DNA from: Brucella pseudogrignonensis
Lineage (GTDB): Bacteria > Pseudomonadota > Alphaproteobacteria > Rhizobiales > Rhizobiaceae
Direction of reading: 5' to 3'
Assembly (NCBI RefSeq): GCF_002252525.1
Contig: NZ_NNRM01000048.1
Location: forward strand, 124,001 to 188,000
Length of the DNA: 64,000 nucleotides
The position numbers and the translations under genes were made by a program. Position 1 is the stretch's first letter; every line of letters starts with the position of its first letter. The notes beneath the pieces are model-generated. The model searched no databases. It saw only the letters and a list, made by a program, of their open reading frames with translations, and was not told the DNA's origin. Shown piece by piece: positions 1 to 64,000 of this stretch.

Positions 1-498
1 GAGCTTGTCGACTTCAGCCTTGGCTTCGGTTTCCTTGCCAAAAATCTGGCCCAGCTTTTCGATATTGGCTTCGGTGCCGGAAATGAATTCCTTGGCTGGA
101 ACAGTCAGATCGATGGTCGGTGCAATCTTTGCGAGCTCACCATATTTTGCAGCCGAGCGACCGCCGACAATGATCAGGTCAGGTTCGGCTGCATTAACCG
201 CTTCATAGTCAGGTTCAAAAAGCGTGCCGACTTTCGTGTAATCTGCGCCGTCGTATTTCTTGAGATATTCCGGGAAAGCGATGCTGCCAGGAACGCCGAT
301 GATCTTCACGCCAAGGCGATCAAGATTGTCGAGCGTTGCGAAATCGAACACGACGACTTTTTCAGGATTGGTTGCAACCGTTGTTTCGCCTTGGGCGTGT
401 TTGACTGCCACATCAGCAGCGTTCGCGCCGGAGGCAAGGGCTGTGGCAACAAGTGCTGCGCCAAACAGACGGGAAAAATGTCGGCTGATTTTCAGCAT
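1..498 (-). CDS. Ferric-siderophore ABC transporter periplasmic binding protein (3' part missing)
   Basis: The first 166 residues are visible; the rest lies beyond the window edge. A signal peptide (MLKISRHF..., likely cut after SGANA) is followed by a segment starting DVAVKHAQGETTVATNPEKVVVFDF, shown here only as its key features: the NPEKVVVFD strand and the later PDLIIVGGRS segment are typical of the PF01497 (FepB/FatB/CeuE) family, which delivers ferric siderophores to an inner-membrane ABC permease. It is third in a minus-strand run after the TonB receptor and the esterase, 73 bp from the esterase, so the three probably serve the same siderophore. Permease and ATPase genes would be expected beyond the window. 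The start is the ATG at 498. Family is confident; the exact siderophore is not known from sequence. Confidence 0.88.
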   Translation of the reverse strand, partial: MLKISRHFSRLFGAALVATALASGANAADVAVKHAQGETTVATNPEKVVVFDFATLDNLDRLGVKIIGVPGSIAFPEYLKKYDGADYTKVGTLFEPDYEAVNAAEPDLIIVGGRSAAKYGELAKIAPTIDLTVPAKEFISGTEANIEKLGQIFGKETEAKAEVDKL

Positions 499-571
499 GG
501 CGTTCAATCCTTTCGTCAATCTTGTGCTTTATAGTCCGGTTTTCTTCCAGTCAAAGCCGGAAGACCACAAT

Positions 572-1480
572 TCAGTTGTTTTGTTGGTCTGGGCTCTCAT
601 TGAGCAGGATGAATTTCAAGCTGTCTTCGACCGTGAGCGGGATCATCGAACCGTGGCTTTCGTTATCGAAGCGACGATAGGCGACCTCAAAGCCCGGAAG
701 TTGTTTCAACTCGGTCTGAATGTCTGCACCCGAAGGTCCGCCGCGCAGCTTCTTCAGACGCTCAGTATCTTCCTTTGACTGACCTGGGCGTTCGCCGCGC
801 TTGCCGGATGATTCAACAAGCAGTCGCATCGGTTTCGGATCGGCTTTGAATGCCTCCACAAACCGATCCTTGTCGGTGAGAATCGAGCGTCCATTCCACC
901 AGATCGATGGGTCTGCGGCAGCATAAGTCTGAAATGAATCCGAATGATTGAAGAGCGCATAAAGCGTGAAAAGCCCACCCAGCGAATGCCCAAAAAGAGC
1001 CTGCTTGTTCTTGTCGATAGCAAAACGCTTTTCGACTTCCGCTTTTACCTGATGATCAATAAAATCGAAGAACGCGTCACGTCCGCCAGTTTTCGGAATA
1101 TTGGTCTGAACAGGGATCAATTCGTCTGGTGTCGAAGGCGTGAGATCGAAATAGCGCAGGCGGACGATTTCGTCCTTGTCTTCGGTCGGATAACCGATGC
1201 CGACAAACACTGCGTTGAGCTGAGGATTATCTTCCATCAGCTTGGCTGCGATTGGCAACATCCGATTGCCATCACTCATATAGACAACGGGAAAACCATT
1301 GGCAGGCGCTTTTTCAGCGGGTGCAGCCACGAAAATTCGATAGTCGATGCCGTTCGCCTGCATGTCAAAGGAGTCGACTTGCGGCTTTCCAGCATGTGCA
1401 GAGGCGTTCACGAGAATGCTTCCGAACATGAGGCAGACCTTCAAAATTACGTTCTTTGTCTTGCTCACGGGAGCATCCAT
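572..1480 (-). CDS. Alpha/beta-hydrolase, siderophore esterase (IroE/BesA type)
   Basis: A 302-residue secreted esterase of the PF00756 group. The N-terminus has a hydrophobic signal-like segment ending near SAHA (about residue 30). The nucleophile elbow GHSLGG lies at residues 164-169 (Ser166), followed by an ADPSIWW stretch typical of IroE/Fes-like esterases, and the C-terminal NESHGS supplies the catalytic His. Such enzymes hydrolyse triscatecholate trilactone siderophores or their ferric complexes to release iron. It lies between a TonB receptor and a siderophore-binding protein, which supports that role. The ATG at 1480 has no clear ribosome-binding site; a GTG four codons on is a possible alternative start. 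Substrate (enterobactin-like or other) is inferred. Confidence 0.82.
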   Translation of the reverse strand: MDAPVSKTKNVILKVCLMFGSILVNASAHAGKPQVDSFDMQANGIDYRIFVAAPAEKAPANGFPVVYMSDGNRMLPIAAKLMEDNPQLNAVFVGIGYPTEDKDEIVRLRYFDLTPSTPDELIPVQTNIPKTGGRDAFFDFIDHQVKAEVEKRFAIDKNKQALFGHSLGGLFTLYALFNHSDSFQTYAAADPSIWWNGRSILTDKDRFVEAFKADPKPMRLLVESSGKRGERPGQSKEDTERLKKLRGGPSGADIQTELKQLPGFEVAYRRFDNESHGSMIPLTVEDSLKFILLNESPDQQNN

Positions 1481-1490
1481 TTCATAAAGA

Positions 1491-1521
1491 AATGACGCCA
1501 GCCAAAATCAGCTGGCGTCAT
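1491..1521 (-). terminator. Hairpin between TonB receptor and esterase genes
   Basis: An 11-bp perfect stem (ATGACGCCAGC with GCTGGCGTCAT) encloses an 8-nt loop. Read on the minus strand it is followed by TTTCTTT, as in an intrinsic terminator. It lies inside the run of three siderophore genes, so it may attenuate the two distal genes. Confidence 0.6.
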
Positions 1522-1529
1522 AATGTGCG

Positions 1530-3767
1530 TTAGAAGCGTGAGGTCATGCCGAGCCAGAGACGACGGCCTTCAACCACATTGTTGATTTCGTCCACTGTGA
1601 CCTTCTTATCGAAGATGTTGTAGACGGCAGCATTGAGTGTGACGTTCTCACTGAATTCATAAGAGCCACCGAGGTCGAAAGTGGCATAGCCCTTATATTT
1701 GCGGGCGATAACCTGACCTCTGCTGTTATAGGCATATGGCTCACCAACAGTGCCGATACGCAGACCGGCGTTGATTTCAGGGCCGTGATAGTTACCAGCC
1801 GCCCATGCAGTCAGACCATCGACTGGTGTTTCCCAATCTGCGCGGATGTTTGCCATGTGCTTTGGCGTGCGAGCCAGAGGCAAACCTGCATATTCGCCGG
1901 TCTTCTGTTCAGAGTCGGTATAGGTATAGCTACCGCGCAGCTTAATCGTGTCGGTCGCTTCCCAATCTGCCGTCAGTTCTACACCCTGAATTGTCGCTTC
2001 ATCGATGTTGTAGCTGTAATAGAGGACGTAGTTCGGGTCCTGAGCCCAGCGCAGTGGCTGGCCTGTGATTGGATCATACTGAATGTTGCTGGCGATCTTG
2101 TCTTTGAAATCGGTGTAGAAGTATGTCGCACCGAGACGCAGACCCTGCTGGTTGTCCCAAAGCGCACTGGCTTCATAGCTGGTGCTCTTTTCTGGCTGAA
2201 GGTTTGGATCACCGATAATGACGCCGCAGTTTCCGGTCGGGCCGTAGGTACAGTTGCCGCCGCCAGTCGTGTAAGCATAACCGGGTGCAATAGTGCGAAT
2301 TTCAGGGGCGCGGAAGCCGGTTGAAATGCCGCCCTTGAGGGTCAGCTGATCCGTGGCGTGCCAAACGGCATAGCCACGCGGGCTCCAATGCGAACCGTAG
2401 ATTTCGTGGTGATCCATGCGCAGGCCACCGGTCAGCGCAAAGTCTGGAGTGATCCACCATTCATCTTCAGCGAAAAGTGCCCACTGCTTGATCGTGAACT
2501 CTTCGTCCAAGCCTGTACGACGGCCCGGGTTCTGATCTGTCAGCGTGCCTTCGATAAACTGGCCGCCGGTTACAAGTGTGTGGTTGCCATAAAGCTCGAA
2601 CGGAGTGGTGAACTTGCCGTCCAGTGTAGAGTTACGGATATGCGGTGAACGCAGGCTTTCAACAAAATCACCGCGAGTCTTGTTCCAAGTGTAGTTTGTT
2701 CTCTGAGCAGTTTCCTGCATGAAAGAGAACTCGGAAGTTGTTGGACCCCAACGGCCTGTGTGACTGATCGACCAGTGGTTTCGGTCGTTCATATTATAAG
2801 TGTCGAGCGGTGCCGTGCTGCCGGTTGCTACAGGGTTGATCGTGTTTCCAACCGATGAATCGCGGCGCAAGCGCGTCTTGCCAGCTTCAAAAACGATGTC
2901 GTGATCGGCGTTTGGCGTAATCGTCACGCGACCGGTGATGTCGATATCACGCTGCTCTGGCGTGCCGCTGATGATTTTGTCTTCCTGACGCTTGAGGCCG
3001 CGTCCCCACAGCTGCACACCAACCAAATTCGGAACGAGAGGGCCGGTCATGTAGTATGAGCCCTGTAGCGAATTACCGAACTTCGAGTGCTGCTGAACCG
3101 TCGTGTCGAAGCTCAGCGAGCCGCTCCACTTGTCCGAAACCTTCTTGGTGATGACGTTGATCACGCCGCCCATGGCGTCGGAACCATAAAGCGATGACAT
3201 CGGGCCACGAATAACTTCGATGCGTTCGATAGCGTTGGCTGGCGGCAAGAAGCTCTGTTCAAAACCGGAGTTGCCGTTGGTGCGCGCGTCGCGTGTGCTC
3301 TGACGCTTTCCGTCAACGAGGATCAGCGTGTAGCTGCCCGGAAGGCCGCGAATGAAGATGTCACGTTCTGCTGCAGCCCCCGTCACAGCAACGCCCTGAA
3401 CATCGCGCAATGCATCGCCTAGATCGCGATAAGAGCCTTTTTCAAGTTCTTCACCCGGTACAACCGAAATGCTCGCTGGAGCATCGGTTATGTTCTGCTC
3501 AAAACCTGTCGCCGAAACAACGATCTGGTTAAGCGTGATACCACCGGCAGCGTTTACCTGTTCGGTCGCCTGGGCTTCAGCCTGTTTCTTTTTCGCGGCT
3601 TCTTCTTCTGCTGTGGTTGCGGTCTGTGCGAAAGAAGCTGCGCCGCTTAGAATAAGTGCGGTCGAAAGGCATGTGCCCGCAAGAATGGCTTTTGCAAAAA
3701 GCGATCCGCTGGCCAATTGCCTGTTCTGCGAACCATTGGTACGCAATCCCCGAAACAAGCTGGTCAT
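1530..3767 (-). CDS. TonB-dependent siderophore receptor (FepA/CirA-like)
   Basis: A 745-residue outer-membrane receptor. A long signal peptide ends near SGAASFAQ (about residue 47). The TonB-box region contains ITLNQIVVSA, and the plug domain shows the RDIFIRGLPG, IERIEVIRGP and GSDAMGGVINVIT motifs. The remainder is a 22-strand-type beta-barrel ending in Phe (GMTSRF), the usual outer-membrane assembly signal. It imports ferric siderophore using TonB/ExbBD energy. I chose the ATG at 3767 because AAGGGTG lies 6-7 nt upstream; a further upstream in-frame start has no such site. It is first in the minus-strand iron run and divergent from the HTH/TrpD2 gene. The length is close to FepA (about 750). 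The exact ligand is unknown; a catecholate is likely given the adjacent IroE-like esterase. Confidence 0.9.
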   Translation of the reverse strand: MTSLFRGLRTNGSQNRQLASGSLFAKAILAGTCLSTALILSGAASFAQTATTAEEEAAKKKQAEAQATEQVNAAGGITLNQIVVSATGFEQNITDAPASISVVPGEELEKGSYRDLGDALRDVQGVAVTGAAAERDIFIRGLPGSYTLILVDGKRQSTRDARTNGNSGFEQSFLPPANAIERIEVIRGPMSSLYGSDAMGGVINVITKKVSDKWSGSLSFDTTVQQHSKFGNSLQGSYYMTGPLVPNLVGVQLWGRGLKRQEDKIISGTPEQRDIDITGRVTITPNADHDIVFEAGKTRLRRDSSVGNTINPVATGSTAPLDTYNMNDRNHWSISHTGRWGPTTSEFSFMQETAQRTNYTWNKTRGDFVESLRSPHIRNSTLDGKFTTPFELYGNHTLVTGGQFIEGTLTDQNPGRRTGLDEEFTIKQWALFAEDEWWITPDFALTGGLRMDHHEIYGSHWSPRGYAVWHATDQLTLKGGISTGFRAPEIRTIAPGYAYTTGGGNCTYGPTGNCGVIIGDPNLQPEKSTSYEASALWDNQQGLRLGATYFYTDFKDKIASNIQYDPITGQPLRWAQDPNYVLYYSYNIDEATIQGVELTADWEATDTIKLRGSYTYTDSEQKTGEYAGLPLARTPKHMANIRADWETPVDGLTAWAAGNYHGPEINAGLRIGTVGEPYAYNSRGQVIARKYKGYATFDLGGSYEFSENVTLNAAVYNIFDKKVTVDEINNVVEGRRLWLGMTSRF

Positions 3768-3820
3768 AAATATCACCCTTAAAGTTGAGTTTTCAGCTCT
3801 CCTTATGTATGGCAATAACG

Positions 3821-3835
3821 TGACGTCAATCGTCA
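3821..3835. promoter_or_regulatory. TGA-N9-TCA motif, candidate RirA iron-responsive box
   Basis: TGACGTCAATCGTCA fits the TGA-N9-TCA iron-responsive pattern described for RirA in rhizobia. It lies in the 122-bp divergent gap, 54 bp upstream of the receptor start. The pattern is short, so a chance match is possible. Confidence 0.35.
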
Positions 3836-3889
3836 TGATTTATAAGAATTCCAAGTTTCAGAAAACGCAACTGAACGGATGTCGTAGCA

Positions 3890-5359
3890 ATGTCGGGCAA
3901 GCGAATGAAAACTCAGGCAGAGGTTGATAAAGTGGAGGGCGAAAGCCTGAAACTGGGGCAGCTGCGCTTGCTGATTGCGCTTGATGCACTTCTTGTGGAA
4001 GGCAGTGTCGGCGGTGCTGCAAAGCAGATGGGATTGAGCATTGCGGCCATGAGCCGGCTACTCGGACAGATCCGCGAGAAGTTCGATGATCCGATCCTCG
4101 TGCGTTCGGGTCGAAACATGATTGCAACGCCAAAAGCCGAAGCTTTACGTGGTCGCTTGCGCAGACTGGCCAATGAAGCTGAAGCGCTCATGAGCTTCAA
4201 CGGCAGTGATGCAGTGGAGACGCATTGCAAAAGAAAGCATGGGTGGGAGAGGGCGAGCGCTATTGTTGCGCCGCCGCCGTTGGGTATTCGTAAGGTAATC
4301 GAGCTCGAAAACCATCCCACCCCTGAACAGCTTGCGGCCCAATTTGCCAATATTCAGGATGAGAACGATCCTGTTCGGCGGCTCGCGAAATACATTGCAA
4401 TCACCGGCCGTAAGGTTGGTCACACACGTCCGCTCGAAATGTACGAAGCGGAAGATGCTTTCACCACGATATTTGCAGGTGAAGCAGACCCCATGCAAAT
4501 CAGCGCTTTATTGCGGCTTATTCATTATCGAGGTGAAACGGCTCCTGAACTTGCCGGTATGGCTCAGGCAGCCCGAAAATATTACTCAACGCAGGCCGAC
4601 ATTCGCCGCCCGGCACTCGACTGGCCTGCATATCTCTCGCCAAACTCACATCAGTCGCCATGGTTTATGCTGGCAGCAATTCTTGTTGCACGCGCTGGCT
4701 ATCCGGTCGTGATGCATGGCAATTGCGGAACAGGTGAGCTTTCCGGGAAGCTGGAACTCGCAGCTGAAGCTGTCAATATCCCGGTTGCGGGTTCGCTATC
4801 ATTGGCTGAAAGTGCGCTGAATGCGCATGGTATCTGCTTCATGCCATTGGCTGGTTTTGCACCACAGGTTCACGCCCTGCTCGCGCTTTATCCATTGTTT
4901 CACTCGAGGTCATCGATCAACAGTCTCGCGCATCTGCTTAACCCGATGCAGTTGTCCACATCGGTCCTCGGTGTCACTCAACCAACCTATCGTGAGTTGC
5001 ATCGCGATGCGGCGGCGCTGCTAGATTTAAAGTCGGTTTCGGTCGTGTCGACGAGCCGCGATGTGGCGGAGCTGGTGCCGCACCATGCGCATACGGTTTA
5101 CAGATGGCTCGGCGAACAGAAAACGGACCTCACATTGCCAACCTTGTCGAAGGCAGGAACCGATAAGCATTCCAGCCTCACTTCGTTTGAATACTGGCTC
5201 GCCGTTTGGTCGGGTGCCGCCGTTGATGAGCGTGCAGAGCTGACGATTATCGCATCTACCGCGATGGCGCTCATGACTGTTCTTGCTGCAGACAATGATA
5301 GTTACGGCCAGTTCTACAAAAAGGCAGAGGAACTTTGGAAAACGCGCCATCAACACTGA
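3890..5359 (+). CDS. LysR-type HTH fused to a TrpD2/YbiB-like phosphoribosyltransferase-fold domain
   Basis: The protein has 489 residues. Residues about 20-85 form a LysR-type winged helix-turn-helix (LLIALDALLVEGSVGGAAKQ, then the FDDPILVRSGR wing). From about residue 125 to the end it resembles TrpD2 proteins such as E. coli YbiB, with an N-terminal helical part (LRLIHYRGETAPELAGM) and a nucleotide-binding loop MHGNCGTGE at 275-283. YbiB-type proteins have the anthranilate phosphoribosyltransferase fold but are reported to bind nucleic acid rather than act in tryptophan synthesis. No LysR effector domain is present; the TrpD2 part replaces it. The gene is divergent from the siderophore receptor. 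The ATG at 3890 is used, with 3905 as an alternative. A DNA-binding regulator is inferred; catalysis is unproven. Confidence 0.8.
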   Translation: MSGKRMKTQAEVDKVEGESLKLGQLRLLIALDALLVEGSVGGAAKQMGLSIAAMSRLLGQIREKFDDPILVRSGRNMIATPKAEALRGRLRRLANEAEALMSFNGSDAVETHCKRKHGWERASAIVAPPPLGIRKVIELENHPTPEQLAAQFANIQDENDPVRRLAKYIAITGRKVGHTRPLEMYEAEDAFTTIFAGEADPMQISALLRLIHYRGETAPELAGMAQAARKYYSTQADIRRPALDWPAYLSPNSHQSPWFMLAAILVARAGYPVVMHGNCGTGELSGKLELAAEAVNIPVAGSLSLAESALNAHGICFMPLAGFAPQVHALLALYPLFHSRSSINSLAHLLNPMQLSTSVLGVTQPTYRELHRDAAALLDLKSVSVVSTSRDVAELVPHHAHTVYRWLGEQKTDLTLPTLSKAGTDKHSSLTSFEYWLAVWSGAAVDERAELTIIASTAMALMTVLAADNDSYGQFYKKAEELWKTRHQH

Positions 5360-5429
5360 ATGACGATAATTGTGTGATCAATTTTTAAGCAGGCGTCGAA
5401 AACTATTCTACTTATGCCATTTTGGGAAA

Positions 5430-5468
5430 AGCATTCCGGTTGCTGATGCAGAACAGCAAGCCGATGCT
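5430..5468 (+). terminator. Terminator after the HTH/TrpD2 gene
   Basis: An imperfect stem of about 14 bp (outer AGCAT/ATGCT, inner GCTG/CAGC) is followed by a T-rich run, 71 bp after the stop codon. Confidence 0.55.
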
Positions 5469-5533
5469 TTGTTTGCTCTTTTTATAAGCCCTATCGTTCC
5501 GCCGTAACTCTTAGTACGCAGCGGGGCGATTTG

Positions 5534-6709
5534 ATGGTCAATCCTATATTCGGTGCATCTGGCACTTCCATTTTTGAATCCATGTCGCGCCTTGCTGCCG
5601 AAACCGGTGCCATAAATCTGGGGCAGGGATTTCCTGAAGGTTTTGAACCTCAAGAACTTGTCGAAGCAGCAATTCAGGCTTTACGTGATGGCCCTCATCA
5701 ATATCCTCCGATGCTTGGGCTGCCTTCCTTGCGCAAGGCGGTTGCCGAGAATGCACGCCGCTTTCTGGGTCTTGAGATCGATTGGGAGACCGAGGTTCTA
5801 GTGACGTCAGGGGCCACCGAAGCGCTGACCGATACGTTCCTAGCGCTTCTTGAATCTGGTGATGAAGTCATCGTCTTTGAACCCGTTTACGATGCCTATG
5901 CCACGCTCATTCGTCGCGCGGGCGGTAAAGTTATCCCGCTTCGTCTGACGCCACCACATTGGGAATTGCCGCGTGAAGCGCTGGAAAAGGCCATCACATC
6001 AAAGACCAAGCTGATCGTCGTCAATACGCCAATGAACCCGATTGGCAAGATATTCGATCCGCAAGAACTTGAGTTTCTAGCTTCGCTTACGATCAACCAC
6101 GACCTGACCATCGTGTCGGATGAGGTCTACGAACACCTGATTTTCGACGGGCGACCGTTTCATTCGCTTCTTGCTGTGCCCGGCATTCGTGATCGTGTCG
6201 TGCGGATTGGATCGGCTGGAAAGAGCTTTTCCGTGACAGGCTGGAAAGTTGGCTATGTGACGGCCGATGCAAAACTTCTCGCGCCCATTTCCCGCGCACA
6301 TCAATATGTGACTTTCACCACGCCACCGGCCTTACAGGCGGCAGTCGCCGTCGGTCTTTTGCTGCCCGACAACTATTTCACCAAATTGCGCAGCACGCTT
6401 GCATCGCGTCGTGACTTGCTGGTTGGTGGACTAAGGGCAGCAGGCTTCGATATCGCAGACGTGCCTTCAACCTATTTCGCCGTGGCCGATGTGAGCGGCC
6501 TCGACCCTGAAGGCGACGACCTTGCCTTCTGTCGACGCCTGACGCTTGAGGCTGGTGTGACACCTGTGCCGGTTTCGTCCTTCTATGGCGAACGCGACGT
6601 GAAAAGCCATGTCCGCTTCTGCTTCGCCAAGACGGAAGCAACGCTTTCTGAAGCCGTCGATCGGCTTGCCCGTTGGTCAGAAAAACAGAACTGGCGCGCC
6701 GCCTCCTGA
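5534..6709 (+). CDS. PLP-dependent class I/II aminotransferase (methionine/kynurenine aminotransferase-like)
   Basis: A 391-residue fold-type I aminotransferase. Visible marks are INLGQGFPEG near the N-terminus, SGATEAL for PLP phosphate contact, NTPMNPIGK, the SDEVYEH aspartate/tyrosine block, and the Schiff-base lysine in SAGKSFSVTGWK (about residue 230). The overall pattern (QYPPMLG, HQYVTFTTPP) is close to E. coli YbdL, a methionine aminotransferase, and to kynurenine aminotransferases. It starts an apparent operon with a MetQNI-type importer and an IPNS-like dioxygenase, which favours methionine or a related amino acid as substrate. The ATG at 5534 follows GGGGCG; an in-frame TTG directly precedes it. 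Substrate is inferred. Confidence 0.85.
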   Translation: MVNPIFGASGTSIFESMSRLAAETGAINLGQGFPEGFEPQELVEAAIQALRDGPHQYPPMLGLPSLRKAVAENARRFLGLEIDWETEVLVTSGATEALTDTFLALLESGDEVIVFEPVYDAYATLIRRAGGKVIPLRLTPPHWELPREALEKAITSKTKLIVVNTPMNPIGKIFDPQELEFLASLTINHDLTIVSDEVYEHLIFDGRPFHSLLAVPGIRDRVVRIGSAGKSFSVTGWKVGYVTADAKLLAPISRAHQYVTFTTPPALQAAVAVGLLLPDNYFTKLRSTLASRRDLLVGGLRAAGFDIADVPSTYFAVADVSGLDPEGDDLAFCRRLTLEAGVTPVPVSSFYGERDVKSHVRFCFAKTEATLSEAVDRLARWSEKQNWRAAS

Positions 6710-6742
6710 TGCGCGCCTAAAATCACTTCGAGGAATATCTGC

Positions 6743-7540
6743 ATGAAATATACCCCATTCATTCGTGGCGCTCTGTCAGCGGTCCTGTTGTCCATGCTTG
6801 CGGCTTCGCCCGCATTGGCAGAGAAAATCCGCTTGGGTGTTACGTCAGGTCCGCACGCCCAGATCGCCGAAGCGTTGGCACCCATCGCGAAAGCCAAGGG
6901 GCTCGAGATCGAGATCGTCGAGTTTTCCGATGGCGCAATGATTGATCCGGCAACGAATGACGGTGATCTCGATGCCAATGGTTTCCAACACACGCCTTAT
7001 CTCAATCAGCAGAACAAGGATCGTGGGCTTAATCTTGTAGCTGTCGGTGGAAACACGGTCCTGCTGCCGATGGCCGGGTATTCGCATAAGTTCAAAACTT
7101 TGGCTGAACTTCCGGATGGTGCACAGATCACCATTCCTAACGACCCAAGCAATGCCGGACGCGCTCTAAAGCTTCTCGAAAAGGGCGGAGTCCTCAAGCT
7201 GACACCCGGCGTAACTTTCAATGCCACTGAACTCGATATTGTTGAAAATCCGAAGAATGTGAAGATCATCCCGATGGAAACGGCGCAGCTCGCCCGCTCA
7301 CTGGAAGATGTCGATTTTTCGGTGATCACGTCTCACTTCGCGTTAAGCGCTGGGCTGGTTCCGAGCCGCGATGCGATCCTGATCGAAGATCAGCTTTCTG
7401 ATTATTTTTGCCTCATCGCTGTTGCTGAAAAGAACAAGGACGCGCCGTGGGTGAAAACGCTGACCGAAGCGTACAAGTCACCAGAAGTCAAAGCCTTCAT
7501 CGAGAAGAAGTTTGAAGGCAATATCATTGCGGGATGGTGA
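6743..7540 (+). CDS. metQ: MetQ/NlpA-family ABC substrate-binding protein
   Basis: A 265-residue periplasmic binding protein of the NlpA family, which binds methionine or related compounds for a MetNI transporter. The sequence shows a signal peptide ending ASPALA and the family blocks EFSDGAMIDPA, DANGFQHTPYL and IPNDPSNAGRAL. The usual lipobox cysteine is absent: the cleavage region is PALAEKIRL, so this looks like a soluble periplasmic protein, unlike E. coli MetQ. It lies 33 bp after the aminotransferase, with GAGGAA before the ATG, and 1 bp before metN. The presence of metN and metI supports the family call. Whether the ligand is methionine or an analogue cannot be read from the sequence. 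Confidence 0.88.
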   Translation: MKYTPFIRGALSAVLLSMLAASPALAEKIRLGVTSGPHAQIAEALAPIAKAKGLEIEIVEFSDGAMIDPATNDGDLDANGFQHTPYLNQQNKDRGLNLVAVGGNTVLLPMAGYSHKFKTLAELPDGAQITIPNDPSNAGRALKLLEKGGVLKLTPGVTFNATELDIVENPKNVKIIPMETAQLARSLEDVDFSVITSHFALSAGLVPSRDAILIEDQLSDYFCLIAVAEKNKDAPWVKTLTEAYKSPEVKAFIEKKFEGNIIAGW

Positions 7541-7541
7541 G

Positions 7542-8630
7542 ATGAACCTTTCGGTTCGCATAGCTGAAGCAGAGCGGGACCGGATCGGCTCCGCTCCGCC
7601 TGTCATCGATGTAAAGTCGCTTACGAAGACTTACGATCCAAAAGCCGGTGCGGTTCTGGACGATGTTTCGTTACGCGTCGGCAAGGGGGCTATCCATGGT
7701 ATCATCGGCCGCTCAGGCGCGGGCAAAAGCACATTGGTTCGTTGCCTGAACGGTCTCGTACAGCCGACCAGCGGTCAGGTGTTTGTTGCCGGGCGTGAAG
7801 TGAGCAAGCTTGAAGGACGTAATTTACGCCAAGCACGCCGCGATATATCGATGATATTTCAACATTTTAGCCTCTTATCTTCCCGAAGTGCTGCAGCTAA
7901 TATAGCGTTGCCTATGGAATTGGCTGGTGTGCCGCGCGAAACCATTCGCAAGCGAGTGACCGAGCTGCTGGATCTGGTAGGTTTGAACGGAAAGGCAGAC
8001 GCCTATCCATCGGAACTGTCTGGCGGGCAGAAGCAGCGTGTGGGCATTGCGCGCGCACTGGCTCTGGAGCCAAGTGTCCTTCTATCTGATGAAGCTACCT
8101 CTGCTCTTGATCCCGAAACCACCGAACAGATTTTGGCATTGCTTAAAGATATCAACCGGCGTTTGGGCCTGACCATCGTTCTCATCACGCATGAAATGGA
8201 TGTGGTTCGCCAAATTGCCGACCATGTGACAGTGCTTGAAGGCGGCCGTGTGGTTGAAACCGGGCCGACATTCGACGTCTTTGCCTTTCCGAAATCAGCT
8301 ATCGCGCGTTCATTTCTCTCAAGCATTGTGGCTCATGACCTGCCGCCGGAAGTTGCCCAGAGGCTTCTGCCTGATGCAGTTCCCGGATCAAGCCCGGTCT
8401 TGCGTATCATCTTTTCCGGAGAGGCCGCGCATTCGCCAGTGGTTGGGACGCTTATTCAGCGTTTTGGCATCAATCCCAATATTCTGCATGGTCGCATTGA
8501 TTATATTGGCGGGAAGCCACTCGGGATCATGACGTTGATCGCTGAAAACGGCGAGCCTGATCTCGCAGATGTGCTCGCTTATCTAGCGTCGCTTGATTTA
8601 CACGGAGAGGTGCTGGGCCATGTTGTCTGA
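7542..8630 (+). CDS. metN: MetN-type ABC transporter ATP-binding protein
   Basis: A 362-residue ATPase that drives D/L-methionine-type import. Walker A is GRSGAGKS, the signature is LSGGQKQRV, Walker B is LLSDEATSALD, and the switch His is in LITHEMD. The C-terminal ~80 residues (VLRIIFSGEAAHSPVVG onward) form the NIL domain, which in MetN binds the transported amino acid and inhibits the transporter. The ATG at 7542 lies 1 bp after the metQ stop and is preceded by GGGATGG; a start further upstream would overlap metQ. It overlaps metI by 11 bp, so translation is probably coupled. The N-terminus is about 20 residues longer than in E. coli MetN before the first strand. Confidence 0.92.
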   Translation: MNLSVRIAEAERDRIGSAPPVIDVKSLTKTYDPKAGAVLDDVSLRVGKGAIHGIIGRSGAGKSTLVRCLNGLVQPTSGQVFVAGREVSKLEGRNLRQARRDISMIFQHFSLLSSRSAAANIALPMELAGVPRETIRKRVTELLDLVGLNGKADAYPSELSGGQKQRVGIARALALEPSVLLSDEATSALDPETTEQILALLKDINRRLGLTIVLITHEMDVVRQIADHVTVLEGGRVVETGPTFDVFAFPKSAIARSFLSSIVAHDLPPEVAQRLLPDAVPGSSPVLRIIFSGEAAHSPVVGTLIQRFGINPNILHGRIDYIGGKPLGIMTLIAENGEPDLADVLAYLASLDLHGEVLGHVV

Positions 8631-9312
8631 CCTGCTTTCACCCGCACTCGTCAATCTATTGCTGGAGTCGCTCAAGCAGACAATCATGATGGTGGCTGCG
8701 TCGGCAATTCTTTCCACGTTGATCGGTCTGCCACTCGGCATTGCACTGGTTGTCACGGCCCCCGGTCAATTTCTCGAACGACCACTTTTCAACCGTATAG
8801 CAGGCACTATCGTCAATCTTGTGCGGTCTACGCCCTTTATCATTTTGATGGTGGCGATCATTCCGTTTACCCGCCTTGTGGCAGGCACAACAGTTGGCAC
8901 TTATGCGGCAATCGTACCGCTGACTGTTGCAATCATTCCGCTCTATGCGCGCCTCGCTGAGACCGCAATGCGTGAGGTAGATCAAAGTCTTATAGAAGCT
9001 GCTGAAAGTATGGGTGCAACACCCATGCAAATCATTTTCAAAGTTTTGCTTCCCGAGGCTTTACCCGGAATTATTGCTGGGCAGACGGTCACACTTGTAA
9101 GCCTTGTCGGCTATTCGGCGATGGCTGGTACAGTCGGCGGCGGCGGTCTTGGCGATCTTGGTATCCGCTTTGGTTATCAGCGTTTCATGCCCGAAGTGAT
9201 GATCGCAGTCGTCATCATTCTCGTTGCTATCGTTCAATCTATTCAGGTTACGGGCGATTATGCCGCCCGGATCGTCAATCATCGTGTGGCGCGCAGTCGC
9301 CGCTCACGCTAG
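8620..9312 (+). CDS. metI: MetI-type ABC transporter permease
   Basis: A 230-residue inner-membrane permease with five or six hydrophobic segments and the EAA loop (EAAESMGATPMQIIFKVLLPEALPGI) that contacts MetN. The segment VGYSAMAGTVGGGGLGDLG is characteristic of MetI. The ATG at 8620 has GGAGAGG 9 nt upstream and overlaps the end of metN, so the two are co-translated. The product forms the channel of the MetNI complex, fed by the upstream MetQ-like protein. The next gene, a dioxygenase, begins 19 bp later on the same strand. Confidence 0.93.
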   Translation: MLSDLLSPALVNLLLESLKQTIMMVAASAILSTLIGLPLGIALVVTAPGQFLERPLFNRIAGTIVNLVRSTPFIILMVAIIPFTRLVAGTTVGTYAAIVPLTVAIIPLYARLAETAMREVDQSLIEAAESMGATPMQIIFKVLLPEALPGIIAGQTVTLVSLVGYSAMAGTVGGGGLGDLGIRFGYQRFMPEVMIAVVIILVAIVQSIQVTGDYAARIVNHRVARSRRSR

Positions 9313-9331
9313 CATTCAGAGGAGACACAAA

Positions 9332-10390
9332 ATGACCGCGCATTCGCATCCTATCAATCTGCCACTGCTCGATATTTCGCGTTACAACGGTACGCCGGAA
9401 GAGCGGAAAAGCTTTATCGATGAGCTTCGTCGCACCCTGCATGACCACGGCTTTTTCTATTTAACCGGCCATGGAGTCGATCCAAAGCTGATCGAAAATG
9501 TCGTGGCCACCGCCAAACGCTTCTTCGCGTTGCCGACCGAAGAAAAGCTCAAGATTGAGATGATTAACACGTCGCATTTCCGTGGCTATAACCGTGCAGG
9601 TCTTGAGCGCACTCGCGGTGAGCAGGATTGGCGAGAGCAGCTCGACATTAATACCGAGGCCGAGCCTGCCGAAATCGGTCCGGATAGCCCCGCGTGGAAG
9701 CGTCTAATCGGACCGAACCAGTGGCCGGATGCCTTGCCGGAACTAAAGCCATTGCTGCTTGCCTATCAGGCGGAAGTCACCCGCGTTGGCATTGATGTGC
9801 TCAAGGCGATTGCCGAAGCACTTGGTCAGAGCGAAGATTTCTTCGCGCAGATTTATGATCCTCATCCTTCACAACTTTTGAAGATTATCCGTTATCCGGG
9901 TCGTGATGTGGCCGAAAGCGATCAGGGCGTTGGCGCACACAAGGACGGTGGTTTCGTTACCGTTCTGCTCCAGGATGTTGTTCCGGGCCTTCGTGTACAG
10001 CGTGAAGATGGCGTCTGGATTGATGCGCCGCCTGTGCCGGGTACGTTTGTCATCAACACTGGTGAATTGCTTGAATTGGCAACCAATGGCTTTGTTCGCG
10101 CCGATGTTCATGGTGTTGTTGCGCCGCCCGCCGGAACAGAGCGTTTCTCTGTCGCCTTCTTCCTTGGTGCTCGCTATGACGCGACGATCCCAGTCATTGA
10201 TCTGCCGGAAGAACTTAAAACCAAAGAGCGCGGTGTGAGCGTTGATCCGCTTAACACGCTGTTCCGTGAGGTGGGCCAGAACAATCTCAAGAGCCGTCTG
10301 CGCTCGCATCCAGATGTTGCTCGCGCCCATCATCAGGATCTTCTGGATTCACCGGAGTTCGCAAGTCTGAAGCTGGGTGCAGCTTACTGA
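9332..10390 (+). CDS. Isopenicillin N synthase-like 2OG/Fe(II)-dependent dioxygenase
   Basis: A 352-residue non-haem iron oxygenase. The N-terminal DIOX_N part (LPLLDISRYNG ... HGFFYLTGHGVD) and the C-terminal double-stranded beta helix are both present. The iron ligands are His203 and Asp205 (AHKDGG) and His260 (DVHGVV); the RFSVAFF motif at about 271-277 is the R-x-S site that binds 2-oxoglutarate or substrate. Relatives oxidise small amino acids and peptides. It follows metI by 19 bp with AGAGGAGA before the ATG at 9332, so it should be co-transcribed with the aminotransferase and the MetQNI importer. That suggests it hydroxylates or oxidises the imported amino acid. The real substrate is unknown. 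Confidence 0.87.
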   Translation: MTAHSHPINLPLLDISRYNGTPEERKSFIDELRRTLHDHGFFYLTGHGVDPKLIENVVATAKRFFALPTEEKLKIEMINTSHFRGYNRAGLERTRGEQDWREQLDINTEAEPAEIGPDSPAWKRLIGPNQWPDALPELKPLLLAYQAEVTRVGIDVLKAIAEALGQSEDFFAQIYDPHPSQLLKIIRYPGRDVAESDQGVGAHKDGGFVTVLLQDVVPGLRVQREDGVWIDAPPVPGTFVINTGELLELATNGFVRADVHGVVAPPAGTERFSVAFFLGARYDATIPVIDLPEELKTKERGVSVDPLNTLFREVGQNNLKSRLRSHPDVARAHHQDLLDSPEFASLKLGAAY

Positions 10391-10514
10391 TAAACCCATC
10401 CCTTGACGGTTGATTGCTGTGTTTGTCTTTCGTCCGTCAAGGAACAGGTTCGGGGGTACAAAGCCATCATGTGCCCGTTTTGCCACTTAGGGTAGCTGGC
10501 AGGATTCCCATTAA

Positions 10515-10540
10515 AAAAGCGCCGGGTTTCCGGCGCTTTT
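10515..10540. terminator. Bidirectional terminator between dioxygenase and aldehyde dehydrogenase genes
   Basis: An 11-bp perfect stem (AAAAGCGCCGG with CCGGCGCTTTT) has a GTTT loop. It has A/T runs on both sides and lies between convergent genes. Confidence 0.85.
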
Positions 10541-10562
10541 CATTTCAACACGGTGGATGCGT

Positions 10563-12008
10563 TTAGCCGCTGATAAGCTTCACTTCCATGAAGTCTTCCA
10601 GCCCCCACTTGCCGCCTTCGCGCCCATTGCCGGATTGCTTGTAGCCGCCAAATGGGCTGCCGGGCGCACGCGACGTTCCGTTGATCTGGATCATGCCAGC
10701 GCGGAGTTTACGTGCCACGCGTTTTGCGCGTTCCGGGCTACCTGTCTGAATATAGGCAGCCAGGCCATATGGCGTATCATTGGCGATAGCAATGGCTTCC
10801 TCTTCCGTATCGAAAGGGATCATCGCCAGCACGGGCCCGAAGATTTCTTCGCGTGCAATAGTCATTTCGTTGTTCACATCGGCGAAGATGGTTGGCTTGA
10901 CGAAATCGCCTTCAGAAATGCCATCGGGGCGACCTGTGCCGCCTGCAACGAGACGCGCACCTTCATCAATACCCTTCTGGATCAACGCCTGCACCTTGTC
11001 GAACTGGATTGATGACGACAGTGGGCCGATATGCTCGCCCTCCTTGGATGGGTCATCGACCGTCGTTTTTGCCGCAGTCTTCTTGGCAAAATCGACCGCC
11101 TGTTCATAGATCGAGCGTTCAACCAGCATACGTGTTGGCGCGTTGCAGGACTGGCCGGTGTTTTCAAAACAATGGTTCACACCACGTTCGATTGCCTTTT
11201 CCAGATCACTATCAGCAAAAACGATATTAGGTGACTTGCCACCGAGTTCCAGCGAAACGCGCTTGACGGTCGCAGCCGCTGCACGCGAAACAGCCGTTCC
11301 TGCGCGGGTCGAACCGGTAAATGACATCATGTCGATGTCTGGATGCTGTGACATGGCTTCGCCAACGACAGGACCTTCGCCGTTAACGAGGTTGAATACG
11401 CCCTTCGGCAAACCTGCTTCATCGACAAATTCAGCAAATAGCATCGCCGACATTGGTGCGATTTCGGATGGTTTGAGCACGACTGTGCAACCAACGGCAA
11501 GGGCAGGGATGACCTTGAGTGCGATCTGATTCATCGGCCAGTTCCATGGCGTAATCAGTCCGCAAACGCCAATAGGTTCATGCACAATGGCTTGATTAGG
11601 ATGCTTTGGCGATAGAATTTCTTCGAATTCAAAATTCTCAAAAGCAGCGATGAAAGCCTTGGTATGCGACAGACCGGCCGCGGCCTGAGATTCGCGCGCA
11701 AGCTTGATTGGGGCACCCATTTCCTTGGAAATAGCCTGGGCCATTTCTTCAAGGCGACGCTCGTAGATTTCAACAATACGGCGCAGATAGTCGATACGTT
11801 CTTCAGCAGGCGTTTCGCTCCAAGAAGGAAACGCTTTGCGCGCTGCAGCTACTGCGAGATCAATATCCGCTTCAGAGCCTGCAGAAATCGCTGCATAAGG
11901 CTTCTCATTGGCTGGATTAATGACTTCGATGGTCTTTGCTTCAAGCGGGGACCGCCATGCACCGTCGATATAGAAATCCGTTTTCTGATCCAGATTTTTC
12001 TGAAGCAT
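10563..12008 (-). CDS. NAD(P)-dependent aldehyde dehydrogenase
   Basis: A 481-residue aldehyde dehydrogenase of usual family length. It contains the NAD-binding block TPWNWPMNQI, the catalytic glutamate in LELGGKS, the nucleophile cysteine in ENTGQSCNAPTRM, and the EIFGPVL block. The C-terminal PFGGYKQSGNGREGG is also standard. It oxidises an aldehyde to the acid; no feature fixes the substrate. The ATG at 12008 is chosen because GGAGGG lies 8 nt upstream; an in-frame TTG five codons earlier is less likely. It is downstream of the DUF3775 gene on the same strand but separated by 131 bp with a small hairpin (12044-12059), so it may have its own promoter. Confidence 0.9.
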   Translation of the reverse strand: MLQKNLDQKTDFYIDGAWRSPLEAKTIEVINPANEKPYAAISAGSEADIDLAVAAARKAFPSWSETPAEERIDYLRRIVEIYERRLEEMAQAISKEMGAPIKLARESQAAAGLSHTKAFIAAFENFEFEEILSPKHPNQAIVHEPIGVCGLITPWNWPMNQIALKVIPALAVGCTVVLKPSEIAPMSAMLFAEFVDEAGLPKGVFNLVNGEGPVVGEAMSQHPDIDMMSFTGSTRAGTAVSRAAAATVKRVSLELGGKSPNIVFADSDLEKAIERGVNHCFENTGQSCNAPTRMLVERSIYEQAVDFAKKTAAKTTVDDPSKEGEHIGPLSSSIQFDKVQALIQKGIDEGARLVAGGTGRPDGISEGDFVKPTIFADVNNEMTIAREEIFGPVLAMIPFDTEEEAIAIANDTPYGLAAYIQTGSPERAKRVARKLRAGMIQINGTSRAPGSPFGGYKQSGNGREGGKWGLEDFMEVKLISG

Positions 12009-12139
12009 GATGAAACCCTCCAATGCTTTGAATTTTATCCTAAGGGTGGCGAACCACCCGTTTCCCTAGTTGCCGCGCAGACTAACCGCCAGCTATGACG
12101 CCGTCAAAACACAACGATCAATGGAAACATCAATTTTTC

Positions 12140-12544
12140 TTATTCATTATCGTAGGCTTCAAACTCGATACCGAGCGTTTCCAAACCTTCTTCGATGTAG
12201 TCGCCCAAGAGTGGTATGCCGAGCAGGTACTTCGCTTCGCGTCCATTGTGACGATCACTTGCGGTCGCAAGCGCGTCATCCCATTCTTCAGCGCTAAAAT
12301 CCCCGCGACCAACCCAGACCAAAGCCAACAACTCAACTTTCTCGTCTTCATTCAGAGAACGAATTGCCGCGACAAGCTCCTTGCGCGTCGGATTATCAAC
12401 CGAAGCATCAAGAATATCGATATCGCCGTCATCGGAAGCATTGGAACCAGGGTTTTCATCGACCGCCGGAACTTGCACATCATATTCGCGCGCCTTGGCG
12501 ATAATGAATTCGATGTTTTCGATATTGTTGACCAGTTCAACCAT
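12140..12544 (-). CDS. DUF3775 domain protein
   Basis: A 134-residue acidic cytoplasmic protein of unknown function. The core matches DUF3775: IIAKAREYDVQVP near the N-terminus, then NPTRKELVAAIRSLNEDEKVELLALVWVGRGDF and a C-terminal YLLGIPLLGDYIEEGLE helix. The middle (about residues 35-50) is a low-complexity stretch rich in Asp and Asn. The ATG at 12544 is preceded by GGAGG at a good distance; upstream in-frame codons lack this. It follows the FAD dehydrogenase gene by 74 bp on the same strand. No signal peptide or membrane segment is seen. I cannot assign a role. Confidence 0.8.
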   Translation of the reverse strand: MVELVNNIENIEFIIAKAREYDVQVPAVDENPGSNASDDGDIDILDASVDNPTRKELVAAIRSLNEDEKVELLALVWVGRGDFSAEEWDDALATASDRHNGREAKYLLGIPLLGDYIEEGLETLGIEFEAYDNE

Positions 12545-12618
12545 AATGATTTGCCTCCATGACGTCATTGTTTAACGAACGCAGGGCTGGTGGTTCTGGT
12601 TCCGTCACAGGCGAACCA

Positions 12619-14274
12619 TCAGAGCATCTTTGCCGCAGCACGTCCCGCTGTTCGTCCAGAAAAGATGCAGCCACCAAGGAAGGTTCCTTCCAGCGCATTA
12701 TAGCCATGATATCCGCCGCCACCAAAGCCTGCTGCTTCGCCAGCTGCATAAAGGCCAACAACCGGCGCGCCGTTCTTGTCCAAAACAGCTGCGTTAATGT
12801 CGGTATGCAGCCCGCCTAGTGTTTTTCGGGTCAAAATATTAAGTTTGACTGCAATCAGCGGACCATTGGCTGGATCAAGCAAAGCATGAAGTGGGACAGC
12901 GCGGGTCAGCTTGTCGCCGATATAGGAACGCGCATTGTGGATGGCCATGATTTGCGCGTCCTTGGAATAGCGATTGGTGACTTCCCGGTCGCGTGCTTCA
13001 ATCTGGTTGCGGATATGTGTTGCATCCAGCAGCTTACTGTCGGTTAGCTTGTTCATCTTGGCCACAAGCTCTTCAAGGCTCTTCGCCGTGACGAAATCCT
13101 CGCCATGGTCAATGAATGCCTTGACTGGCGGGGGCGGGGCTTTGCCTAATCTGCTTTTGATAAGCAGTTTCCAGTCTTTGCCGGTCAGGTCGGGATTTTG
13201 TTCAGAACCGGAAAGCGAGAATTCTTTGCGAATGATTTTTTCGGTCAGTATGAACCACGAATATTCATGTCCCGTTGCGAGAATGTGCTTCAAGGTGCCG
13301 AGTGTATCGAAGCCAGGGAGGCAAGGTGAGGGCATCCTGTTGCCTTCCGCGTCGAACCACATGGATGATGGTCCCGGAAGAATACGAATGCCGTGATTGG
13401 GCCATATCGGATTCCAGTTTCGGAGCCCCTCTGTATAGTGCCACATGCGGTCACCATTGATCACATGCCCGCCAGCGGCGATGGCGATGTCTATGCCGCG
13501 CCCATCCACATGCGCTGGTACGCCAAGCACCATATTCTGAGGTGGATTGCCAAGGCGATCACGCGGCCATGCCTTGCGAACACGTTCCGGATCGCCGCCA
13601 ATGCCGCCCGAGGTGACAATCACGCAATTGGCTGTAAGCTCAAACTGGCTCTCAACATCGCGTGATGATGATTGCCCGCGCTCGACGGTCGATGGCGTCA
13701 GGATATCACCACGTACGCCGCTTGCTCGTCCATTGGTTGTTATAATCTCATTGACGCGGTGGCGGCATTTGAGTGTCAGCAGGCCACTAGAGATTGCTTC
13801 TCGCATAAGGCGCTCAAAAGGAGCCACCACGCCTGGCCCTGTGCCCCACGTTACATGAAAACGTGGAACCGAATTGCCATGGCCATGAGCCTGTCCGCCG
13901 CCACGCTCTGCCCAGCCAACGACCGGAAACCATCGCATACCCAAACTGTGCAGCCAGGAACGCATCTCACCCGCTGCAAATTGTAGATAGGCTTCTGCCC
14001 ATTGTTTCGGCCAATGATCCTCGGGGCGATCAAATTGTGCCGATCCGAGCCAATCCTGGCGGGCGAGGTCGAGATTATCTTTTATGCCAAGACGTCGTTG
14101 CTCAGGGCTGTCCACCATAAACAGGCCGCCGAGCGACCAGAAGGCCTGTCCGCCGACCGAATTTTCGCCTTCCTGCTCAAGTAGAATGACCTTTCTGCCC
14201 GCACTTGTCAGTTCATGTGCTGCCACAAGCCCGGCAAGGCCCGCACCAATTATGATCGCATCCGCATTTTTCAT
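12619..14274 (-). CDS. FAD-binding dehydrogenase (COG3573, fumarate reductase/ketosteroid dehydrogenase-like)
   Basis: A 551-residue flavoprotein. The N-terminal Rossmann fold has IIGAGLAGLVAAHEL, the ribose-binding LLEQE, and a GGQAFWSLGG segment. The C-terminal part has GGLHTDINAAVLDKNGAPVVGLYAAGEAAGFGGGGYHG in pieces, the usual FAD-closing block. This family resembles 3-ketosteroid dehydrogenases and fumarate reductase flavoproteins, but its substrate is not known. The ATG at 14274 follows GGGAGG; a GTG six codons upstream overlaps that site and is rejected. It is 58 bp downstream of the TauE/SafE gene on the same strand, so they may be co-transcribed. No signal peptide is present, so it should be cytoplasmic. 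Confidence 0.83.
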   Translation of the reverse strand: MKNADAIIIGAGLAGLVAAHELTSAGRKVILLEQEGENSVGGQAFWSLGGLFMVDSPEQRRLGIKDNLDLARQDWLGSAQFDRPEDHWPKQWAEAYLQFAAGEMRSWLHSLGMRWFPVVGWAERGGGQAHGHGNSVPRFHVTWGTGPGVVAPFERLMREAISSGLLTLKCRHRVNEIITTNGRASGVRGDILTPSTVERGQSSSRDVESQFELTANCVIVTSGGIGGDPERVRKAWPRDRLGNPPQNMVLGVPAHVDGRGIDIAIAAGGHVINGDRMWHYTEGLRNWNPIWPNHGIRILPGPSSMWFDAEGNRMPSPCLPGFDTLGTLKHILATGHEYSWFILTEKIIRKEFSLSGSEQNPDLTGKDWKLLIKSRLGKAPPPPVKAFIDHGEDFVTAKSLEELVAKMNKLTDSKLLDATHIRNQIEARDREVTNRYSKDAQIMAIHNARSYIGDKLTRAVPLHALLDPANGPLIAVKLNILTRKTLGGLHTDINAAVLDKNGAPVVGLYAAGEAAGFGGGGYHGYNALEGTFLGGCIFSGRTAGRAAAKML

Positions 14275-14332
14275 ACCCGCATCCTCCCTCACGGGCAGAG
14301 TGGCTTATGCAAATGCGGCTGGCAAGTGCCCG

Positions 14333-15094
14333 TCAGGCTGAGAGGAATGGCAGAACCCAGTCGGCGATCAACTTGATTGAAAGACCGAAAAGCGTGAGCT
14401 GCACCAAAAGAAAAAACGGACCGTCCGGCATGATGCGTGTGAGCTTTGCGCCAACGAACGTACCGATAATAGCGGCAGGCAAAAGCCAGAGACCGAGTGA
14501 CCAGTCGAGATTGGAAAACTGCTGCAACTGCCAGTAAGGGATGAGCTTAACCGCATTGACGATTGCAAAAAGAATGGTCGAAGTGCCTGCGAAGACTAGC
14601 TTTTCGAGATGTTGCGGCAGGACATACATTTGAAATGGTGGTGCGCCAGAATGCGAAACGAAGCTGGTAAGACCGGTGATGATACCCCAGAAGGTGCCAC
14701 GGGGAATATCGGCTTTGCGCGCCTGACGGCGGTACTTTGCGCCAACCCAGACATTGAAGCAAAAGAAGAGACCGACAAGCCCCACAAGCATCCCAATGAA
14801 CGTGCTTGAAAGGTGCGAGCTGAAGAACCAGCCAAGGCCGATGCCGACGATGGCGGCTGGCGTCAGGATCGCCAGATTACGTTTCGAGAAATGATGACGG
14901 TAAAGATAGAGACCAAACATGTCGCTGACGACATAGATCGGCAGCAGAAGAGCTGCTGCCGTTACAGGTGAGATCACCAACGCCATCAGAGGCACTGAAA
15001 GCGTGCCGACAGATGGTAAGCCACCCTTTGATAAGCCTACCAGAAAGGCTGCAACAACGGCTACTGTCATAAACAAAGGGGTATGCTCAAGCAT
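14333..15094 (-). CDS. TauE/SafE-family membrane exporter
   Basis: A 253-residue integral membrane protein with about eight hydrophobic segments. The N-terminal FLVGLSKGGLPSVGTLSVPL and the later TSFVSHSGAPPFQMYVLPQ are the paired repeat motifs of the TauE/SafE (PF01925) family. Family members are linked to export of sulfite, sulfoacetate or other small organic anions. The length is normal for the family. It lies between the fold-type IV aminotransferase (50 bp upstream) and the FAD dehydrogenase, all on the minus strand. The substrate cannot be told from sequence. Confidence 0.86.
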   Translation of the reverse strand: MLEHTPLFMTVAVVAAFLVGLSKGGLPSVGTLSVPLMALVISPVTAAALLLPIYVVSDMFGLYLYRHHFSKRNLAILTPAAIVGIGLGWFFSSHLSSTFIGMLVGLVGLFFCFNVWVGAKYRRQARKADIPRGTFWGIITGLTSFVSHSGAPPFQMYVLPQHLEKLVFAGTSTILFAIVNAVKLIPYWQLQQFSNLDWSLGLWLLPAAIIGTFVGAKLTRIMPDGPFFLLVQLTLFGLSIKLIADWVLPFLSA

Positions 15095-15143
15095 TCAGGC
15101 AGTAACCGTTATTGGAATCAAACGAGGGTTTAAGCTGTATTTA

Positions 15144-15998
15144 TCAGCTATGCGCCCATTCCCAGTAGAGCGAACGCGCGCGCTTGGCTATAGCGCCATA
15201 CTCGAGTTTACGTTCATCAAAACCGATGATCGGCACCACCTTGCTCATATTGCCGGTAGAGAAGATTTCTTCTGCTTCGCGGAAATCCTGCACCGAGAGC
15301 GTGGTTTCATGAACGCTGACGCCTGCTTGGCGGAGCAGTCCGATCACGCGCTGACGCGTAATGCCATTGAGGAAAGTACCATTCGGAACTGGCGTGAAGA
15401 CTTCTCCACCGCGCACCATGAAAACGTTGGATGTAGCAGTTTCGGCAACATTGCCGAGAACGTCTGTAACCAGCGCATTGTGAAAGCCTTTAGCTTTTGC
15501 TTCAAGGAGCATACGGCCGTTATTCGGATAAAGGCATGCGGCCTTGGCATTGACGGGCATCACCTCAAGATAAGGGCGACGAAAGGATGTTGTCGTGATA
15601 GTAAAGCCTTTTGGCTCGACCATAGGGATTGCTTCGAGACACAGCGCAAAATCTGTCGATTCAGGTGCGGCGGCAACCGTGCTGGTATCGCCTTCTTCGG
15701 CCCAGTACATTGGGCGAATATATACGTCAGTGCCGGGCTCGAACTTTTTGAGGCCTTCGCGAGCCAAAGCTTCAATATCGTTGCCGCTGAGCGTTGGTGC
15801 CAGACCGAGCGCACGCGCTGAGTCATTTGCGCGCGCGGAGTGGCGATCAAGATCAGGTGTTACACCTTCAAAAAGGCGAGCGCCGTCGAATACGAGCGAA
15901 CCAAGCCAGGTCGCGTGGGAGGCAGCGCCAAGAATACGAACATCGCCTTCATGCCATTCGCCTTTGTAATAGGTCCACATTGCCCGGTTCTCGGCCAT
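15144..15998 (-). CDS. Fold-type IV aminotransferase (branched-chain aminotransferase family)
   Basis: A 284-residue PLP enzyme of the BCAT/D-amino-acid transaminase class. Visible marks are FDGARLFEG near the N-terminus, DVYIRPMYWAEEG, the likely PLP lysine in MPVNAKAACLYPNNGR, the NVAETATSNVFMV loop with the conserved glutamate, and FLNGITRQRVI. It transfers an amino group between an amino acid and 2-oxo acids; it is shorter than typical IlvE (about 305-310). I prefer the ATG at 15998 because AAGG lies 9 nt upstream; the ATG three codons earlier abuts the site. It may be co-transcribed with the exporter and FAD dehydrogenase genes. The substrate is uncertain. Confidence 0.82.
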   Translation of the reverse strand: MAENRAMWTYYKGEWHEGDVRILGAASHATWLGSLVFDGARLFEGVTPDLDRHSARANDSARALGLAPTLSGNDIEALAREGLKKFEPGTDVYIRPMYWAEEGDTSTVAAAPESTDFALCLEAIPMVEPKGFTITTTSFRRPYLEVMPVNAKAACLYPNNGRMLLEAKAKGFHNALVTDVLGNVAETATSNVFMVRGGEVFTPVPNGTFLNGITRQRVIGLLRQAGVSVHETTLSVQDFREAEEIFSTGNMSKVVPIIGFDERKLEYGAIAKRARSLYWEWAHS

Positions 15999-16120
15999 CG
16001 TCTTCATCCTTCTTCAATCTCGTTGTCGTGCCAAATCCCGCGCAGGACGCTTTTGATTGACTGATGGAATTTCAGGTAGAAGCGTGGGCGGGACATGAAC
16101 GTGAGCCGTTATAGCACGTC

Positions 16121-16148
16121 ACCCGAAACTGAAAACCAGTTTCGGGTT
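16121..16148. terminator. Hairpin between DMT transporter and aminotransferase genes
   Basis: A perfect stem (ACCCGAAACTG with CAGTTTCGGGT) surrounds a short loop. It lies 42 bp after the DMT transporter stop on the minus strand. Its better T-run is on the plus side, so its direction is unsure. Confidence 0.5.
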
Positions 16149-16189
16149 TGATATCGCCCTATAATAATCAATCCTGTGAGAGGATTGGG

Positions 16190-17098
16190 CTATTTCTCTT
16201 CTGCCAAAGCGGGCGATGGATCGGAAGTAGCTACTGCCGCCGGACCTTCCACACCACGCTGGCGTTCGCGAACGAAAGTAAACAGGCCGGAAATTGTGAT
16301 CAGGATAATGCCGATAAGCATCGGCAGATCGATATGGTCATGGAAAATGAAATAGCCGAATAGAATTGCCCAGATCATCTGGCTGTATTGCGGGGAGGCG
16401 ATAGCGCTTGCCGGTGCACGTTGTGCTGCCAGCATCAGCAGAATATTTGCAAGGGCTGCAAGCAGTCCATAGCCCGCGAGATAGCCCCATTGAACGGCTG
16501 AAGGTGTCTGATAGCTCGGGATCATCAATGCGCCGCAGATAAGGATCGGTCCGATAAGGCCAGCGGTATAAAGCGAGATACGCTTTTCCTTCTTACCCAT
16601 TGCGCGAAAGATTACGATGCTGAATGCGCCGCCAAGCCCGCCGCCCAACGCGCCGAGATGACCGATAGAGAGTTCGCGAAAACCAGGGCGCAGCACAACA
16701 AGCACACCGATAAAACCGATAATCACGGCCGACCAACGACGCCAGCCGACCTGCTCTTTGAGAAAGAGCACGGAAAGGATCGTCACAAAGGCCGGAAGCA
16801 GAAAGATAAGCGCGAAAGCTTCGGCCATCGACAGATGTGTGAAGGCGACAACGCTGCCGATGACACCCATCGCAGCGGTAAGTGTGCGAAGTAACCACAG
16901 CTTTATATTTGTGGTTCGAAACATATCGAGCCATTCATCTTCGGGCTTCTTGATGAACGGTATGGCTAACACACCCAGAACGGCACCATAAAAGGCGATT
17001 TCGTAAGGCGACAATGTGCCGTCGAGAAACTTGACGCAGGCGTCGCTTATAGCGAATGCAGCATAGGACGCAAACGCGAGAAAAATACCGTAAAGCAT
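16190..17098 (-). CDS. EamA/DMT-superfamily transporter
   Basis: A 302-residue permease with ten predicted hydrophobic segments in two EamA repeats (about residues 5-135 and 150-285). Typical pieces are SDACVKFLDG, AFTHLSMAEAFALIFLLPAFVTI with the linked LKEQVGWRRW, and SPQYSQMIWAILFGYFIFHD. Members export or import small metabolites such as amino acids or S-adenosylmethionine. The C-terminus is a soluble tail rich in Ala, Pro and Glu. The ATG at 17098 places the first membrane segment directly at the N-terminus; an in-frame upstream extension is unlike the family. No substrate can be assigned. Confidence 0.85.
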   Translation of the reverse strand: MLYGIFLAFASYAAFAISDACVKFLDGTLSPYEIAFYGAVLGVLAIPFIKKPEDEWLDMFRTTNIKLWLLRTLTAAMGVIGSVVAFTHLSMAEAFALIFLLPAFVTILSVLFLKEQVGWRRWSAVIIGFIGVLVVLRPGFRELSIGHLGALGGGLGGAFSIVIFRAMGKKEKRISLYTAGLIGPILICGALMIPSYQTPSAVQWGYLAGYGLLAALANILLMLAAQRAPASAIASPQYSQMIWAILFGYFIFHDHIDLPMLIGIILITISGLFTFVRERQRGVEGPAAVATSDPSPALAEEK

Positions 17099-17349
17099 GG
17101 TGACATCCGCAGGGGGGCTAGAGATAATCTCCTCCAATGACCGGATTAATCGATTGAAGCCGGTTTTGCAAAAGACAATTTGGTAAAAACTCAAAAAATC
17201 GACTTACCGCTATCCCCTATGGCGTAGGCGATTGCGGCGTTTTCAAGAAGACGAGCTCCACCGAAAACGCATGCCTCATTTGCAATCATATCCGTGGTGG
17301 AATTTTGTGCAAAAGACTATTTAAGAGGCATCCAACGAGGAGAAAAGAA

Positions 17350-17487
17350 ATGAACATTCGTCAGAAATTCCAGCAGTACGTTTCCCGTCGTCGCGCAATC
17401 CGTGAACTGGGTGCAATGGACGACCATCTTCTTGCCGATATCGGCGTATCGCGTTCGCAGATCCAGAGCGCAGTTTTCGGTAAGTAA
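17350..17487 (+). CDS. DUF1127 small basic protein
   Basis: A 45-residue protein with the DUF1127 pattern: RRAIRELGAMDDHLLADIGVSRSQI fills residues 17-41. Such small Arg-rich proteins are abundant in Rhizobiales; some are linked to stress, phosphate or RNA metabolism, but this member has no known role. The ATG at 17350 follows GAGGAGAAA; an earlier in-frame ATG lacks a site. A strong terminator follows 58 bp downstream, so it is a single-gene transcript. Confidence 0.85.
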   Translation: MNIRQKFQQYVSRRRAIRELGAMDDHLLADIGVSRSQIQSAVFGK

Positions 17488-17545
17488 TCACTGATGGTGC
17501 GGCTGATAATTGATCGCCCCGAAAGTGAAACTGAAATAATGTAAC

Positions 17546-17575
17546 AAAGCGTCGGTGCTCCAGTCCCGGCGCTTT
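17546..17575 (+). terminator. Terminator after the DUF1127 gene
   Basis: A 10-bp stem (AAAGCGTCGG with CCGGCGCTTT, one G-T pair) and a 10-nt loop precede TTGTTATTT. Confidence 0.75.
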
Positions 17576-17789
17576 TGTTATTTAATAAGTATATTATACA
17601 TTTATTCTGTTGAAGGGCCGTTTTCTGCGCCCGTAAAGTTTCTCAGAAAATTCCGTATCCGACCAAAGGCTGCAGACTTATTCGCGCCTTGTTCTGGCAA
17701 CGGCCAATGAGACAAAACGATATCTAATATGGGACTTCTGTCACTTGAACAGCAGAGCGCTCTCGATATATCCAAGTGTTGCGGGGGCT

Positions 17790-17846
17790 GGCGATGAAGA
17801 CGGCATCTCAAAAGATGCCAATGATAGTTTATCAGTCTTCATCGCC
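17790..17846. other. Nested inverted repeats that can form a three-way junction
   Basis: Outer arms GGCGATGAAGAC (17790-17801) and GTCTTCATCGCC (17835-17846) are perfectly complementary over 12 bp. Between them sit two hairpins: GGCATCT-CAAA-AGATGCC (17802-17819) and TGATA-GTT-TATCA (17822-17834). Only two A residues (17820-17821) are unpaired at the junction. It lies alone in the 523-bp gap between the DUF1127 and DUF2938 genes, 164 bp before the latter. No open reading frame here looks real. It could be a structured RNA, a 5' leader element, or a palindromic mobile or recombination remnant. Confidence 0.7.
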
Positions 17847-18010
17847 GCCAAATTATCGAGCCTTTCATGACCGAAAAACTACTTCGACTGTTAACACGAA
17901 GCATATTTGCGTTTGTCTTATTGTCGAGCAGTCATTCAAACTGATTATATGCCTTGCGTGTCGGGTGGTCACACGGTTATGTGGCTACCCGATACCGCGA
18001 GGACCAGCCC

Positions 18011-18499
18011 ATGCTTAATCTCATCGTCAATGGTATATTGATCGGAACTCGTGCGACGATCGTAATGGACGTCTGGGCATTGGTTCTATCACTGCTTCCC
18101 GGTCAATCTCGCCCCAACTGGGGGCTCGTCGGCCGCTGGTTCTGGCATTTGCGTGACGGGCAGATATTCCACGATGACATCTCAGCATCAAAGCCTTATG
18201 CACACGAAGTTGCACTTGGCTGGATCGGCCATTACGCGGTCGGCATTCTTTATGGCATTATCTTTGCGCTTTATGGCGGCGCGGCGTGGTTTGCGAATCC
18301 AATTTTCCTACCTGCATGGATATTCGGCATCCTGACTGTTGCAGCTGGATGGTTTCTGCTTCAACCAGGATTGGGAATCGGTTGGGCTGCATCGCGTTTG
18401 CCAAACGCGCGAAATGTCCGTATCCTCAATCTTGTCGCACATACGTTTTTCGCTTTCGGCATGTATGGAACCGGCATCTTGCTAAAAACTACCACTTAA
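18011..18499 (+). CDS. DUF2938 membrane protein
   Basis: A 162-residue membrane protein with about four hydrophobic segments. The family features are the N-terminal ILIGTRATIVMDVWALVLSL, the GRWFWHLRDGQIFHDDI loop, and ALGWIGHYAVGILYGIIFA, with C-terminal WFLLQPGLGIGWAASRLPN. Function of the family is unknown. The ATG at 18011 is preceded by GAGGA; a longer in-frame version adds an unrelated 19-residue leader. A 9-bp AT-rich hairpin (18541-18563) follows the stop and may end the transcript. Confidence 0.82.
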   Translation: MLNLIVNGILIGTRATIVMDVWALVLSLLPGQSRPNWGLVGRWFWHLRDGQIFHDDISASKPYAHEVALGWIGHYAVGILYGIIFALYGGAAWFANPIFLPAWIFGILTVAAGWFLLQPGLGIGWAASRLPNARNVRILNLVAHTFFAFGMYGTGILLKTTT

Positions 18500-18826
18500 T
18501 CAGATAGATAGCTTTAAGATTGGCAACTTAGACAGCTACCATTTTTGAAGCTCTTTCAAAAATTAAAGCCTGAATAGGTGACTGGCGCGGTTTTGAAAGT
18601 CAGTCCAAACTAAATCACGTTAATAAACAGGCATTCTTGCGGCAGAACTGTGTTTTTGATCGCGTTGGGTGTATGGGGAACAAATCCGCTCGCGTAAAAT
18701 GCGGCTGCGGCTAACAAATACGGCAATCGCAACAGATTGCACCGATTTCAACCGGCTGGTCGCAAGCAATTGCGCTCGGCTGTTTATTGGTGCCTTTCAA
18801 TGCGCGCTTTTTGCCCTGGAGGGATC
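18500..18826. other. Intergenic region before the purine permease
   Basis: It holds the AT-rich hairpin at 18541-18563 and then the presumed promoter and leader of the permease gene. I looked for a purine-riboswitch core and did not find one. No credible ORF is present. Confidence 0.5.
18541..18563 (+). terminator. AT-rich hairpin after the DUF2938 gene
   Basis: A 9-bp perfect stem (ATTTTTGAA with TTCAAAAAT) has a 5-nt loop, 42 bp past the stop codon. It is a weak terminator candidate. Confidence 0.45.
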
Positions 18827-20119
18827 ATGCTGGAAAAGCTGTTCAAATTGCAGGAACATGGCACGTCGGTGAGAACGGAAGTGATCGCTGGTGTGACCAC
18901 CTTCCTGACGATGTCTTACATTATCTTCGTCAATCCTGATATTCTGTCCACTACGGGCATGGATCGCAATGCGGTATTCGTAGCCACCTGTCTTGCGGCA
19001 GCTCTTGGTTCGATTGTCATGGCGCTTGTCGCCAATTGGCCAATCGGCATGGCACCGGGCATGGGCCTCAATGCCTTCTTCGCCTTTACCGTTGTTGGCG
19101 CTATGGGTTTTTCCTGGCAGCAGGCACTCGGCGCGGTCTTCATTTCGGGTGTCATCTTCCTGTTCCTGACAGTGACAGGTATTCGGCGTTGGCTGGTTGA
19201 AGGTATTCCGCATTCGCTAAGAAGTGCGATTGCTGCCGGTATCGGTATGTTCTTGGCGCTGATCGGTTTGAAGAGCGCAGGCGTCGTCGTCGACAATCCT
19301 GCAACGCTCGTCGGTCTTGGCGATCTGCGCGAAGCTGGTCCTCTTCTGGCGATTGCTGGTTTCTTCATCATTGCAGCTCTCGATGCGCTCAAGGTTCGCG
19401 GTGCGATCCTGATCGGTATTCTTGTCGTTACCATTGCGTCGATTTCGCTTGGCATTACGCAGTTTGGTGGCGTGTTCTCCGCTCCTCCGAGCCTTGCGCC
19501 TACATTCCTGCAGCTCGATATCATGGGTGCACTGCACACCGGCATTCTGCACGTCATTCTGGTTTTCGTACTGGTTGAAGTGTTCGATGCGACCGGCACG
19601 CTGATCGGCGTCGCGAAGCGTGGCGGACTGATTGAACCGGGCAAGCCAAACCGTCTGGGTAAGGCATTGTTTGCGGATAGCACCGCAATTCTCGGTGGTT
19701 CGCTGCTCGGTACGTCTTCCACGACCGCTTATGTTGAAAGCGCTTCTGGCGTTCAGGCTGGTGGCCGGACGGGTCTTACGGCACTCGTCGTCGCCCTTCT
19801 ATTCCTCGCAGCGCTCTTCATTTCGCCACTGGCTGGTTCTGTACCTGCCTATGCTACGGCACCGGCGCTTGTCTATGTCGCATGTCTGATGATGCGTGAA
19901 CTGTCGGAAATCATGTGGGATGAAATCACGGAAGCAGCTCCAGCCGCTCTTACGGCACTTTCCATTCCGTTCACCTACTCTATCGCCAACGGTTTGGCTT
20001 TTGGCTTCATCAGCTACGTTGTGCTGAAGTCTGTAACGGGTAAGGCTCGTGAAGTTCACTTGGCGACCTGGATCGTCGCGGCACTGTTTGTGATCCGCTT
20101 CGCATTCTTCCCAGAATAA
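18827..20119 (+). CDS. NCS2-family (AzgA/PbuG-like) purine permease
   Basis: A 430-residue inner-membrane permease with about 12-14 hydrophobic segments. The start MLEKLFKLQEHGTSVRTEV and the following AGVTTFLTMSYIIFVNPDIL are hallmarks of the AzgA/GhxP/PbuG branch. GMAPGMGLNAFFAFTVV and the TLIGVAKRGGLIEPGK and GSLLGTSSTTAYVESASGV blocks carry the conserved substrate-site residues. The branch imports hypoxanthine, guanine or adenine with protons. The ATG at 18827 follows GGAGGG. A nucleobase-type deaminase follows downstream after a terminator, so the pair probably serves purine salvage or catabolism. Which base is preferred cannot be read. Confidence 0.9.
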   Translation: MLEKLFKLQEHGTSVRTEVIAGVTTFLTMSYIIFVNPDILSTTGMDRNAVFVATCLAAALGSIVMALVANWPIGMAPGMGLNAFFAFTVVGAMGFSWQQALGAVFISGVIFLFLTVTGIRRWLVEGIPHSLRSAIAAGIGMFLALIGLKSAGVVVDNPATLVGLGDLREAGPLLAIAGFFIIAALDALKVRGAILIGILVVTIASISLGITQFGGVFSAPPSLAPTFLQLDIMGALHTGILHVILVFVLVEVFDATGTLIGVAKRGGLIEPGKPNRLGKALFADSTAILGGSLLGTSSTTAYVESASGVQAGGRTGLTALVVALLFLAALFISPLAGSVPAYATAPALVYVACLMMRELSEIMWDEITEAAPAALTALSIPFTYSIANGLAFGFISYVVLKSVTGKAREVHLATWIVAALFVIRFAFFPE

Positions 20120-20123
20120 CACG

Positions 20124-20150
20124 AAACGCCGGGGCAACACCCCGGCGTTT
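20124..20150 (+). terminator. Terminator between purine permease and deaminase genes
   Basis: An 11-bp perfect stem (AAACGCCGGGG with CCCCGGCGTTT), loop CAACA, is followed by TTCTTTCT. It is only 4 bp past the permease stop, so any read-through to the deaminase is partial. Confidence 0.85.
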
Positions 20151-20178
20151 TTCTTTCTAGTCTAAGGGAGTTGAGGTA

Positions 20179-20778
20179 ATGACATCGGATGAATTGAAAC
20201 TGCTCGAAAAACTGATTGAGGTTGTCGAAAAAGACGTCATACCCTTGACTGAACAGGGTGTTGCAGAAGGCAACAAGGTTTTTGGTGCGGCTCTGCTGAA
20301 CAAGTCTGATTTATCTCTGGTGCTTGCCGAAACTAATAATGAGACCGAAAATCCGCTGTGGCACGGCGAAGTCCACACGTTGAAGCGTTTCTATGAAATG
20401 CCTGAGCAGGGACGTCCAAATACGAAGGAAATGGTTTTCCTTTCCACACACGAGCCATGCTCCATGTGTTTGTCTGCGATAACCTGGAGTGGTTTCGATA
20501 ATTTCTACTATCTGTTCAGCCACGAAGATTCACGCGACGCTTTTTCGATCCCGCATGATCTGAAAATTCTCAAAGAAGTCTTCACGCTGGAGCCAGGTGG
20601 TTACAACCGCGACAACAGCTTCTGGCACAGCCATTCGATTCCGAAGATGGTGGCTTCGCTACCGGAGCCCGATCGCTCACGACTGGAAAAACGACTTGAT
20701 GCTATTCGCGCAAAATATGACGCGATGTCGGGCACTTACCAATCTTCCAAAGATGGCAATGCCATTCCATTAAGCTAA
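20179..20778 (+). CDS. Cytidine/deoxycytidylate deaminase-superfamily nucleobase deaminase
   Basis: A 199-residue zinc deaminase. The active site has WHGEVHTL (zinc ligand His and proton-shuttle Glu; usually HAE, here HGE) and HEPCSMCLSAI (the two Cys zinc ligands). The fold is that of guanine/cytosine deaminases, but the protein is longer than those of about 155 residues, with an extra C-terminal half (LKEVFTLEPGGYNRDNSFW onward). It starts with GGGAGTTGAGGTA before the ATG at 20179. Its neighbour, a purine permease, suggests deamination of an imported purine. The exact base is inferred, not shown. Confidence 0.8.
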   Translation: MTSDELKLLEKLIEVVEKDVIPLTEQGVAEGNKVFGAALLNKSDLSLVLAETNNETENPLWHGEVHTLKRFYEMPEQGRPNTKEMVFLSTHEPCSMCLSAITWSGFDNFYYLFSHEDSRDAFSIPHDLKILKEVFTLEPGGYNRDNSFWHSHSIPKMVASLPEPDRSRLEKRLDAIRAKYDAMSGTYQSSKDGNAIPLS

Positions 20779-20782
20779 TAAA

Positions 20783-20814
20783 AAAGGCCGCATATCATCT
20801 GATATGCGGCCTTT
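20783..20814. terminator. Bidirectional terminator between deaminase and FAH-family genes
   Basis: A 15-bp self-complementary stem (AAAGGCCGCATATCA with TGATATGCGGCCTTT) separated by TC, with A-run before and T-run after, sits between convergent genes. Confidence 0.85.
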
Positions 20815-20821
20815 CTAAGTA

Positions 20822-21991
20822 TCAAATTCTGTCGAGCAGATTGCGCTTCTGCAGGTTCTGGATCAGCGCGCGAACACCGAAAGTCCATTCGGCGCAATTA
20901 TCGGTACGATCAACCCAGTTGACGAGTCGTCCAAGCTTAGGCGTCGAAATCTCCACCTTGTCGCCGATTTCGTGCGTGAATCCTTGACCAGCACCGCGAC
21001 GGTCTTTGACCGGTGCAAACATGGTGCCCAGGAAAAGAACAGCGCCATCCGGATACTGATGGTTGCGGTTCATCATCTGTCCGGCAAGGTTTTCCGGATC
21101 ACGGCTGATCGCTTCCATCGGGCTTTCGCCGGTCATCTCGAAACCGTCAGTACCAGTTACTTTCAGCGATAGCTTAAGCTTACGCAAAACATCCATTGTG
21201 AAATTGCCGTCAAAGAGCCGGATGAATGGACCAATGGCGCATGATGCATTGTTGTCTTTTGCTTTGCCAAGCAGAAGTGCCGAGCGGCCTTCCACGTCAC
21301 GCAGATTAACGTCATTGCCAAGCGTTGCGCCCACGATGCGACCGTCAGATGCAACAGCAAGCACCACTTCCGGCTCAGGATTGTTCCATTGTGAAATTGG
21401 CAAAATGCCGACAGTATTACCGCAGCCCATCGAAGACATTGGCTGCGACTTTGTGAAAATTTCAGCATCGGGGCCAATGCCGACTTCCAGATACTGCGAC
21501 CAGAGGCCCATCTCCTGAAGCAACGCCTTGACCTGTGCCGCCTTCTCAGAACCTGCCGCTACGCCGCGCAGACTGTCGCCGATGACAGGTGCCAGACGGT
21601 CACGTACTTCACGCGCAAGGCTTGGATCACCCTTCGCCTGCTCTTCGATCACACGTTCGAGCATACTGTCGGCGAAGGTAACACCTGCTGCCTTGATCGA
21701 CTGAAGATCAATTGGAGCAAGCAATTCACCCTTTTCGCCAGAAAGATAATCGTCAAGCGCACCAAGGTTAGCAAAACGGCTGATGTCTTTCAGCTCCCCT
21801 ACCAACTCCTTGCGTTCCAGCAGACCCGATACGGTTGCAGAAAGGCTGGAAAGATCATGCACATGGCCATTTACAACCAATACGGGGCAGGGACCATTTT
21901 CAGCCTTCGACCACACGCGCCCAATGAGCACTGCCGACGCGCTGTCTTCAGGCAAAATGATGGACGAGTTCAGAGTATGCTTGTCTTGCAC
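20822..21991 (-). CDS. Fumarylacetoacetate hydrolase-family protein
   Basis: A 389-residue enzyme of the FAH superfamily, which cleaves C-C bonds of, or decarboxylates/dehydrates, 2-oxo acids using a divalent metal. The C-terminal core shows NPEPEVVLAVASDGRIVGATLGNDVNLRD in part, with the metal-binding acidic residues in PEPEV and LGNDVN, and ISRDPENLAGQMM. It is longer than typical FAH members, with an N-terminal ~110-residue extension. The start is a GTG at 21991 with GGGAGGA upstream. It is divergent from the FAD 2-hydroxyacid dehydrogenase, and a FadR-like regulator and gluconokinase follow. A role in sugar-acid breakdown (2-keto-3-deoxy acid processing) is inferred. Confidence 0.82.
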   Translation of the reverse strand: MQDKHTLNSSIILPEDSASAVLIGRVWSKAENGPCPVLVVNGHVHDLSSLSATVSGLLERKELVGELKDISRFANLGALDDYLSGEKGELLAPIDLQSIKAAGVTFADSMLERVIEEQAKGDPSLAREVRDRLAPVIGDSLRGVAAGSEKAAQVKALLQEMGLWSQYLEVGIGPDAEIFTKSQPMSSMGCGNTVGILPISQWNNPEPEVVLAVASDGRIVGATLGNDVNLRDVEGRSALLLGKAKDNNASCAIGPFIRLFDGNFTMDVLRKLKLSLKVTGTDGFEMTGESPMEAISRDPENLAGQMMNRNHQYPDGAVLFLGTMFAPVKDRRGAGQGFTHEIGDKVEISTPKLGRLVNWVDRTDNCAEWTFGVRALIQNLQKRNLLDRI

Positions 21992-22135
21992 GGATATTCC
22001 TCCCGGTTTGTTCAGTTCAAGATGCTATTGGATGGTTTCGGCGCGGAGACGCGACTATGTCCAGATCAGAATCGGATCATTTCCGTCTGTGCTGAAAAGT
22101 TCACAATCTAACTCCTCCAAAATTATATTGTAGGG

Positions 22136-22146
22136 TTGTCTGATAA
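22136..22146. promoter_or_regulatory. Candidate FadR/GntR-type operator
   Basis: TTGTCTGATAA is close to the TTGTCWGACAA-like palindromes bound by several FadR-family regulators. It lies in the 293-bp divergent gap between the FAH-family and FAD-dehydrogenase genes, both likely controlled by the nearby FadR-type regulator. Confidence 0.35.
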
Positions 22147-22284
22147 CTATATATTCAAAGCTTGAAAACTCTTTTATGCGTCGAACAACGCAATTGGGAT
22201 GAATTAGCCTGCCGAACTGCCGCTATTTCGGGTCGATCGAAGTCTTCTGCGAAGCGGTGTTGTCGTTGGGTGCGAGGTTTTGAC

Positions 22285-23727
22285 ATGCAGGAAGTGCTGG
22301 AAATGAACACGGAACAGCAAGAAGCGCTGAAGCAGGCGCTTGGAATTGATATGGTCCTGACCGATCCAGATGCGATGCAACGTTTCTGCCGCGATTTTCC
22401 TGGCGATGTGGAATATGGCGCAGTTGCCGTCTTGCGTCCGCGGAGCACAGAAGAAGTTTCGCTAGCAGTTAAAGCGAGCCGCGCACTGGGGCTTGGAATC
22501 ATTCCTCAGGGTGGAAACACTGGTCTGGTGCAGGGCGGTGTACCCGATGGTCAGAGTGACGTGGTAATTCTCAGTCTTGAGCGTATGAACCGCATCAGGC
22601 AAGTCGACCCTGACGATTTTTCAGCCATTGTAGAAGCTGGCTGCATTCTCCTCGAAATGAAGAACCAGCTCGCGGCGCAGGGCATGTTTTTCCCGCTGGC
22701 GCTTGGAGCACAGGGAAGTTGCCGTATCGGCGGCAATGTCAGCACCAATGCCGGTGGCGTCAATGTGTTGCGCTACGGTATGACACGGGAATTGGTGTTG
22801 GGACTTGAGGTTGTTCTGCCAGACGGCTCAATTTTCAACGACCTTTCCACCTTGCGAAAAGATAACCGCGGGATTGATCTCAAGCAGCTGTTTATCGGTG
22901 CAGAAGGCATTTTCGGTATTGTTACAGCTGTTGCAATCAAACTGATGCCTTTGCCCGACAAAGTCGAAACCGCGATGCTTGGGCTCAATTCGCTCGAAGA
23001 TGCGATTGCGCTTTATCGTCGAGCGCGTGTTCAGTGCTGCGATTTGATGTCCGCCTTTGAATTCATGCCGCCGATGGCATTTACCCTTGCACAAGAGGCC
23101 ATTCCGGATCTCGTAGCTCCATTGGGGCAATATCCCGCTTATGTGTTGATGGAGATTTCAGGCTCGGGTCTGGTCGATACTGCGGCCTTGATGGAATCAT
23201 TTTTGAGCGAAACATTGGAAAGCGGCCTTGTGCTTGATGGCACCATCGCTTCGTCGCGTGCACAAGCGCAAAACCTTTGGCAATTTCGTGAAGGAATGAA
23301 TGAAGGTCAGGCGCTGCGTGGTAAACACCTTCGCACCGATATCTCTGTACCTCTATCAAAGCTCGCAGCATTCGTAGCGGAGGCAGAGGCAGAACTTGCT
23401 GCAGTCCTGCCAGAATTCCTTGCGATTTCTTATGGTCATGTCGGTGACGGCAATGTGCATCTTAATGTCATCCCGCCAAACGACCTCGACCTCGCAATCA
23501 AGGATAAGAAAATCAAACTCGCTAAAGAGACGATCAACGCAGTTCTTGATCGCTATGCTGGCAGTATCAGTGCCGAACACGGCATTGGGCGTTTGAAGCG
23601 CGATGATTTCGAAAAGCGGCTTGATCCTGTGAGAAAAGCTCTTCTATCAAGCCTTAAACATGCTCTTGATCCAGATGCGATCATGAATCCCGGATGTCAG
23701 CTTTCGCTTGACTTGGTTCAGGACTGA
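22285..23727 (+). CDS. FAD-linked 2-hydroxyacid dehydrogenase (GlcD/D-2-hydroxyglutarate dehydrogenase-like)
   Basis: A 480-residue flavoprotein of the FAD-binding-4 plus FAD-oxidase-C family. The PCMH-type FAD domain shows IIPQGGNTGLVQGGVPDG and the later GSCRIGGNVSTNAGGVNVLRYG in pieces. The C-terminal domain carries the metal/active-site motifs YGHVGDGNVHLNV and SAEHGIGRLKRD. It oxidises a D-2-hydroxy acid to a 2-oxo acid and passes electrons to an acceptor. I use the ATG at 22285 (GAGG upstream); an internal ATG at 22303 is possible. It is divergent from the FAH-family gene and 41 bp before the FadR-like regulator, so it likely acts on a sugar acid or its breakdown product. Confidence 0.85.
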   Translation: MQEVLEMNTEQQEALKQALGIDMVLTDPDAMQRFCRDFPGDVEYGAVAVLRPRSTEEVSLAVKASRALGLGIIPQGGNTGLVQGGVPDGQSDVVILSLERMNRIRQVDPDDFSAIVEAGCILLEMKNQLAAQGMFFPLALGAQGSCRIGGNVSTNAGGVNVLRYGMTRELVLGLEVVLPDGSIFNDLSTLRKDNRGIDLKQLFIGAEGIFGIVTAVAIKLMPLPDKVETAMLGLNSLEDAIALYRRARVQCCDLMSAFEFMPPMAFTLAQEAIPDLVAPLGQYPAYVLMEISGSGLVDTAALMESFLSETLESGLVLDGTIASSRAQAQNLWQFREGMNEGQALRGKHLRTDISVPLSKLAAFVAEAEAELAAVLPEFLAISYGHVGDGNVHLNVIPPNDLDLAIKDKKIKLAKETINAVLDRYAGSISAEHGIGRLKRDDFEKRLDPVRKALLSSLKHALDPDAIMNPGCQLSLDLVQD

Positions 23728-23768
23728 CGACAAATCAGATCTAAGGAATACAGAGGGAGGAGCGGAAC

Positions 23769-24476
23769 GTGTTCGGTGAAATCAGGCGCAACGAGCAACT
23801 TCCGGCCCGTATTGCTTCAGAGATTGTGCGACAGATAACTGAAGGCAGTTTTCTGCCTGGGCAAAAACTGCCGACCGAACACAATCTTGCACAGAGCTTC
23901 GGCGTTAGCCGTTCGGTCATCCGTGAAGCGATTGCCCAGTTGCGTAATGAAGGATTGATCGAAACGCGTCAGGGTGTTGGTGCATTCGTCACCGAACCCG
24001 ACCGTCGCCAAGCGATCCGCATTGAACCGGAAACACTCGCGGACCGGGATCATTTTCAAAGCCTGTTTCAGCTTCGTATGGCGCTGGAGATTGAAGCCGC
24101 AGGCCTCGCCGCTGTGCATCACACAGCCGAAGACATGAGCAGGCTAGACGAAGCTCTCGCTGAAATGACTGGCCGAGAAAAGTGGACGGATGAGGGGATC
24201 GCTGCCGATCTCGCTTTTCACCGGGCGGTCGCAGCTGCCACGCATAATGAATATTTCCCGCTTGTGCTTGGTTTCATAGCGGAGCGTATCAGTCAGGCAA
24301 TACGTGCTGCACGCGCGCGTGCGGTGCTTGAAGAGATCGTCGAAATCACGATCGCGGAACATCAGGCGATCCGTGATGCGATTGCGGTGCGTGATCCTCT
24401 CAAAGCACGCGAAGTCATGCGCCAGCACGTTGTGGGTGCAGCCAGCCGCGTCAATCTCAAGCTCGAAACATTTTAA
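23769..24476 (+). CDS. FadR-type GntR-family transcriptional regulator (FCD domain)
   Basis: A 235-residue regulator. The N-terminal GntR winged helix-turn-helix covers about residues 10-75 (LPTEHNLAQSFGVSRSVIREAIAQ, then RQGVGAFV). The C-terminal FCD domain, about residues 95-220, is all-helical and has the usual acidic and His metal/effector residues (DLAFHRAV, ITIAEHQAI, REVMRQHV). The start is a GTG at 23769 after GGAGGAG. It sits between the hydroxyacid dehydrogenase and gluconokinase genes, so it should control this sugar-acid locus. An 11-bp palindrome in the upstream divergent gap is a candidate target. The inducer is unknown. Confidence 0.9.
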   Translation: MFGEIRRNEQLPARIASEIVRQITEGSFLPGQKLPTEHNLAQSFGVSRSVIREAIAQLRNEGLIETRQGVGAFVTEPDRRQAIRIEPETLADRDHFQSLFQLRMALEIEAAGLAAVHHTAEDMSRLDEALAEMTGREKWTDEGIAADLAFHRAVAAATHNEYFPLVLGFIAERISQAIRAARARAVLEEIVEITIAEHQAIRDAIAVRDPLKAREVMRQHVVGAASRVNLKLETF

Positions 24477-24481
24477 GGACA

Positions 24482-24994
24482 ATGAATTTGCATATCATCG
24501 TTATGGGTGTGTCCGGGTCTGGAAAATCGACGGTTGGCGAAAAGTTGGCAGAGTCTCTTCATCTGCCCTTTCTGGAGGGTGATAGTCTTCACCCAAAATC
24601 CAACGTCGATAAAATGGCGTCCGGCATTCCTTTGCAGGATGAAGACCGATGGCCGTGGCTTGATAAAATCGGCGAACGAATGGCCGCTGCAGAGCAGGGG
24701 CTTATTGTTTCATGTTCATCGCTGAAAAAGAGCTATCGGGATCGCTTGCGTGCAGCGGTTAGTGGACAACTGGCTTTCGTGTTTCTCGATGGAAGCTTTG
24801 AAGTTCTGCATGAACATATGGGGCATCGTACTGGCCATTTTATGCCGGTAACAATGCTGGAAAGCCAGCTTGCCACGCTGGAAAGCCCGGTTGGTGAACC
24901 TTTGGTGTTTCGCGTGGATGTTGTCGATCCGATCGAGGAAATCGTCGCAGAAAGCCTTGAGTGGCTCCGCTCTGCGAAGGCTGAGCTATCTTAG
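24482..24994 (+). CDS. gntK: Gluconokinase
   Basis: A 170-residue P-loop kinase that phosphorylates gluconate to 6-phosphogluconate for the Entner-Doudoroff or pentose phosphate pathways. The Walker A motif is GVSGSGKST, followed by the family blocks EGDSLHPKSNVDKMASGIPL, DRWPWLD and CSSLKKSYRDRLR. GHFMPVTMLESQLATLE is also characteristic. Length is normal. The ATG at 24482 comes 5 bp after the regulator stop with AAGGAC upstream, so the two are probably co-transcribed. Its end overlaps the convergent SLC13 gene by 9 bp. This supports the cluster as a gluconate or related sugar-acid locus. Confidence 0.92.
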   Translation: MNLHIIVMGVSGSGKSTVGEKLAESLHLPFLEGDSLHPKSNVDKMASGIPLQDEDRWPWLDKIGERMAAAEQGLIVSCSSLKKSYRDRLRAAVSGQLAFVFLDGSFEVLHEHMGHRTGHFMPVTMLESQLATLESPVGEPLVFRVDVVDPIEEIVAESLEWLRSAKAELS

Positions 24995-26758
24995 AGGCCA
25001 GAAGAACATCAGTGCAGGCACAGTCACAAGCGCGATAATGATTGATAGTGGCAATCCAAGTCTCGGATAATCACTGAACTTGTAGCCGCCCGGTCCCATC
25101 ACAAGCGTATTGCACTGGTGCCCGATTGGTGTGAGGAAATCGCAACCCGCGCCAATTGCCACGGCCATAAGGAAAGCTTCCGGTTTAAAACCAAGGCCAG
25201 AGGCAAAGCTTGTCGCAATCGGAGCCATCACCAGCACAGTTGCCGCATTATTGAGAAATGGCGTAACCATCATGGCCGTAACCAGAATAAGTGCCAGCGC
25301 GCCAGCTGGTGGTAGCTGGTGACCGATACTGGCCAAGCCTTCGGCAATCAGTTCAGTGCCACCCGTTGTTCTTAAAGCATCGGATACCGGGATAAGCGCT
25401 GCGAGCATCACCAGAATAGGCCCGTCAATCTCGTCATAAACCTCATTGATCGGTATGACCTTGAAAAGCAGCATCGCAACTGCTGCAGCAAAGAATGCCA
25501 CGGCAACGGGAACAAGACTGAGCGCGGTAGCGCCAATCGCTGCAATCAGGATGGCAAGCGGGATAAGCCCGCGCCTCACACTGCCAAGCATCAACTTGCG
25601 GCGAGCCAATGGCAGCAGCTCAAATTCTGTCAGAAAGTTAGAAAGGCTTGCCTGCCTGCCCTGCAGAACCACAACATCGCCAAAACTCAGACGCACTTCA
25701 CTAAGCCGTTCGGAAATGCGCTGGCCGGGACGACTGACCGCCAGCAGATTGACCTCATAGCGGGCGTAAAGATCAAGCTGTTGCGCATTGAGGCCGACCA
25801 GCCGGGAATTGGTTCCAATCACAGCTTCAACAGTTTCGATTTCTGTTGAGCCGCTCGTTTCTGATGGGTTACGGTTCTTGGACAGGGTAAGCTTGCCAGA
25901 GCTGACTACCGTATCTAACGCCTTTGGATCACCTTCGAGCAGAACGATATCGTTCTCGACAATCACAGTATCGGGCAAGGGCGTGATGCGGCTGTTTTTG
26001 CGAATGATCGACGTCACCATAGCTTCGCCCTCGGCGGGCTTGATGAGATCGCTGATGCGCTTGCCGACGATGGTAGAGTTGCCAAGCACGCTTGCTTCTG
26101 AAGCGTAATTCTTGATTTTGATGGCTTCATCAAGCGAAATGTTTTCACGCGTGCGCTGCGGAACCAGCCAATAAAACGTAACCAGATAAACAAGGCCTAC
26201 CGCTGCCAGAACCGCGCCGACTGGCGTGAAGTCGAACATTGTGAATGGCTCGCCAACCATTTCACCTCTTATTCGAGAAACGACGATATTGGGCGAGGTG
26301 CCCACTTGCGTCATCAGGCCACCAAGAAGTGCGCCAAATGCCATCGGCATCAGAAAGGTAGAAGGTGAGACGTTGGAGCGTCGGGCAAACTGAAAGGCAA
26401 CCGGGATCATGATCGCCAGCGCGCCGACATTTTTCACGAATGCGGATAGAACGGTCACAATGGCAACCAGTACCGCGAGCTGCAATCGCACGCTGTTAAT
26501 ATCTGGCAGGAATCGTTGCACGGCTTCCTGCATCAGACCCGAACGGGCGACCCCAGCACTTACAATTAGAGCACTGCCGACAATAATAACGATATCATCG
26601 CTGAAACCGGTAAATGCCTGATCGAAAGGGACGACGCCAACTGCAACAGCCAGCAGCAGCGAACAAAGAGCCACAATATCGTAGCGAAATTTGCCCCAGA
26701 TAAATGCCCCCATCATGAGAATAATCACTGCGAAGGACAGTATCTGCTGATGGGTCAT
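24986..26758 (-). CDS. SLC13/DASS-family anion transporter with two TrkA-C domains
   Basis: A 590-residue inner-membrane protein. Hydrophobic segments at both ends (residues about 1-180 and 400-590) frame a soluble middle with two RCK/TrkA-C domains: GNSTIVGKRISDLIKPAEGE and TNSRLVGLNAQQLDLYARYEV. Family signatures are VGTSPNIVVS and, in the second half, PFLNNAATVLVMAP and IGAGCDFLTPIGHQCNTLVMGPGG in part. It should be a sodium-coupled carrier for dicarboxylates, sulfate or similar anions. The ATG at 26758 has GAGGAA upstream. It converges on gluconokinase with a 9-bp overlap of coding ends. The substrate is not evident. Confidence 0.87.
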   Translation of the reverse strand: MTHQQILSFAVIILMMGAFIWGKFRYDIVALCSLLLAVAVGVVPFDQAFTGFSDDIVIIVGSALIVSAGVARSGLMQEAVQRFLPDINSVRLQLAVLVAIVTVLSAFVKNVGALAIMIPVAFQFARRSNVSPSTFLMPMAFGALLGGLMTQVGTSPNIVVSRIRGEMVGEPFTMFDFTPVGAVLAAVGLVYLVTFYWLVPQRTRENISLDEAIKIKNYASEASVLGNSTIVGKRISDLIKPAEGEAMVTSIIRKNSRITPLPDTVIVENDIVLLEGDPKALDTVVSSGKLTLSKNRNPSETSGSTEIETVEAVIGTNSRLVGLNAQQLDLYARYEVNLLAVSRPGQRISERLSEVRLSFGDVVVLQGRQASLSNFLTEFELLPLARRKLMLGSVRRGLIPLAILIAAIGATALSLVPVAVAFFAAAVAMLLFKVIPINEVYDEIDGPILVMLAALIPVSDALRTTGGTELIAEGLASIGHQLPPAGALALILVTAMMVTPFLNNAATVLVMAPIATSFASGLGFKPEAFLMAVAIGAGCDFLTPIGHQCNTLVMGPGGYKFSDYPRLGLPLSIIIALVTVPALMFFWPLR

Positions 26759-26837
26759 GTAATGCGCATTCCTCAGAAAGAGAAAAATATTCTACTTTTT
26801 GTAGCGCATAACAAAGAAAACGAAAACGGATAATTAT

Positions 26838-26940
26838 AGCATTTCCAGCAAAAGTGCGAAGCGGTTTTGCGTAGGATAATTCGTAAAAACAAGCAGTTAC
26901 AGCGGTTCCTACGATTCATTCTTAACTGGAACCGCTGTAA
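26838..26940. repeat. Rhizobiales-type interspersed intergenic repeat
   Basis: The block begins AGCATTTCCAGCAAAAGTG and runs through GCGGTTTTGCGT and CGTAAAAACAA, then closes with a perfect 13-bp inverted repeat (TTACAGCGGTTCC at 26897-26909 and GGAACCGCTGTAA at 26928-26940). I recall close relatives of this sequence as very common intergenic repeats in Brucella, Ochrobactrum and related genera. Only one copy is in this window, so repeat status rests on memory, not on copies seen here. It lies between the SLC13 promoter and the ugp terminator. Confidence 0.6.
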
Positions 26941-26954
26941 ATCGAATTCTAATG

Positions 26955-26986
26955 CATTGGGCGCTCAAAATCCTGAACGCCCAATG
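26955..26986 (-). terminator. Terminator of the ugp operon
   Basis: A 9-bp stem (CATTGGGCG with CGCCCAATG) closes a 14-nt loop, 6 bp past the ugpC stop on the minus strand. Confidence 0.65.
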
Positions 26987-26992
26987 TTGAAA

Positions 26993-28048
26993 TTAGTTGC
27001 CTGCGCGACGACCGTCGGCACCAAAAATATGAACGTCTTTTGCCGACGCACCAATCTTCACAACTTCATCAATCGTATGTTCAGAACGGCCCTGAACGCG
27101 GAAGATCAGTGGCTTGCCGTCAGTGAGTGAACTATGGATATAGCTTTCAGCACCAACGAGTTCGATGGCTTCGATGCGAACTTCTGCATTGAATCCGTCG
27201 GCTTCCGGTTCACCGTTCTCGATGATGCGAATGTCCTCAGGGCGTACGCCGAACGTGTATTTGTCCGAAGGAAGCGTTACAGCCTTGCCCGGCTGCCAAA
27301 GGTTCTTCTCGCCGCTTTCCAGAAGGTTCATGGACGGTGAGCCGATGAAGGTCGCAACAAAGGTCGAAGCTGGCTTTTCGTAAAGTTCGATTGGCGTGCC
27401 AACCTGTTCGATATTGCCGGCGTTCAGCACCACTAGACGGTCTGCCATGGTCATGGCTTCCATCTGGTCGTGAGTTACATACACGCTGGTTGTTCCAAGC
27501 GACCGCTGGAGACGCTTGATTTCAACGCGCATCTGTACGCGAAGTTTCGCATCAAGGTTCGACAGTGGTTCATCAAAAAGGAATGCAGCCGGTTCGCGCA
27601 CGATAGCGCGCCCCATAGCAACGCGCTGACGCTGACCACCAGAAAGCTGACGGGGCTTGCGATCAAGGAACTGCTCGATTTCAAGCGCTTTCGCAGCCTT
27701 GGCGATGCGGCGCTCGATCTCGTCCTTTGGCGTTTTACGGTTCTTCAAGCCATAAGCGAGGTTATCGCGAACCGACATATGCGGGTAGAGCGCATAGTTC
27801 TGAAACACCATTGCGATGTCACGTTCGGCTGGTTCCACATCGTTTACAACGCGGTCGCCAATAGAAATTGTGCCGGCAGTGATGCCTTCAAGGCCTGCAA
27901 TCATGCGCAGAAGCGTGGACTTGCCGCAGCCGGATGGACCAACCAGAACGACGAACTCACCGTCCTTGATCTCCAGCGAAACGCCTTTGATGACTTCAAC
28001 ACCGCCGCCATAGCTCTTGCGGACATTATCAAGAATGATCTTGCTCAT
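26993..28048 (-). CDS. ugpC: sn-glycerol-3-phosphate ABC transporter ATP-binding protein
   Basis: A 351-residue ATPase that powers the Ugp importer. Walker A is GPSGCGKS, the Q-loop is [13 protein letters not shown], the signature is [14 protein letters not shown], Walker B is [11 protein letters not shown], and the switch His is [11 protein letters not shown]. The C-terminal third (from about residue 240) is the MalK-type OB/TOBE regulatory domain. The ATG at 28048 overlaps the ugpE stop by one base (TAATG), which indicates translational coupling. Other MalK-like ATPases look similar, but the neighbours ugpB, ugpA and ugpE fix the identity. It is the last gene of the operon and is followed by a terminator. 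Confidence 0.93.
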
Positions 28049-28896
28049 TATTTTTCCGTTTCCACGAGACCTTTGACGAACCAGCGCTGCATTAGCACAA
28101 CAACGAGGATCGGCGGTATGATAGCCAGAATGGCCGTTACCATGACGTAGTTCCACGGTGTGGAAGCATCAGCGAAATCCACCATGCGACGCAAGCCGAT
28201 GATGATGGTGTTCATTTTCGCATCGTTGGTAACGAGCAGCGGCCAAAGATACTGGGTCCAGCCATAAATGAAGAGAATGACGAAGAGGGCAGCGATATTC
28301 GTCTTTGACAGAGGCAGCAGGATATCGCGCATAAAGCGGAATGGCCCTGCATTGTCGATGCGTGCAGCTTCTACCAGTTCACCCGGAATGGTGAGAAAGA
28401 ACTGACGGAAGAGGAACGTCGCTGTCGCCGATGCCATAAGCGGTAGCGTGAGACCTGCATAGGTATCGATCATGCCAAGATCAACGATGACCTTATAGGT
28501 CGGCAGGATACGCACTTCGACCGGCAGCATGAGCGTGACGAAGATCATCCAGAAGAAGAACATGCGGAACGGAAAGCGGAAGAACACAATCGCGAAAGCC
28601 GACATGAAAGAAATGATAATCTTGCCGACTGCGATCAACATCGCAACCACGAACGAGTTCCATAGAAGCCGTTCGAGGCTCACGCCAACCACACGCTCAA
28701 CGCCACCGAAAATGGCGTCGCCATAATTCTCCATCATATGCCCACCGGGCAAAAGCTGGATTGGCGGGCGAATAATATCGCCTGAGGTAAGTGTCGATGC
28801 GACAAAGGTATAATAGATCGGAAAGGCAACCACGATGATCCCGATAATGAGGATCAGATGGCCTAACAGATTTGAGACTGGGCGTTTTTCAATCAT
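28048..28896 (-). CDS. ugpE: sn-glycerol-3-phosphate ABC transporter permease
   Basis: A 282-residue inner-membrane permease with six membrane segments. The sequence is very close to E. coli Ugp[18 protein letters not shown] at the start, [39 protein letters not shown]-like middle, and the EAA loop [19 protein letters not shown]. It pairs with UgpA to form the channel. I chose the ATG at 28896 since GAGG lies 6 nt before it and it matches the E. coli N-terminus; a GTG five codons upstream is possible. It lies 11 bp after ugpA and overlaps ugpC by one base. Confidence 0.94.
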
Positions 28897-28907
28897 GGTC
28901 GCCTCAC

Positions 28908-29789
28908 TCACGAATAATGCACGCGCTTCTCAATGAAGCGGAACTGGAATGCGGTCAGGGCGATCACGATAATCATCAGAATAACCGACTGCGCCGAGGA
29001 GGAGCCGAGGTTAAGATTGACGAAGCCGTCGTTATAAACCTTGTAGACCAGGGTTTCAGTGGCTTTGGCAGGGCCGCCGCCGGTTACAGCATGGATAATG
29101 CCGAATGTATCGAAGAACGCGTAGACCGTATTGACCACCAGCAGGAAGAATGTGGTTGGTGCCAGAAGCGGGAATACGATCGACCAGAAACGCCGCGCGC
29201 CGCGCGCGCCATCAATGGCCGCTGCTTCAATAAGCGATTTCGGAATTGCCTGAAGTCCTGCAACGAAGAACAGGAAATTGTAGGAAATCTGTTTCCAGGC
29301 CGCAGCACCTACGATCATAGCCATGGCTTGATTGCCATTGAGCAATGGGTCCCATGCAAAACCGCTGCTGCGAAGCAGATAGGCAAGCGTGCCCATGGCA
29401 GGATTGAACATGAACAGCCACAACATACCTGCAACGGCAGGCGCTACGGCATAAGGCCAGATCAGAAGGGTACGGTAGAATGTCTTGCCGCGAATGACAC
29501 GGTCGGCAGCAGTTGCAAGCAACAAGGCTGCGCCCATGGCAACAAAAGCGGTCAGAAGATTGAAGACAATCGTAACCTGAACGGAATGCAGATAATTGGA
29601 GTCGGATAGCACATTGGTAAAATTGGCTAACCCGACAAATGTAGATTTCAGCCCGAATGCGTCTTCACGCATGAAGGACTGATAAATCGCCTGACTTGCT
29701 GGCCAGAAGAAGAAGATCACAGTCAATATGATCTGCGGTGCCAGCAGGAAGTAGGGTAAGATTATATTTGGAAACGTGACTTTCTGCAC
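28908..29789 (-). CDS. ugpA: sn-glycerol-3-phosphate ABC transporter permease
   Basis: A 293-residue permease, the partner of UgpE. Six membrane segments are visible; [24 protein letters not shown] and the DPFG-like [16 protein letters not shown] segment match UgpA. The EAA loop is [24 protein letters not shown]. The start is a GTG at 29789 with AAGGAA 8 nt upstream; an in-frame TTG eleven codons earlier lacks a site and would give an atypical N-terminus. It lies 69 bp after ugpB, a normal gap for this operon. Confidence 0.93.
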
Positions 29790-29858
29790 GGGGAGTTTCC
29801 TTGCGGATAGCAATGCCGCCAAACCCTTGAGGCAGGCGGCACGCTTTAGTTCATCAGA

Positions 29859-31160
29859 TTATTGAGCTGCAGCAATCGCTTCGTTCGCGCGTTTTACAGC
29901 GTTATCGAGAGCAGTCTTTGCATCCTGCTTGCCGCCGAGCATGGCTTCGAATTCTTCGTTCAGAATATCACGCACCTGTGGCAGGTTGACGAGGCGCACA
30001 CCCTTGGAGTTTTCTGTTGGTGCCTTGCCCATCATCTGAAGGATTGGCGTTTCGCGACCCGGGTTCTTTTCATAGAAGTCCGAGTTCTTGGTTGCTTCAT
30101 AGGCAGCCATAGTCACAGGCAGGTAGCCGGACTTTTCATGCAGCTTCTGCTGAATTTTGGTCTGCGAAAGGAAGTTGAAGAACTGCGCAATGCCTTTGTA
30201 CTGGTCATCGCTGAGACCAGCAAACACCCAGAGACTGGCGCCGCCCGGAATTGTGTTCTGAGGGCCATGGCCTTCATAATAAGGAAGCTGACCGATACCG
30301 TAGTTAAGGCCAGACTTAATAACGTCACCAAGGCCGCCCGACGATTCCGTCAGGATTGCGCATTCACCGGAAGTGAAAAGCTGCTTGGCTTCAGATGTAC
30401 GACCGCCATAACGGAAGGTGCCATCCTTGGCGAGATCGGCAATTGCCTGGAAGTGCTCAACGAAGAGCGGCTCATTAATCTTGAGTTCGACGTTGGTGCC
30501 GCCAAGACCGTTTTCATTGGTGCCATAGGAAACATTGTTCCATGCGGCAAAATTTTCAGTCTGAATCCATGTGAGCCATGTCGAGGTAAAGCCGCAAGCA
30601 GAAGCGCCGCTCGACTTGATCTTCTTGGCTGCTTCAAAAACTTCCGGCCAGGTCTTTGGTGGGTTGTTTTCGTCAAGACCAGCCTTCTTGAATGCGTCCT
30701 TATTATAATAAAGGATCGGCGAAGACGAGTTGTATGGGAACGACAGCATGGTGCCGTCTGGCTTCGAATAATAAGCAACAATACCTGGCAGATACTGCGA
30801 CTTGTCGAACTTGAATCCACCCTTTTCAAGCACTTCTGCAGCAGGAACCATAGCGCCTTCGGCAGCCATCATGACACCGCTACCAGCGTCGAAAACTTGA
30901 ATGATCGCTGGCGGCTGCTTGGAACGGAATGCAGCAATGCCTGCGTTCAACGTTTCAGGATAGCTACCCTTGTAAACAGGAACGATCTTATAATCGCTCT
31001 GGCTTTCATTGAACTCTTTTGTAAGTTCAATGATCATTTCGTTGTTGGCGCCAGTCATACCGTGCCACCAGCTTAGCTCCGTCTGAGCGAAAGCCTGTGA
31101 ACCAATGGTGAGAGCAAGAGCGCCAGTGAGCGCCGAAGTCGTGATCAGACGGGTAAGCAT
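29859..31160 (-). CDS. ugpB: sn-glycerol-3-phosphate periplasmic binding protein
   Basis: A 433-residue family-1 extracellular solute-binding protein with a signal peptide ending GSQAFA-Q. The mature N-terminus TELSWWHGM, then FNESQSDYKIVPVYKGSYPETLNAGIAA in part, and GTFRYGGRTSEAKQLFTSGECAI in part are typical of UgpB. It binds sn-glycerol-3-phosphate (and often glycerophosphodiesters) in the periplasm. The ATG at 31160 follows GAGGAGGAAAT. It is first in ugpBAEC; a candidate Pho box lies about 80 bp upstream, which suggests induction by phosphate starvation. No ugpQ phosphodiesterase gene is in this cluster. Confidence 0.94.
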   Translation of the reverse strand: MLTRLITTSALTGALALTIGSQAFAQTELSWWHGMTGANNEMIIELTKEFNESQSDYKIVPVYKGSYPETLNAGIAAFRSKQPPAIIQVFDAGSGVMMAAEGAMVPAAEVLEKGGFKFDKSQYLPGIVAYYSKPDGTMLSFPYNSSSPILYYNKDAFKKAGLDENNPPKTWPEVFEAAKKIKSSGASACGFTSTWLTWIQTENFAAWNNVSYGTNENGLGGTNVELKINEPLFVEHFQAIADLAKDGTFRYGGRTSEAKQLFTSGECAILTESSGGLGDVIKSGLNYGIGQLPYYEGHGPQNTIPGGASLWVFAGLSDDQYKGIAQFFNFLSQTKIQQKLHEKSGYLPVTMAAYEATKNSDFYEKNPGRETPILQMMGKAPTENSKGVRLVNLPQVRDILNEEFEAMLGGKQDAKTALDNAVKRANEAIAAAQ

Positions 31161-31682
31161 ATTTCCTCCTCGGAAATGAGGTTACGTAAACATCAAGAGC
31201 GAATTTATCGCTCAAGGTGCCGGAACCTGCATTATGGTTATTACACTTTTATGACTGCAATTTTGCTCGGGATCAACTTCTCACTCGCAATAATAGAATA
31301 AATTCGAAAATGTTAATGGTTAAAAGGAAAAAAAACGAAAAAGAATCGATAAATATTGGGGAGAAGATGTGGATAGCTTGCCAAGCAGTCTCTGACGAGA
31401 AGAAGTCAATGGAGGTATGTCGTTAGCCGCCTCACAAAGCCGCCATTCATGGCGTTGCCAATTACATAAGCGATAATGTATTTAACGCACTATTAAAAGT
31501 AACCCATAAAATTCAATATTCTCAGGGGCTTGCGCGGGAGAAAGAATCCGAATTATCTGCTGTCGATTTTGCGACGCTGCCGGAGTTTTCACTTAATCTT
31601 CAGGCAATCTACGCAAACGTACATTATGACATTCGCATACATGGAGCCGCGAAGGTTCCATGAACCGCCTGACGGAGTTTCC
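31161..31682. other. Divergent intergenic region, ugpB and serine hydrolase
   Basis: It holds the ugp promoter with a Pho-box-like site (31240-31257) and the promoter of the plus-strand hydrolase. The stretch 31290-31350 is A-rich. Short ORFs here have no ribosome-binding site or family resemblance. Confidence 0.5.
31240..31257 (-). promoter_or_regulatory. Candidate Pho box upstream of ugpB
   Basis: On the minus strand the site reads CAGTCATAAAAGTGTAAT. It agrees with the PhoB pattern CTGTCATA-N3-CTGTCAT at all but about three conserved positions. It sits 80 bp before the ugpB start codon, a sensible place for an activator. Phosphate control of ugp is well known in other bacteria. Confidence 0.5.
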
Positions 31683-33191
31683 ATGCCCATTCATGCTGAC
31701 TGGAATGCAGCGTCTTTATCTGCAAAAGTTTTTTCCAGAACGTGGAGCAAGAATGAACCCGGCGGGGTAATCATCGGATTTGACGCCCATGGTGTGAAGT
31801 TTGCCTATGCAGGTGGTTTGGAAAGCCTGCCGTCCGGCACGCCTTTTACGGCCAATACGGTCGTTCGTTATGCATCCATTACCAAGCATGTATTTTGCGC
31901 CATGGTGTTGCGTCATGCTGATGTAATCAGTCTGAATGACAGGCTTGGCGATCACCTTCCAGAACTGCAAAGCCCACTGGCAGATGTTTCCGTCGGACGC
32001 GCACTTGATATGACATCAGGTCTGCCCGATGTGCGCGAAAGTCTGACCTTATTGGGCTTATCGGTCTACACGTATACGGACGCGGACAGCCTTATCGACT
32101 TTCTGTCGTCGATGACGCGGCTGAACTTCAGTGCTGGCAGTGAGATCTCCTATTCGAATACGGGATATAGGTTGGTTGAAGCAGCACTGGAGCGCAAAGG
32201 ACTGAGTTTCAACGACTTTGTGAAATCTGAAATCAATGCGGTGCTGGACACTTCCCTTGAAGTTCCAGATGTCTGGGCCGACCCGGTTAAAGGGCTTGTT
32301 CCCGGCTATTGGAAAAACGGAGATAAATGGCAGGAAAGTTCGGCAGGCTTGCATCTATCAGCATCGGGCAGCCTTGCAGGTAGTGGAATGGCTCTCACCA
32401 ACTGGGCGCAAGCGCTCCTTAAAGGTGAAGGTGCATTTAGTGGGTTGCTTTCGACGCTTTCAGCGGAACACTTTTTGAGCGACGGTCGCCCGACAGGCTA
32501 TAGCCTTGGCCTGCGGTGGAACGAAATCAATGGCAAGCGCTTCGTCGGCCATGGTGGATCGCATCCCGGCTATAAAAGTTATTTTCTTCTCGACCCCGCA
32601 GACAAAACAGGCATGATTGTTGTCTGTAATCGAGAAGATGCTGATACATATAAGATTGCCCGTGACTGCATGGCTGCTCTCAACGGGCTGTCGCTTCCTG
32701 AAATGACGACAGCTATCCCTGATGGATTATATGTCGCCGATGCAGGTCCATTCTGGCTTGAGATGCGTGGCGGTGTTGCCAATTATCTTGGCGCTGAAGA
32801 TCGGCTCTACAATATAGGAGAAGGCTGGGCCTCTTCATTATCGCCATCGTCGCCGATGAAATTGCATTGGAACGGTGAGGTGCTTCAAGGCGAAATAGGT
32901 CATGTGAAGCGAGAGTTGCTTCCGGTTCAGGCGAGACCAGTCAATAAAGAGTTTGACGGTCACTGGAGCGCTCCGCTTTATGGTGCATCTTTCACCATCG
33001 ATAACGGCCATATCATTATGGGTATCGGACCTACGCGTCAGCTTATGCCGCTTGAAGATCTTGGTAATGGAAGAGCTTTGTTCACGTTGCGGGATGGTCC
33101 ATGGAACAAGCGCATTTGCGTCCGCCTGCTTGGCGACAACAGGCTTGAATTGGTACTCAACCGCTGCCGTATGATTGAATATCAGCGTTGA
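31683..33191 (+). CDS. Beta-lactamase-family serine hydrolase (D-aminopeptidase-like)
   Basis: A 502-residue penicillin-recognising serine hydrolase. The motifs are S-x-x-K in ASITKHVF, YSNTGYR (the Y-x-N site) and HGGSHPG (the H-x-G replacing K-T-G). After about residue 340 come beta-barrel-like C-terminal domains (DGLYVADAGPFWLEMR onward), the three-domain plan of the D-aminopeptidase DAP from Ochrobactrum anthropi. DAP releases N-terminal D-residues from peptides. No signal peptide is seen from the ATG at 31683, which has GGAG upstream, so it should be cytoplasmic like DAP. Longer in-frame starts exist but lack a site. A different D-peptidase or esterase activity is possible. Confidence 0.82.
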   Translation: MPIHADWNAASLSAKVFSRTWSKNEPGGVIIGFDAHGVKFAYAGGLESLPSGTPFTANTVVRYASITKHVFCAMVLRHADVISLNDRLGDHLPELQSPLADVSVGRALDMTSGLPDVRESLTLLGLSVYTYTDADSLIDFLSSMTRLNFSAGSEISYSNTGYRLVEAALERKGLSFNDFVKSEINAVLDTSLEVPDVWADPVKGLVPGYWKNGDKWQESSAGLHLSASGSLAGSGMALTNWAQALLKGEGAFSGLLSTLSAEHFLSDGRPTGYSLGLRWNEINGKRFVGHGGSHPGYKSYFLLDPADKTGMIVVCNREDADTYKIARDCMAALNGLSLPEMTTAIPDGLYVADAGPFWLEMRGGVANYLGAEDRLYNIGEGWASSLSPSSPMKLHWNGEVLQGEIGHVKRELLPVQARPVNKEFDGHWSAPLYGASFTIDNGHIIMGIGPTRQLMPLEDLGNGRALFTLRDGPWNKRICVRLLGDNRLELVLNRCRMIEYQR

Positions 33192-33254
33192 AACCGCTTC
33201 ATTATGTTATTTTCGGGAAATTGATTCCGAAAATGATTTGAATGGAGTGAGCCA

Positions 33255-34946
33255 ATGTTTGAACAGATGATCGATCAAGGTGCCGGTCGTGAGCCTGCCG
33301 ATATCGTGTTGAAAGGTGGCCGCTTCTTCGATCTCGTGACAGGCGAACTGGTTGAAAGCGACATTGCGATCAGCGGTGATCGTATTGTGGGAACGTTCGG
33401 CAACTATCAGGGCAAGAGGCAAATTGATATTTCCGGCCGAATTGTTGTGCCGGGTTTTATCGATACGCATCTCCATATTGAATCGTCCAATGTGACACCG
33501 CATGAATTTGATCGTTGTGTGCTGCCACAGGGCGTCACAACGGTCATTTGCGATCCGCACGAGATTGCCAATGTTCTCGGCGTAGAAGGCCTGCAATACT
33601 TCCTCGATAGCTCGCTTGAAACGATCATGGATATTCGGGTACAGCTTTCAAGCTGTGTGCCTGCGACCCACATGGAAACATCCGGTGCCGAACTGCTGAT
33701 CGATGATCTGCTGCCTTTTGCCGATCATCCGAAGGTCATCGGCCTTGCTGAGTTCATGAATTTCCCCGGCGTGCTTTCAAAAGACCCTGAATGCATGGCA
33801 AAGCTCAAGGCTTTTCAAGGACGTCATATTGATGGTCATGCGCCGCTTCTGCGTGGGCTGGATCTGAATGGCTATATTGCTGCCGGTATTCGCACCGAGC
33901 ATGAAGCAACCAGTGCCGAAGAAGCGCTGGAAAAGATGCGCAAGGGTATGCATGTGTTGGTCCGTGAAGGCTCGGTTTCCAAAGACCTACATGCTTTGAT
34001 GCCGATCATCACTGAACGGCACTCGCAGTTTCTGGCGCTTTGCACGGATGATCGCAATCCACTCGATATCGCTGATCAGGGCCATCTTGATTATCTCATC
34101 CGCACGGCAATTGCTGGTGGTGTTGAACCACTTGCTATTTATCGCGCGGCAAGTGTTTCGGCAGCGCGCGCTTTCGGGCTGTTTGATCGCGGACTTGTTG
34201 CGCCGGGGCAGCGCGCCGATCTCGTGGTCGTCGACAGTCTTGAAGGTTGCAATGCTGAAATCGTTCTGTCTGCGGGCAGGGTGGTTTCGGAAGAACTGTT
34301 CTCAACACGTGGATCAGTTGCGGAAGTCGGACGCAACAGCGTGAAAGCGCCCACTGTCAGTGCATCAAGCTTCAGATCACAATCCAACAGCGGCAAAACG
34401 CGTGCAATTGGCATTATTCCGGGAAAGATCATCACGGAAAGCCTGGAGTTTGATCTTAAAGTTGGTCCGCATGGTGTGGAACCCGATCTTGAGCGCGATG
34501 TGGTCAAAATCGCGGTCGTTGAGAGACATGGTAAAAATGGCAATATCGCCACCGGCTTCGTGCATGGTTTTGGCCTTAAAGCCGGAGCTATTGCTTCAAC
34601 CGTCAGCCACGACAGCCACAATATCTGCGTGGTCGGTGTTTCAGATGAAGACATTGCAGCTGCGGCAAACCGCTTGGGCGAAATCGAAGGCGGATTTGTC
34701 GTTGTACGCGATGGCAAAGTGCTTGCGGAAATGCCTCTGCCTATTGCCGGACTGATGAGCGTTGAACCTTACGAAACCGTCCGAGAGCAACTACGTGCGC
34801 TTCGCCATGCAGCTGAAGAGCTTGGTTCGGTATTGGAAGAACCGTTTCTGCAGTTGGCTTTTGTTGCGTTGCCAGTTATCCCACATCTGAAGATCACAGA
34901 CCGCGGACTAGTCGATGTCGATAAATTTGAGTTTGTTGGCAACTGA
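33255..34946 (+). CDS. ade: Adenine deaminase
   Basis: A 563-residue amidohydrolase that converts adenine to hypoxanthine. The metal site [11 protein letters not shown] near residue 75, the [10 protein letters not shown] segment, GHAPLL and [10 protein letters not shown], and the LCTDDRNP aspartate are all present. The C-terminal third ([14 protein letters not shown] onward, with [10 protein letters not shown]) is the adenine-deaminase-specific domain. Length is normal for the family. The ATG at 33255 follows GGAGTGAG. It stands 63 bp after the hydrolase gene with a small hairpin between. It could work with the purine permease at 18.8 kb. Confidence 0.94.
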
Positions 34947-35019
34947 GCAGGCTGACATTATCGTCATAATTGCATTAATCTGATCTGCTAACGCACTGGC
35001 ATAAATCGGATTTTTGACT

Positions 35020-35736
35020 ATGCAGTTTGTGAATACCTTTGATCTTTATCCATTCCTCGACACGGCGGTGAGCTTCACCGCCGCGTTCATCTTTGGCACG
35101 ATGATCGGCGCCGAACGTCAATATCGCCAGAGAACTGCTGGATTGCGTACCAACGCGCTTGTTGCGCTGGGGGCAGCTGCTTTCGTTGATCTGGCTGCGC
35201 GTCTTGCAGGTAGCGCCGAGGCGTTGCGTGTTATCGCTTATGTCGTTTCTGGCGTCGGGTTTCTGGGCGCAGGCGTCATAATGAAAGAGGGCATGAACGT
35301 CCGTGGGCTGAACACAGCTGCGACGCTCTGGTGCTCAGCAGCTGTTGGTGCCTGCGCAGGCACAGACATGCTGGCGGAAGCTGCCCTTCTGACCCTATAC
35401 GTTTTGCTGGGAAATACGTTATTGCGACCGCTCGTTAATCTCATCAACCGTATTCCAATTGATGAGCAGGCGTTGGAGCAGACCTATGAGGTGCGCGTTA
35501 TTGCATCTCATCAGGCCATGGAAGAAATGCGCAAATTGCTAGTCGAGAAGCTGGACGAGGCGAAATACCCGGTCGGAGATGTCGAAATCACGGATCGCAA
35601 CGCCGAGACTGTCGAAATTTTGGCAACCCTCGTCAGCACATCGATTGACCCGGAGGAAATCGATGCCGTTACGCATTTCATGGAGAAGCAACCCGGTGTG
35701 TTTTATGCAGGTTGGGAAGGCAGTTCGAAGGACTGA
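35020..35736 (+). CDS. mgtC: MgtC/SapB-family membrane protein
   Basis: A 238-residue protein. Four hydrophobic segments lie in the first ~135 residues. The family motif GTMIGAERQYRQRTAGLRTNALVALGA is complete in pieces, and GVGFLGAGVIMKEG with LNTAATLWCSAAVG follows. The C-terminal ~95 residues form the soluble ACT-like domain. MgtC proteins support growth in low magnesium and survival in macrophages in several intracellular pathogens, including Brucella. The ATG at 35020 is used; a TTG two codons earlier is possible. It ends right against the convergent Lrp gene (35737). No magnesium-leader element was seen upstream. Confidence 0.88.
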   Translation: MQFVNTFDLYPFLDTAVSFTAAFIFGTMIGAERQYRQRTAGLRTNALVALGAAAFVDLAARLAGSAEALRVIAYVVSGVGFLGAGVIMKEGMNVRGLNTAATLWCSAAVGACAGTDMLAEAALLTLYVLLGNTLLRPLVNLINRIPIDEQALEQTYEVRVIASHQAMEEMRKLLVEKLDEAKYPVGDVEITDRNAETVEILATLVSTSIDPEEIDAVTHFMEKQPGVFYAGWEGSSKD

Positions 35737-36165
35737 CTATCGATCAATCCGCGTCGACAGAATGATAGAAGACATGGTGCGTTCGACACCTTCGAGCGCA
35801 CCAATCTTATCGAGAAAAATATCCAGTTCCTGAATCGACGGCGCTTCGACTACAACAATCATATCAAAATGACCGCTGACCGAGTGAAGTGTTCGGACAG
35901 CCATGATGCTGCGAAGTGCTGTTTCAACCTTCGGCGCGAACTTCGGAAGCGCTGTCACCAGCACATGCGCGCGCACCAGATCGCGCTCAAATTCAGGAGC
36001 GATTCGAACGGTATAGCCTTCGATTACACCGCGCTTTTCCAGCTTTTCCAGCCTGCTTTGTACGGTCGTGCGCGACACGCCGAGCCTTCTTGCAAGGTCG
36101 GCGGTTGAGGCGCGGGCGTTCTCGCGCAGCAGGGCTATAAGGGTCAGGTCAGCATTTGTCGTCAT
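35737..36165 (-). CDS. Lrp/AsnC-family transcriptional regulator
   Basis: A 142-residue regulator. The N-terminal winged helix-turn-helix spans about residues 3-60 (LIALLRENARASTADLARRLGVSRTTVQSRLEKLE), and the C-terminal RAM domain covers about 65-140. The ATG at 36165 gives the normal family N-terminus; the upstream in-frame extension is unlike the family. It is divergent from the saccharopine/lysine dehydrogenase-like gene across 137 bp, the usual arrangement of an Lrp-type regulator with its amino-acid catabolic target. Lysine or another amino acid is the likely effector, by inference. Confidence 0.88.
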   Translation of the reverse strand: MTTNADLTLIALLRENARASTADLARRLGVSRTTVQSRLEKLEKRGVIEGYTVRIAPEFERDLVRAHVLVTALPKFAPKVETALRSIMAVRTLHSVSGHFDMIVVVEAPSIQELDIFLDKIGALEGVERTMSSIILSTRIDR

Positions 36166-36302
36166 AATGCATATTAGATACGTCATATAGCACAAACAAA
36201 CAACGTGAAATCGTCAGTTTAAATGCTTCTTTTCGCCGAAATTTGTGAGATTCTTTATCTATCGAAATTGCATTACCCAAACAGACTTATAGGGGAAAAG
36301 AC

Positions 36303-37406
36303 ATGAAAGAGATCGTTGTTGTAGGCGCGGGCAAAATTGGCGCGACCATTGCCGATCTTCTCGCTTCGACGGGTGATTATGCTGTGACGGTTGTTGACCG
36401 TTCGCAGGCACAGCTCGACGCGCTGGATACCGGTGCGGAAGTCAAGACACAGGCTCTCGACATTGCAGATGCTAAGGCTCTTGAAGCCGTTCTCACCGGC
36501 AAATTTGCAGTTCTGAGTGCTGCTCCATTCCAGCTCACCACGCTGATCGCAGAAGCTGCAGCCAAGACCGGCGTGCATTACCTCGATCTTACCGAAGACG
36601 TGGCCAGCACCAAGCGCGTCATGGAATTGGCACAAGATGCAAAGACTGCATTCATTCCGCAGTGTGGTCTGGCTCCAGGCTTCATCTCGATCGTTGCTTA
36701 CGATCTCGCAAAGCGCTTTGACACGCTCGAAAACGTGCGTATGCGCGTTGGCGCTCTGCCAGAGTTCCCATCAAATGCTCTCAACTACAACCTGACCTGG
36801 AGCACAGATGGTCTGATCAACGAGTATATCGAGCCATGTGAAGCCATCGTAAATGGCAAGCTGACCAAGGTTCCAGCTCTTGAAGAGCGCGAAGAATTCT
36901 CGCTCGACGGCGTAACCTATGAAGCATTCAACACTTCGGGCGGTCTCGGCACACTTTGCGACACGCTCGAAGGCAAAGTTCGCACGCTCAACTACCGCAC
37001 GATCCGTTATCCAGGTCACGTAGCGCTGATGAAGGCGCTGCTTAACGATCTTGGCCTGCGTCATCGTCGCGAAGTGCTCAAAGACATCTTTGAAAACGCT
37101 CTGCCAAGCACGCTTCAGGACGTTATCGTCATTTTCGTAACTGTTTCGGGCACCAAGAACGGTCGTCTGGTTCAGGAAACCTATGCGAACAAGGTTTATG
37201 CCAATCAGGTCGGCAAGATCGTTCGTTCGGGCATCCAGATCACGACAGCATCGGCAATCTGCGCCGTGCTCGACATGCTTGCTAAGGGCGAAATTGCACA
37301 GAAGGGCTTTGTTCGTCAGGAAGACATCACGCTTGATGCATTCCTCGCAAACCGCTTCGGCAAAGCCTATGCACAGGACGATCATTCGACGCGTCTCGTT
37401 GCCTGA
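36303..37406 (+). CDS. Saccharopine dehydrogenase-family oxidoreductase (L-lysine 6-dehydrogenase-like)
   Basis: A 367-residue NAD(P) oxidoreductase. The N-terminal Rossmann motif is VVGAGKIGATIADLL; later blocks VHYLDLTED, PQCGLAPGFISIVAYDLA and the C-terminal ITTASAICAVLDMLAKG match the saccharopine dehydrogenase-like group. L-lysine 6-dehydrogenases (known from Agrobacterium and Geobacillus) have this length and plan, and turn lysine into a semialdehyde that cyclises. GGGGAAAAG precedes the ATG at 36303. The divergent Lrp regulator and the following basic-amino-acid-type binding proteins support a lysine role. A true saccharopine reductase cannot be excluded. Confidence 0.78.
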   Translation: MKEIVVVGAGKIGATIADLLASTGDYAVTVVDRSQAQLDALDTGAEVKTQALDIADAKALEAVLTGKFAVLSAAPFQLTTLIAEAAAKTGVHYLDLTEDVASTKRVMELAQDAKTAFIPQCGLAPGFISIVAYDLAKRFDTLENVRMRVGALPEFPSNALNYNLTWSTDGLINEYIEPCEAIVNGKLTKVPALEEREEFSLDGVTYEAFNTSGGLGTLCDTLEGKVRTLNYRTIRYPGHVALMKALLNDLGLRHRREVLKDIFENALPSTLQDVIVIFVTVSGTKNGRLVQETYANKVYANQVGKIVRSGIQITTASAICAVLDMLAKGEIAQKGFVRQEDITLDAFLANRFGKAYAQDDHSTRLVA

Positions 37407-37430
37407 AAGCACCGTTGAGGCCATATCAGA

Positions 37431-37455
37431 CCCGTTGCGCTAAACGCGCAGCGGG
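37431..37455 (+). terminator. Terminator after the lysine dehydrogenase-like gene
   Basis: A 10-bp stem (CCCGTTGCGC with GCGCAGCGGG, one G-T pair) and a TAAAC loop are followed by TTATTTTGCGTTTT. Confidence 0.75.
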
Positions 37456-37569
37456 TTATTTTGCGTTTTGATATGACCAAAGTTGCAATTGAATTTGTTC
37501 GGCTTTGCGGGCAATCCGAACTGTGGACTTCATAAAAAGCCCGTGTCTAACAAGTGGAATAGGGAAGCA

Positions 37570-38331
37570 ATGTTTAAAACAATTTTGCTGGCCGGTCTGG
37601 CCTCCGTCGTTCTGGCAATGCCTGTGCAGGCTAAGGAATGGAAAGAAATTCGTATCGCCAGTGAAGGTGCTTATCCACCCTTCAATTATATGTCGCCAGA
37701 CGGCAAGCTGGTTGGTTTCGACATCGACATTGCCAATGCAGTTTGCGAAGCAATGGAAGCAAAGTGCACAATCGTTGCAAATGACTGGGATGGTATGATC
37801 CCGGGCTTGCAGGCAAACAAGTTCGATGCAGTCATTGCTTCCATGGCCATTACGCCAGAGCGTGAGCAGCAGGTTGCTTTCTCAGAGCGCTATTACACGA
37901 CGCCACTGGCAGTCGTTGTACCGAAAGACACCGACATTGCCTCGCTTGAGCCATCGGCGTTTGATGGCAAGACTGTAGGCGCACAGGCTGGCACAACGCA
38001 AGGCAACTATGCCGATGACGTTTATGGCAAAGCGGGCGCGGATGTGAAGCTTTATCCGACGGCTGACGAAGCTAATGCTGATCTTGAAAGTGGTCGCCTT
38101 GATGCCATTGCTGCTGACAAGTTCCTTGCTGCCGACTGGCTGAAGAAGCAGGGCGCTGATTGCTGCAAGTTCCTTGGCGATATTCCGGGGTCTGAAACCA
38201 AGATCGCTGTTGCTCTGCGCAAGGGTGACGATGATCTGCGTGAACAGTTCAACGCTGCAATCAAAAAGATCCGTGACGACGGTACTTACGAGACAATCCG
38301 CAAGAAGTATTTCGACTTCGATATCTACTGA
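37570..38331 (+). CDS. Basic amino acid-type ABC substrate-binding protein, copy 1
   Basis: A 253-residue family-3 solute-binding protein (lysine/arginine/ornithine or histidine type). The signal peptide ends PVQA-K; EGAYPPFNY, GFDIDIANAVC, DWDGMIPGLQANKFDAVIASM and the aspartate-rich C-terminal lobe (LYPTADEANADLESGRLDA) are typical of ArgT/HisJ-like proteins. The ATG at 37570 follows AGGGAAG; an in-frame ATG far upstream is not used. A second, closely related gene follows at 38458; the two align without gaps. No permease or ATPase gene is adjacent, so it must feed a transporter coded elsewhere. The ligand is inferred to be a basic amino acid. Confidence 0.87.
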   Translation: MFKTILLAGLASVVLAMPVQAKEWKEIRIASEGAYPPFNYMSPDGKLVGFDIDIANAVCEAMEAKCTIVANDWDGMIPGLQANKFDAVIASMAITPEREQQVAFSERYYTTPLAVVVPKDTDIASLEPSAFDGKTVGAQAGTTQGNYADDVYGKAGADVKLYPTADEANADLESGRLDAIAADKFLAADWLKKQGADCCKFLGDIPGSETKIAVALRKGDDDLREQFNAAIKKIRDDGTYETIRKKYFDFDIY

Positions 38332-38340
38332 TAAAATTAT

Positions 38341-38381
38341 CGGACGCCGCCAGATGTTTAACTTGAAACAGGCGGCGTCCG
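38341..38381 (+). terminator. Hairpin between the tandem binding-protein genes
   Basis: An 11-bp perfect stem (CGGACGCCGCC with GGCGGCGTCCG) has a 19-nt loop. It lacks a strong T-run, so it may stabilise the mRNA or end it only partly. Confidence 0.5.
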
Positions 38382-38457
38382 GTGCTTCATTCTATCCATA
38401 ATATTGCGGGCGGGAAACCTGCAAAACAGAACCATAACAACGGTCAAGGGGAATATT

Positions 38458-39219
38458 ATGTTGAAATCAATCCTGTTCGCAGGCGTGGCCTCCATTATCG
38501 CTGCACTTCCAGCGCAAGCCAAAGAATGGAAAGAAATCAAGATCGCAACTGAAGGTGCTTATCCGCCCTTCAATTTTGTTGCGGCTGATGGTTCTTTGCA
38601 GGGACTGGATGTTGATATCGCCAATGCGCTCTGCAAAGCGATGGAAGCCAAATGCACCATCATTGCCAATGACTGGGACGGCATGATTCCGGGTCTTCAG
38701 ACCAATAAGTTTGATGCCGTTATCGCGTCGATGAGTGTGACGGAAGAACGCCAGAAGCAGGTATCCTTTACCGACAAGTATTATTCCACACCACTGTCTG
38801 TTGCGGTTCCGAAAGACAGCCCGATTACAGCGCTCGATGCCGACGCTTTCAAAGGCAAATCAATAGGCGCGCAGGGATCAACCACACAGGGCACTTATGC
38901 GGAAGATGTCTATGGCAAAGCTGGAGCAGACGTAAAACTCTATCCAACAGCCGATGAAGCCAATGCCGATCTTAAAAGCGGTCGTCTTGATGCAGTGATT
39001 TCAGACAAGTTCCCGATTTCCGATTGGATCAAGGGTGACGGTGCTGATTGCTGTAAGCTGATTGGCGATGTGCCTGGTACACAAACAGATACAGCCATTG
39101 CACTGCGTAAGGACGACAACGACCTGCGTGAACAGTTCAACGCGGCTATCAAAAAAATTCGCGATGACGGCACCTATGCGACCATCGTGAAGAAATATTT
39201 CGACTTCGACATTTACTGA
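38458..39219 (+). CDS. Basic amino acid-type ABC substrate-binding protein, copy 2
   Basis: This is the tandem paralogue of the preceding gene, also 253 residues. A gap-free alignment by hand gives 182 identical positions (about 72%). The signal peptide ends PAQA-K, and the same ligand-site blocks are present (EGAYPPFNF, GLDVDIANALC, DWDGMIPGLQTNKFDAV in part). Differences cluster at 41-50, 81-113, 121-134 and 181-212, regions that can tune ligand choice. AAGGGG precedes the ATG at 38458. A terminator follows at 39267. Recent duplication with some divergence is the simplest reading; the two may bind different basic amino acids or opines. Confidence 0.87.
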   Translation: MLKSILFAGVASIIAALPAQAKEWKEIKIATEGAYPPFNFVAADGSLQGLDVDIANALCKAMEAKCTIIANDWDGMIPGLQTNKFDAVIASMSVTEERQKQVSFTDKYYSTPLSVAVPKDSPITALDADAFKGKSIGAQGSTTQGTYAEDVYGKAGADVKLYPTADEANADLKSGRLDAVISDKFPISDWIKGDGADCCKLIGDVPGTQTDTAIALRKDDNDLREQFNAAIKKIRDDGTYATIVKKYFDFDIY

Positions 39220-39266
39220 TCGAAGATATGTGACTTGTAAAAGTCTCCACTCTTTGCTGTATGCGG

Positions 39267-39295
39267 GAGCGCGCTGAAAATCGATCAGCGCGCTC
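39267..39295 (+). terminator. Terminator after the second binding-protein gene
   Basis: An 11-bp perfect stem (GAGCGCGCTGA with TCAGCGCGCTC) precedes TTTCACTT. Confidence 0.75.
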
Positions 39296-39324
39296 TTTCA
39301 CTTCATGGAATTGGCGGGAATACC

Positions 39325-40569
39325 ATGCAGAAACAAGACGTCATTGTACTGGGCGCGGGTATCGTTGGGGTTTCGGCTGCACTTCACCTGCAAGCGCGAG
39401 GGCGGTCGGTTACGCTGATTGATCGTGGTGATCCGGGGCAGGGCACGAGTTTCGGTAATGCCGGTCTAATCGAACGTTCGAGCGTCATTCCCTATTCGTT
39501 TCCGCAAGGTTTCTGGACGCTGTTGCGTTACGGCCTGAATCGCCGTTCAGATGTGCGATACGACCCGTTTTATGTATCGCGAATGGCCCGCTGGCTGTTC
39601 CAATATTGGCGCGAATCTTCGCCAGAGCGCCTGAAAATTGCGACAAACGCTATGTTGCCATTGGTCGAAGCAAGTGTTCATGAGCATGATGCGCTTATTG
39701 CCCAAGCTGGCTGCGAACGACTTGTGCGTGCGCAGGGCTGGATCGAAGTTTTTCGCAATGAAGCAGCTTTCAACGCTGCCGTGCAACGCTTGCCGCAATT
39801 GCAGCAGTTTAATCTGGCCTATGATGTCCTAGATTCAGCGTCGCTGAAACAACGGGAAACAACGCTTGGCGATGTTGCGGGCGGCATTCACTGGCTTGAC
39901 CCAAAAACAATCGTCAATCCGGGTGGCTTGGTTGAAGCTTACGCTGATCTTTTCCGCGCGAATGGGGGCACATTTGTTCATGGAGATGCAGCTTCACTCG
40001 TTGAAAATGGCGATGGCTGGCAGGTAACGACTGAAGAAGGCCCGATAATTGCGCGCGATGTGGTGGTGGCTCTCGGACCGCAATCCGGATTGATCTTCAA
40101 GAAGTTTGGTTACTCAATCCCGCTCGGTATCAAGCGTGGTCATCATATGCATTTTGAAATGCAGGATGATGTGCGGCTCGGTCATACGGTTGTTGATGAA
40201 GAAGCAGGCTATGTACTAGCGCCTGTGGTGCATGGTGTTCGACTTTCAACCGGCATAGAGTTCGCTTCACCAGATGCGCCTGCCAATTTCATTCAACTTA
40301 AACGTGCTGAGAAAGTTGCACGACGTCTTTTGCCGCAACTGGGGACGCCAGTAGAATCCAAGCCGTGGCTCGGTCTGCGCCCGTGCCTGCCGGATATGCG
40401 GCCGGTTATTGGACTCGCACCGCGCCATAAGGGACTATGGTTTGACTTTGGCCATGCTCATCATGGGTTGACGATTGGCCCGGCAAGCGGGCGTCTGCTG
40501 GCCGAATTGATGACCGGTGAGAATACATTTACTGATCCTGCACCATATTCCGCAAAACGGTTTCTCTAA
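39325..40569 (+). CDS. D-amino acid dehydrogenase-like FAD oxidoreductase (DadA family)
   Basis: A 414-residue flavoprotein of the DAO family. The Rossmann motif is VLGAGIVGVSAALHL, with LIDRGDPGQGTSFGNAGLIE in part following, as in DadA. The C-terminal block has GLRPCLPDMRPVIGLAPRH and FGHAHHGLTIGPASGRLLAEL. It oxidatively deaminates a D-amino acid or a related imino acid and passes electrons to the respiratory chain. The ATG at 39325 is preceded by TGGCGGGAATACC, a weak site. It follows two basic-amino-acid-type binding proteins, so D-lysine, D-arginine or a cyclic imino acid from lysine are reasonable substrates, but this is inference. Confidence 0.85.
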   Translation: MQKQDVIVLGAGIVGVSAALHLQARGRSVTLIDRGDPGQGTSFGNAGLIERSSVIPYSFPQGFWTLLRYGLNRRSDVRYDPFYVSRMARWLFQYWRESSPERLKIATNAMLPLVEASVHEHDALIAQAGCERLVRAQGWIEVFRNEAAFNAAVQRLPQLQQFNLAYDVLDSASLKQRETTLGDVAGGIHWLDPKTIVNPGGLVEAYADLFRANGGTFVHGDAASLVENGDGWQVTTEEGPIIARDVVVALGPQSGLIFKKFGYSIPLGIKRGHHMHFEMQDDVRLGHTVVDEEAGYVLAPVVHGVRLSTGIEFASPDAPANFIQLKRAEKVARRLLPQLGTPVESKPWLGLRPCLPDMRPVIGLAPRHKGLWFDFGHAHHGLTIGPASGRLLAELMTGENTFTDPAPYSAKRFL

Positions 40570-40683
40570 TCGCTTTCAATTTTCAGCGAGCGGCCTTGTC
40601 AGGCGCGGCACAGCGGGGGTAAGACTTTAGCCCCGTCAAATCCGCGTTCTGCGGGCAAATCGATCCGGAAAAATCTCGTGAAA

Positions 40684-41721
40684 ATGAAACCTTTGGGCCG
40701 TACAGGCCTCAATGTTACCGAAATCTGTCTCGGCACCATGACCTGGGGCGTACAGAACACTGAAAACGACGCACATCAGCAACTTGATTTCGCTGTCGAT
40801 GCCGGCGTCAATTTTATCGATACCGCTGAAGGTTATGCTATTCCGATGAGCCCGGAAAGCTATGGCAAGACTGAAACCTACATCGGCAACTGGTTCAAGA
40901 AGTCTGGTAAGCGTGATCGCGTTATTCTCGCCAGCAAGATCGCCGGAGGCGGTCGCCAGGAGTGGATTCGTGGCGGTGCAAAGCCAAGCCGCGCAAGTGT
41001 TACTGAGGCAGTCAACGACAGCTTGAAGAGACTGCAGACCGATTACATCGACCTCTATCAGATTCACTGGCCATCGCGTCCGCATTATCATTTCGGTCAG
41101 GGCTGGGGTTTTGATCCCTCCCATGTTGACCCAAAGGCTGAACGTGAACAGATTCATGATGTTCTGCTCGGCCTTGAAGATGCGGTTCGCGCAGGCAAGA
41201 TTCATCACGTCGGTCTTTCCAACGAAACGGCTTGGGGTACGATGCAATGGCTGAAGATTGCTGAAGAGCACAATCTGCCACGTATGGCGTCTATCCAGAA
41301 TGAATATGGTCTGCTGCAGCGTGAATTTGATCATGACATGGCAGAAGTATCGCTGTTTGAGCAAGTTGGTTTGCTTGCCTATTCAACGCTTGCTGCAGGT
41401 GTTCTAACCGGCAAATATCTAGGCGGGAAAATCCCCGAAGGATCACGCGCTTCGGTGACAGATGGCGGCCTTTGGCGTGATAATTCCTATTCGGAACCGG
41501 CAATTCGCGCTTACATCGATATTGCTAAGAAGTATGGGCTCGATATTGCGCAGATGGCGATTGCGTTTTCGTCTTCGAGACCTTTCATGACATCTGTCAT
41601 TATCGGCGCCACGTCTGTCGAACAGCTGAAGATCGATATTGCTGCAAGCGAAGTGACGCTTTCAGCAGAAATGCTGGCAGACATTGAAAAAGTCTACCGC
41701 TCTCATCCGCGTCCACTTTGA
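40684..41721 (+). CDS. Aldo/keto reductase (Tas-like)
   Basis: A 345-residue NADP-dependent aldo/keto reductase resembling E. coli Tas. The catalytic tetrad is visible as Asp and Tyr in NFIDTAEGYAI, Lys in ILASKIAGG and His in YQIHWPSRP. The nucleotide-binding C-terminal part has SSRPFMTSVIIGATSVEQLK. Tas-like length and the inserted HFGQGWGFDPSHVDP loop agree with that subgroup. The ATG at 40684 is used; a GTG two codons upstream (40678) is closer to GGAAAA and may be the true start. The gene is followed by a terminator and stands alone. The physiological substrate is unknown. Confidence 0.88.
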   Translation: MKPLGRTGLNVTEICLGTMTWGVQNTENDAHQQLDFAVDAGVNFIDTAEGYAIPMSPESYGKTETYIGNWFKKSGKRDRVILASKIAGGGRQEWIRGGAKPSRASVTEAVNDSLKRLQTDYIDLYQIHWPSRPHYHFGQGWGFDPSHVDPKAEREQIHDVLLGLEDAVRAGKIHHVGLSNETAWGTMQWLKIAEEHNLPRMASIQNEYGLLQREFDHDMAEVSLFEQVGLLAYSTLAAGVLTGKYLGGKIPEGSRASVTDGGLWRDNSYSEPAIRAYIDIAKKYGLDIAQMAIAFSSSRPFMTSVIIGATSVEQLKIDIAASEVTLSAEMLADIEKVYRSHPRPL

Positions 41722-41731
41722 TTAAAAACCG

Positions 41732-41755
41732 GCCAGCCACATCTTTGTGGCTGGC
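41732..41755. terminator. Terminator between aldo/keto reductase and phosphoesterase genes
   Basis: A 9-bp perfect stem (GCCAGCCAC with GTGGCTGGC) is followed by TTTTA on the plus strand and preceded by an A-run. It lies between convergent genes and can serve both. Confidence 0.8.
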
Positions 41756-41757
41756 TT

Positions 41758-42276
41758 TTATCCTTTAAGCTGTATCTCGTGCTTTACGTGCCATTCATCG
41801 ATCGGCGTCTCGCTTGATGAACTCACGATCACCAGCCGGTCGAAGCGCAGCTTTCTACCTGAAAGCTCTTTGGCAAGCCGCTGCATTTCCGTTTGTTTCT
41901 GCGTTGTATCCTCAACACCATAAGCCAATGAGACATGCGGCATGAAGCTCTGCAAGCTGGCCTCGCCGGATATTTCAAGCGAATCTTGTTTCAGGCGCAT
42001 CAGCGCCGGTGCTTTTTCAAGCGCTGCGTAGAAAGAGCGAAAATAGGCTTCGCTTCCCGTTACATCCTCAATCAAAAGTTCAAACGGTTTGCGGCCGATC
42101 GCAAGGCTTACCACCTGTGGAAGAAGCTCTTCTGCAGATCGATTCATATCCGGTACGAGCGTTGCGTGCGGCTCAAATACCGGTGAGTTAAATAGCCCGC
42201 TCAAATCCCGTACGATTTTCTCAAGGAAAACAAGATCATCATGCGCGGGGCGCAGCCAGATAGAATGATCGGACAT
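41758..42276 (-). CDS. 2H-phosphoesterase (cyclic phosphodiesterase/2'-5' RNA ligase-like)
   Basis: A 172-residue member of the 2H superfamily. The two H-x-T/S motifs are PHATLVP (near residue 37) and PHVSLAYG (near residue 113); these His residues act in cyclic phosphodiester cleavage. Relatives open 2',3'-cyclic or 1'',2''-cyclic phosphates of nucleotides or ADP-ribose. The start ATG at 42276 directly follows the TGA of the LacI gene (TGAATG), so it is translated with it and belongs to the ABC importer operon. Pairing of such an enzyme with a solute importer suggests a cyclic or diester phosphate substrate, which is inference. Confidence 0.78.
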   Translation of the reverse strand: MSDHSIWLRPAHDDLVFLEKIVRDLSGLFNSPVFEPHATLVPDMNRSAEELLPQVVSLAIGRKPFELLIEDVTGSEAYFRSFYAALEKAPALMRLKQDSLEISGEASLQSFMPHVSLAYGVEDTTQKQTEMQRLAKELSGRKLRFDRLVIVSSSSETPIDEWHVKHEIQLKG

Positions 42277-43350
42277 TCAGGGTTTGCTTCCGTTAGAAGA
42301 ATTTTCCGTTTTAAGCGGGCGCACGCTGCCTCGCAAAATAAGTGGAGTGTCGATCATCACCATCTGTGGCGGCTCGTTGGGTGCACTTTGTCGTTCATCA
42401 AGCATACGGATGATTTCAGCAGACAGGCGTTCGGCATTCTGGTCGAAGGTTGTGAGACGATATGCGCCCCATCGTGCTTCGGTGACATTATCAAATCCGA
42501 TCACCGACAGGTCTTCCGGAATCGAAAGATTAAAAACGTCGCGTGCGCAATCAATCAGGCCAAATGCCATCAGATCATTGACGCAAAATACTGCCTCAAC
42601 ACGGTCGCGCTCACTCAGAAGAAGCGACGCTGCAGCAAAGCCGCCATCGTAGTCAGTCAGTTCTCCGCGCTGTACGCTGACATCTAGGCCTAAGTTTTTA
42701 GAGCGAGCAACGTAGGCTTCTTCGCGTTCCAGCAGATTGGGGCTGCGAACATTTGATGTCACAAGCCCGAGCCTTTTCATGCCGCGCGCGGCAAACACAT
42801 CGACAGCTGTTTCCGCCGCTTGTTTATTATTGATCCGGATATGGTCAGGACCATCTTCGTTACGGCCCACAACGATCAGCGTATGACCGTTGCGCTGGGC
42901 CAACTCGACAAACGACGATGACGGCATCCCAGACAGAACGACAGTCGCTTCGGCCCGATAACGAAGAAGCGTCTGGTGGGCCGCGGAGAGATTCTCGCCG
43001 TGCTGACCGGTTGGGATCAGCACCGGCACGCTGCCACGCGCCGTCAATCGACGTGATAGGGCCGCGATCTGGCGTGAGCGAAAAGGACTTGCCGGATCGG
43101 CTGCGATCATGCCGACGATGCGGCTACGCTTGGCAAGCAGGCCGCGCGCTAGATCATTGACCTGATACCCAAGTTTTTCAGCTGCCTTCAGCACTTTCTC
43201 ACGCGTTGAGGGAGATACGCTGGCTCCGGGCGTAAAGGTGCGAGAGACCGCCGAGCGAGAGACGCCCGCTTCCACTGCAACTTCATGTGCACTGATGAAA
43301 CGCGGTTGGTTTTCGGGAATCTCGTCCTGAAAACGATCTTTGTCGGCCAT
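42277..43350 (-). CDS. LacI-family transcriptional regulator
   Basis: A 357-residue regulator. After an 18-residue leader, the LacI helix-turn-helix and hinge helix are at about residues 19-75 (ISAHEVAVEAGVSRSAVSRTF, then LGYQVNDLARGL). A periplasmic-binding-protein-like effector domain follows (RIVGMIAADPASPF, CVNDLMAFGLIDCA, LSVIGFDNV). It binds a sugar or sugar-like inducer in most relatives. It starts 2 bp after the permease stop and abuts the 2H-phosphoesterase, so it is inside the importer operon and probably represses it. Three TGCACA-type palindromes near the importer promoters are candidate operators. Confidence 0.9.
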   Translation of the reverse strand: MADKDRFQDEIPENQPRFISAHEVAVEAGVSRSAVSRTFTPGASVSPSTREKVLKAAEKLGYQVNDLARGLLAKRSRIVGMIAADPASPFRSRQIAALSRRLTARGSVPVLIPTGQHGENLSAAHQTLLRYRAEATVVLSGMPSSSFVELAQRNGHTLIVVGRNEDGPDHIRINNKQAAETAVDVFAARGMKRLGLVTSNVRSPNLLEREEAYVARSKNLGLDVSVQRGELTDYDGGFAAASLLLSERDRVEAVFCVNDLMAFGLIDCARDVFNLSIPEDLSVIGFDNVTEARWGAYRLTTFDQNAERLSAEIIRMLDERQSAPNEPPQMVMIDTPLILRGSVRPLKTENSSNGSKP

Positions 43351-43352
43351 AG

Positions 43353-44165
43353 TTATCGACCCACTTTCGAGAGAACATCGGCGCGCAGAAAACGCTCGAC
43401 CACGAACATGAACGCAATGGACGGCACCAGCAGGATTAGCGCACTGATCGACGCTATCTGATAGTTGCCACCGGAGCTTGCTGTATAAAGCATCAGCGGC
43501 AATGTTGTAATGTCGGGCGCACCCACAAAATATGTCCCAGTGAATTCATCAAGTGATTCAAGGAACACGAAAATAGCGCTGGCGAGCAGGCCGGGAGCAG
43601 CAATTGGCATTGTAATGTGGAAGAAGGTCTTCATGGCGGAAGCGCCCATGGAGCGTGCGGCCTCTTCCAATTCGCGATCAATCGCGGAGAAAGCGGCTGT
43701 TGCAATCCACACCGCATAGACCAAGCCATGGGTCACATGAACCAGAACCACGCCGGTAATCGTACCGTTTAAACGTAGCGAATAGAACATTTGCGCAATA
43801 TTGACGTAGATTGGCAGGTTCGGAAATGCCTGTGGGATCAGCAGGATAAGCAAGATCAATCCGCGAAATGGCAATTTCAGCCGTGCCAGTGCATAGCCAG
43901 CCGGAATGGCAAGACCGAGAGAGACAACCACAGTAAGGCTTGCAATAACGACGCTTGTTCCAAGTGATGAAAGAGCGTTGCCGCGTGGCGAAAACACATT
44001 GGCCCAAAAGGAAAAGCCATACTGAATAGGCAACGTATGCGGAAAATACCAGCGTTCAGCCACGGCCCAGAGAAGCAGATTGGCAAGCGGGCCGAAGATT
44101 GCAAAGGCCAGCAACCCAAGTAGAATTCCGCGCGGTATCCAGCGCCAGTCGAGTGCGGTGCTCAT
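43353..44165 (-). CDS. ABC transporter permease (PotC/ThiP-like type)
   Basis: A 270-residue inner-membrane permease with six membrane segments. The EAA loop is LEEAARSMGASAMKTFFHITMPIAAPGL, the contact site for the ATPase. The pattern fits permeases of the spermidine/iron/phosphonate importer group rather than classical sugar permeases. The ATG at 44165 overlaps the previous permease stop by one base (TGATG). It works with the adjacent permease, the binding protein at 45.1 kb and the ATPase at 46.4 kb. Confidence 0.87.
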   Translation of the reverse strand: MSTALDWRWIPRGILLGLLAFAIFGPLANLLLWAVAERWYFPHTLPIQYGFSFWANVFSPRGNALSSLGTSVVIASLTVVVSLGLAIPAGYALARLKLPFRGLILLILLIPQAFPNLPIYVNIAQMFYSLRLNGTITGVVLVHVTHGLVYAVWIATAAFSAIDRELEEAARSMGASAMKTFFHITMPIAAPGLLASAIFVFLESLDEFTGTYFVGAPDITTLPLMLYTASSGGNYQIASISALILLVPSIAFMFVVERFLRADVLSKVGR

Positions 44166-44986
44166 CAGCCGTGCTCCTTCATGGTTTGTCTGAGATAAAT
44201 CCATGCAACCAGACTGGTCATCAGGAGCGATATTGTGCCGAGCGCATTGGCGACGCCGTAATCGCCATAGGCATTGATACGGAAAGCCATATTAGCGGTG
44301 ATCATGGTTGGAGATTGAGCATTGATCATCAGCGGCACAGAAAGTACCGACATCATGGTGACGAAGCTGAGGATCAAGCCAACGAGCAGGGTGGGGCGCA
44401 CTTGTGGAAGCACGATTTCGATCAAAATGCGCAGCCGTCCAGCACCGAGATTACGCGCAGATTCGATCGTACTACGATCAATCGATGCCATTGCCCCCGC
44501 AAGGAGTAATGTAACGAAGGGTGTCTGTTTCCAAACAAATGCAATGACGATGCCGCGCCAGTCGAGAAAGCTCATAGCCTGAAGCGGTGTGAGAATACCG
44601 CCTTCAATCAGAAGGCTGTTCATCAGGCCGTTTTTAGCGAGAAACGTACGCAATATCTGGCCGACCACAATGAATGGAATGAACAGCGGCCAACGATAGA
44701 GCCAGCGCAGCACGGTAACGGCACGCTGATTAGAGCCGAGCGTTAGATAGCCACCGATGGCGATTGCAAAAAGTGCGATCAGCGCAGAAGAAAGCGTCAC
44801 GATCACTAGGGTGAACAGCATGTCGCTTGAATAAAGCTCGAAAGCCTTGGTGAAATTGCCGAAACCCCAGTCCTCACCAACATGAAATGCTCCGGTTATC
44901 GCGCCAAACAACGGCACGATGAACAGAAACAACACGATTGCCAATGCTGGCGCGACCAGCAGAAAACCCGTCATTCTCTGCGACAT
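44165..44986 (-). CDS. ABC transporter permease (PotB-like type)
   Basis: A 273-residue permease, partner of the gene that overlaps its stop. Hydrophobic segments begin at residue 6 (GFLLVAPALAIVLFLFIVPLFG). The EAA loop is IESARNLGAGRLRILIEIVLPQVRPTLLVG in part. The start ATG at 44986 is preceded by GGGGAATATCA. It lies 76 bp after the binding-protein gene, a normal operon distance. Substrate is set by the binding protein and is unknown. Confidence 0.87.
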   Translation of the reverse strand: MSQRMTGFLLVAPALAIVLFLFIVPLFGAITGAFHVGEDWGFGNFTKAFELYSSDMLFTLVIVTLSSALIALFAIAIGGYLTLGSNQRAVTVLRWLYRWPLFIPFIVVGQILRTFLAKNGLMNSLLIEGGILTPLQAMSFLDWRGIVIAFVWKQTPFVTLLLAGAMASIDRSTIESARNLGAGRLRILIEIVLPQVRPTLLVGLILSFVTMMSVLSVPLMINAQSPTMITANMAFRINAYGDYGVANALGTISLLMTSLVAWIYLRQTMKEHG

Positions 44987-45062
44987 TGATATTCCCCGAA
45001 TTTTTGATTTAGGGACCGGGTCCGTGTTTCACGTACCCGGTCTATGCTTTAGTGCAAGCTGA

Positions 45063-46196
45063 TTAGTTGCCGACCTGACGCTCGTAAGCTTCGAGGATTG
45101 CAGTGTTGTATGGTGCAATCGGAAATGGCTTGCCGTAATTGGCCAGATCTTCCGGCGAGATATCGGTGAAGAGCTTATTCCAGGTATCGGCATTGAGTTC
45201 TGCTTTGACGTGATCAGCATCAATGCCCGGATACCAGTTGAAGCGTTCAACGATGCCTTCAGCCTGAACTTTGGGGCTGGTTGCAAGTGCCACGAACTTT
45301 TCAGCAAGTTCCTTGTTTGCGCTCTTTTCTGGAATAACATAATGCATTGGCTGCCCCGGCATGCCTGGCGAAGGCAGAACAAGTTTCATTTCCGGAGGAA
45401 GCTGGCCATTGGCCTTCCATGAATAGAACATGTCAACCCAGACCGGACCCATGGCGATTTCACCGCGGCTCAGCATATCGAGCGTACCGGCATTACCCGG
45501 CGTCAACGTTGCATTCGTCGTGAAGTCCTTGAGCGATGCAAAGGCCTTGTCCCAGTTCTTGGCTTCTCCTTCTTCGAACGGGCCTTTCATCAGCTTGTCG
45601 GCATCGCCACCATAGGCATAGATCCAGCCCATTACGAAGCTCACGCCCGATGCACCACCCTTGATACCGTTATAGCCGAACTGCTTCGGGTTTTCCTTTG
45701 CCCATGTGACCAGCTCATCATAGCTCTTTGGTGGATTTGCAACGAGAGCCGGGTTGTAGGCGAGGGCTGTCTGGCTGTTGAACATTGGCATGACATAGCC
45801 GTCAACATTGGTGCCGAGCGCCATCTTCGCATTGTCGCGCGTGACGAGCTTACCGCTGTCGATCTTGCTGCGATAGTTTTCGAGGAACTTCTTTTCGACC
45901 ATCGGGCCTGCGAATTTCTCATGAACGACAGCAACGTCTGCGTCCCACTTTTCAACGCCAGCTTTCGACTGTGCTTCAAAGCGTTCAAGAATCTTCTGTG
46001 AACCAGCGTCGCCTGGGCCGGTGCCAACAACACGAACTGTTGTGCCTGGATTTTCCTTCTCGAACAATGGGCCGAGATATTCGTTCACGTAATCGACCAT
46101 GTTCTGATCACCTGCGGTCAGAACGGTCAATTCATTCGCTGCGGCGGGTGATGCCGTCAGGCCGAGGACAAGAGCTGTTTTCAGGATCGTCTTCAT
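45063..46196 (-). CDS. ABC transporter periplasmic substrate-binding protein (family 1)
   Basis: A 377-residue solute-binding protein. The signal peptide ends SPAAA-N, and the mature protein starts ELTVLTAGDQNMVDYVNEYLG. The stretch AKMALGTNVDGYVMPMFNSQTALAYNP is like that in binding proteins of the iron/thiamine/phosphonate/YnjB group. It captures the substrate and hands it to the two permeases downstream. I chose the ATG at 46196 (AGGAAT upstream); the longer in-frame form has no signal peptide at its N-terminus. A 221-bp gap with a perfect palindrome separates it from the ATPase gene, so it may have its own promoter. The ligand is not known. Confidence 0.87.
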   Translation of the reverse strand: MKTILKTALVLGLTASPAAANELTVLTAGDQNMVDYVNEYLGPLFEKENPGTTVRVVGTGPGDAGSQKILERFEAQSKAGVEKWDADVAVVHEKFAGPMVEKKFLENYRSKIDSGKLVTRDNAKMALGTNVDGYVMPMFNSQTALAYNPALVANPPKSYDELVTWAKENPKQFGYNGIKGGASGVSFVMGWIYAYGGDADKLMKGPFEEGEAKNWDKAFASLKDFTTNATLTPGNAGTLDMLSRGEIAMGPVWVDMFYSWKANGQLPPEMKLVLPSPGMPGQPMHYVIPEKSANKELAEKFVALATSPKVQAEGIVERFNWYPGIDADHVKAELNADTWNKLFTDISPEDLANYGKPFPIAPYNTAILEAYERQVGN

Positions 46197-46369
46197 CGAA
46201 TAATTCCTGCTTTTATATCCGCATGGCGGAAGATTTCGGCGATTGGATAATTGTGTATCCGGTGAGGTGTGATCGGGAATTTTGTGCGGCTGCGGGCGGT
46301 TGAAGGCCCGCAATCCTCTTCTGAGCAGGCGAGCCTGCTAGTGATCGACTTGATGACAACTCCATACCT

Positions 46370-46385
46370 ATGCACACCTGTGCAT
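46370..46385. promoter_or_regulatory. Perfect palindrome, candidate LacI operator
   Basis: ATGCACACCTGTGCAT is a palindrome except for its two central C residues. It lies 174 bp upstream of the binding-protein gene and 33 bp after the ATPase stop. It shares the TGCACA/TGTGCA arms with two sites near the ATPase promoter. A second inverted repeat (AGCAGGC-GA-GCCTGCT) lies at 46324-46339. Confidence 0.5.
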
Positions 46386-46417
46386 GGTAGAAACAGTTAC
46401 GTATTGAGCCGATCAGG

Positions 46418-47491
46418 TCACTTGTCGAACAGGAAGAGAGCCTGTTCGGGAATGCGGATTTCAACCTGCGAACCGGGTTGATGGCTCTCTGTTGCATCAA
46501 CCAGAAGATGCCTGCCGCCCACACTTATCATGTGCCGCCAAAGGCCACCCGGATAGCTCGTCTGGTCGACGGTGCCCGTCAGGATAAGTTCAGGTGCTGT
46601 GCAAGAATTTGGAGCACCGGGACTTGTAAGCTTTGCGGCTTCACTGCGGAAGCGTGCTGTTGCGATGCCATCGGACAGATTGCGACGGCCAGCCGGGATT
46701 GTGCTTGCCTTGTTTTGTGGCCCTGCGGCGATCTCGATGCGGTCTGCTTTAACACTGACAGGAAGCTCGATGAGGTTCTCAGCACCCATAAAGGCCGCGA
46801 CGAAGTCAGATGCCGGATGATTATAAACTTCTTCTGGTGCGCCGGCCTGTGCCACTTCACCATTATTCAGGATCACGATGCGATCAGCCATAACCATGGC
46901 CTCTTCACGATCATGCGTCACATGCACTGCAGTGATACCAAGGCGGCGCTGCAGAGCGCTGATTTCATGGCGCACCGACAGGCGAATGCGGGCGTCAAGG
47001 TTTGAAAGCGGCTCATCGAGCAGTAGAATGTCTGGCTCGATTGCCAATGCGCGACCGAGTGCTACGCGCTGACGCTGACCGCCGGAAAGTGCGGCTGGCT
47101 TACGATCAAGCAGCGCATCAAGCCCCAGAAGGCGCGCAACTTCCTGAACTTTCTGCCTGATGGTATCTTTCGCTGTACCGCGAATACGCAGGCCGTAGCC
47201 GATGTTTTGCGCAACCGTCATATGCGGCCAGAGCGCATAGGACTGGAACACCAGTGCCATGCCGCGCTTGTCAGGCGGCAATCGAGTGACGTCCTTGCCC
47301 CCAACGCGAATAGCTCCATCGCTGGGTGTATTGAATCCAGCAATTGCACGCAGCAAAGTGGTTTTGCCACAACCGGAAGAGCCGAGCAGCGCTACGAATT
47401 CACCCTTCTTCACCGAAAGGTCTACACCTTTAAGAATCTCATTATTGTCATAACGGACGCGTGCATCCGCTACCTCCAAAAACGCAGGCAT
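46418..47491 (-). CDS. ABC transporter ATP-binding protein (PotA/MalK-like)
   Basis: A 357-residue ATPase. Walker A is GSSGCGKTT, the Q-loop is VFQSYALWPHMTV, the signature is [14 protein letters not shown], Walker B is [11 protein letters not shown], and the switch His is HVTHDREEAM. A C-terminal TOBE-type domain follows from about residue 240. The ATG at 47491 follows GGGGAGGATACGC. It is the first gene of the importer cluster on the minus strand, with the binding protein, two permeases, a LacI regulator and a 2H-phosphoesterase downstream. A candidate operator lies 43 bp before its start. Confidence 0.9.
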   Translation of the reverse strand: MPAFLEVADARVRYDNNEILKGVDLSVKKGEFVALLGSSGCGKTTLLRAIAGFNTPSDGAIRVGGKDVTRLPPDKRGMALVFQSYALWPHMTVAQNIGYGLRIRGTAKDTIRQKVQEVARLLGLDALLDRKPAALSGGQRQRVALGRALAIEPDILLLDEPLSNLDARIRLSVRHEISALQRRLGITAVHVTHDREEAMVMADRIVILNNGEVAQAGAPEEVYNHPASDFVAAFMGAENLIELPVSVKADRIEIAAGPQNKASTIPAGRRNLSDGIATARFRSEAAKLTSPGAPNSCTAPELILTGTVDQTSYPGGLWRHMISVGGRHLLVDATESHQPGSQVEIRIPEQALFLFDK

Positions 47492-47533
47492 ATGCGTATC
47501 CTCCCCAGGATCGACGGCCGGTTTTATTTTTTC

Positions 47534-47547
47534 TGCACAGCCGTGCA
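47534..47547. promoter_or_regulatory. Near-perfect palindrome at the ATPase promoter, candidate LacI operator
   Basis: TGCACAGCCGTGCA has matching TGCAC/GTGCA arms around a 4-nt centre. It lies 43 bp before the ATPase start codon, a place where a repressor would block transcription. Confidence 0.5.
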
Positions 47548-47606
47548 ATCGGGATTGAAGCATTTTTATTTTACCTCGACAAGCGACAAATTATAGTGCG
47601 CTGGAA

Positions 47607-47640
47607 AATAGCGAACGGTGTTTAGGCACCGCTCGCTATT
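47607..47640 (-). terminator. Second terminator of the sit operon
   Basis: A 14-position stem with one mismatch (AATAGCGA...TCGCTATT outside, CGGTG/CACCG inside) is followed on the minus strand by TTTT. It is the second hairpin after sitD. Confidence 0.65.
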
Positions 47641-47683
47641 ATGGTTATCTATCGAGGATTTATAACAGCCATATGACTGATGC

Positions 47684-47697
47684 TGCGCAGCTGTGCA
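47684..47697. promoter_or_regulatory. Third TGCACA-type palindrome
   Basis: TGCGCAGCTGTGCA differs from the other two sites by one base in one arm. It lies 193 bp upstream of the ATPase start, between two terminators, so its role is less sure. Confidence 0.35.
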
Positions 47698-47701
47698 AAA
47701 A

Positions 47702-47729
47702 CGTGGACAGCTTTGAAAAGCTGTCCACG
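47702..47729 (-). terminator. Intrinsic terminator of the sit operon
   Basis: A 12-bp perfect stem (CGTGGACAGCTT with AAGCTGTCCACG) with loop TGAA is followed on the minus strand by TTTTT. It lies 50 bp past the sitD stop. Confidence 0.88.
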
Positions 47730-47778
47730 CTGCACGCAAGCTGTTCCGACACGAAAGGAGACAGCTTACAATAAGGTT

Positions 47779-48633
47779 TCAGGCCGTTTCTGCCTCATGC
47801 CGCGTTTCTGCGCGTGCGGTTCGCCAGCTTGAGAACAGAAAAGCTGCAATGAAGATCACTGTCATCAGCAGAACAATTGTCGGTGCAGGGGCGCTGTCTA
47901 TGAAGAACGACAGATATACGCCCATGAAGGACGAGAAGACAGCAACGATGACTGAAACGATCATCATGTTGCTAAATCTGCGGGTGAGCAAAAAGGCGAT
48001 GGCGCCCGGAGCAATCAGCATGGCGATTGCGAGAATGATTCCTACCGCTTTTAAGACACCTACAATGGTGAGCGAAATCAGGCAAAGAAGCCCATAATGA
48101 AGTAGCCGTACGGGCAAGCCGACTGCACGCGCCTGTGCGGGGTCGAATGCATGCAGCAGGAAATCGCGCCATTTGACGATGAGAACACCCGCGGTCACAG
48201 CTGAGATAATCGCGGTCTCTATAAGGTCGCTTGCGCTGATACCGAGAATGTCGCCGAAGAGAATGTGATCAAGATGCACATTCGCACGCACAGAAACATA
48301 GAGCACAAGCCCCAGCCCAAACATGCCGGAGAAGACGATACCCATGACAGTATCCTGCTTGATACGGCTGTTTTCCTTGAGAAAACCTGTGGCAAGTGCG
48401 CAGACCATACCTGCAACAAAAGCGCCGATACCAAAGGGCAGACCAACTATATAGGCAATCACAACACCCGGCAGCACCGCGTGGCTTATGGCATCACCCA
48501 TCAGCGACCAACCCTTAAGCACCAGAAAACAGGAGAGCAGGGCGGTTGGAATGGCAATCAGCACCGACGCGATCAGCGCATAGATCATAAAGTCAAACTG
48601 AAATGGCATTAGAAGCATGTCGGGAAAGCTCAT
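47779..48633 (-). CDS. sitD: Manganese/iron ABC transporter permease
   Basis: A 284-residue ABC-3 family permease with about eight membrane segments. DAISHAVLPGVVIAYIVGLPFGIGAFVAG in part, VHLDHILFGDILGI, and GIILAIAMLIAPGAIAFLL are typical of the SitD/MntD type. The ATG overlaps the sitC stop by 4 bp (ATGA). It forms the channel with SitC. It is the last gene of sitABCD and is followed by two terminator hairpins. Zinc transporters of the Znu type look related, but gene order and the binding protein favour Mn/Fe. Confidence 0.9.
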   Translation of the reverse strand: MSFPDMLLMPFQFDFMIYALIASVLIAIPTALLSCFLVLKGWSLMGDAISHAVLPGVVIAYIVGLPFGIGAFVAGMVCALATGFLKENSRIKQDTVMGIVFSGMFGLGLVLYVSVRANVHLDHILFGDILGISASDLIETAIISAVTAGVLIVKWRDFLLHAFDPAQARAVGLPVRLLHYGLLCLISLTIVGVLKAVGIILAIAMLIAPGAIAFLLTRRFSNMMIVSVIVAVFSSFMGVYLSFFIDSAPAPTIVLLMTVIFIAAFLFSSWRTARAETRHEAETA

Positions 48634-49490
48634 AGCTCAACCTCCTGCAATGCTTTGGCTGCCCGCCTGCGGGCTGCAAGCATTCCATGTTTAGGTGCCA
48701 GAAAAAACACGGTGAGAAACACCAGTGTTTGCAGCACGACGATGATGCCGCCGGTTGCCCCATCCATGAAGTAACTAACATAAGCGCCGATGAAGCTGGT
48801 TAGCGCGCCAATTAGTACAGCAATCCACAAAAGCCGCGAAAAGCGATCTGTGAGCAGATATGCAGTCGCGCCAGGGGTGACGACCATGCAGATGACCAGA
48901 AACGCGCCTACGGTCTGCATGGCAGCAACAGTGCTTGCCGAAAGCAGCGTGAAGAACATGATCTTCAACGCCGTTGGTTTTAATCCAATCGAACGTGCAT
49001 GACTTTCATCGAAAAACACCACCATCAGGTCTTTCCATTTCAGCAAAAGCAGCGCGAGCGAAACGAACCCTATGATCGCGAGTTGTAGAATATCGCCCGG
49101 CGTTATCGCCAGAATATTGCCAAGCACGATGGTCTGGATACTGATCGAAGTTGGCCGCAGCGAAATCATAAACAGTCCAAGGCCGAAGAAAGCCGTGAAA
49201 ATCAGGCCAATGATTGCATCTTCTTTGAGTTTGGTTCGCTGATTGAGAAACAGCATTGCTGCAGCAGCCAATCCACCGGAAAAGAATGCACCGATGGAAA
49301 AGGGCAGGCCGAGCATATAGGCGCCAGCAACGCCGGGAACGATGGAATGGGAAAGCGCATCGCCGATAAGGGACCAGCCTTTGAGCATCAGATAGGCGGA
49401 AAGAAACGCACAAACACCGCCGACAAGCGCTGAAACCCACATAGCATTGAGCATGTAACCATAAGCAAACGGTTCGAGCAGGAGAGCCAT
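48630..49490 (-). CDS. sitC: Manganese/iron ABC transporter permease
   Basis: A 286-residue ABC-3 permease, paralogous to the next gene. Blocks include DALSHSIVPGVAGAYMLGLPFSIGAF in part, IVLGNILAITPGDI and VGAFLVICMVVTPGATAYLLTDRF in part. Two permeases with one ATPase is the standard Sit arrangement. The ATG overlaps the sitB stop (TGATG) and its own stop overlaps sitD, so the four genes are tightly coupled. Confidence 0.9.
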   Translation of the reverse strand: MALLLEPFAYGYMLNAMWVSALVGGVCAFLSAYLMLKGWSLIGDALSHSIVPGVAGAYMLGLPFSIGAFFSGGLAAAAMLFLNQRTKLKEDAIIGLIFTAFFGLGLFMISLRPTSISIQTIVLGNILAITPGDILQLAIIGFVSLALLLLKWKDLMVVFFDESHARSIGLKPTALKIMFFTLLSASTVAAMQTVGAFLVICMVVTPGATAYLLTDRFSRLLWIAVLIGALTSFIGAYVSYFMDGATGGIIVVLQTLVFLTVFFLAPKHGMLAARRRAAKALQEVEL

Positions 49491-50377
49491 CAGTTATGCC
49501 CCTGCTGCTTATGCTCATAGAGCACGAAAGGCCGCTCATCATCAGTGATCACACCGATGGCTGAGCGGTTCTGCTTCGTTTTCTCATCGAGAATAAGGTG
49601 TCTTAGCACCCCGCCAAACGTCTTTTCGAGATTGGCCTGGGTGAAAATCTCCTCCGTTGGGCCATAAGCCAGCACGGTATTCTTGACGAGAACTGTCCGG
49701 TCGCAAAACTCAGGCACACTGCCAAGATTATGCGTGGAAACGAGCATTACCCGTCCTTCATCGCGAAGCCCACGCAGAAGCGTGATAATCGCTTCCTCGG
49801 TCTTTACATCAACACCGGTAAAAGGCTCATCGAGAAGAATGACGTGCGCATCCTGAGCAAGTGCGCGAGCAAGAAAAACGCGCTTCTTTTGGCCGCCAGA
49901 CAGCTCGCCGATTTGCCGCTTGCGAAAATCGAGCATGTTAACGCGGCTCAGTGCCTTTTCGACCGCTTCGTGATCGGCACGACGGGGAATGCGCATCATG
50001 CCCATATGACCGTAGCGGCCCATCATGACGACATCTTCGACCAAAACGGGAAAGTTCCAGTCAACCTCTTCACTTTGCGGCACATAGGCGAGAAGGTTCT
50101 GCTTGAGCGCCTGTTTGACCGGCAGGCCGAGTATGGAAATGTCGCCCTTTGCCAAACGGACAAAACCCATGATGGCCTTGAATAAGGTCGACTTGCCTGA
50201 GCCATTCACGCCAACCAGTGCCGTAATCGTGCCGGTAGGGATTTCAAAACTGGCATTGCGTAAAGCCGTGTGACCATTGCGATAGGTCACAGTCGCGTCC
50301 TTCACCTTCAATCCTTCAGCCGCGCTATTTCTAAGCGTGGCCTGTTCTTGAAAGTGGTGATTTATCGGAACGTTCAT
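49490..50377 (-). CDS. sitB: Manganese/iron ABC transporter ATP-binding protein
   Basis: A 295-residue ATPase. Walker A is GVNGSGKST, the Q-loop region is [20 protein letters not shown] (typical of metal ABC-ATPases), the signature is [14 protein letters not shown], Walker B is [11 protein letters not shown], and the switch His is STHNLG. It powers the SitCD channel. The ATG overlaps the sitA stop by 4 bp. The ~20-residue N-terminal extension before the first strand is slightly long for the family. Confidence 0.92.
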
Positions 50378-51279
50378 TGTTTGAGGCCTTTTGCGATCGT
50401 GTCCGAAGTTACTTTCAGAAGGTCGATATAGGTAGGAACTGGTCCGTCAGCCTCGGAAAGAGAATCGACATACAACACACCGCCGTATTTCGCGCCGGTT
50501 TCGCGCGCAACCTGCTCTGCCGGCGCTGCCGATACCGTACTTTCAGAAAAAACAGCCGTGATGTTATTTGCACGAACCGCATCAATCACCTTACGCACCT
50601 GCTGTGGCGTGCCTTGTTGGTCCGCATTAATCGGCCAGAGGTAAAGCTCTTTCAGATCAAAATCACGAGCGAGATAGGAGAACGCACCTTCACTGGTAAC
50701 AAGCCAGCGCTTGTCAGCGGGTATAGCCGTAAATTCCGTTCTGATCGGATCGATTGTTGCCTTTATCTCGGCCTTATACTTCTCAGCATTGGCTTTGTAG
50801 GCTTCGGCATTATCCGGGTCATATTTGACGAATGCATCACGAATATTATCGACATATATGAGGGCAGAAGTTGGCGACATCCATGCATGCGGGTTGGGTT
50901 TGCCACTATAAGGGCCTTCCGTGATGCCCATCGGCACAACGCCGTCACTTACCACCGCGCTTGGAACATTCTTAAGTCGCGAGAAAAACTTCTCAAACCA
51001 CAGTTCGAGATTAAGCCCATTCCAGAGGACAAGATCCGCACCCTGCGCCTTGATGAGATCGCCAGGTGTTGGCTGATACTCATGGATTTCCGCACCGGGC
51101 TTAGTGATCGATTCAACAGTGGCGGCATCCCCGGCAACATTCCGGGCAATATCTGCAATAACCGTAAACGTAGTTACAGCTTTGAATTTTTCTGCAGCAA
51201 AAGTGGTTCCGGACGCCAGCAACATTGCAAAGCCAGCAACGAGCGCTGTTGCTAAACCACTTCTAATCGGTCGATACAT
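50374..51279 (-). CDS. sitA: Manganese/iron periplasmic binding protein
   Basis: A 301-residue cluster A-I metal-binding protein with a signal peptide ending TTFA-A. Likely metal ligands are His in [11 protein letters not shown], His in [11 protein letters not shown], Glu in [10 protein letters not shown] and Asp in LYVDSLSE. There is no His-rich loop, which argues for Mn/Fe rather than zinc. The start ATG at 51279 has AAGGAG at a proper distance; in-frame starts upstream are not typical. It is the first gene of sitABCD. A perfect 17-bp palindrome upstream is a likely site for a metal-responsive regulator such as Mur/Fur. Confidence 0.9.
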
Positions 51280-51345
51280 CACCATCTCCTTAATGCGAAT
51301 AATTAGCAATTGCATAATGCAGAAGAATATCCATCTCAAGCGCTT

Positions 51346-51362
51346 TTGCAAATCATTTGCAA
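51346..51362. promoter_or_regulatory. Perfect palindrome upstream of sitA, candidate Mur/Fur box
   Basis: TTGCAAATCATTTGCAA is a perfect 8-1-8 palindrome, 67 bp before the sitA start. Mur, the Fur-family manganese regulator of rhizobia, represses sitABCD through AT-rich palindromes of this look. A weaker related stretch (GCAATTGCATAATGCA, 51306-51321) lies nearer the gene. The rest of the 311-bp divergent gap to the AraC gene shows nothing else. Confidence 0.6.
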
Positions 51363-51590
51363 TTAGATGGGGCAATATTATTGGTAGATATAAATTTAAC
51401 CCATTCTTTTATACACGCATAAATTGTATTTCTGTATTTTGCGTGTAAATTCCTGTTTCAGAACAGAGATGATTGCGGTGTCGTTCGTTGCACGAATTTT
51501 CACCGAGTGCCCAAACGCAATTTAGATGGATCAACGCTGCAGAGTTTCTCAGAGTTAACAGTATTTTTTATCTTTCTGGAGTGGGACAGA

Positions 51591-52517
51591 ATGCCTTGTA
51601 ACAATGAAAACAGTCGAAAAAATAAAGAAAGTGTTCAGGCGGGGAGCCGTAAAAATGAGGAAAAGAACTGGGTAGAACCAGACAACTTGGGCAAAAGTTT
51701 TTTCTCTTATGGCGTCCAGCAACCAGGGGTAAGACGATATGTGTCGAAATATGCACTGATAATAATTTTGCTCGAATCTGTTCGCAATTTAAAGTGGAAA
51801 GTTGCTGACAATCATGAACTTACTGCGAACTGCATCGCGGGGACTATTTTTTTTGTCCCGGCCGAAACGGAATTGACGTTTTCATGGCCAGATTCTGTCG
51901 AGTACCTGCTGGTAACTATTCCTGAAACGAACCATTCTATAAGCGATCTTGCGAAGGCAAGCGCAGAATCGGTGAAAACACGCGGAGAGATCGTTAGCTT
52001 TTCCAGCAAACCGTGTTTGCAGATCAGTCAGCTTGTCGTGGGCTGCTTAAGAGACGCGCATGACAGTGACGAAAGCTATTTGAGCGCTCTACACTCCGTA
52101 GTGATTCACATACTGTTACGTAGTGAGGACTTTGTAGGTAGGCCCGGTCCCAGTCTTGTGGGCCTTAGCGCATATGCGACCCGGCAAATCGAATCCTATC
52201 TGGCGGAAAACTTCAACCGCCCACTTTCCGTTCCAGATATGGCGGTAACGCTTGGGATATCCGCTGGTCACTTTGCAACCTGCTTTCGGGAAAGCTTTGG
52301 TCAGACGCCTCATCAGTATCTGATGAATTTGCGCCTGAATAAGGCGGAACGATTGCTAAAAGAAACGGAAATACCGATCAATGCGATCGCTGCCCAGTTA
52401 AGCTTCTCCAGCCAAAGCCATCTTACGACAGCGTTGCGAAAGTACCGTCAATTGACGCCTGGCGAAATCCGACGCCGAGGATCGCGCCAAAGAAACAATC
52501 CACTGGGTAAAGCATGA
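51591..52517 (+). CDS. AraC-family transcriptional regulator
   Basis: A 308-residue regulator. The C-terminal ~100 residues hold the AraC double helix-turn-helix: RPLSVPDMAVTLGISAGHFATCFRESFGQTPHQYL in part, then LKETEIPINAIAAQLSFSSQSHLTTALRKYRQLTPGEIRR in part. The N-terminal part (about 1-190) is a sensor or cupin-like domain without a clear family. The ATG at 51591 has GGAG upstream; a longer in-frame form begins with a non-homologous stretch. It is divergent from sitABCD, but nothing shows that it controls these genes. Codon use and base content look AT-richer than in neighbours. Confidence 0.83.
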   Translation: MPCNNENSRKNKESVQAGSRKNEEKNWVEPDNLGKSFFSYGVQQPGVRRYVSKYALIIILLESVRNLKWKVADNHELTANCIAGTIFFVPAETELTFSWPDSVEYLLVTIPETNHSISDLAKASAESVKTRGEIVSFSSKPCLQISQLVVGCLRDAHDSDESYLSALHSVVIHILLRSEDFVGRPGPSLVGLSAYATRQIESYLAENFNRPLSVPDMAVTLGISAGHFATCFRESFGQTPHQYLMNLRLNKAERLLKETEIPINAIAAQLSFSSQSHLTTALRKYRQLTPGEIRRRGSRQRNNPLGKA

Positions 52518-52540
52518 AACAGGACTGAGGAGCGGTCGGG

Positions 52541-52822
52541 CTAGCTAGCAGTCGGTGTCGATCCTCGTTTCAGCCATTTACGCCAAATGTGAATTTCGCT
52601 TTTTCGGCGCCAACGCCGGACACGATGCGAGTCATGCGAAAGTACGATCAATCCCAGAGGCAACATCCAGAAGCCGAGCACCGGGAGAAAACCTAATGCG
52701 CCGCCGACGACCAATGAACCGCCAAGTGTTCGCCGCATGAGCACTGATTGCGGCATTGGGATTCGCTTTCCAAGAATCACAATTGCGCGTTTTCGTGGTG
52801 TAGGTTCGTATTCTTCGGTCAC
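52541..52822 (-). CDS. Small membrane protein of unknown function
   Basis: A protein of about 93 residues with one long hydrophobic stretch (GGSLVVGGALGFLPVLGFWMLPLGLIVLS, about 33-61), probably a membrane hairpin, and a very basic C-terminus (RVRRWRRKSEIHIWRKW). I do not recognise a named family. The start is unclear: GTG at 52822 has a weak GAGAAAG upstream, and an in-frame TTG lies at 52852. It is convergent with the AraC gene, 24 bp apart. Confidence 0.6.
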   Translation of the reverse strand: MTEEYEPTPRKRAIVILGKRIPMPQSVLMRRTLGGSLVVGGALGFLPVLGFWMLPLGLIVLSHDSHRVRRWRRKSEIHIWRKWLKRGSTPTAS

Positions 52823-52932
52823 TCGGTCTTTCTCACAGCTTAGGGGTAGCAACTTTTCGGTTGGAAACGTACCAGAGAATATAGGGTTTCATGATCAGAA
52901 TGCAAAAAATTGAAAAAAAACAAAATTAGGGC

Positions 52933-52962
52933 TTGGCAAATCAGAAATCCTCCTGCTATACG
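52933..52962 (+). promoter_or_regulatory. Promoter of the tRNA-Asn gene
   Basis: A -35 TTGGCA (52933-52938) and a -10 TATACG (52957-52962) are 18 bp apart. Transcription would start about 20 bp before the tRNA. Confidence 0.55.
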
Positions 52963-52990
52963 CCACCTCGCTGACGCAACGAGCACCTCT

Positions 52991-53065
52991 TCCCCGGTAG
53001 CTCAGTGGTAGAGCAACCGGCTGTTAACCGGTTGGTCGCTGGTTCGAATCCGGCCCGGGGAGCCA
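52991..53065 (+). tRNA. tRNA-Asn (anticodon GTT)
   Basis: The 75-nt sequence folds as a full cloverleaf: acceptor TCCCCGG/CCGGGGA, D-arm GCTCAGTGGTAGAGC, anticodon arm CCGGCTGTTAACCGG with GTT, T-arm with GGTTCGAATCC, and an encoded CCA end. A -35/-10 pair lies upstream. No duplicated 3' end was seen nearby, so there is no sign of an integrated element. Confidence 0.96.
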
Positions 53066-53285
53066 CTTACTTCTAAGTGATTTAAGAAATTAAACTTCTT
53101 GCTCGTACGATAAAACTTCCAGAATTGATCATTTAGATCAGGCGAACACTCCTTTCCAATTGCAAGGGATTTGTCTTTCTAAAGTTGGAGTGGAAAAGAT
53201 TTTTCCGACTTTGTGAATCCTTTTAATTGTTCGGAACCAGTTTGACCGTCATGCATTTTAGTTTCTGTCCTTATAGGAGAGAAAT

Positions 53286-53372
53286 ATGCTGACCGCCGGT
53301 GTGATGTGGCTTTTTGGCGTTCCCTTTATCGTCGTGATTCTTATCTATTTTCTTGTGCTTCGAAAGCGCTAG
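53286..53372 (+). CDS. Very short single-membrane-segment protein (28 aa)
   Basis: An ORF of 28 codons encodes a peptide with one hydrophobic helix (about residues 5-25, VMWLFGVPFIVVILIYFLVL) that ends in the basic tail RKR. A strong ribosome-binding site, TAGGAGAG, lies 5 nt before the ATG. The composition and orientation (out-in, basic tail in the cytoplasm) fit a real small membrane protein rather than a chance ORF. It lies alone between the tRNA and the next secreted protein gene. I know of no function. The part of the helix given here is 20 residues. Confidence 0.6.
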   Translation: MLTAGVMWLFGVPFIVVILIYFLVLRKR

Positions 53373-53495
53373 ATCGATGCGCAATATCAAAACCATCAAT
53401 GATTTCGGTAGGTTGAAAACAGAACGTGATGACGCTCCGTTCGTTTTTTTGATTACTGTCCCCAATATCGTCAAGTCTCGTGAATGGAGGAAGAC

Positions 53496-53816
53496 ATGAA
53501 GCTTTCTGTGATTTCGCTGGCCGCCGCTATGGCAATGTTTTCATTCGGTGCAAATGCTGCACCGGTATCAATGCCGGAGCCAACCAACCAAACGGGTTTG
53601 ACCCATAATGTTGATTACCGCTGTGGACCAGGGCGCGTAACGGACCGTCGAGGCCGCTGTGTACGTGTTCGCCGACATGCGCCGCCTCCGCCCCGTTGGC
53701 ATCGTGACAGGCCATCTCGTGACTGGAGAGGCGGACATCACCACCGCTCCGACCGACATTATCGCGGTAGAGATAACCGTCACTTCTGGCCAAAGAAGCG
53801 AGAATCTCACAACTAA
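53496..53816 (+). CDS. Secreted small Arg/His/Pro-rich protein
   Basis: A 106-residue protein with a clear signal peptide (MKLSVISLAAAMAMFSFGANA-A). The mature part has a two-Cys segment (DYRCGPGRVTDRRGRCVRV), a proline run, and a C-terminal half very rich in Arg, His and Asp (RGGHHHRSDRHYRGRDN). This plan is seen in small secreted proteins of Brucella and relatives; no function is known. The ATG at 53496 follows GGAGG; the ATG four codons earlier overlaps that site. A strong terminator follows. Confidence 0.72.
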   Translation: MKLSVISLAAAMAMFSFGANAAPVSMPEPTNQTGLTHNVDYRCGPGRVTDRRGRCVRVRRHAPPPPRWHRDRPSRDWRGGHHHRSDRHYRGRDNRHFWPKKRESHN

Positions 53817-53840
53817 AGGCTTGTGAGTTCTGAATCGTCC

Positions 53841-53876
53841 AAAAGCCCTGTCAGCTCATCTGCGGACAGGGCTTTT
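53841..53876 (+). terminator. Terminator after the Arg/His-rich secreted protein gene
   Basis: A 12-bp perfect stem (AAAAGCCCTGTC with GACAGGGCTTTT) is followed by TCC and a short T-run. Confidence 0.88.
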
Positions 53877-53939
53877 TCCTATTCTTGACTTGATCACAGA
53901 TCGCGCCATTAATGGGGCAGGCTCAACTAGGTAGATGTT

Positions 53940-54326
53940 ATGAAAAGAACACTTCTTGCCGCCATAATTTTTGTATCTGCAGGACCAGCACTGGCAGACA
54001 AAATCTACGACAAATGCATCAATCAATCCGACGGCAGCAATAGCGCATGGTCGCAGTGTGGCGGCGACTGGCTGAAACGCGCCGATGGCAAGCTAAACAC
54101 AGCTTGGAAAAAAGTTTATGGCCAAGCCGATGGACAAACCAAAACCGATTTGCTGGCAGAACAGCGACTTTGGAATAGCTACAAAGAATCGTCCTGCAAC
54201 TTTTACGCAAATGGTGACTGGGGCAGGGAAGGACAGGTTCTTAGCTATCCCAGCTGTCGAGCTAGCGTGATTGAAGCCCGCACGAAGCAATTGCAGGAAT
54301 ACAGTTCCTCCATATCCGGTAACTAG
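53940..54326 (+). CDS. LprI-like (DUF1311) secreted protein
   Basis: A 128-residue protein with a signal peptide ending GPALA-D. The mature part has four Cys (CINQSD, WSQCGGDW, SSCNFY, SCRAS) and the DUF1311 pattern: LNTAWKKVYGQADGQTKTDLLAEQRLWNSYKESSC in pieces. Members include the lysozyme inhibitor LprI of mycobacteria, but most are uncharacterised. The start ATG lies at 53940 and its upstream site is weak. It converges on the exonuclease gene; the coding ends overlap by 4 bp. Confidence 0.8.
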   Translation: MKRTLLAAIIFVSAGPALADKIYDKCINQSDGSNSAWSQCGGDWLKRADGKLNTAWKKVYGQADGQTKTDLLAEQRLWNSYKESSCNFYANGDWGREGQVLSYPSCRASVIEARTKQLQEYSSSISGN

Positions 54327-54988
54327 AACGAGGATAAGATGCCCTGTCGGCGCTTTGGCGTGCGACGGGGGAGCTGTCCTAAGGGGCGATCTGGATAGGC
54401 TTTAAGGTTTTTTGGCGCCTGCAATGGATCGATGATTGGCAACGCCGCTCGCGATCCTTGCTGGTGTAAATAAAGCGCCGCTGTCAAGTAAGCGTCTTCC
54501 AGGGCGCCATGGCGGGTCCCCACACGCGATAAACCTACTCTCGAAAGACAATCATCCAATTTGGCAGATTTGCCTCTCCAAAGCTTCCGGGCGCCGTCCA
54601 TTGTGCAATGAACCGGCTGAGTCAGCATTTCCACTTCAGCCTTACGAAACTCGCGCTGAATGTAGCGCATATCGAACTCGACATTATGGGCAACGATTTC
54701 GTCAGCCCACGAAAACCAATCACGCAAAGATCTGGCCAGATCAGCAAACAAATCCTGATAACGCGTCATCCAATTGTCGAAACCGTGAACCGCTTCAGCT
54801 TGCGGTGAGCTGTCTTTTCGAGGATCAAAAATCAGATAAAGCGGCTGATTTAGCAACTCATCACCTTCGATTCTCACGGCACCAATTGTGATAATCCGGT
54901 CATATGGCAGGAGGCCTGTGGTTTCAGTATCGAAAACAATAATCTTCTTCTTACGTGTGCTAATTGCTGGATGTGAAATATCTGCCAT
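54323..54988 (-). CDS. DEDDh 3'-5' exonuclease (DnaQ-like)
   Basis: A 221-residue exonuclease. The motifs are Exo I VFDTETTGLLPYDRI, Exo II HNVEFDMRYIQ, and Exo III with His in GTRHGALEDAYLTA. This matches the epsilon-like exonuclease fold that removes 3' nucleotides from DNA or RNA. The C-terminal tail (RRTPKRRQGIL) is basic. The ATG at 54988 is chosen as it begins a typical N-terminus; a longer form from 55069 is possible. It is not in the dnaQ context, so a role in repair or RNA trimming is inferred. Confidence 0.85.
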   Translation of the reverse strand: MADISHPAISTRKKKIIVFDTETTGLLPYDRIITIGAVRIEGDELLNQPLYLIFDPRKDSSPQAEAVHGFDNWMTRYQDLFADLARSLRDWFSWADEIVAHNVEFDMRYIQREFRKAEVEMLTQPVHCTMDGARKLWRGKSAKLDDCLSRVGLSRVGTRHGALEDAYLTAALYLHQQGSRAALPIIDPLQAPKNLKAYPDRPLGQLPRRTPKRRQGILSSF

Positions 54989-55142
54989 GTCATGCCCTGT
55001 GCTTCTGGTGTGGAGGTAAGCACACTTCTTGCGCATGTCGAAGATTTTTAGTGCAGGGAAAGTAACCAAAAGACTTGCTTAAATATGGCGCTAAGACCGG
55101 TATATGATATGAGTGTCTTGTTTAGGTGTTACTCCTTGAAAC

Positions 55143-56084
55143 ATGGAAAACCTGCAAGATTCGGATGCGAATGCAATCATGGAAGCCGCGTTATCCTGTC
55201 GAACTGCCCATTCACTGCTAAAATCTTTCGAACCACACGAATTATGCAAAATCCCACGCTTTGGTGATTGCCTTGCATCAACAGCAAAGGAGCTTCTGGC
55301 CATCACTGGTAGGTTGCCGCGCGAAGCGCGTTACCTTTCTGATATGCAAAAGTGGCTGCTCAGTCAGGCAACATTCGCAGTGCATTTCGAGCACGCAACC
55401 AATCCTGAAAATCCTCCGATTTCACCCACAAACCTGCTCAATTTTCTAAAAGGGACGCCAATCGCCAGCAAAAATACCACGCTGGCATTTCTTCAGGAGA
55501 CCCGCCAATATAAGCTGATAGAGGCTGTACCCACGTCAGATAAGCGACAACAGCTTTACCGAGCCAAGCCTGAAACGGAAGAACTGATCCGCTTTTGGGT
55601 GATAACGCATCTCACCGCGCTGGATCTGGTGGATGATGGAAACCGGGTCGAGCTGATGAACACTTATCCTTCTCTTCTCAGCTACGTTCAACCAATTATG
55701 ACGAGGGAAGTTCTGCACAACAGTGATTGGTGCAGGCCAGTAGCTAGCATTGCCAATTTTACGCATGCGGAATCAGGAAACAACATTCTCCACGACGTTG
55801 CATCGCGCGCACCGTGGGAGTTTTCAGAAGATCGCATATGGGTAGGGAACGTCACATCAAACGGCATTTCTAATCGTTATCGCATGTCCCAAAGCAACAC
55901 TGCGAGAATTCTTGCGCGTGCACGAGACGCGGGATTGATAGGATGGGAACGGCCCGCCAATCGCGGCGCTTGCTGGATATCTGCAACGCTGGTCAACGAT
56001 TATCGTAACTGGCAGTCATTAAAATTCTCGGCCATTTCGAAAGCGATGCAAATGGCTGTTACTGCATTGGGTATCAATATTTAA
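55143..56084 (+). CDS. Unrecognised protein with two possible winged-helix domains
   Basis: A 313-residue cytoplasmic protein. I do not recognise a named family. Two regions look like winged helix-turn-helix domains: about residues 92-140 (NPPISPTNLLNFLKGTPIAS, then KRQQLYRAKPETEELI) and about 240-285 (ISNRYRMSQSNTARILARARDAGLIGW, then ANRGACWI). The first resembles MarR-type, the second a replication- or regulator-type wing. A transcription regulator is inferred. The ATG at 55143 has no strong ribosome site. It ends in a terminator and stands alone, divergent from the exonuclease. Confidence 0.65.
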   Translation: MENLQDSDANAIMEAALSCRTAHSLLKSFEPHELCKIPRFGDCLASTAKELLAITGRLPREARYLSDMQKWLLSQATFAVHFEHATNPENPPISPTNLLNFLKGTPIASKNTTLAFLQETRQYKLIEAVPTSDKRQQLYRAKPETEELIRFWVITHLTALDLVDDGNRVELMNTYPSLLSYVQPIMTREVLHNSDWCRPVASIANFTHAESGNNILHDVASRAPWEFSEDRIWVGNVTSNGISNRYRMSQSNTARILARARDAGLIGWERPANRGACWISATLVNDYRNWQSLKFSAISKAMQMAVTALGINI

Positions 56085-56097
56085 GTCTAACAAAAAA

Positions 56098-56121
56098 CGG
56101 TTGGATTACTACGTCCAACCG
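56098..56121 (+). terminator. Terminator after the winged-helix protein gene
   Basis: An 8-bp perfect stem (CGGTTGGA with TCCAACCG) lies 13 bp past the stop codon, with an A-run before it and CTCTT after. Confidence 0.65.
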
Positions 56122-56503
56122 CTCTTGGACAATCCGATTGAGTATTAAAATGCGATATGATCTGTTTCTTCCGACTTTTTGCTTGAATGCCTTGGAAATC
56201 GGTCTTGTATCCACCCGAAGATATAAATTAAACGGCAACACAGATTTTCAATATTCGCTATCGTCGTGATTATTAATAAGCCATTCAAAATAGAACATCT
56301 GAATACTACGGGAAAATCAGGCACACATAATTATGCTCATTCGGAAATTAGCCGTTAGAGAGCACACTTTTCTCGATGCTTCCGGTGGTAGCAGCGTTAC
56401 ACAAACCATCCTTTTCGGAAATTTGGCGATATTTCCCTACTCGATTGAACCAAATCACGGCAGTCGCGTTGTTAATTTGTCATTAACCATAATGGAGATT
56501 GCT
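56122..56503. other. Intergenic region before a 26-aa peptide gene
   Basis: This AT-rich stretch holds no credible longer ORF. An in-frame ATG at 56333 would give an 83-residue protein, but lacks a ribosome site and a family resemblance. The promoter of the 26-aa gene probably lies near 56470-56490. Confidence 0.5.
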
Positions 56504-56584
56504 ATGCTGTTCTATTCGAAGATTGAAACAGGTATTGCTGCGGCGTTTCTCGTTCTCATTCCACTGATGCTGTATGTGGTATGA
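56504..56584 (+). CDS. Very short single-membrane-segment protein (26 aa)
   Basis: A 26-codon ORF with GGAG 7 nt before the ATG. After a short polar start (MLFYSKIETG) one hydrophobic helix follows (IAAAFLVLIPLMLYVV). It is followed at once by its own strong terminator (56606-56645), so it makes sense as a separate transcript. I know of no function. It may be a membrane peptide of the same general kind as the 28-residue one at 53286. Confidence 0.55.
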   Translation: MLFYSKIETGIAAAFLVLIPLMLYVV

Positions 56585-56605
56585 TTAGGATGAGACGTTT
56601 AGTTT

Positions 56606-56645
56606 AAAGGTGGCATTGAAGCTTATACTCTTCATTGCCGCCTTT
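56606..56645 (+). terminator. Terminator after the 26-aa peptide gene
   Basis: A stem of 16 positions with one mismatch and one G-T pair (AAAGGTGGCA... with ...TGCCGCCTTT) is followed by TTAGTTT. Confidence 0.8.
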
Positions 56646-56751
56646 TTAGTTTCTGATCACATTGATTTTATTTAATGTTTGCATAGTTCTTTATTCATCT
56701 CGTGTTCACTCCCGCGGCGATAAATTCGTTTCAACACAAAAGGAGTGTCCC

Positions 56752-57101
56752 ATGATTAAGAAAGCCGTTCTCGCCGCCATTGCTCTCTCGTTTGTTGGCG
56801 CGCCACTTGCTCAGGCTCAGGATTATCATCAGCCACGCAAGCCGGGATATAATCGTGTTGAGCCAACCCGTCCGTCACACGGCAAGGAATTCCAGCGCTA
56901 TGATCGCCGTGATCAGGGCCACAAACGCTGGTCGCGCGGTGAGCGCTATGGAGATTGGGCCGTCATCAGGAAATCCGCGACTACAAGCGTTATGGCCTGC
57001 GCAAACCAGGTCGCGGTCAGCATTGGGTAAAGGTTGATAACCAATATCTGCTCATCACAGCAGCAACCGGCCTTATCGCAGGGATTCTCGCTGCCCGGTA
57101 G
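56752..57101 (+). pseudogene. RcnB-family periplasmic protein, frameshifted
   Basis: The reading frame from the ATG at 56752 (AGGAG upstream) gives a signal peptide ending APLAQA and the RcnB-like linker up to RGERYGDW. There the family sequence continues in another frame: RHQEIRDYKRYGL, then RGQHWVKVDNQYLLI and TGLIAGI, ending at the TAG at 57099-57101. The span of 350 bp is one base short of a full 117-codon gene, so a one-base loss at about 56957-56961, inside TGGGCC, fits. RcnB-type proteins are secreted and linked to nickel/cobalt balance. It is either a pseudogene or a sequencing error. A terminator follows. Confidence 0.75.
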
Positions 57102-57132
57102 GCTTCGCGAAAATCGACATATTCTAAGCTTG

Positions 57133-57152
57133 AAGGCGGCGTAAGCCGCCTT
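57133..57152 (+). terminator. Terminator after the RcnB-like gene
   Basis: An 8-bp perfect stem (AAGGCGGC with GCCGCCTT), loop GTAA, is followed by TTTGC. Confidence 0.85.
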
Positions 57153-57328
57153 TTTGCATTTTCAGCATTTCATTCTGGGTAGGCAAATACGCTATAAAAC
57201 AACGAACGAGGAAGAAAGCACTGCTTGCCCAAATAATCCCGAGTCTGCAATGTAAGGCCGCGTGACACTCCCCGTCACATATGCAGGCACAACGCCCAGA
57301 TACTGACGCGTTAAGCGGAGAATTTTAT

Positions 57329-58288
57329 ATGAGCGGCTTTCTTGCCCTTCTGGATGACGTTGCAGCAATCGCAAAAATTGCTGCGGCTTCGGTCGATGAT
57401 ATATCCGCAAATGCAGCGAAAGCTGGCAGCAAAACCATTGGTGTCCTGATCGACGATGCTGCCGTCACACCGAATTATGTTGTTGGGATAGCTGCTGCGC
57501 GCGAATTGCCAATGATAGGCAAAATCGCGATAGGCAGTTTGCGAAATAAAGCCCTGCTTATTCCGGCACTCTTGGCACTGGATTATTTTTTGCCGATCGC
57601 AATTACCGCGCTTTTAATGATCGGCGGCGCTTATCTTTGCTTCGAAGGTGCAGAGAAAGTCTGGCACAAACTTTTCCCAAGCAATGACCATCATGAGCAT
57701 GGCGGTTCAAAAGAAAAAGATCCAACTGCGCTGGAGGAAAAGCGCGTTGCAGGTGCAATCAAGACCGATCTCATCCTATCCGCTGAAATCATGACACTAG
57801 CGCTTTCCATGATCGAAACCAATTCAATCTGGATCGAGCTTTTTACGCTGATTGTAGTCGGCATTATGATCACTGTTTTGGTCTATGGCGTCGTTGCCGT
57901 CATCGTAAAGCTTGATGATTTCGGCGTCCTCATGGCTAGGAAAGGACGGCTTTCGGTGACACGCGCATTGGGCCGGTGGACAGTCCGCGCCGTACCTAAG
58001 CTCCTGCTTCTTCTCACCATAATTGGAACAGCCGCAATGTTATGGGTGGGCGGCAATATCTTTATCCATGGCCTTCATGAACTTGGTGTCCATCAGCCAT
58101 TTGCATGGATTTCCGAAACAGCCAGCAATCTGGCTGCGTTCGTGTCGGCCGGCTTCTCGGGAACTGTTAACTGGTTCGCCACGGCCTTTGCTGATGGTGT
58201 CTTCGGCTTTGCTCTTGGTTCAGCAATAGTGATTATTATGGCCAAAGTTGTAGAACCACTTTGGAATACCGTTGGCCAAAAATCCTAA
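57329..58288 (+). CDS. DUF808 membrane protein (YedI-like)
   Basis: A 319-residue inner-membrane protein. The N-terminal SGFLALLDDVAAIAKIAAAS is the family mark, followed by KAGSKTIGVLIDDAAVTPNYV and about six hydrophobic segments. The family (E. coli YedI) has no proven function. The ATG at 57329 follows GCGGAG. A bidirectional terminator separates it from the convergent SDR gene. Confidence 0.88.
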   Translation: MSGFLALLDDVAAIAKIAAASVDDISANAAKAGSKTIGVLIDDAAVTPNYVVGIAAARELPMIGKIAIGSLRNKALLIPALLALDYFLPIAITALLMIGGAYLCFEGAEKVWHKLFPSNDHHEHGGSKEKDPTALEEKRVAGAIKTDLILSAEIMTLALSMIETNSIWIELFTLIVVGIMITVLVYGVVAVIVKLDDFGVLMARKGRLSVTRALGRWTVRAVPKLLLLLTIIGTAAMLWVGGNIFIHGLHELGVHQPFAWISETASNLAAFVSAGFSGTVNWFATAFADGVFGFALGSAIVIIMAKVVEPLWNTVGQKS

Positions 58289-58296
58289 TTATGCAG

Positions 58297-58328
58297 AATG
58301 AGCGAGGAACGGGTCTTCCTCGCTCATT
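58297..58328. terminator. Bidirectional terminator between DUF808 and SDR genes
   Basis: A 13-bp perfect stem (AATGAGCGAGGAA with TTCCTCGCTCATT) lies between convergent coding ends. Confidence 0.85.
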
Positions 58329-58334
58329 GTTATC

Positions 58335-59075
58335 TTAGATCATACCACCATTGGCACGCAGAACCTGCCCATTTATCCAGCGACCATCTTCGCCGACAAG
58401 GAAAGCCACTGCAGATGCGATGTCTTCCGGAGTTCCAAGGCGCTCCAACGGGTTCATTTTTGCCATCCGCTCAATCAGTTCGTCAGATTTGCCATTTAAA
58501 AACAAATCAGTTGCCGTCGGTCCCGGTGCAACGGCGTTCACCGTGATATTTCGACCGCGCAATTCCTTGGCAAGAATTCCTGTGAGGGTTTCGACTGCAG
58601 CCTTGGTTGCAGCATAAACACCATAGTTTTCAAGCTTCAGACCAACCACACTTGTTGAGAAGTTGACGATACGTCCACCATCACGCAAGCGCTGGGCAGC
58701 CTCTCTCATCGTGTAAATGCTGCCCTTAAGATTAATCGCAATCTGGCTATCAATGACTGAGTCATCGCCGTCCTTTACGGAAGCAAGTTTCATAATACCG
58801 GCATTGTTGACCAACACATCTACTCCACCAAAGGCGGATTCCGCACTTTCAAACATATGTTTAACGGCCGCAGCATCGCTCACGTCTGCTTGATGAGCGA
58901 CGGCCCGACCGCCTGACTGGATAATTTCTGCGACTAATTTTTCAGCAGCATTTTTGTTACCAGCATAATTGACGATTACGGTAAAGCCATCAGAAGCTAA
59001 CCGACGTGCGATAGCAGCCCCAATACCACGCGATGCGCCTGTAACGATTGCAACTTTGTCCTTGTTTGCTGACAT
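58335..59075 (-). CDS. Short-chain dehydrogenase/reductase
   Basis: A 246-residue SDR. The cofactor motif is TGASRGIGAAIA, NNAG is in VLVNNAGIMK, the catalytic Ser is in IVNFSTSVVG, and the Y-x-x-x-K pair is in GVYAATKAAVE. The C-terminal NVNAVAPGPTATD-type block (ITVNAVAPGPTATDLF) is present. It is a NADPH-type reductase by its basic residues (NYAGNK). The ATG at 59075 is used; a longer in-frame start is not family-like. It is divergent from a LysR regulator, the usual target-regulator layout. The substrate is unknown. Confidence 0.88.
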   Translation of the reverse strand: MSANKDKVAIVTGASRGIGAAIARRLASDGFTVIVNYAGNKNAAEKLVAEIIQSGGRAVAHQADVSDAAAVKHMFESAESAFGGVDVLVNNAGIMKLASVKDGDDSVIDSQIAINLKGSIYTMREAAQRLRDGGRIVNFSTSVVGLKLENYGVYAATKAAVETLTGILAKELRGRNITVNAVAPGPTATDLFLNGKSDELIERMAKMNPLERLGTPEDIASAVAFLVGEDGRWINGQVLRANGGMI

Positions 59076-59190
59076 GAGCCTAATTTCCTTAAGATGTGTG
59101 TTTAAAAATTTCATCCGAGTGCAGCGCATTGGGATTGCGCTTTTCACCTTTGAGACGAAACATAGCGCTTCTAAAACGCCGGATAATCAT

Positions 59191-59235
59191 CCATAATTCG
59201 GCATCACTATCCGAAAATGGCGAATAGTATTATGG
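59191..59235. promoter_or_regulatory. Inverted repeat over the LysR start, candidate autoregulatory site
   Basis: CCATAAT (59191-59197) and ATTATGG (59229-59235) form the outer arms, with TTCG (59197-59200) and CGAA (59221-59224) inside. The ATG at 59232 lies in the right arm. Confidence 0.35.
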
Positions 59236-60158
59236 ATCGATTTGATGCCATGCGGGTTTTCACCCGTGTCGCGGAACGACGCAGTTTCACGCTCGCAGCA
59301 GAAGATTTAGGCCTGCCGCGCTCAACCGTAACAGATGCAATCAAGCAACTGGAGAAACGTCTGGGTGTATGTCTTCTACAGCGAACGACGCGCCACGTCA
59401 GTCCAACGCTAGACGGTGAGGCCTATTACCGCCGCTGCATTTCTATCCTTGAAGAACTGGAAGACGCGGAGGGTGCGTTTGCTGGTGCAAAGCCTAAGGG
59501 TCTATTGCGTATCGATGTGCATGGAACATTAGCCCGGCATTTCCTTATGCCTGCATTGCCACGTTTCTTTCAAACATACCCCGATATCGAAATTTATATG
59601 AGCGAAGGTGATCGCTATGTCGATCTTGTTCGCGAAGGCATCGATTGTGTTCTGAGGGCAGGTGTTCTGCAGGACAGCGATATGATCGCTCGTCGTGTCT
59701 CTTTGTTGAAAGAGGTCACATTGGCTTCCCCGGCCTATGTTGAGCGTCACGGTAAGCCTTCACATCCAGACGAACTAACAAATGGCCATCACATGGTCGG
59801 TTTTCATTCGACATCGACAGGCGGTTTGCTCCCGCTTGAATTTACCGTCGCGGGCAGGGTAGTGGAACTTAGTCTGCCCGCGCCAATGTCAGTTAATGCC
59901 GCTGAAAGTTACGTATCAGCTGCTTGTCTTGGTCTGGGACTTATTCAGGTTCCCATTTACCACGTACAGAAATCGCTTGAAGCCGGTGAATTGCTTGAGG
60001 TTCTAGCCGATTTTCCTCCAAAACCGACACCGGTATCTTTGCTCTATAGGCGAGAGAGGCAGCTTTCTCCACGCGTACGTGTTTTCATGGACTGGTTGCA
60101 ACGTGAGTTCAAAGAAGCGCAGGCCTTCGACACAGACCTTGCATTCGTGCAGTCTTAG
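59232..60158 (+). CDS. LysR-family transcriptional regulator
   Basis: A 308-residue regulator. The winged helix-turn-helix lies at residues about 3-62 (FDAMRVFTRVAERRSFTLAA, then LPRSTVTDAIKQLEKRLGV). The effector domain from about 90 has the usual LRIDVHGTLARHFLMPALPRF start. It belongs to the large group that typically controls a divergent reductase; the SDR at 58335 is the probable target. The start is ambiguous: the ATG at 59232 gives the standard MDRFDAMRVF N-terminus, and the in-frame ATG at 59217 adds five residues. Confidence 0.87.
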   Translation: MDRFDAMRVFTRVAERRSFTLAAEDLGLPRSTVTDAIKQLEKRLGVCLLQRTTRHVSPTLDGEAYYRRCISILEELEDAEGAFAGAKPKGLLRIDVHGTLARHFLMPALPRFFQTYPDIEIYMSEGDRYVDLVREGIDCVLRAGVLQDSDMIARRVSLLKEVTLASPAYVERHGKPSHPDELTNGHHMVGFHSTSTGGLLPLEFTVAGRVVELSLPAPMSVNAAESYVSAACLGLGLIQVPIYHVQKSLEAGELLEVLADFPPKPTPVSLLYRRERQLSPRVRVFMDWLQREFKEAQAFDTDLAFVQS

Positions 60159-60189
60159 CGTATGTCAGTGTCCGGGGATGTTTTGAAAC

Positions 60190-61239
60190 ATGGTGCGATT
60201 GCAATCATTCATGCGAAATATGCGATATGCAGCAATCCGCAGAGGATTGGATGCAATTGCATTTTCCGGTCTGGGTAAGTTGTTCCCATCCAGCGGTGGG
60301 CGTGGTGTAATCTTTACTTTGCATCATATCGGCGCGGATAAAACTGACGAGTTTCGCCCAAACTCCATCTTATCGGTTACACCTGAGTTTCTGACAGACA
60401 CAATCGAAACTGCGTTTGATGCGGGTCTTGTGCCAGTCCATCTGCACGATCTTCCCGCGTTACTTGCAAATAAGTTGGATAATCGAAAATTCGTAGCTTT
60501 CACATTTGATGATGGTTATCGCAACAACGCTGAGATTGCTGCTCCGATCTTCCGCAAGTTCGGAATTCCCTACACAGTTTTTCCCACGATGGGCTTTGTC
60601 GAACGCACCCATACAATCTGGTGGGAAACGACGGAAGCACTCTTGAGAAATACAACGGAGATTAGCTTCGATTTCGGTAGAGGATCTGAGACCCTATGCA
60701 CCAAAACGGTCGCGCAAAAATATGAGGCTTTTGACCGATTAGCCGCTTTCGTTCGCGCTTTCGATGAAGACGAAGCTGTCCGACGGATCGATGATCTAGC
60801 CGTTAGCCAATGCGATGTCGATCCGCGAGCCATCGTTAATGACATGGTCATGGATCAGACCGAACTTAAAGCACTGGCTGCTGATCCGCTCGCTCATATC
60901 GGCGGACACACGATCGCGCATGTCAATCTTCGGAGCGTAAGCGAAGAACGCCTCACACATGAAATAGAGGCATCTCAAGCCGCAATAGAGCGCGTTGTGG
61001 GCTATCGACCAAAATCGTTTTCCTATCCATACGGCTGGTGTTCCGCTGTCGGAGAACGTGAAATCGAGATGGTAGCAAAAGCTGGCTTTCAGGTAGCGGT
61101 CACAACACAGCCAGCGGTCCTCCAACGTTCTGACGCGTTGAGACCAACAGCCATAAAGCGTATATCGCTGAATGGCGATTTTCAAAAGCAACGCTACGTC
61201 AAAGCTTTGATCTCAGGTCTCGCCTTCAAATTCTTATAG
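60190..61239 (+). CDS. Polysaccharide deacetylase-family protein
   Basis: A 349-residue protein of the NodB homology (CE4) family. The metal/catalytic motif is FTFDDGYRNN (the Asp pair), with GGHTIAHVNL supplying the His residues, and SYPYGW is the usual third motif. CE4 enzymes remove N-acetyl groups from sugar polymers. The N-terminus lacks a clear signal peptide, and an insert of about 70 residues (WWETTEALL to VNDMV) lies between the motifs. The ATG at 60190 is 31 bp after the LysR stop; other in-frame ATGs lie at codons 8 and 11. It converges on the next LysR gene with 6 bp of overlap. Confidence 0.83.
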   Translation: MVRLQSFMRNMRYAAIRRGLDAIAFSGLGKLFPSSGGRGVIFTLHHIGADKTDEFRPNSILSVTPEFLTDTIETAFDAGLVPVHLHDLPALLANKLDNRKFVAFTFDDGYRNNAEIAAPIFRKFGIPYTVFPTMGFVERTHTIWWETTEALLRNTTEISFDFGRGSETLCTKTVAQKYEAFDRLAAFVRAFDEDEAVRRIDDLAVSQCDVDPRAIVNDMVMDQTELKALAADPLAHIGGHTIAHVNLRSVSEERLTHEIEASQAAIERVVGYRPKSFSYPYGWCSAVGEREIEMVAKAGFQVAVTTQPAVLQRSDALRPTAIKRISLNGDFQKQRYVKALISGLAFKFL

Positions 61240-62130
61240 GCTCGGATCGGATTCGAGTAATTCCATGCATAATGCCTTGCTGGCCGCGGAAATATCAGGA
61301 TTGAAGACTAGCCAATAGCCTTTCTTGCTCTTGAGGGTGACGTCGCAAGCCGGAACGAGTTGCCCTCGCTTTATCGCACCATCAATCAAACCGGCCCAGC
61401 CAAGAGCCACGCCCTGTTCGGCAATTGCTGCTTCGAGCACCAAATTATAGGTGTTAAACACCAAACCGTAATTTCCGTCCTCAATTTCCTCACTAATAGA
61501 GTCAAGCCAGGTCTGCCAAGTGTACCAGCGATCACCTTGTAGAGTATCGAGGTGCAAAAGTGCTGTCGAACTTAAACCTTTTCCATTCGGAAATGGGCCA
61601 TTTCGTTCCAGAAAGCCGGGAGAACAGACCGGCACAACGGATTCCCCGACAAAAGGGATAGCATCTTTGGGAAAATCCTCGCGCGATCCGAACAGAACGG
61701 CGATGTCAGCCTCCCTGTGATCGAGAGGCTGCAGCATCGAAGATGCTGTAATGCGAACATCAACGTCTGGATACTTTGGCCTAAAATTTGCGACACGCGG
61801 CATCAACCAGAAGGCAGCAAAGCCATAATCCGTAGCAATCCTAAGCCCCGGCGTGCGCTGTCTACGCTTGATCTGCTGGATAGCCTCGTCGATTCCATTC
61901 AACCCTTGCCGCACGGCCTCATAAAGTATGCGTCCTTCGGGCAAGATTTCGACGCCGCGCGCCCGTCTGGCGAAGAGTGAGACGCCCAGACGTTCCTCCA
62001 TGCGTTTTATTTGATAGCTAACGGCAGGTTGCGTCATCCCCAGTTCACGCGCTGCAAGGGTCAGATTTTCCAACCGCCCCACCGCTTCAAAAACACCAAG
62101 ACTGCCAAGATCCCAAGATGGAGAAACCAT
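61234..62130 (-). CDS. LysR-family regulator of choline-sulfate use
   Basis: A 298-residue regulator. The winged helix-turn-helix is at residues about 6-65 (LGVFEAVGRLENLTLAARELG, then MTQPAVSYQIKRMEERLGV). The effector domain has the GcvA-like HREADIAVLFG. It is divergent from a choline-type binding protein and upstream of a choline sulfatase, the context of the choline-sulfate-utilisation regulator group. The ATG at 62130 is chosen over an in-frame TTG two codons earlier. Its target site is probably in the 140-bp divergent gap. Confidence 0.85.
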   Translation of the reverse strand: MVSPSWDLGSLGVFEAVGRLENLTLAARELGMTQPAVSYQIKRMEERLGVSLFARRARGVEILPEGRILYEAVRQGLNGIDEAIQQIKRRQRTPGLRIATDYGFAAFWLMPRVANFRPKYPDVDVRITASSMLQPLDHREADIAVLFGSREDFPKDAIPFVGESVVPVCSPGFLERNGPFPNGKGLSSTALLHLDTLQGDRWYTWQTWLDSISEEIEDGNYGLVFNTYNLVLEAAIAEQGVALGWAGLIDGAIKRGQLVPACDVTLKSKKGYWLVFNPDISAASKALCMELLESDPSL

Positions 62131-62176
62131 AAACAACCTTTATATCTGCAATAAAAAATGAATGTCTTTTCCCTTA

Positions 62177-62250
62177 TCCTTAAAGATGTTTTCCTTAAAG
62201 CCAGAATGCAAGACATAACGAAATTTGATTTTACCGAACAGGTTTCGTTA
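62177..62250. promoter_or_regulatory. Direct and inverted repeats in the choX promoter region
   Basis: TCCTTAAAG occurs twice with a 15-bp period (62177-62185 and 62192-62200). TAACGAAA (62216-62223) and TTTCGTTA (62243-62250) form a perfect 8-bp inverted repeat. Both lie between the LysR gene and choX, where the regulator should bind. Confidence 0.4.
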
Positions 62251-62270
62251 AAGCCAAACAGGGGAAAAGA

Positions 62271-63215
62271 ATGCGCTATCTCAAATTGACGGCATTAGCA
62301 TTGGCAGCGTTCACGGGGCTTACGGGCGCGGCTGCTGCAGCAGATCCTGCTGCATGTGAAACTATCCGCCTTTCCGATCCAGGCTGGACCGACATTACAT
62401 CCACAAACGCCATCGCAAGCGTGCTGCTGGATGGGCTGGGCTATAAAGCCGATGTGAAAACAATGTCGGTACCAATTGGATATGAAGCCCTCAAGACCAG
62501 AAACATCGATGTATTCCTCGGCAACTGGATGCCAGCACAGCAGAAGTTCCGTGACGACCTCGATAAAGCAAAGGCTGCTGAAGTGCTGGTCAAAAACCTG
62601 GAAGGCGCCAAATTCACTCTTGCTGTGCCGGATTATGTAGCGAAAGAGGGCGTAAAAGACTTTGCCGATCTGTCAGCCCATGCTGACAAATTTGGCAAGG
62701 AGATTTACGGTATTGAGCCAGGCGCTCCGGCAAACCAGAATATCCAAAAAATCATCGAAGATAAGAAATTCAAGCTGGATGGCTGGAATATTGTCGAATC
62801 GAGTGAGCAGGCCATGCTTGCGCAGGTCGATCGTCGAAATAAAGACAAGCAGTGGGTGGTCTTCCTTGCTTGGGCACCACATCCAATGAACACCAAACTC
62901 AATATTGAATATCTGTCGGGCGGTGACGATTATTTCGGCCCCAACTATGGTGGCGCAGAGGTTTATACGCTTTCGCGTACCGGTTGGGCTCAACAATGTC
63001 CGAATGCTGCGAACTTCTTCAAAAAGCTCGTCTTCACAGTCGATATCGAGAATGAATTAATGGACAAAATCCTGAACGAAGGAGCTGAAGGTCCAGCTGC
63101 AGCTACTGCTTGGTTGAAAGCCAACCCAGAACATGTTGACAAGTGGCTGGAAGGTGTGACGACCCTTAAAGGTGAGCCCGGTGCCGCAGCTGTGAAAGCC
63201 AAACTCGGTCTATAA
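62271..63215 (+). CDS. choX: Choline ABC transporter periplasmic binding protein
   Basis: A 314-residue OpuAC-type binding protein. The signal peptide ends AAAAA-D, and the mature protein has ETIRLSDPGWTDITSTNAIA, VFLGNWMPAQQKF and VFLAWAPHPMNTKLN with Trp residues of the aromatic cage that binds quaternary ammonium groups. The length and motifs match ChoX of Sinorhizobium, which binds choline and acetylcholine. The ATG at 62271 follows AGGGGAAAAGA. It is divergent from the LysR gene and upstream of a choline sulfatase, so choline released from choline sulfate, or free choline, is the ligand. The permease and ATPase genes should lie beyond the window. Confidence 0.92.
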   Translation: MRYLKLTALALAAFTGLTGAAAAADPAACETIRLSDPGWTDITSTNAIASVLLDGLGYKADVKTMSVPIGYEALKTRNIDVFLGNWMPAQQKFRDDLDKAKAAEVLVKNLEGAKFTLAVPDYVAKEGVKDFADLSAHADKFGKEIYGIEPGAPANQNIQKIIEDKKFKLDGWNIVESSEQAMLAQVDRRNKDKQWVVFLAWAPHPMNTKLNIEYLSGGDDYFGPNYGGAEVYTLSRTGWAQQCPNAANFFKKLVFTVDIENELMDKILNEGAEGPAAATAWLKANPEHVDKWLEGVTTLKGEPGAAAVKAKLGL

Positions 63216-63236
63216 CCTACACTGAACATGCTTTTA

Positions 63237-63259
63237 GGCGGGCGTTTTCGACGCCCGCC
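63237..63259 (+). terminator. Hairpin between choX and betC
   Basis: An 8-bp perfect stem (GGCGGGCG with CGCCCGCC) with a 7-nt loop lies 22 bp past choX. A T-rich run begins 10 bp later. It may cut the amount of betC transcript relative to choX. Confidence 0.65.
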
Positions 63260-63300
63260 ATTCTGCATTTTGATTTCTTTCCATTTATGGTCTTAGCCAA

Positions 63301-64000
63301 ATGAAAAAACCGAATATCCTCGTTCTGATGGTCGATCAGTTGAACGGAACGTTCTTCCCCGACGGGCCTGCTGATTTCCTGCATACGCCAAACTTGCGCA
63401 AACTAGCTGAGCGCTCGGCACGCTTTGCAAATTGCTATACCGCAAGCCCACTCTGCGCGCCGGCACGCGCATCCTTCATGTCAGGACAGTTGCCTTCCCG
63501 AACAGGCGTCTATGACAATGCCGCTGAGTTTTCGTCAGAAATACCCACCTATGCGCATCACTTGCGCAATGCAGGCTACCAGACAGCATTATCCGGCAAG
63601 ATGCATTTTGTCGGACCGGACCAGCTGCATGGTTTTGAACAACGCCTGACGACAGATATTTATCCTGCCGATTTCGGCTGGACGCCAGATTACCGTAAGC
63701 CGGGTGAGCGTATTGACTGGTGGTATCATAATCTCGGTTCGATCACGGGAGCCGGCTCCGCCGAGATTACCAATCAGCTCGAATATGATGACGAAGTTGC
63801 TTATCAAGCCGAAGCGAAGCTTTATGACCTTGCTCGCGGTCACGATGACCGCCCATGGTGCCTGACTGTAAGTTTCACCCACCCGCACGATCCTTATGTG
63901 GCGCGCAAGCGCTTCTATGATCTCTACGCAGATATTCCAGAGCTTGATCCGAAGATCAGACCTTTATCTGAAGGTGAAATCGATCCCCACAGTGAGCGCC
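63301..64000 (+). CDS. betC: Choline sulfatase (3' part missing)
   Basis: The first 233 residues are visible; the rest lies beyond the window. The N-terminal PNILVLMVDQL holds a metal-binding Asp, and SPLCAPARASFMSG gives the sulfatase signature C-x-P-x-R with Cys52, which becomes formylglycine. GKMHFVGPDQLHGF and FTHPHDPY follow, as in BetC proteins, which cleave choline-O-sulfate to choline and sulfate in the cytoplasm. There is no signal peptide. The ATG at 63301 has no strong ribosome site. Its neighbours choX and the LysR regulator confirm the pathway, which feeds glycine-betaine synthesis and gives sulfate. Confidence 0.93.
   Translation, partial: MKKPNILVLMVDQLNGTFFPDGPADFLHTPNLRKLAERSARFANCYTASPLCAPARASFMSGQLPSRTGVYDNAAEFSSEIPTYAHHLRNAGYQTALSGKMHFVGPDQLHGFEQRLTTDIYPADFGWTPDYRKPGERIDWWYHNLGSITGAGSAEITNQLEYDDEVAYQAEAKLYDLARGHDDRPWCLTVSFTHPHDPYVARKRFYDLYADIPELDPKIRPLSEGEIDPHSER

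What the first reader, a model, noticed from the sequence alone, without database searches (positions are those of the whole stretch)
3890..5359. LysR DNA-binding domain fused to a TrpD2/YbiB-like domain, divergent from a siderophore receptor
The N-terminal ~65 residues are a LysR winged helix, but the effector domain is replaced by a TrpD2-type domain (nucleotide-binding loop MHGNCGTGE at 275-283). YbiB-type proteins are known from E. coli as nucleic-acid binders with a phosphoribosyltransferase fold. A regulator that may sense a phosphoribosyl compound or nucleic acid would be new. Its place next to a TonB receptor suggests control of iron uptake.
Basis: partly seen in the sequence, partly recalled or inferred. 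Interest (0 to 1): 0.72.

Follow-up and report, generated by a model that had tools for sequence, protein, structure and literature searches.

The report
LysR regulator with borrowed enzyme-fold sensor
A bacterial gene switch of a very common type carries, in place of its usual sensor, a domain related to a tryptophan-making enzyme, and it sits beside iron-scavenging (catechol siderophore) uptake genes in many soil and water bacteria, probably to switch them on when their siderophore is present.

Summary
The ORF at 3890-5359 is one intact 489-aa gene with a LysR HTH (residues 25-84) and a TrpD2-like domain (154-488). No LysR sensor domain is found. Its nearest family is PRK09071, not YbiB.

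In the tree the 30 fusions are one clade. 41 of 394 genomes of the window's family match, 38 including the HTH region; plasmids add Azospirillum, Pannonibacter, Cereibacter and Sulfitobacter. The iron link is strong: 24 of 24 fusion loci first examined and 21 of 22 held-out loci adjoin catecholate-siderophore uptake genes, against 0 of 61 stand-alone loci.

The receptor promoter carries a palindrome, TTGCG-N5-CGCAA, abutting an Irr-like box upstream of the -35 and, downstream, a RirA-like box. They recur at near-fixed spacing in 21 of 22 held-out loci. Two receptor promoters without the fusion keep the Irr-like box but lack the palindrome, which is therefore the likely operator of the fusion.

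PRPP sensing is not supported; nucleic-acid sensing is unlikely, not excluded. I infer a remodelled pocket for a catechol. No binding or ligand was tested.

The parts
3890..5359 (+). LysR-TrpD2 fusion regulator, 489 aa
   Evidence: Single ORF; Pfam and NCBIfam domains; 33 of 35 genomes of the genus have a match
3962..4141 (+). LysR winged-helix DNA-binding domain (residues 25-84)
   Evidence: PF00126 40.9 bits, over the cut-off; found independently
4349..5353 (+). TrpD2-like (PRK09071) domain, residues 154-488; proposed sensor
   Evidence: NF006564 431 bits, over the cut-off; TrpD/YbiB fold by sequence
1530..3767 (-). TonB-dependent catecholate receptor, CirA-like, divergent from the fusion
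   Evidence: Pfam barrel and plug; closest solved chains colicin I receptor, then ferric enterobactin receptors; start codon chosen by eye, checked
572..1480 (-). siderophore esterase, closest to BES, IroE-like and ferric enterobactin esterases
1..498 (-). siderophore-binding protein of the CeuE/YclQ type, cut by the window edge; permease and ATPase genes follow on the contig outside the window
3856..3870 (-). M3: TTGCGTTTTCTGAAA (T-N11-A, consensus TTGCG-N5-CGCAA), proposed operator of the fusion
   Evidence: motif search, leave-one-out, held-out loci
3837..3857 (-). M1: Irr/ICE-like palindrome, centre about -54 of the predicted receptor promoter
   Evidence: kept in two receptor promoters without the fusion
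3824..3829 (-). predicted -35 element TTGACG of the receptor promoter
   Evidence: TTGAC, TTGCC or TTGCG at the same place in 21 of 22 held-out loci
3821..3835 (.). exact TGA-N9-TCA (RirA IRO consensus) overlapping the -35; present in 13 of 14 loci of the genus
   Evidence: consensus from PMC6386902
3781..3799 (-). M2: imperfect TGA-N9-TC palindrome over the predicted transcription start, RirA IRO-like

Best explanation
It is a dedicated one-component regulator of a catecholate-siderophore uptake operon. The LysR head and its linker helix make it dimerise and bind the palindrome TTGCG-N5-CGCAA, about 70 bp upstream of the predicted start of the receptor operon and directly beside an Irr-like box. 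Iron status is read by Irr and RirA on the neighbouring boxes. The fusion adds a second, substrate-specific input, most likely activating the receptor operon when its siderophore is at hand. The TrpD2-like domain replaces the LysR sensor. I infer that its old active-site cleft, which in TrpD holds anthranilate (2-aminobenzoate), now holds a related aromatic such as 2,3-dihydroxybenzoate or a linear catecholate freed by the operon's own esterase. Shown by sequence: fusion, single clade, gene neighbourhood, recurring promoter boxes. Inferred: who binds which box, the sign of regulation, and the ligand.
For: Domains. Single fusion clade, 30 rows, support 100/100. Catecholate uptake genes at 24 of 24 fusion loci first examined and at 21 of 22 held-out loci, against 0 of 61 stand-alone loci (mostly 1.5 kb flanks). 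In 151 genomes 12 of 12 fusion carriers have the receptor against 6 of 139 others. M3 recovered by motif search (log-likelihood 89.3 against at most 28.5 in ten shuffles), abutting M1 in 16 of 17 promoters, and with frozen matrices in 21 of 22 held-out loci. Two receptor promoters without a fusion keep M1 but not M3. Ordinary LysR proteins with a 58%-identical HTH have TTGCA-N5-TGCAA in their own divergent promoter. Cleft positions are fixed in 18 of 18 diverse fusions but changed from the stand-alones: S250-P251 for AG, R390-D391 for mostly GG; the equivalent of TrpD's anthranilate-carboxylate Arg (R340) is kept in 17 of 18 (role of that Arg from PMC9835598 passages). Receptor, esterase and binding protein each resemble catecholate systems.
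Against: No binding, expression or ligand data exist. R340 is also kept in 63 of 63 stand-alones and in YbiB, so it does not point to aromatics by itself. M1 and M3 abut, so M3 could be part of a composite site of another protein. M3 fails leave-one-out at L094 and L104 (p 0.30 and 0.16) and G072 without the fusion scores p 0.075; it is weak, though above most shuffles, at L213, L216, L217 and L218. The bare T-N11-A rule is also met in the two promoters without a fusion, so only the half-sites discriminate. In the window the exact RirA consensus lies over the -35, not at M2. The structure prediction failed (mean pLDDT 38.5), so the cleft argument rests on alignment alone.
Confidence: 0.62

Rival explanations
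1. The TrpD2 domain is only a dimerisation or scaffold module. The protein is a constitutive activator or repressor at M3, and all signal input comes from Irr and RirA at the neighbouring boxes.
For: YbiB is a homodimer and dimerisation stabilises TrpD (PMC10123104 and PMC9835598 passages). Irr-like and RirA-like boxes flank the core promoter.
Against: A scaffold would not need a fixed, re-specified cleft; S250, P251, H276, G277, R390 and D391 are invariant in 18 of 18 diverse fusions.
Confidence: 0.2
2. The TrpD2 domain binds nucleic acid as YbiB does, adding a second DNA contact or an RNA-responsive input.
For: Best profile matches among solved structures are YbiB. Net charge of the fusion domains (mean +0.3) is higher than YbiB's (-3).
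Against: The equivalents of YbiB Arg92 and Arg123 are kept in most stand-alones (R or K in 51 of 63, R in 53 of 63) but R is found in only 1 and 0 of 18 diverse fusions.
Confidence: 0.1
3. The domain senses PRPP or a phosphoribosyl compound.
For: Common fold with anthranilate phosphoribosyltransferase.
Against: The GTGGD loop, the Lys of KHGN and the Asp-Glu pair are all replaced.
Confidence: 0.04
4. M3 is part of a composite Irr site and the fusion binds elsewhere or does not act on this promoter.
For: M3 abuts M1 without a gap in 16 of 17 promoters and in 21 of 22 held-out loci.
Against: G040 and G072, without the fusion, keep M1 and lose M3. LysR cousins have a like half-site in their own promoter. 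M3 fits the LysR T-N11-A rule (PMC5002191 passage; 16 of 17).
Confidence: 0.1

Closest known systems
LysR-type transcriptional regulators (PF00126 + PF03466)
   Same: LysR HTH over the Pfam cut-off, linker-helix sequence kept (by eye), divergent target gene, T-N11-A palindrome upstream of the target promoter
   Different: The LysR_substrate sensor domain is not found; a TrpD2-like domain takes its place
PRK09071 / NF006564 'glycosyl transferase family protein' (stand-alone TrpD2-like)
   Same: 18 of 18 diverse fusion domains match the model
   Different: No HTH match in the stand-alones; of 61 loci none is next to siderophore genes in the flanks held, and some of the nearest relatives lie in or near nitrate-assimilation operons; cleft residues differ
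YbiB, the defining TrpD2 protein of E. coli
   Same: Fold by sequence, PRPP loop missing
   Different: Below the YbiB cut-off; YbiB's arginines not kept; YbiB follows dinG and aligns without an HTH
IrgB of Vibrio (LysR activator divergent from the catecholate receptor IrgA; recalled, not tested)
   Same: Same arrangement as recalled: LysR gene divergent from a CirA/IrgA-like receptor
   Different: IrgB is, as recalled, an ordinary LysR protein; a search for papers naming irgB, LysR and enterobactin found none in the library

Membership tests
LysR-type regulator | N-terminal LysR HTH | tested here: met
   40.9 bits against 26.6; 6 of 6 named plasmid fusions scanned are over the cut-off
LysR-type regulator | C-terminal LysR_substrate (periplasmic-binding-protein-like) domain | tested here: not met
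   No PF03466 match at E <= 0.001 in the window protein or in 6 of 6 named fusions; the cousin L116 has it
LysR-type regulator | binds a T-N11-A palindrome near its divergent target | tested here: inconclusive
   Such a palindrome recurs; binding not tested
TrpD2 / YbiB | Anthranilate-phosphoribosyltransferase fold without the PRPP loop | tested here: met
   fold by sequence only, the structure model failed
TrpD2 / YbiB | arginines Arg92 and Arg123 kept (reported conserved in TrpD2, PMC10123104 passages) | tested here: not met
   R in 1 and 0 of 18 diverse fusions
TrpD2 / YbiB | sequence-independent nucleic-acid binding | not testable with these tools
   needs a binding assay
PRK09071 (NF006564) | score over the curated cut-off of 257 bits | tested here: met
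   431 bits for the window protein; 18 of 18 diverse domains match the model at E <= 0.001 (single scores shown only for the first)
anthranilate phosphoribosyltransferase | GTGGD PRPP loop and Asp-Glu metal pair | tested here: not met
   S250-P251 and R390-D391 in 18 of 18 diverse fusions
catecholate-siderophore uptake operon regulator | conserved neighbourhood with receptor, esterase or binding protein | tested here: met
   24 of 24 loci first examined and 21 of 22 held-out loci
catecholate-siderophore uptake operon regulator | changes expression of that operon | not testable with these tools
   needs expression data

The most novel reading that the evidence does not exclude
A LysR regulator has exchanged its standard sensor for a retired anthranilate-phosphoribosyltransferase fold whose cleft was re-tuned to a catechol ligand, probably the aromatic released from the siderophore by the esterase of the same operon. 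This would be a second kind of LysR sensor and a substrate-specific switch laid over Irr/RirA iron control in Alphaproteobacteria.
Probability: 0.4. Interest if true: 0.78.

Novelty: new variant of a known kind. Interest (0 to 1): 0.62.

Why it matters
LysR proteins are among the commonest bacterial regulators and nearly all sense with one fold (recalled). A widespread subfamily with a different sensor, filed in plasmid records mostly as a 'glycosyl transferase', would show that the LysR head can be re-wired to an enzyme-derived sensor. It also gives the poorly understood PRK09071/TrpD2 proteins a testable job as small-molecule binders. The finding makes concrete, cheap predictions: an operator sequence, a target promoter and a short list of ligands.

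Tried and rejected
Structure prediction of the whole protein with four close relatives failed (mean pLDDT 38.5). The stated rule allowed only loci from some tools as alignment rows, so the deep set of fusions could not be used; no fold search was run.

RirA site: the only exact TGA-N9-TCA of the window gap is at 3821-3835, over the -35, kept in 13 of 14 loci of the genus. Across genera the recurring box is M2, which is an exact TGA-N9-TCA only in L093 and L108 and TGA-N9-TCT in the window. Either or both may be RirA sites.

M1 was first taken as a possible LysR box because it also fits T-N11-A. It was re-assigned to Irr because it persists in G040 and G072 without the fusion. The ICE letters are recalled. 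Exact ICE cores in the window's own genome (3 places) lie beside genes that read by eye as an MbfA-like protein, a bacterioferritin/heme-uptake locus and an FTR1-like permease; no family search was run on them. With up to one mismatch the pattern is no commoner than its reversed control (10 against 16).

M3 was noticed by eye in the output and then recovered by motif search. Shuffles keep base composition only, not dinucleotides. In five promoters the stretch searched for M3 was only 28 to 45 bases, so 'abutting M1' is less telling there.

Dropped rows: L092 (Azospirillum) gave no site between the fusion and its ABC gene and was left out of the M1 and M3 sets; by eye its receptor promoter further downstream has an M1-like box. 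L190 (G078) could not be scored because the match starts inside a broken receptor gene. L204 is the one held-out miss: the HTH end is gone and foreign sequence lies upstream. L054 and L061 are fusions and were removed from the stand-alone control (63 loci listed, 61 counted); a generic ATPase probe hit at L112 was not counted as siderophore-linked. The stand-alone of A. baumannii (L097, not among the 61) has a gene matching the esterase probes about 3 kb away.

Coverage: annotated regions were read for 6 of the 42 plasmid records that cover most of the query, many of the 42 being near-identical Agrobacterium plasmids. Held-out loci are the 22 of 41 genomes that were new and fetched. The class-wide search found only the own genome (1 of 385) but scored at most 4 candidates per genome in the rows shown, and plasmid records show fusions in other orders, so it is a lower bound. 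Counts over genomes are not corrected for kinship. The bootstrap of the tree had not settled and several branches are long.

Literature: no description of this fusion was seen in the listings. Passages only were read of PMC6748827, PMC9835598, PMC10123104, PMC7762939, PMC6386902, PMC6308992 and PMC5002191.

Rivals are not all exclusive.

Full report
WHAT IS THERE. The window comes from a Brucella/Ochrobactrum-type genome (nearest named relatives). The ORF at 3890-5359 is intact and encodes 489 aa. Pfam finds a LysR HTH at residues 25-84 and the two halves of the TrpD fold within 174-417, each over its cut-off, and no LysR_substrate domain. NCBIfam puts residues 154-488 in PRK09071 with 431 bits (cut-off 257). 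The YbiB and TrpD models match far below theirs (72 of 185 and 77 of 199 bits). Solved relatives of that part are TrpD enzymes and YbiB.

HOW WIDESPREAD. In a sample of 151 genomes of the window's family (Rhizobiaceae in GTDB terms, recalled), 18 matched at 1e-20. By domain order 12 are fusions (one of them, G078, in two frames), 4 have the TrpD2 part alone and 2 the HTH alone. A larger sample gave 41 of 394 at 1e-60, in 21 of 109 genera; 38 of the 41 matches begin at or before residue 21 and so span the HTH. In the genus 33 of 35 genomes have a match. Plasmid records add Azospirillum, Pannonibacter, Cereibacter and Sulfitobacter; 42 of 86 matching records cover at least 80% of the query, many of them near-identical Agrobacterium plasmids. 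Six of six named fusions scanned have HTH_1 and Glycos_trans_3N over the cut-offs, while Glycos_transf_3 is under its cut-off or not reported in all six. The records mostly call the gene 'glycosyl transferase family protein', in Sulfitobacter dubius 'LysR family transcriptional regulator'. On a tree of 95 TrpD2-like rows the 30 fusions are one side of a branch (support 100/100) on a long stem of 1.72 changes per column; the nearest rows, weakly supported (86/53), are four stand-alones that lie in or near nitrate-assimilation genes. A single fusion event is the simplest reading.

IRON LINK. The window operon opposite the fusion encodes a receptor closest to the colicin I receptor (CirA) and then ferric enterobactin receptors, an esterase closest to BES, IroE-like and ferric enterobactin esterases and a binding protein closest to siderophore-binding proteins, among them YclQ and enterochelin-uptake proteins, followed by permease and ATPase genes outside the window. 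The 24 fusion loci first examined are the window, 4 named relatives, 6 plasmid loci and 13 from the genome searches; 24 of 24 have such a receptor or transporter next to the fusion or within a few kilobases. In Agrobacterium pAt a multicopper oxidase takes the divergent place, followed by the transporter. Of 22 further loci fetched later, 21 have the receptor immediately divergent; the exception is L204. Of 61 stand-alone loci none has the receptor, binding-protein, permease or esterase probes in the flanks held, most of 1.5 kb; a further stand-alone, of A. baumannii, has an esterase-like gene about 3 kb away. Across 151 genomes, 12 of 12 fusion carriers have the receptor (at 1e-100 to the Shinella one; G070's is only 36% identical and G078's is broken) against 6 of 139 others (hypergeometric 1e-13, not corrected for kinship).

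PROMOTER. Eighteen divergent promoters were searched. A palindrome TTTaGAAt.aTTCtAAA appeared (15-column model 77.4 against at most 28.9 in six shuffles): M1, which resembles the Irr (ICE) box as I recall it. A second box, M2, lies 54-57 bp from it in 15 of 18 and reads TGA-N9-TC, close to the RirA IRO box TGA-N9-TCA (consensus in PMC6386902, passages). In the window the exact IRO match lies elsewhere, over the -35 at 3821-3835, so the RirA assignment of M2 is tentative. Written in the receptor's direction, M1 is followed after about 7 bp by TTGACC or the like, a -10-like stretch such as ACATAAG, and then M2 over the predicted start. In that listing I noticed a third element against M1. A motif search of the stretch beyond M1 alone then gave TTGCG-N5-CGCAA, M3 (89.3 against at most 28.5 in ten shuffles; abutting M1 in 16 of 17). 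Sixteen of 17 also meet the LysR T-N11-A rule (rule in PMC5002191, passages). Its centre lies near -70 if the -35 is right.

IS M3 THE OPERATOR OF THE FUSION? Three tests favour it. First, with matrices frozen on the first promoters, 21 of 22 held-out fusion loci show M1 above all of 60 shuffles, M3 at the abutting place (reached by at most 3% of shuffles) and M2 best at +56 to +58; L204, without an HTH, shows none. Of the 21, four are of the window's genus, five share a genus with another training locus and 12 come from 8 genera not among the genome-drawn training loci (handles). M3 is weak at L213, L216, L217 and L218. Second, of six receptor genes in genomes without a fusion, G040 and G072 keep M1 and the -35 but not M3 (p 0.757 and 0.075 for the 13 columns outside M1), and the other four score no better than shuffles for the M1-M2 pair and were not scored for M3. 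Both G040 and G072 still meet the bare T-N11-A rule, so the half-sites, not the rule, discriminate. Third, ordinary LysR proteins whose HTH is 58% identical (L116, L117; L116 scanned: HTH plus LysR_substrate) have TTGCA-N5-TGCAA in their own divergent promoter, the best match of 11 kb in L116 and the third of 14 kb in L117; these two loci look orthologous, so count once. Against: leave-one-out fails at L094 and L104, and because M1 and M3 abut, a composite site of another protein is not excluded.

WHAT THE TrpD2-LIKE DOMAIN DOES. In TrpD, the GTGGD and KHGN loops and an Asp-Glu pair bind PRPP and metal, and a conserved Arg (R193 of the M. tuberculosis enzyme) holds anthranilate's carboxylate (PMC9835598 passages; the motif name KHGN is recalled). 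In 18 diverse fusions the GTGGD stretch is LDWPAYxSP with S250 and P251 invariant, the Lys of KHGN is L, I, M or V, the Asp-Glu stretch is R390-D391, invariant, and the Arg equivalent R340 is kept in 17 of 18. The stand-alones have A250, G251 and G391 in 63 of 63 and G390 in 55 of 63. So the cleft is still under constraint but with new chemistry. YbiB's Arg92 and Arg123, reported conserved in TrpD2 proteins (PMC10123104 passages), are R in 1 and 0 of 18 fusions though mostly kept in the stand-alones. A phosphoribosyltransferase is excluded as far as motifs go; a YbiB-like role is unlikely, though net charge does not speak against it. A new small ligand is the natural reading. Since TrpD binds an aromatic acid and the operon handles catechols, a catechol such as 2,3-dihydroxybenzoate is my first guess (inference). 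R340 is no specific support, being kept throughout.

MECHANISM PROPOSED. Irr and RirA report iron; the fusion, bound at M3 near -70, reports the substrate and activates the receptor operon, as an ordinary LysR protein would. Shown by sequence: domains, clade, neighbourhood, boxes. Inferred: binding partners, sign, ligand. The IrgB-IrgA pair of Vibrio is a recalled parallel for the arrangement only.

NOVELTY. By its head it is a LysR protein; by the defining sensor domain it is not a canonical one. I rate it a new variant of a known kind. No description of this fusion was seen in the listings; subscription papers and preprints were not covered.

Noticed in passing
L129 2249-8532 (E. coli K-12): ybiB itself lies about 3 kb from fiu, a catecholate siderophore receptor gene; it may be chance, since ybiB follows dinG.
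   Followed up: no
L108 (G078) 192-3618: The fusion is in two frames and the adjacent receptor match has seven stops: regulator and receptor seem to have decayed together.
   Followed up: partly
L204 (G1322): A fusion gene whose HTH end is replaced by foreign sequence that by eye reads like part of an integrase; 74% identical to the window protein over residues 106-488.
   Followed up: partly
L162 12240-12470 (G072): A 1.9 Mb genome keeps the receptor, transporter and Irr-like box although no fusion gene was found in it, as if the regulator had been lost.
   Followed up: partly
L096 6413-11430; also L053, L112, L113: A stand-alone PRK09071 gene sits between nitrate reductase and siroheme synthase (cysG) genes; three others have such genes nearby. 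This could explain their unknown role.
   Followed up: partly
L091 7287-8735 (Agrobacterium pAt): A multicopper oxidase takes the receptor's divergent place in front of the siderophore transporter.
   Followed up: no
L116 8307-9320 and L117 9033-10025: Ordinary LysR proteins with a similar HTH, divergent from a gene that by eye reads as an MFS transporter, with TTGCA-N5-TGCAA in between.
   Followed up: partly
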